A stretch of DNA of 13,755 bases from Anaerolineales bacterium (GTDB taxonomy: Bacteria > Chloroflexota > Anaerolineae > Anaerolineales > JABWBV01), in the NCBI GenBank assembly GCA_020634875.1, contig JACKAX010000050.1:1-13755 (forward strand), written 5' to 3'. The position numbers were made by a program, and so were the translations under genes. Positions 1 through 13,755 of this stretch are shown one piece after another. The notes beneath the pieces were generated by a model. It saw only the letters and a list, made by a program, of their open reading frames with translations. It was not told the DNA's origin and searched no databases. Each line of letters starts with the position of its first letter. The stretch's first letter is position 1.

Positions 1-1389
1 TTGCAGGCCCGCGAGGTCAAAGATGGCCTCCCAGAATTCCAGGTTGGCCCGACTGTTTATCGCGGGTTATGGGTCGTGGATGGGCACTTTATCCTGGAAG
101 CCGCACGTTACCTGGGCCATGCCCAGGCCAGCGAACAAGGCATCAACGCCTTGTTGCGGCGCGTCCGCCCGGACGGTTCGATTATGCAACTCGGTTTTCA
201 CCCCAAAGAAACCGGCATCTCACTCACCACCCTCATCCGCCACTGCGAGTTGGATGATGACTGGGCAAGATTAGAAACGTTGTGGCCAGTCATCCAACGA
301 GCCGTCGCATACATTCGCCATCTCCGAGACGAATCCAAAAAACGCGGCCCCGGCGCGGCGGAATATGGTCTCATGCCGCCTGCTTTCGGCGATGGCGGGT
401 TGGGCGGTTGGCGACCGGAATATACGACGGCGTTGTGGACATTGGTGGGCTTGAAGAAAGCGGCCTGGGCGGCGCAAAAACTCAATCACCTTGAGGATGC
501 GGTGACTTATCAGGCTGAGTTTGAAGACTTACTGGCTATCTTCCGCGAAAAAGCCACCCGCGACATGCGAACCCTGCCCGACGGTACACCCTATCTGCCG
601 ATGTCCATGCCTGGGGCCAGCAGCGACCACATCCACGATCAGGATTATCCCGACGAAGTCAGCCCGCGCCAACGCATCAACCCTGGCACCGCAACCTGGG
701 CGCTGGCCCATGCCATTTATCCGGGCGAGGTGTTCGCCCCGGACGATCCCCTCGTGCAAAATTTCTGCAAATTGCTGGATCAGCTTGACGATGAGGAGGG
801 CATCCCGGCGAACACGGGTTGGCTGCCACACGATGCCCTCTGGACCTACGCCGCCTCGTTTTATGCCCACGTCTGGCTCTATGCCGAAAGGCCAGATAAG
901 GCCATTGACTATCTGTACGCCTTTGCCGACCACGCCACCCCGACCCGCGTCTGGCGCGAGGAACAAAGCCTGCGCCGCGCGGCCTACGCCCTTCACCACG
1001 GTGATATGCCCCACAACTGGGCCTCAGCGGAATTCATTCGTCTGGTGCGTCACCTGTTGGTATTCGAGCGCGGGGATCACCTAGAAATCCTGCCCGCCCT
1101 CCCGGATGAATGGCTCCAGCCGGGGGCTGAGATCAAGCTGGAAACCACGCCCACGCGTTTTGGCCCGGTGGATTTATCGCTTACATTCGATAAGCACGGG
1201 GATGCCGTTTTACGTTTGGGGATGAACCCTGCCTGGTCGGTTAAACCCGCGAAAATCACCGTGCATGTTCCAGCCTGGTATGCGTGGGTTCAACGGGAGA
1301 AGGAGAAAGCCATCCCCAACCAATCGGGCACAATCACGGTTGAATTCGCACCCTCGCAGATCATCTACTTACGACGGGATGAAACCTAA
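1..1389 (+). CDS. Six-hairpin (alpha/alpha)6-barrel glycosidase, 5' end outside the window
   Basis: The frame is open to the first base and encodes 462 residues, so this is probably the C-terminal part of a larger glycosidase; the TTG at base 1 need not be the true start. The helical-barrel character shows in repeated aromatic/His-rich segments: YRGLWVVDGHF near residues 20-30, RPEYTTALWTLVGLKKA near 138-154, a TGWLPHDALWTYAASFYAHV stretch and MPHNWASAEFIRLVRHLL. After this comes a beta-rich tail (LEILPALPDEWL onward) like the C-terminal domain of bacterial rhamnosidase-type and related clan enzymes. By family it would hydrolyse a glycosidic bond, perhaps of plant or microbial polysaccharide. 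I cannot name the substrate or assign catalytic acids with confidence. It ends in TAATG shared with the sugar kinase start, which points to translational coupling. Confidence 0.7.
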   Translation: MQAREVKDGLPEFQVGPTVYRGLWVVDGHFILEAARYLGHAQASEQGINALLRRVRPDGSIMQLGFHPKETGISLTTLIRHCELDDDWARLETLWPVIQRAVAYIRHLRDESKKRGPGAAEYGLMPPAFGDGGLGGWRPEYTTALWTLVGLKKAAWAAQKLNHLEDAVTYQAEFEDLLAIFREKATRDMRTLPDGTPYLPMSMPGASSDHIHDQDYPDEVSPRQRINPGTATWALAHAIYPGEVFAPDDPLVQNFCKLLDQLDDEEGIPANTGWLPHDALWTYAASFYAHVWLYAERPDKAIDYLYAFADHATPTRVWREEQSLRRAAYALHHGDMPHNWASAEFIRLVRHLLVFERGDHLEILPALPDEWLQPGAEIKLETTPTRFGPVDLSLTFDKHGDAVLRLGMNPAWSVKPAKITVHVPAWYAWVQREKEKAIPNQSGTITVEFAPSQIIYLRRDET

Positions 1390-2378
1390 TGAATCACTTT
1401 CTTGGCATTGACGGAGGCGGCACACACACCCGGGCGGTGATTGTGGATGAGACTGGGGTCGTGTGTGGCGTTGGGACATCTGGCCCATCGAATTACGATG
1501 ATGTGGGGATCGAACAGGCCCAGGCGAACATTTCTGCCGCGGTGGCTGCGGCCTGGGCACAAACAGGGCTACCGGCCCAAACCTGTACCGCGGCTTTTTT
1601 AGGGATGGCGGGCGTGGTCTCCCCTTCGGATGTGCGAGTGATTCTGAACATTGCGAAAAATCTACAACTTGCACCGCCCGCACGGACGGGTGTCCAGCAC
1701 GATATTCATATTGCCCTGGTGGGCGGGCTGGGCGGGCGTCCGGGGATTGCCCTCATCGCGGGTACAGGGTCCGCTTGTTACGGCATCAATGCCGTTGGAG
1801 AAAACTGGCGCGCTGGGGGTTGGGGACAACTGATTGGTGATGAAGGCAGTAGCTACTGGCTGGGCTTACAAGCCATGCGCGCCGCCGTCCGCGCCACCGA
1901 CGGGCGTGGAAAGCCCACCTCCCTAGAAGCGATGGTTCTCAGAACACTGAACCTGACCGCGATGAACGACATCATGCACCTGCTGTACAGCGATGGCTTG
2001 AGCCGTAGTGCAATCGCGGCCCTGGCTCCTTTGGTCGTGAATACGGCGATGCAGGAGGATGTGGTCGCAAAGCAATTGGTTGTGCAAGCCGCGAAGGATT
2101 TGGCGGACAGTGTTTACGCCGTTGCCCAACGCCTCAACATGCTCGATGCCAGTGAACTGGTTCTGATCGGTGGCTTGCTCGATCATGCGCCCCTTGTCCG
2201 GGAGCAACTACACGCTCAGTTAACCCGTTGCTTGCCAACGTGTCGGATCGTGCCGCGTGAAATGCCACCGGTCATGGGAGCTTGTCTGTTGGCAATTAAG
2301 TCTGTTCGGGGAGAGATAGCGCCGCATGTGCTTGATAGTTTGCAAAACGCGCCGTATACCCCTTCAGGTTCTTTCTGA
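1389..2378 (+). CDS. BadF/BadG/BcrA/BcrD-family ATPase, N-acetylglucosamine-kinase-like
   Basis: This 329-residue protein has the ASKHA kinase layout. The phosphate-1 loop GIDGGGTHT is at residues 6-14, a second phosphate loop IAGTGS at 123-128, the family signature GGWGQLIGDEGS at 143-154, an adenosine-type loop SELVLIGGLL at 255-264, and PPVMGACLLA near 293-302. The length fits bacterial N-acetylglucosamine kinase/BadF-type proteins of about 300-330 residues. The likely reaction is ATP-dependent phosphorylation of an amino sugar or related hexose in the cytoplasm. The ATG overlaps the TAA of the upstream glycosidase by one base, so the two are probably co-translated, with the glycosidase releasing the sugar and this enzyme trapping it. 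The exact sugar is inferred, not seen. No gene follows on the same strand for several kilobases, so this is likely the last gene of its operon. Confidence 0.85.
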   Translation: MNHFLGIDGGGTHTRAVIVDETGVVCGVGTSGPSNYDDVGIEQAQANISAAVAAAWAQTGLPAQTCTAAFLGMAGVVSPSDVRVILNIAKNLQLAPPARTGVQHDIHIALVGGLGGRPGIALIAGTGSACYGINAVGENWRAGGWGQLIGDEGSSYWLGLQAMRAAVRATDGRGKPTSLEAMVLRTLNLTAMNDIMHLLYSDGLSRSAIAALAPLVVNTAMQEDVVAKQLVVQAAKDLADSVYAVAQRLNMLDASELVLIGGLLDHAPLVREQLHAQLTRCLPTCRIVPREMPPVMGACLLAIKSVRGEIAPHVLDSLQNAPYTPSGSF

Positions 2379-2398
2379 AGCGCAAACTCAGCCCTATT

Positions 2399-2445
2399 GG
2401 TGTGTTCAGCGGTCAAACCACCCTGCATTAGGCGAGGAACACACC
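2399..2445. repeat. Inverted repeat, 9-bp perfect arms, 3' of the sugar kinase gene
   Basis: GGTGTGTTC at 2399-2407 pairs with GAACACACC at 2437-2445, leaving a 29-base loop. It starts 20 bases after the kinase stop. It lacks a following T-run, and the loop is long for an intrinsic terminator. It could be a weak transcription end, a protein site, or a relic of mobile DNA, given the transposase remnant just downstream. Confidence 0.4.
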
Positions 2446-2531
2446 CATCCCCGCGTTTTAGGCCCCTGTCAGGCCTCCCTCTAGTTCTGCTGCCCCCCAC
2501 CTGCCCGACAAGATAAGTTCATCGAGCTGCT

Positions 2532-2829
2532 TCAGGCAATGCAAGTCAAAGCGGTAGCTGGAACATTTCCCACCATCCATAACCGGGTGGTCAACCCTGC
2601 CACCATACCCGGACTCCACCATCGTTGGTGACCCGGCCCAGGCACTTTCTGACCTATACTTTCGTGCAGATGCCAAAATGATAGTAGGCCCGCCACTTTG
2701 CGACAGGCAAATGCAAATCCATCTTCGTTTGGGTATAGGGCCAAGTTTTTCGCATCAAATGGGCTACGCGGCGGCGGAGCGTCCCGGTCACCCACTCGCC
2801 AAACGCCATGTAAATCCGCGGTTGTAAGG
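2532..2829 (-). pseudogene. Frameshifted C-terminal remnant of a DDE-type transposase
   Basis: On the minus strand, frame 2809-2654 reads a basic helical stretch (GTLRRRVAHLMRKTWPYTQ, then KWRAYYHF) and stops at 2654-2656. Shifting one frame continues it as LHESIGQKVPG and then SPGMVAGLTTRLWMVG, ending at 2532. The order 'LRRRVA..RKTW', 'WRAYYHF.R.HESL', 'RTPAMAAGLT..RWTV' is what I recall from the C-terminus of a transposase group common in Chloroflexota and cyanobacteria. The match comes from memory and was not searched. No start, no catalytic core and no obvious terminal repeats remain, so it is a relic. It lies directly after the stop of the broken WD40 gene. Bases 2446-2531 show nothing else I can identify. 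Confidence 0.5.
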
Positions 2830-2835
2830 GGGTGT

Positions 2836-4050
2836 TTATTTAACGATTCTCCAAACGATCGCCGTCATATCCTCTGCCCCAGATGCAAGAAACTGTCCAT
2901 CGGGAGAGAAGCGTACGACGTTGATCCAATCGGTGTGGGCGGCGAGGCGAGTGACTTCGCGCTGGGCGAGCATGTCCCAAAGGATGATTTCCGTGCCAGT
3001 GGTGTAGGCGAGCAGGTCTCCGGCGGGGGCCACGTCCAGGCTGCGGGCGGACGTGGGAATGGATTAGCGCGCGGTGCCATTGGATAAATCCCAGACGGTA
3101 ATCCCCAAACCATTTCCTGCAACCAGGGTTTGCCCATCCGGGGTGAAGGCGAGGCTGAGACCACCCCCATTCAAGGTCATGGTTTCCTGTCCGTTTAATG
3201 GGTTCCAAATGGTGATATAGGCATCTGTTCCGGCAGCTAACATGGTGTTGTCTGGGGAAAAGGTGACATCGTAAAAGGGCATCCGATTTTCTGCATTGAG
3301 AACTTGCAACGAGAGGGTGGGAGTGGGTTTGTTGTACACCCAGCCGCGGGTACTGCTCCACAGCCGCACGAGGTGATCAATGGCCGCGGCCAGGAGTGTG
3401 CCGTCCGGGGAAATGGCGACGGCGTTGGCTGTGCCGCGATGATCTTGATAAATGTTTTCCCGTTCGCCATTTTCCATATCCCAATTCAAGACGGAACGAT
3501 CTTGATAGGCGGCAAACAGGTAGGGACTGTTGGGGTGGAAAACGAGATCATTGACGGTTTTGTCGCCCTGTTTGGCGGGGTTGAGTTGCCAGGTTTGCAG
3601 GCCAATGGTCAGGTCAAAGAGAAAGACGGTATCGTAGAGACGGCCGGTTTGTTCATCAAAATCTTCTTTGTATTTGCCCCGTCCGGCCACCGCGAAGAGG
3701 GTGCCATCGTTGGAAAACGCTACGGCTTTTTACAGGGTTGCCTTCGGCGATGAACGCGCCGACACTTTCTTGCGAACCAGCGGTCTGATGAAGCAGTTGT
3801 CCGTGGAACTGGTAGATTTTTCCAGGCTGACGGTGGGTTCGGGGTAGGGGTGCTGGTCGGGTGGGGGCGATGGTCGGAGTGTCCGTTGGAGGGGGTTTCG
3901 TTGGGGAGGAGGGTGGGGATATCCGTCGCAGGGAAGTGGTGGAGGTTGAGGTAACGACAGGGCGTCGGAGGTTGCGGAGGGTTCCGCTTTGTGTTCCGCA
4001 GGCGTAGGCGGCGAGGGAGGAGAATGGGATGGGGAGGAGGAGGGTTTCAT
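2836..4050 (-). pseudogene. WD40-repeat lipoprotein gene, broken by two frameshifts and one nonsense codon
   Basis: The pieces lie in order on the minus strand and join into one beta-propeller protein of about 400 residues. The ATG at 4050 is followed by ATGAAACCC. One added A would give MKTLLLPIPFSSLAAYACG, a signal peptide with a possible lipid-modified Cys and a Pro/Thr linker (TDTPTIAPTRPAPLP). A run of five A (3727-3731 on the minus strand) shifts the frame; four would read EGNPVKAVAFSNDGTLFAVA without a break. From there to 3067 the frame is open, with WD40 blades such as VLNWDMENG, VRLWSS, ITIWNPLNGQE and GITVWDLSNG. An in-frame TAA at 3064-3066 interrupts it, after which the same frame continues through two more blades (IILWDM, AIVWRIVK) to the true TAA at 2836. 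It probably was an outer-surface protein-interaction scaffold, paralogous to its upstream neighbour. Sequencing indels could explain the frameshifts but less easily the stop. Confidence 0.8.
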
Positions 4051-4099
4051 GGGGTGCCCAATATATTTCGCGAAGGATTTTTTAGGTGTGATGTTTTCC

Positions 4100-5022
4100 T
4101 TATTTTCCAGAAAGGTTACGGCATTTGAAGCGCCTTACACCCCAAACCTGGAGCGTGCCATCTGATGAAGTAGAGGTGAGCAGGTTCTGTCTGGCGCGGT
4201 CAGGCTATTTACCGAAGTTGTATGACCTTTTAGGGTGTGGAGCAATGCGCCGTCGGGGGATGCTCCAGAAAGAGATGTTGCCACCTGTATCACCTGAGGT
4301 CAAAAACTGCCATCAGGGAACCAGGCTAACGTTGAAACTGAGCCATGCCCGGTTAAGGAGGTCAAAGGTACCCTGGGACATATCCCAAAGCTGGATTGGT
4401 TCGCCAAAACTAATAGAAGCCAGAGCGTTCCATCTGGAGACCAGGCAATAGCTAATGCCGATCCCGAGCCATTTTCGAGCTGATAAAGAACTTCCAGAGT
4501 CCGGGCATCCCACACCGTGAGGACGTTGTTGCTATCGCCTGCGGCAAGTTTTGTCCCGTCAGGCGACCAGGTTGCTGCGCCGATCCAATCTGTTGCATGG
4601 AGAATCGGCCTTCCTCGTGTTGGAGTGGCATCCCAGAGATGAATTTGGTCATCCCCAGTGAGTGGCGAGCATTATTTCCATCGGTGCCCAGGTATGGCTG
4701 ATATGATAGTTGGTCCATTTGTGTACGAAAGATTTGCGTCCCACTTGTCGCATCCCAAATTACCCCCCATGACATGCCAAATGTCAACATAATTGCCACT
4801 GACGGCAATCAGTTCTCCATTGGGGGACCAGGTTACATTGTCCAAAAACTCGTAGTCGCTTTCTTCCCAGGAATTTATGCTCCCCCCGCTTGCAATATCG
4901 AAAATCTGGAAGATTTTATTACCGCTCCAGGTGATTAATTGTTGCCCATCGGGCGCAAAGGAAAAACTCTTGACCGCCCGATCATGATTGAGAACAAGGG
5001 GGGTGGCGTTTGTGTCCGGGGC
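4100..5022 (-). pseudogene. Decayed 3' half of the WD40 lipoprotein gene at 5023-6264
   Basis: Directly after the TAG at 5023-5025 the same frame continues as APDTNATPLVLNHDRAVKSF and then SFAPDGQQLITWSGNKIFQI, a normal WD40 blade. Further blades follow in changing frames: VTWSPNGELIAVSG, GVIWDATSGTQIF, DDQIHLWDATPT, AATWSPDGTKLAAGDS with LTVWDART, then LASISFGEPIQLWDMSQG, LTGHGSVSTLAWFPDGSF, LTSGDTGGNISFW, and finally SSDGTLQVWGVRR, closing at TAA 4100-4102. At least seven frame changes are needed to follow the protein. Some are homopolymer changes: a T5 where T6 is needed near 4302-4306, and a C5 where C4 is needed near 4268. Others are not. This tail would add about 300 residues, five or six blades, to the intact part. 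Confidence 0.8.
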
Positions 5023-6264
5023 CTAGAGATGGACCTGATTTTGAACTTTGTAACCTAAAATATTTCGTCCAGATGCCCACACAGCTTCCTCGACCAGAGC
5101 GTGTTCGCGCATTTTTAGAAGGACTTCGTGGGTGGTTGTATCCCAGATACTGATATCATTTGTATCAGAAACTGTGATCAGGTGGCGTCCATCGGAAGTC
5201 CAAAGAAGATGTTTCGTGAAGGCATAATCCAGGTAGCTTTCGCTTAGGGTGTAGATGACCTTATTTTGAGAAACATCAAAAATCTGCACCGACGAGCCAC
5301 CAGAATACCCCAGCGCCAGCTGACTGCCACCCGGGGACCAGGCAACAGAACGCGCATCATAAAAATATGTTGGGGGGGCTGTTTTTTGATTGGTAACTTC
5401 AAAAAGCAGGACTTCTTCGCAGTTCCCACCTACATCCCCACCACAGCCTACAATCTGAGTGAGGGCTAGATACTGTCCATCTGCGGACCAGTGGGGGGAG
5501 CCAGCCCATCCTTCAGCGGTGTAAAGTTCGGTGATTTCATTGGAAGCAAGTTGCCAAAGCGATATCGTACTGCCATAGTTCTGGTCTTCATACTTGCTAA
5601 ACGCTAAACTGGTTCCATCCGGCGACCAGGCCAGACCACCAATGAAAGCACCTTCAAGAGATTTTACAACCTCCCAAGTCTTCACATCCCAAAGCTGTAA
5701 TTTCCCGTCCTCGCCCATGGTCGCTAACTGCTGGCTATCCGATGCCCAGGAGAGGGCTGAAACCTCAGATGAATCTGCGCTCAACGTGTGGAGGATAGTT
5801 TGGCTGGCGTCGTCCCAAATCATCACCAGGCCGTTGTTGTCGGAAAAAGCGAGGAGGTTCCCGTCCGGGGACCAGGCGATGTGTGTGATGCTCATGGCCG
5901 GATTGTTCAGGGTCTGTTGCAAAGCTAAAGTTTCGGGATCATAAAACCAGACGCCGACCGCGCTGGCGACGGCCAGGACACTCCCATCGGGTTTCAGGGA
6001 AAAGTCTCGAATGGACCCGCGCCCGAAACGGATTAAGCTTTCCATTTGCGAAAGGGTGTCGAGGGATAGGGGGCCGCGCGGCGTGGGGGTAGGCGTTACC
6101 GTCGGAGTTGGCACGGGCGTCTGGGTTGACGTACTCGTCGCCGGCATCTCCGTCGGCTGCACCGGAACCACCTCAGCCGTCGGCGCGAGGGCCTGACTGC
6201 CACACGCCAGGGAAACAACTGTTAAAATGAACACCAAATAAAACAAAAAATCCTTTCTCTTCAT
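5023..6264 (-). CDS. WD40-repeat lipoprotein, truncated by a TAG codon
   Basis: The ATG at 6264 is chosen because AGGAG lies seven bases upstream and the protein then begins with a lipoprotein signal, MKRKDFLFYLVFILTVVSLAC, with C21 as the likely lipidation site. The longer reading frame to 6375 would overlap the upstream gene. Residues 22-65 form a Pro/Thr linker. WD40 blades follow, recognisable as (A/S)WSPDG and a closing (V/I)W: GVWFYDPE, VMIWDDAS, LQLWDVKTWEV, ISLWQLAS, VQIFDVSQN, ISIWDTTTHEV. It stops at NQVHL-TAG. VHLW is the expected blade ending, so TGG to TAG is the simplest lesion. The 413-residue product is an incomplete propeller but has no other lesion, so it may still be made. 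Role: probably a membrane-anchored protein-binding scaffold. It lies 16 bases after the TPR gene. Confidence 0.85.
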   Translation of the reverse strand: MKRKDFLFYLVFILTVVSLACGSQALAPTAEVVPVQPTEMPATSTSTQTPVPTPTVTPTPTPRGPLSLDTLSQMESLIRFGRGSIRDFSLKPDGSVLAVASAVGVWFYDPETLALQQTLNNPAMSITHIAWSPDGNLLAFSDNNGLVMIWDDASQTILHTLSADSSEVSALSWASDSQQLATMGEDGKLQLWDVKTWEVVKSLEGAFIGGLAWSPDGTSLAFSKYEDQNYGSTISLWQLASNEITELYTAEGWAGSPHWSADGQYLALTQIVGCGGDVGGNCEEVLLFEVTNQKTAPPTYFYDARSVAWSPGGSQLALGYSGGSSVQIFDVSQNKVIYTLSESYLDYAFTKHLLWTSDGRHLITVSDTNDISIWDTTTHEVLLKMREHALVEEAVWASGRNILGYKVQNQVHL

Positions 6265-6280
6265 CGCTACTCCTACAAAA

Positions 6281-7078
6281 CTAGCGAACAACATCTTGGC
6301 AAACGATGTCAGCCCCTTGAGATCCTCTAGGTGGGAGGAAATAACATTCCTTTTCAGGCTCTTCATAACCATCATAGGTTTGCGTATCTGTCGTATAAGT
6401 CACAGGAAACCGCGTACAAGGCTGGAATAAAAGGCCCAGGAATGCCTGTCCAATGCTGTCCGCATTCCAAAAAGCCAACCAATTTACGCGATCACAAGCG
6501 TAGCGCGTCCATTCGCTATCACCTCGATCCAGTTCTAGAAAGTTTAGATAGTCGGCATAAGCGCCATCTAATTTCCCGGTTTTGTCTTGCACAAAGGCAC
6601 GGTTGTAAAAAAGTTGTGCCGAGCGAATGCCATGATGGTAAGCAGCATTGAAATCACCCAAAGCCAGCTCATATTGATTTTGTCTTTGATAGGTAATGCC
6701 TCTGTTATAGTAGGCATAGGCTGATGTAGAGTCTAATTCGATTGCCTTATCGTAATTTTCCAGCGCCAGTTTAAAGCTCCCCTCTACATCATATACATTT
6801 CCAAGCCCAACGTAAGCATTAACGTTATCGGGATCAAGACGAATGGCTTCCTGATAAGCTTTTTTAGCAGCATCATTGTCCTTTTCATCAAAAAAATAGG
6901 AATCCCCCGCTTGCACATATTCTGCTGCCCTTTCCTGACGGGAAGCTTGAGATTCTGGCCTGAACAACACAAGGACAATGGCACAAAACAGAATACTACA
7001 AAGGATGGAACAACCACTAACCCCCAGGACAAGAAGTTTTTTTTGATTGGTAGTGATTTTAGAGAGATTGGGTTCCAT
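6281..7078 (-). CDS. Membrane-anchored TPR protein
   Basis: This 265-residue protein has one hydrophobic segment at residues 15-39 behind a short polar N-terminus, with no lipobox in a usual place. It is followed by four tetratricopeptide-like repeats at about 51-84, 85-118, 119-152 and 153-186 (for example AKKAYQEAIRLDPDNVNAYV and ALENYDKAIELDSTSAYAYY). The C-terminal 75 residues are not TPR and hold four Cys (195, 221, 245, 260), which could form disulfides if the domain lies outside the membrane. The start ATG at 7078 has AGGAG eight bases upstream. It sits 21 bases after the PPC gene and 16 before the WD40 gene, so it is probably in the same operon. Role by family: an adaptor for protein complexes at the cell envelope. 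No partner can be named. The gene is visibly AT-richer than the sugar genes. Confidence 0.85.
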   Translation of the reverse strand: MEPNLSKITTNQKKLLVLGVSGCSILCSILFCAIVLVLFRPESQASRQERAAEYVQAGDSYFFDEKDNDAAKKAYQEAIRLDPDNVNAYVGLGNVYDVEGSFKLALENYDKAIELDSTSAYAYYNRGITYQRQNQYELALGDFNAAYHHGIRSAQLFYNRAFVQDKTGKLDGAYADYLNFLELDRGDSEWTRYACDRVNWLAFWNADSIGQAFLGLLFQPCTRFPVTYTTDTQTYDGYEEPEKECYFLPPRGSQGADIVCQDVVR

Positions 7079-7099
7079 AGGTTTTCTCCTGGTATTCCT

Positions 7100-8548
7100 T
7101 TACCGCTTCACCATCGGCAAATACACCTTCTCCCCTCCACCCAACCGGACACTATAACTTCCTGACACCGTGCTTGAGTTCGGAAGAATCCAGATGAAAT
7201 AAGTCCCGCTTACATCGGCTACAAAAGTGAGTGTCGTATGGACATTGCCACTCCCGTTGGCCGTACATTGCAAGGCGATAATCGTAGAGAGCGTCGGATC
7301 ATAGACACGCATCCCTAAACCGGTGCGCGTGTACCCCTGGCAAAGACTCCCGGAACCCGTTGCGAGACTGCTGCTCACATTGTAAGTTTCGATGGTGTAG
7401 CTTTCCCCAGCCTGAGCCTCGATTCGGTACCAATCGCGGTCCACAAAGTTGGTGGCATAGTTAGCGAGGCGGGTTTCGATGTCGGTGGTTAAGGGGTGGC
7501 TGGGGGCAAGTAAATAAGCATTATGAGGAACGTTGTTTGGCTCAAATTTTGCATCCCATGAGGCTTCTGGTTGGATATATTGGGGCAAAACGCGCAGGCT
7601 ATAATCGCCATTCAAGCTCTCATTATTTGGAATTACCCTGATGAAATAAGTACCTGCCAAACCTGGGGTGAAGGCAAGAATGTTATGTACATTCCCAGCT
7701 CCCATGCTGTAATAACTAGGTAGACAAGAATAGGTAATTTCAGTTCCTGACGCGTCATATAAACTTAACCCAACCCCATAGCCATTCCCATGCCCACACC
7801 ACCCACCTGAAGAAACATTCAAAGAAACATCCACATTGAATAACTCGATCACATAGGGTTTGTTTGCCTCTGCTTCAAAGTGATACCAGTCTGAGTCCAC
7901 AAAATTCGTAGCATAGCCCACAATTCGCGCTTCAATATCTGAACTAATAGCATGCTCACGCCCAACTAGAATCTCGGCTGCATTTACCAAACGATTGTTA
8001 GGCTCAAAATTGTCATCCCAAGAAGCATTCAAATGGTTATAGGGTAGTAAAACACGCACTTTATAATTACCTATCACCACTGTGCTATTAGATATAACCC
8101 GAAAATAATATATTCCGTTAAGACCTGCTGTAAATTGTGCAATATTATGGACATTTCCAGCACCAAGGTTGTAATAATTGGGTAAACATGAATAAGCAAT
8201 TTCCGTTACAGATGCATCATAAATATTCAGCCCTACCCCGTAGTCACTACCGTGCCCACATTGTCCCCCTGAAATAGTGTTTAAACTCGCATCCACCTCA
8301 AACAACTCCACCACATACGTCACCCCCGCCTCCGCACTGAACTTATACCAATCCTGATCTCCGCCAGCATTGATCGCGGCATTCACATAATTTTCACGCC
8401 CAATCGCTGCCAAATTCTGCGCCTCCCCGGAATTGTTATTCGGCTCCACTTCATTGATGGGGCCATCGGGGGCCGCGGCCACCACAGAAAACCAACCTAA
8501 AACGAATAAACTAACGGCAAACATACGAAAAAAAACTTTTCGAAACAT
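7100..8548 (-). CDS. Secreted protein with three tandem PPC-type (pre-peptidase C-terminal) domains
   Basis: The ATG at 8548 has AAGGAG six bases upstream and gives a clean Sec signal peptide (MFRKVFFRMFAVSLFVLGWF, then SVVAAA); a TTG fifteen bases earlier is less likely. The mature part has three repeats of about 150 residues. Each opens with EPNN (35-38, 182-185, 336-339), has a D-x-DWY motif (64-68, 218-222, 370-374) and ends with a Y.(I/F)R/W.(L/I) strand: this is the PPC fold, usually attached to secreted peptidases. Here there is no peptidase domain, so the repeats are probably binding or adhesion modules. Each repeat holds one Cys pair (97/121, 251/275, 403/428). The last residues, KVYLPMVKR, resemble the tail of many Chloroflexota exported proteins. 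The gene follows the DJ-1-like gene by 21 bases. Confidence 0.88.
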   Translation of the reverse strand: MFRKVFFRMFAVSLFVLGWFSVVAAAPDGPINEVEPNNNSGEAQNLAAIGRENYVNAAINAGGDQDWYKFSAEAGVTYVVELFEVDASLNTISGGQCGHGSDYGVGLNIYDASVTEIAYSCLPNYYNLGAGNVHNIAQFTAGLNGIYYFRVISNSTVVIGNYKVRVLLPYNHLNASWDDNFEPNNRLVNAAEILVGREHAISSDIEARIVGYATNFVDSDWYHFEAEANKPYVIELFNVDVSLNVSSGGWCGHGNGYGVGLSLYDASGTEITYSCLPSYYSMGAGNVHNILAFTPGLAGTYFIRVIPNNESLNGDYSLRVLPQYIQPEASWDAKFEPNNVPHNAYLLAPSHPLTTDIETRLANYATNFVDRDWYRIEAQAGESYTIETYNVSSSLATGSGSLCQGYTRTGLGMRVYDPTLSTIIALQCTANGSGNVHTTLTFVADVSGTYFIWILPNSSTVSGSYSVRLGGGEKVYLPMVKR

Positions 8549-8569
8549 AGCACACTCCTTCAAGGAAAC

Positions 8570-9067
8570 TTACTCCAAGCGTTTGGAGAGAAACTCACCC
8601 ACCTTGACCAGGCGGATCAAAAGTAAAAAGAAATCTTCTTGAGACAATTCTTCCTGCGTCAACACGCGCTTCGAGTTCAGGAAAAAGGGCCAGGCCTGCT
8701 CCTGGCGAAAAGTCAGTTGGGCCTCGTGGGACAAAATTAACGTGCCTTGCGCCGCCATCAGGCTTTGCATTACCTGATGAAACCGCGGATCAATGGATAA
8801 TGCCTGGACACACCGCATCCCGCCGGGAATAATCATCAAGCCCGAAGAAGCAGGTTGCTTGAGAGCATCCAAGGCATAATCCGGGCGCAAACACACCCCA
8901 TTGGCCCCCACGATTTCACCAGGGATCGTGCCGACCAGCGCAATCCGCAACCCAGCTCTCCGCATCGTCACCAGACAGGTCGTGACGAACGCTTCTTCAA
9001 AACCAGGGGCAATAAACAGATAAATTTGAGAAGAACCGGATTTGGCATAGCTCACATTCCCAAGCAT
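8570..9067 (-). CDS. DJ-1/PfpI-family protein with Ser at the usual Cys position
   Basis: From the ATG at 9067 this encodes 165 residues. The fold shows as IYLFIAPGFEEAFVTTCLVT (14-33; E24 or E25 matches the conserved acidic residue), a second strand RIALVG, and GLMIIPGGMR (76-85), then QGTLILSHEAQL (107-118). The last aligns with the nucleophile elbow AAICHGPQLL of PfpI-type proteins. Cys is replaced by Ser (S113), while the next His is kept. It may therefore be a binding or regulatory member, or a Ser-based variant, instead of a standard Cys enzyme. An earlier ATG at 9172 would add 35 residues read from a repeat-like tract (RRNAQKFQGISRKTRKNAR), so I prefer 9067, although no strong ribosome site precedes it. 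It is probably the first gene of the minus-strand cluster and is divergent from the NB-ARC gene. Confidence 0.75.
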   Translation of the reverse strand: MLGNVSYAKSGSSQIYLFIAPGFEEAFVTTCLVTMRRAGLRIALVGTIPGEIVGANGVCLRPDYALDALKQPASSGLMIIPGGMRCVQALSIDPRFHQVMQSLMAAQGTLILSHEAQLTFRQEQAWPFFLNSKRVLTQEELSQEDFFLLLIRLVKVGEFLSKRLE

Positions 9068-9110
9068 AGCGGGAAACGCCACCCGTAAACGCGCATTCTT
9101 CCTCGTTTTT

Positions 9111-9160
9111 CTCGAAATTCCTTGAAATTTCTGCGCGTTCCTGCGCGTTTCTGCGCGGCC
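9111..9160. repeat. 10-bp-period tract in the divergent intergenic region
   Basis: Five 10-mers stand head to tail: CTCGAAATTC, CTTGAAATTT, CTGCGCGTTC, CTGCGCGTTT, CTGCGCGGCC. The last three share CTGCGCG. The tract resembles the short CTGCG/TTGCG-rich intergenic repeats scattered in many environmental genomes. It lies between the DJ-1-like and NB-ARC starts, where it could affect DNA bending or regulator binding. Confidence 0.55.
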
Positions 9161-9171
9161 TGGGCCAATCA

Positions 9172-9201
9172 TTGGTAATTTTTCCTCAGCAATGGTAAAA
9201 A
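9172..9201 (+). promoter_or_regulatory. Candidate sigma-70-type promoter of the NB-ARC gene
   Basis: TTGGTA at 9172-9177 and TAAAAA at 9196-9201 are separated by 18 bases. A start six or seven bases after the -10 box would fall on the ATG at 9208, giving a leaderless messenger. This agrees with the lack of a usable ribosome site there (AAAGG touches the ATG). Both boxes are weak matches. Confidence 0.25.
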
Positions 9202-9207
9202 TAAAGG

Positions 9208-10593
9208 ATGAAACACCGGGAGCGTGCTTTTTCCTTTTTGGATTCCATTCATCAGGCCCTCCGCGCCTGGCGGCAAGTGGACGGGAAACCTGAAAGCCTG
9301 TTGACCTCTCTCCTCCTCGTCCGCCACCAACAACAAAGCCTGGACCCCACCGCCCAACGGCTCGCCACCAATCAAATTCTTTTAGAAGGGCTGGAAGCAC
9401 TTGCCGAAAAAGATGCCCTGGGCGCGCAAATTCTTCGCTCGCGCTTTCTCAACGGCGAAGCGATTCTCAAGGTCGCCTACCAGCTTAATCTCAGCGAATA
9501 TCAAGTCAACCGCATCCAACATAAAGCGCTAGAAAATCTGGCCGACCTGCTGCAAACGCGCGAACAGGCTTACCAGCAAGCCGTCGCGCTGGAACTGGCG
9601 AAAAATCTCCCGCCGCCCTCCTACACCACCTTATTCGGGTTGGAAAACTTGCAAGCGAAAATTTTGGACGTGCTCCAACGCCCTACCGCACCCTGGCTGC
9701 TTGCCCTGACCGGTTTGGGGGGACTGGGGAAAACCGCCCTCGCCCATACCCTCGCCCAAAAAGTGATCCCGACATATCACTTTGAGCACCTCCTGTGGGT
9801 GCGTATTCCAGGCATGTTGGAAGGAAGTGCTCCCCCAGAACAAACCTTCGAGGCCTTAATGGGGCAAATCGCCGCCCAACTTTTCCCCACGCAAGACCCC
9901 GAACTGCGCCAAAAAAGCCAAATTCGCCAGACCTTGAAAGCTGCCCCCCACCTGGTCGTCATCGACAACCTGGAAACGGACGCGGAAGCGCTCTATTTGT
10001 TTGAACACCTCCAAGACTTAGGCGGGCCAAGCAAATTCCTGATCACCAGCCGCACCTGTCCCCCCGTCCAAGCCAACCTTTTGACCATTCCGCTGGAAGA
10101 ATTGACCCAACCGGAGGCCCTAGCCCTTTTGCGTCACCAGGCACACCTGACGGGACAAGAAGTCCTCGTTGAGGCCCCCGTCGAGACCCTCCTCCCGATA
10201 TATGAGGCGACTGGCGGGAATCCCCTGGCCCTCAAACTCATCGTGGGGTTAGCCAACCTGCTGCCTTTGCCCTATATTTTGCAAGACCTCCCCAAAGCCC
10301 AGATTGGGCAGGTCGAAAAGCTGTACACTCAGATTTACCTCAAAACCTGGCAGACCCTCAGCCCCTCAGCCCGCACGCTGCTCCAATTTATGCCCCTCGT
10401 CGCGGAATCCGGTGGCACCGTCGCCCACTTACAAGCCCTGAGCGCACTGTCAGAACGGGAGTTGTCCGCGGCTCTCGCCGAATTAGTCACCCGTTCGCTT
10501 CTGGAGATGCGCGGTCATGCCCTCGAACGGCGGTATGGCATTCACCGCTTGACCGAGACCTTTCTCCGCACCGAAATCATCCATTGGGAGTGA
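9208..10593 (+). CDS. STAND NTPase: sigma-region-4-like HTH plus NB-ARC
   Basis: This is a 461-residue protein. Residues 1-125 are helical and include a segment like sigma-70 region 4 (ILRSRFLNGEAILKVAYQLN, 75-94, then LSEYQVNRIQHKALENL), a probable helix-turn-helix. The NTPase follows: Walker A GLGGLGKT 169-176, Walker B LVVIDN 249-254, a sensor-like FLITSRT 277-283, the GxP motif GGNPLAL 336-342, then a winged-helix-like part with YGIHRL (443-448) where NB-ARC proteins carry an MHD-type motif. By family it should be an ATP-switched signalling protein kept inactive until a sensor domain detects its signal. The sensor would be the TPR protein encoded next. The 461-residue chain stops before any repeat domain, while related proteins usually carry TPRs on the same chain. 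An indel at the gene end could have split one long gene. The target signal is unknown. Confidence 0.82.
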   Translation: MKHRERAFSFLDSIHQALRAWRQVDGKPESLLTSLLLVRHQQQSLDPTAQRLATNQILLEGLEALAEKDALGAQILRSRFLNGEAILKVAYQLNLSEYQVNRIQHKALENLADLLQTREQAYQQAVALELAKNLPPPSYTTLFGLENLQAKILDVLQRPTAPWLLALTGLGGLGKTALAHTLAQKVIPTYHFEHLLWVRIPGMLEGSAPPEQTFEALMGQIAAQLFPTQDPELRQKSQIRQTLKAAPHLVVIDNLETDAEALYLFEHLQDLGGPSKFLITSRTCPPVQANLLTIPLEELTQPEALALLRHQAHLTGQEVLVEAPVETLLPIYEATGGNPLALKLIVGLANLLPLPYILQDLPKAQIGQVEKLYTQIYLKTWQTLSPSARTLLQFMPLVAESGGTVAHLQALSALSERELSAALAELVTRSLLEMRGHALERRYGIHRLTETFLRTEIIHWE

Positions 10594-10595
10594 AG

Positions 10596-10864
10596 ATGCC
10601 AGCCCCCTCCTTTTTACAAGGTGTTGCCAGAAATCTCCGCTATTGGCACGCGCAATGTGTCCCTTTTTCGGACGTTGTGTTAGAAATTTTTACCGTCGAA
10701 GCCCTCAATCTTACCCAAGCCTTGCTGGCCGGCTTCGCGTTCCCCGAAACGCACGCGTCCGCGTGCGCCCTAACCCTGGCCCTGTTTGAATGCATCGAAG
10801 CGCGTGGGGCCTGGCAGACCTGGCAACCCATTTTAGAGAAAAGTTTAGCAACGGAAAACCTCTC
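10596..10864 (+). pseudogene. 5' part of a TPR protein gene interrupted by an IS21 element
   Basis: The ATG at 10596 has GGGAG five bases upstream and follows the NB-ARC stop by two bases. The frame encodes a helical sequence (PSFLQGVARNLRYWHAQC at the start, ending EKSLATENLS) and then runs into the insertion element, which adds VK and a TGA at 10872-10874. If the element and one CCTCTC copy are removed, ATENLS is followed in frame by APVKIKLLNQLGFVYMQRG, a TPR helix, from the other side. The present stub is about 92 residues and holds no complete TPR I can call. The intact gene probably encoded the sensor or repeat partner of the NB-ARC protein. Confidence 0.8.
10859..10864 (+). repeat. Target-site duplication, left copy (CCTCTC)
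   Basis: CCTCTC at the left border matches the six bases directly after the right end of the IS element (13317-13322). The outer inverted repeats begin with TGT immediately inside both copies, as expected for an IS21-family insertion. Confidence 0.85.
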
Positions 10865-10912
10865 TGTCAAGTGACAATTAGAAATGCTCATTGGTGACAA
10901 TTAGAAAGGCCC
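10865..10912 (+). repeat. IS21 terminal inverted repeat, istB side
   Basis: GACAATTAGAAA occurs twice, starting at 10873 and 10896, 23 bases apart. IS21-family ends usually carry such repeated blocks as transposase-binding sites. The same pair in the same spacing stands at the other end. Confidence 0.88.
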
Positions 10913-10941
10913 ATAAAAAGGATAGGAGTTTGCTTTAACAA

Positions 10942-11724
10942 TCAGCCAGAGGAGGTAGGGGAGGGGAGTTGTTTTTGGTTGCGTTGGGCGGCTTGTTCGG
11001 CCCGATAGCTGGAGACCTCGGCTCCGAATTCGAGGATCACGGCATGGTGAACGACCCGATCAATGGCGGCCGCCGTGGTGAGGGGGTCTTTGAAGATTTT
11101 GTCCCATTCGGAAAAAATCAAATTGGAAGTAATGACGACACTGCGCCGTTCATAACGTTCGGCCAGGAAGGTAAAGAGGACTTCCATTTCTTCCCGACTT
11201 TGTTGGACATAGCCAATGTCATCGAGAATGATCACGGCATAAGTATCCAAACGGCGGAGTTCGCGTTCCAAGCCGAAGTCGCGCTTGGCCTGGAGCAGAC
11301 GCCCGACCAGTTTGTAGGCAGGCAGAAACAAAACGGCATGTTCTTTTTGGAGCCATTCATAGGCGAGGGCCGCGGCCAAATGGGTTTTGCCGGTGCCTGG
11401 TAAGCCAAACAAGAGAATATTCTGGCTCTGGGCGATGAAATCCCCGGTTTGCAGGCTGGCAATTTGGCGCCGGAGGCGCACGGGCAACCGGTTTTGCTCG
11501 AAGGTGGCCAGCGTTTTGCCGAGGGGGAGATGCGCTTGCAGGAGGAGCCGTTCAATGCGGCGCTGATGCCGCCCGGTGAGTTCCTGTTCAAACAGATATA
11601 ACAAAAACGTCTCGCAGGGCCAGGTTTCGCGTTGAGCGAGGGCCAAGCTCTCTTCCAAGACCTGGGCACAGGTTGGGAGCCGCAAGGTCTTGGCATAAAA
11701 ACGGAGCGTCTCAAGCGTGGACAT
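10942..11724 (-). CDS. istB: IS21-family transposition ATPase IstB
   Basis: This 260-residue AAA+ helper ATPase of IS21 transposition is related to DnaC and regulates target capture by the IstA transposase. Visible motifs are Walker A GLPGTGKT (107-114), Walker B VIILDDIG (164-171), sensor-1 ITSN (198-201) and an Arg-finger region AAAIDRVVHH (218-227). The length is normal for IstB. The ATG at 11724 has AGGAGGG about six bases upstream and overlaps the istA 3' end by 14 bases, so its translation is probably coupled to istA. No lesion is seen. Confidence 0.95.
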   Translation of the reverse strand: MSTLETLRFYAKTLRLPTCAQVLEESLALAQRETWPCETFLLYLFEQELTGRHQRRIERLLLQAHLPLGKTLATFEQNRLPVRLRRQIASLQTGDFIAQSQNILLFGLPGTGKTHLAAALAYEWLQKEHAVLFLPAYKLVGRLLQAKRDFGLERELRRLDTYAVIILDDIGYVQQSREEMEVLFTFLAERYERRSVVITSNLIFSEWDKIFKDPLTTAAAIDRVVHHAVILEFGAEVSSYRAEQAAQRNQKQLPSPTSSG

Positions 11725-13219
11725 AGGGACCCTCCTGCAACAATTGATCGTACACCGCTAACTGCACCAAGGGGGCCACCAAGACGGGGGGTGGGGCGGG
11801 TTCCAGGTGTAAGAGGCGGACCACATCCTGTTCCTGCCAGGGCTGCCCGGTCGCCAGCAAGTGTTCCAGGGCGTGCGCCACGTCACTTTCCAGCGTTTTC
11901 GCCGCCAAATGCAGCACCCGCAGATAACTCAAGTCCGCCTGCCGCGGCCCCAGCCGGGTATTCAGGTCCTCCCAGGCTTGTTGAAAAATGCGTTGTGGAA
12001 ACAACGCTTCCCGATAACGATACTGGCGAAAGCCTCCGGGTTTCCGCAAAAGACTGTCAATGAGATGCCGATAGTTCACGTGGCATTTGTGATAGCCCGT
12101 GAGCCGCGGCACCGTTGTGATTTCCTGCTGGCCGAGGGTGATCGTCACCTCCCATTCCGTGACAAAGACCGTGACGACCCGCCCGATCAAACTCGTGGGC
12201 ACCGAATACAGATTGTTGAGCACCCGGATCATGCTCCCACGATTGACCCGGACTTGCAGTTGGCGCGGGGCTTGCAAGGGGGCCACCGTGAGCGGTTTCA
12301 TCACCGCCACTTCCCCTTCCAGCCGTTTTTGCCGCGGGCGGTTGCGTTTTTCGAGCACCTCTTCGATGAATGCCTGCCAGGCCGCCAAGCTGGGAAAGTC
12401 CCGGCTGCCGCGCAGCGTCAGCGCTTGGGTCAAGGCCCGTTTCAGCCCGCCGTTCGACGCTTCCACATCCCCATTTTCCTGGGGCGTGTGGACATGCGTG
12501 GTCCGGGGTTGCAGCCCGTAGTGGGCTAACAGGTGCAGATAGCCTTCGGTATAGCCGCGCTCCTGCCCCGTTGCGGCCCGTTCCCCCCGCTTCAACTGGC
12601 GGGTGGCCGCTGAACTATGATCGGTTTGGTGAAAGTGCGGCACATGGCCGAGTTTCATCAACGTCCGTGCCAGGGCCAATTGCAAGGCTAACAACGATTC
12701 CGATTGAGCTAACCCACCCCATTCCCAATTCGAATAGGGCAAGACACAATGCAGCCACAACCCCACAAAGGGTTGCCCCTGCACAGTCACCCCTAATTCG
12801 GTCAGCCAGGTCCCATCGGTTTGCAACACTTCTCCCAGCAGATGCACCTGTTCCAGCACCGCGACTTGGGGAAGATGGGTCGCTTTCCAATCGGCCACCC
12901 GGCGTTGGAACGTCCGCAGTTGCCCCGCCTGATAGCGTTCGGGCTGTTGTTCACACAACCAGGCAAACAAAGCTTTCGCTTCCAGGTGGGGACTCTGCGT
13001 CAAGTGTTGCGTGACGGCGGCCCAATCTTCGGCAAAGGGGTCCGCACGGGTGCGATACCTCCGCCGTTGCTTCAATTCACTGGGATACTTGCCCAGGTCT
13101 TCATAGCGAGCCACGGTTTTCCGGCTCTTCAGATTCGCGGTCGCGGCCGCTTGCGTTTGCGTTTTTCCGCGTCGGCGTGCTTGCATGATCAGCCTCACTT
13201 GGGCATCCGTGGCTGTCAT
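11711..13219 (-). CDS. istA: IS21-family DDE transposase IstA
   Basis: This 502-residue transposase has an N-terminal helix-turn-helix (about residues 5-40: AQVRLIMQARRRGKTQTQAA and following). The RNase-H-like catalytic core has D135 (VLQTDGTW), D200 (FHQTDHSS) and E253 (ENGDVEASNG), and a beta-rich C-terminal domain follows (MIRVLNNLYSVPTSLIGRVV). It cuts and joins the element ends at new sites together with IstB. The ATG at 13219 has GGAGG about seven bases upstream. The length is typical of the family and the frame is intact. Confidence 0.95.
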   Translation of the reverse strand: MTATDAQVRLIMQARRRGKTQTQAAATANLKSRKTVARYEDLGKYPSELKQRRRYRTRADPFAEDWAAVTQHLTQSPHLEAKALFAWLCEQQPERYQAGQLRTFQRRVADWKATHLPQVAVLEQVHLLGEVLQTDGTWLTELGVTVQGQPFVGLWLHCVLPYSNWEWGGLAQSESLLALQLALARTLMKLGHVPHFHQTDHSSAATRQLKRGERAATGQERGYTEGYLHLLAHYGLQPRTTHVHTPQENGDVEASNGGLKRALTQALTLRGSRDFPSLAAWQAFIEEVLEKRNRPRQKRLEGEVAVMKPLTVAPLQAPRQLQVRVNRGSMIRVLNNLYSVPTSLIGRVVTVFVTEWEVTITLGQQEITTVPRLTGYHKCHVNYRHLIDSLLRKPGGFRQYRYREALFPQRIFQQAWEDLNTRLGPRQADLSYLRVLHLAAKTLESDVAHALEHLLATGQPWQEQDVVRLLHLEPAPPPVLVAPLVQLAVYDQLLQEGPYVHA

Positions 13220-13268
13220 CTCTGACCTCCGTTTTTGCGGTCAGTGTATGCCAGTCCGTAGCCGTTGG

Positions 13269-13316
13269 GGGCCTTTCTAATTGTCGTTAATGTCTAATTC
13301 TAATTGTCGTTAAACA
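13269..13316 (-). repeat. IS21 terminal inverted repeat, istA side
   Basis: Read on the minus strand it starts TGTTTAACGACAATTAGAA and ends GACAATTAGAAAGGCCC, the mirror of the other end. The two GACAATTAGAA blocks are again 23 bases apart. The 49 bases between it and the istA start hold the istA ribosome site and probably its promoter, which I cannot place. Confidence 0.88.
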
Positions 13317-13322
13317 CCTCTC
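13317..13322 (+). repeat. Target-site duplication, right copy (CCTCTC)
   Basis: These six bases directly follow the CA end of the element and are identical to 10859-10864. Joining either copy to the other flank restores the reading frame of the TPR gene. Confidence 0.85.
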
Positions 13323-13755
13323 CGCGCCAGTGAAAATAAAGTTACTCAATCAATTAGGGTTTGTCTATATGCAGCGCGGCTTGTTCACTCAGGCCCAAGC
13401 CTGTCACGCAGATGCGGAGATCCTAGCCCAAACACACCCCTCCCCTCTGGATTTGGCGAACACCTGGTTTGGCTTAGCGCAGGTCGCCTTCACTCAGCAC
13501 CAATATGCCCCTGCCGAACAATATTGTCGTCAGGCCCTGGCAGACTTTGAGCAAGAGGCCGCCCATAAGAAAGTGAGTGCGGTCTACAACCTCTTCGGGC
13601 GGATCGGTCTGGAAAACGGAAATTATGAGGAAGCAGAAGGGTATTTTCGCCAGGCGGTAGCTTTGCGCCGCGTAGGACCCCGTTCACCACTCGTCCAAAT
13701 GCTTAATAATCTCGCCTTAGCCTTGCAAGCCCAAAAACGGTTCTCCGAAGCTTTG
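13317..13755 (+). pseudogene. 3' part of the interrupted TPR protein gene, runs off the window
   Basis: The frame is open from 13291 to the window end. Beyond the IS border it reads SAPVKIKLLNQLGFVYMQRG and then several TPR units: AQACHADAEILAQTHPSPLD, TWFGLAQVAFTQHQYAPAEQ with YCRQALADFEQ, then AVYNLFGRIGLENGNYEEAE with YFRQAVALRR, and LVQMLNNLALALQAQKRFSE. This is the repeat pattern of MalT/NB-ARC-associated TPR regions. An ATG at 13369 could restart translation inside the first repeat, but it has no clear ribosome site. The C-terminal end is outside the window. It is the downstream half of the gene begun at 10596. Confidence 0.82.

Follow-up and report, generated by a model that had tools for sequence, protein, structure and literature searches.

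An IS21-family element splits the TPR gene beside an intact NB-ARC gene in an Anaerolineales bacterium

Analysis of a 13,755-nucleotide stretch of DNA from an Anaerolineales bacterium (referred to throughout, at its full length, as the window) revealed that an IS21-family element has split a TPR gene at codon 90, with a 6-bp target duplication, leaving the NB-ARC gene beside it intact. The reading we prefer, to which we give a probability of roughly 0.7, is that this insertion robbed a two-chain, or split, STAND switch of its sensor and that it is young when measured against the divergence from the nearest sequenced relative. The insertion is a routine IS21 event of a kind that is common, and the gene pair that was struck is more interesting than the ordinary insertion, which amounts to a natural knockout in a conserved NB-ARC/TPR pair and suggests a TPR-STAND switch in split form. 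The features of the locus are as follows.

9208-10593, plus strand: HTH/NB-ARC protein, 461 aa, intact (Pfam NB-ARC 41 bits, cut-off 23.5)
10596-10874, plus strand: TPR gene, first piece, a 92-aa frame
10859-10864, no strand: target duplication, left copy, CCTCTC
10865-13316, minus strand: IS21-family element, 2452 bp, TG...CA ends (both istA and istB are on this strand)
10871-10914, minus strand: paired terminal repeats of the istB end, 23 bp apart
10942-11724, minus strand: istB, AAA+ helper ATPase, 260 aa (NF038214 244 bits, cut-off 200)
11711-13219, minus strand: istA, transposase, 502 aa (NF033546 149.3 bits, cut-off 160)
13275-13313, plus strand: paired terminal repeats of the istA end, 23 bp apart
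13317-13322, no strand: target duplication, right copy, CCTCTC
13323-13755, plus strand: TPR gene, second piece with the TPR repeats (TPR_12), cut off by the window end

The IS21-family element and its ends

An earlier note on this DNA had described a 2452-bp element with TG...CA ends flanked by CCTCTC and had placed it in the IS21 family; the duplication is indeed clean, and istA and istB, the end repeats and the 6-bp duplication uphold the assignment. TG...CA ends and a 6-bp repeat are insufficient as sole evidence of an element, since the window contains 206,832 TG...CA pairs at a spacing of 1-5 kb, of which 65 are bordered by an exact 6-bp repeat, and an identical 6-mer recurs exactly 2452 bp downstream at 4 of 11,291 window positions (the real site being included in both counts). 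A chance duplication was nevertheless rejected, because the element has paired GACAATTAGAA-type end repeats and the protein obtained by joining the flanks is homologous across the junction. Two such repeats, 23 bp apart, stand at each end, with the element termini 8 nt outside the outer repeat; at least four matches occurred in none of 200 shuffles.

The anatomy of the element is that of an ordinary IS21. Target duplications of this family are short, 4-8 bp. On the minus strand istA is followed by istB with an overlap of 14 nt, and IstB carries Walker A (GLPGTGKT) and Walker B (VIILDD) motifs, scores 200.6 bits against PF01695 (cut-off 24.1) and matches the solved IstB of IS5376 (8q3w_A, E 9.4e-39). 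IstA exceeds the threshold of Mu-transpos_C_2 (49.2 bits, cut-off 27), and its residues D135, D200 and E253, which we take from their position to be the catalytic triad, are invariant across all 124 sequences of the alignment, namely the window IstA, 119 database homologues and four locus frames. The overlapping genes, the AAA+ ATPase, two repeats per end, the terminal CA and the short target duplication are all shared with IS21 and IS5376, as is, with IS21, the placement of -35 and -10 boxes at opposite ends. In contrast to these references, IstA falls just under the curated NF033546 cut-off and matched no PDB chain by sequence at E 0.001. The available text of PMC10122671 describes IS21 members by L1/L2 and R1/R2 terminal repeats and a terminal CA, and that of PMC4608216 describes another IS21 element with overlapping istA and istB and multiple end repeats.

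Among the database matches listed, an identical IstA is present on a second contig and the closest non-self IstA is 90% identical; such matches on other contigs are compatible with further copies of the element. The 90% identical protein (P0129) lies on a contig of 2453 bp, nearly the length of the element, which is perhaps a circle or a collapsed repeat. A search of viral contigs for IstA relatives left one stretch that fit the pattern and none encoding a relative, and element DNA in the genomes of nine relatives was limited to matches of 35-46 bases, in four of the nine. IstB also scores 105 bits against the PADLOC model of DrmD, so that helper genes of ordinary IS21 elements may be miscalled as defence by this model.

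When 396 genomes of one relative's class were searched, 28 matched IstA at E 0.001, the best five (L085-L089) being 58-63% identical. Both ends were present in L085, L086 and L087, with paired repeats at the same 23-bp step when up to 2 mismatches were allowed; termini placed by the 8-nt rule taken from the window element read TG...CA in all three, with an exact 6-bp duplication (GAAAAA) in L087 and no exact duplication at these ends in L085 and L086. Among more distant elements, again at up to 2 mismatches, L090 had single end repeats and L091 none. The istB end terminates in TTGACA in all four elements with both ends (that of the window and L085-L087), read outward on the minus strand at 10865-10870 in the window, whereas nucleotides 15-20 of the istA end read TATAAT in L085-L087 and TAGAAT in the window. 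A head-to-tail junction of 2-4 bp would create a promoter of consensus spacing from these boxes, in keeping with what PMC10122671 describes for tandem copies of IS21.

These ends bear on the possibility that the main effect of the insertion is regulatory. Together with a host TAAACT 17 nt away, the outward TTGACA forms a promoter-like site at 10842-10870 on the minus strand, which could fire leftward, antisense to the TPR start and the 3' end of the NB-ARC gene, and so lower NB-ARC expression. The site has 10 of 12 consensus matches and a TG before the second hexamer, its TTGACA is the terminus in 4/4 elements, and a -35 box in the right end of IS21 is described in the available text of PMC10122671. 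That box, however, is described there as serving tandem copies, and the window holds four promoter-like sites against a shuffle mean of 1.9, so that the match may be due to chance; a comparable flank match (4/6 at 18 nt) was seen in L087 only, L085 and L086 reaching at most 2/6 at 16-18 nt. We consider a mainly regulatory effect unlikely and favor loss of the sensor.

The interrupted gene and its counterparts in relatives

The ATG of the TPR gene (10596) lies 2 nt after the stop of the NB-ARC gene, and its first piece comprises TPR residues 1-90, after which two residues encoded by the element lead into a stop. When the flanks are joined with a single CCTCTC, the product reads ...LEKSLATENLSAPVKIKLLNQLGFVY... 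in one open frame of 234 codons to the window end, in agreement with the claim of the earlier note that deleting the element plus one repeat copy restores the TPR frame. In-frame closure by itself is a 1-in-3 event, and retaining both 6-bp copies would likewise preserve the frame; one copy was chosen because the product then aligns without gaps to its three closest homologues (P0121, P0122 and P0123). The joined stretch had seven protein-database matches (candidates of up to about 410 aa), of which the top one, P0121 (390 aa), shares 60% identity with the entire joined stretch, and TPR_12 scores 89.1 bits on window positions 13318-13755 (cut-off 30.1).

The intact neighbour has a P-loop (GLGGLGKT) at residue 169, LVVIDN at 249 and GGNP at 336. 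Its structure model has a pLDDT of 81, and structural alignment of the NB-ARC module with winged helix reaches the last residue. The HTH signal is weak in the window (Sigma70_r4, 19.4 bits, below the cut-off of 24.1), and some of the 120 relatives listed carry a precomputed PF04545 annotation. Among PADLOC models this protein matched TRIP13 only (E 0.044) and the TPR piece matched generic TPR models (E 0.001). The best NB-ARC relative, P0002, is 76% identical; P0002 and the TPR protein P0121 are both on contigs of 8363 bp, and P0007 and P0123 on contigs of 28576 bp, each pair presumably sharing a contig, as judged by equal contig size only.

Scanning genome contigs with the NB-ARC alignment gave 116 confirmed loci, of which the best 80 were used; in nearly every case their titles name Anaerolineae, Anaerolineales, Ardenticatenaceae or other Chloroflexota. 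L079 has no sequence past the NB-ARC gene and was dropped, leaving 79 usable. A profile of 21 TPR proteins, 18 of which came from these loci, places a TPR gene beside the NB-ARC gene in 77 of the 79 loci and in 59 of the 61 outside the 18 profile loci, and the linkage of the two genes proposed in the earlier note is thereby supported. Some loci (for example L053, L054, L056 and L072) match the profile only from position 30-48 onward, and the profile search found no TPR gene adjoining NB-ARC in L024 (after 8389) or L080 (after 3436). The TPR protein runs in one frame across the position of the junction in 76 of the 79 loci, including a fusion in L051, and is broken by a stop in L005. NB-ARC and TPR are two genes in the window and, with the broken L005 counted, in 76 of the 77 loci that have a TPR match. 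The pair consists of an HTH/NB-ARC protein followed by a TPR protein, usually of about 400 aa, and its known occurrences are chiefly in Anaerolineae and other Chloroflexota. The pair is undescribed in the literature searched, including the available text of PMC7159879, though a description may nevertheless have been published.

Two loci depart from this arrangement. L051 is a natural single-chain form of the pair, in which HTH-like, NB-ARC and TPR parts lie in one frame of 798 codons (6938-9334), 792 from the first ATG. In L005 (about 8410-9600) an in-frame stop, which may be a sequencing error, falls six residues past the equivalent of the insertion site in a TPR gene that is otherwise open to its end.

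The earlier note had proposed seeking the uninterrupted gene in related genomes and, as evidence to the contrary, two separate genes or a homologue not spanning the junction; 76 of the 79 usable loci contain the former, and P0121 spans the junction ungapped. Because of these one-frame relatives and the ungapped alignment of P0121-P0123, the two TPR pieces are, to judge from sequence comparison, one gene, and their origin as two separate genes was rejected. It is highly improbable that the pieces are two ordinary genes flanking an IS, or flanks misjoined at a repeated element, with a frame match by chance. The source locus is a single contig of 13,755 bp, and the identical and 90% identical IstA proteins on other contigs suggest that the element may be repeated, repeats being a cause of misjoins; the exact 6-bp duplication, the one-frame relatives and the ungapped homology to P0121-P0123 nevertheless speak for a true insertion, since a misplaced flank would not carry on with the rest of the gene.

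Age of the insertion

A strongly decayed old insertion was rejected. Both halves of the TPR gene are open, and the duplication and element genes are intact. How long the halves (234 codons) would remain open was estimated by a simulation of neutral drift. When no indels were allowed, the probability was 0.18 at a divergence of 6% and 0.07 at one of 10%; an indel rate of 10% of the substitution rate gave 0.19 at 2% and 0.04 at 4%, and one of 20% gave 0.05 at 2%, resulting in an age bound from about 2% to over 10%, depending on the assumed indel rate.

Changes unique to the window TPR compared to those unique to P0121 numbered 27 versus 18 with P0123 as outgroup (p 0.23) and 24 versus 21 with P0122 (p 0.77); for NB-ARC the counts in window and relative were 24 versus 25 (P0007), 28 versus 23 (P0003), 25 versus 25 (P0004) and 24 versus 27 (P0005). 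The window TPR shows no significant acceleration, so that most of its divergence from P0121 had probably accumulated before the element arrived; its changes are somewhat more numerous, and some relaxation may have occurred. The insertion therefore appears young in comparison with the split from the closest relative sequenced. The recent insertion claimed in the earlier note stands in those relative terms, with no absolute date attached.

The same observations bear on an old, tolerated insertion, in which the cell would still produce and use the 92-aa first piece or the second one, and the TPR gene would have been divided and not lost. Both pieces are open, the second has an in-frame GTG at 13330, and change in TPR is not significantly accelerated. 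We regard this as decidedly unlikely, given that the duplication and the element genes are intact, that the second piece has no strong forward promoter adjoining it (the sole forward match, 13683-13710, is inside the gene) and that a simulated gene free of constraint kept its frame only while divergence was low. Loss of the partner, as the earlier note put it, fits this copy of the pair. The organism itself may keep other pairs, since the genomes of nine relatives contain 1-5 NB-ARC family matches each, 25 in all (E 1e-20), and loss of one sensor may be tolerated.

A putative split STAND switch

In the single-chain proteins MalT and PH0952, the TPR sensor helps to keep the nucleotide-binding module closed and binds the inducer. 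By analogy, the gene pair may encode a split STAND switch, in which the first protein would supply the nucleotide-binding module and a putative DNA-binding end and the second an arm-like helical region and the TPR sensor. Similar to MalT and PH0952, the pair has an NB-ARC-type module with winged helix and a TPR sensor, here in a separate, interrupted gene; unlike them, its module, presumed arm and sensor do not form one chain, except in L051, and its HTH-like part is at the N terminus of the ATPase. The NB-ARC similarity extends to AfsR, a SARP-NOD-TPR regulator (8k60_I, E 1.8e-9), which differs from the window pair in being a single chain; against the AfsR model NF053617 the NB-ARC protein scores 14.1 bits and the TPR piece 25.3, far below the cut-off of 1430. 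Similarity of NB-ARC to the TPR protein of the FxSxx-COOH system (NF040586) is weak, 26.5 bits, and far below the cut-off of 300.

The insertion would lie near the presumed boundary of arm and sensor. In the structure model, P0121 has five helices in residues 4-85 and the junction falls in a loop ahead of the main TPR array, which suggests that most of the sensor of the STAND-type switch should be lost. Domain III of MalT (1hz4) aligns to P0121 from residue 48, not from residue 91 at the junction, and the unrelated TPR proteins Rap, NprR and LGN match P0121 as well as or better than this domain. If the model holds, the ATPase and perhaps the 92-aa arm fragment would remain with the full sensor gone, and this copy would be uninducible or weakly, partly de-repressed.

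More tentatively, and with the odds still against it, a STAND switch in split form may be widespread in Anaerolineae and their kin, in which ATPase and TPR sensor can be separated genetically and the sensor has been lost repeatedly (by the IS here, by the stop in L005 and by absence in L024 and L080). If so, each such loss would convert an inducible switch into one with no sensor, a state that the cell tolerates or even selects.

Over the rest of the window, Rfam at gathering thresholds and a tRNA scan each gave no matches. Upstream of the pair, on the minus strand (8570-9400 and 5023-8563), lie a DJ-1-like frame, a PPC-domain protein, a TPR protein and a WD40-type protein; the DJ-1-like frame, whose similarity is weak (31.7 bits, cut-off 131), overlaps the start of the NB-ARC gene.
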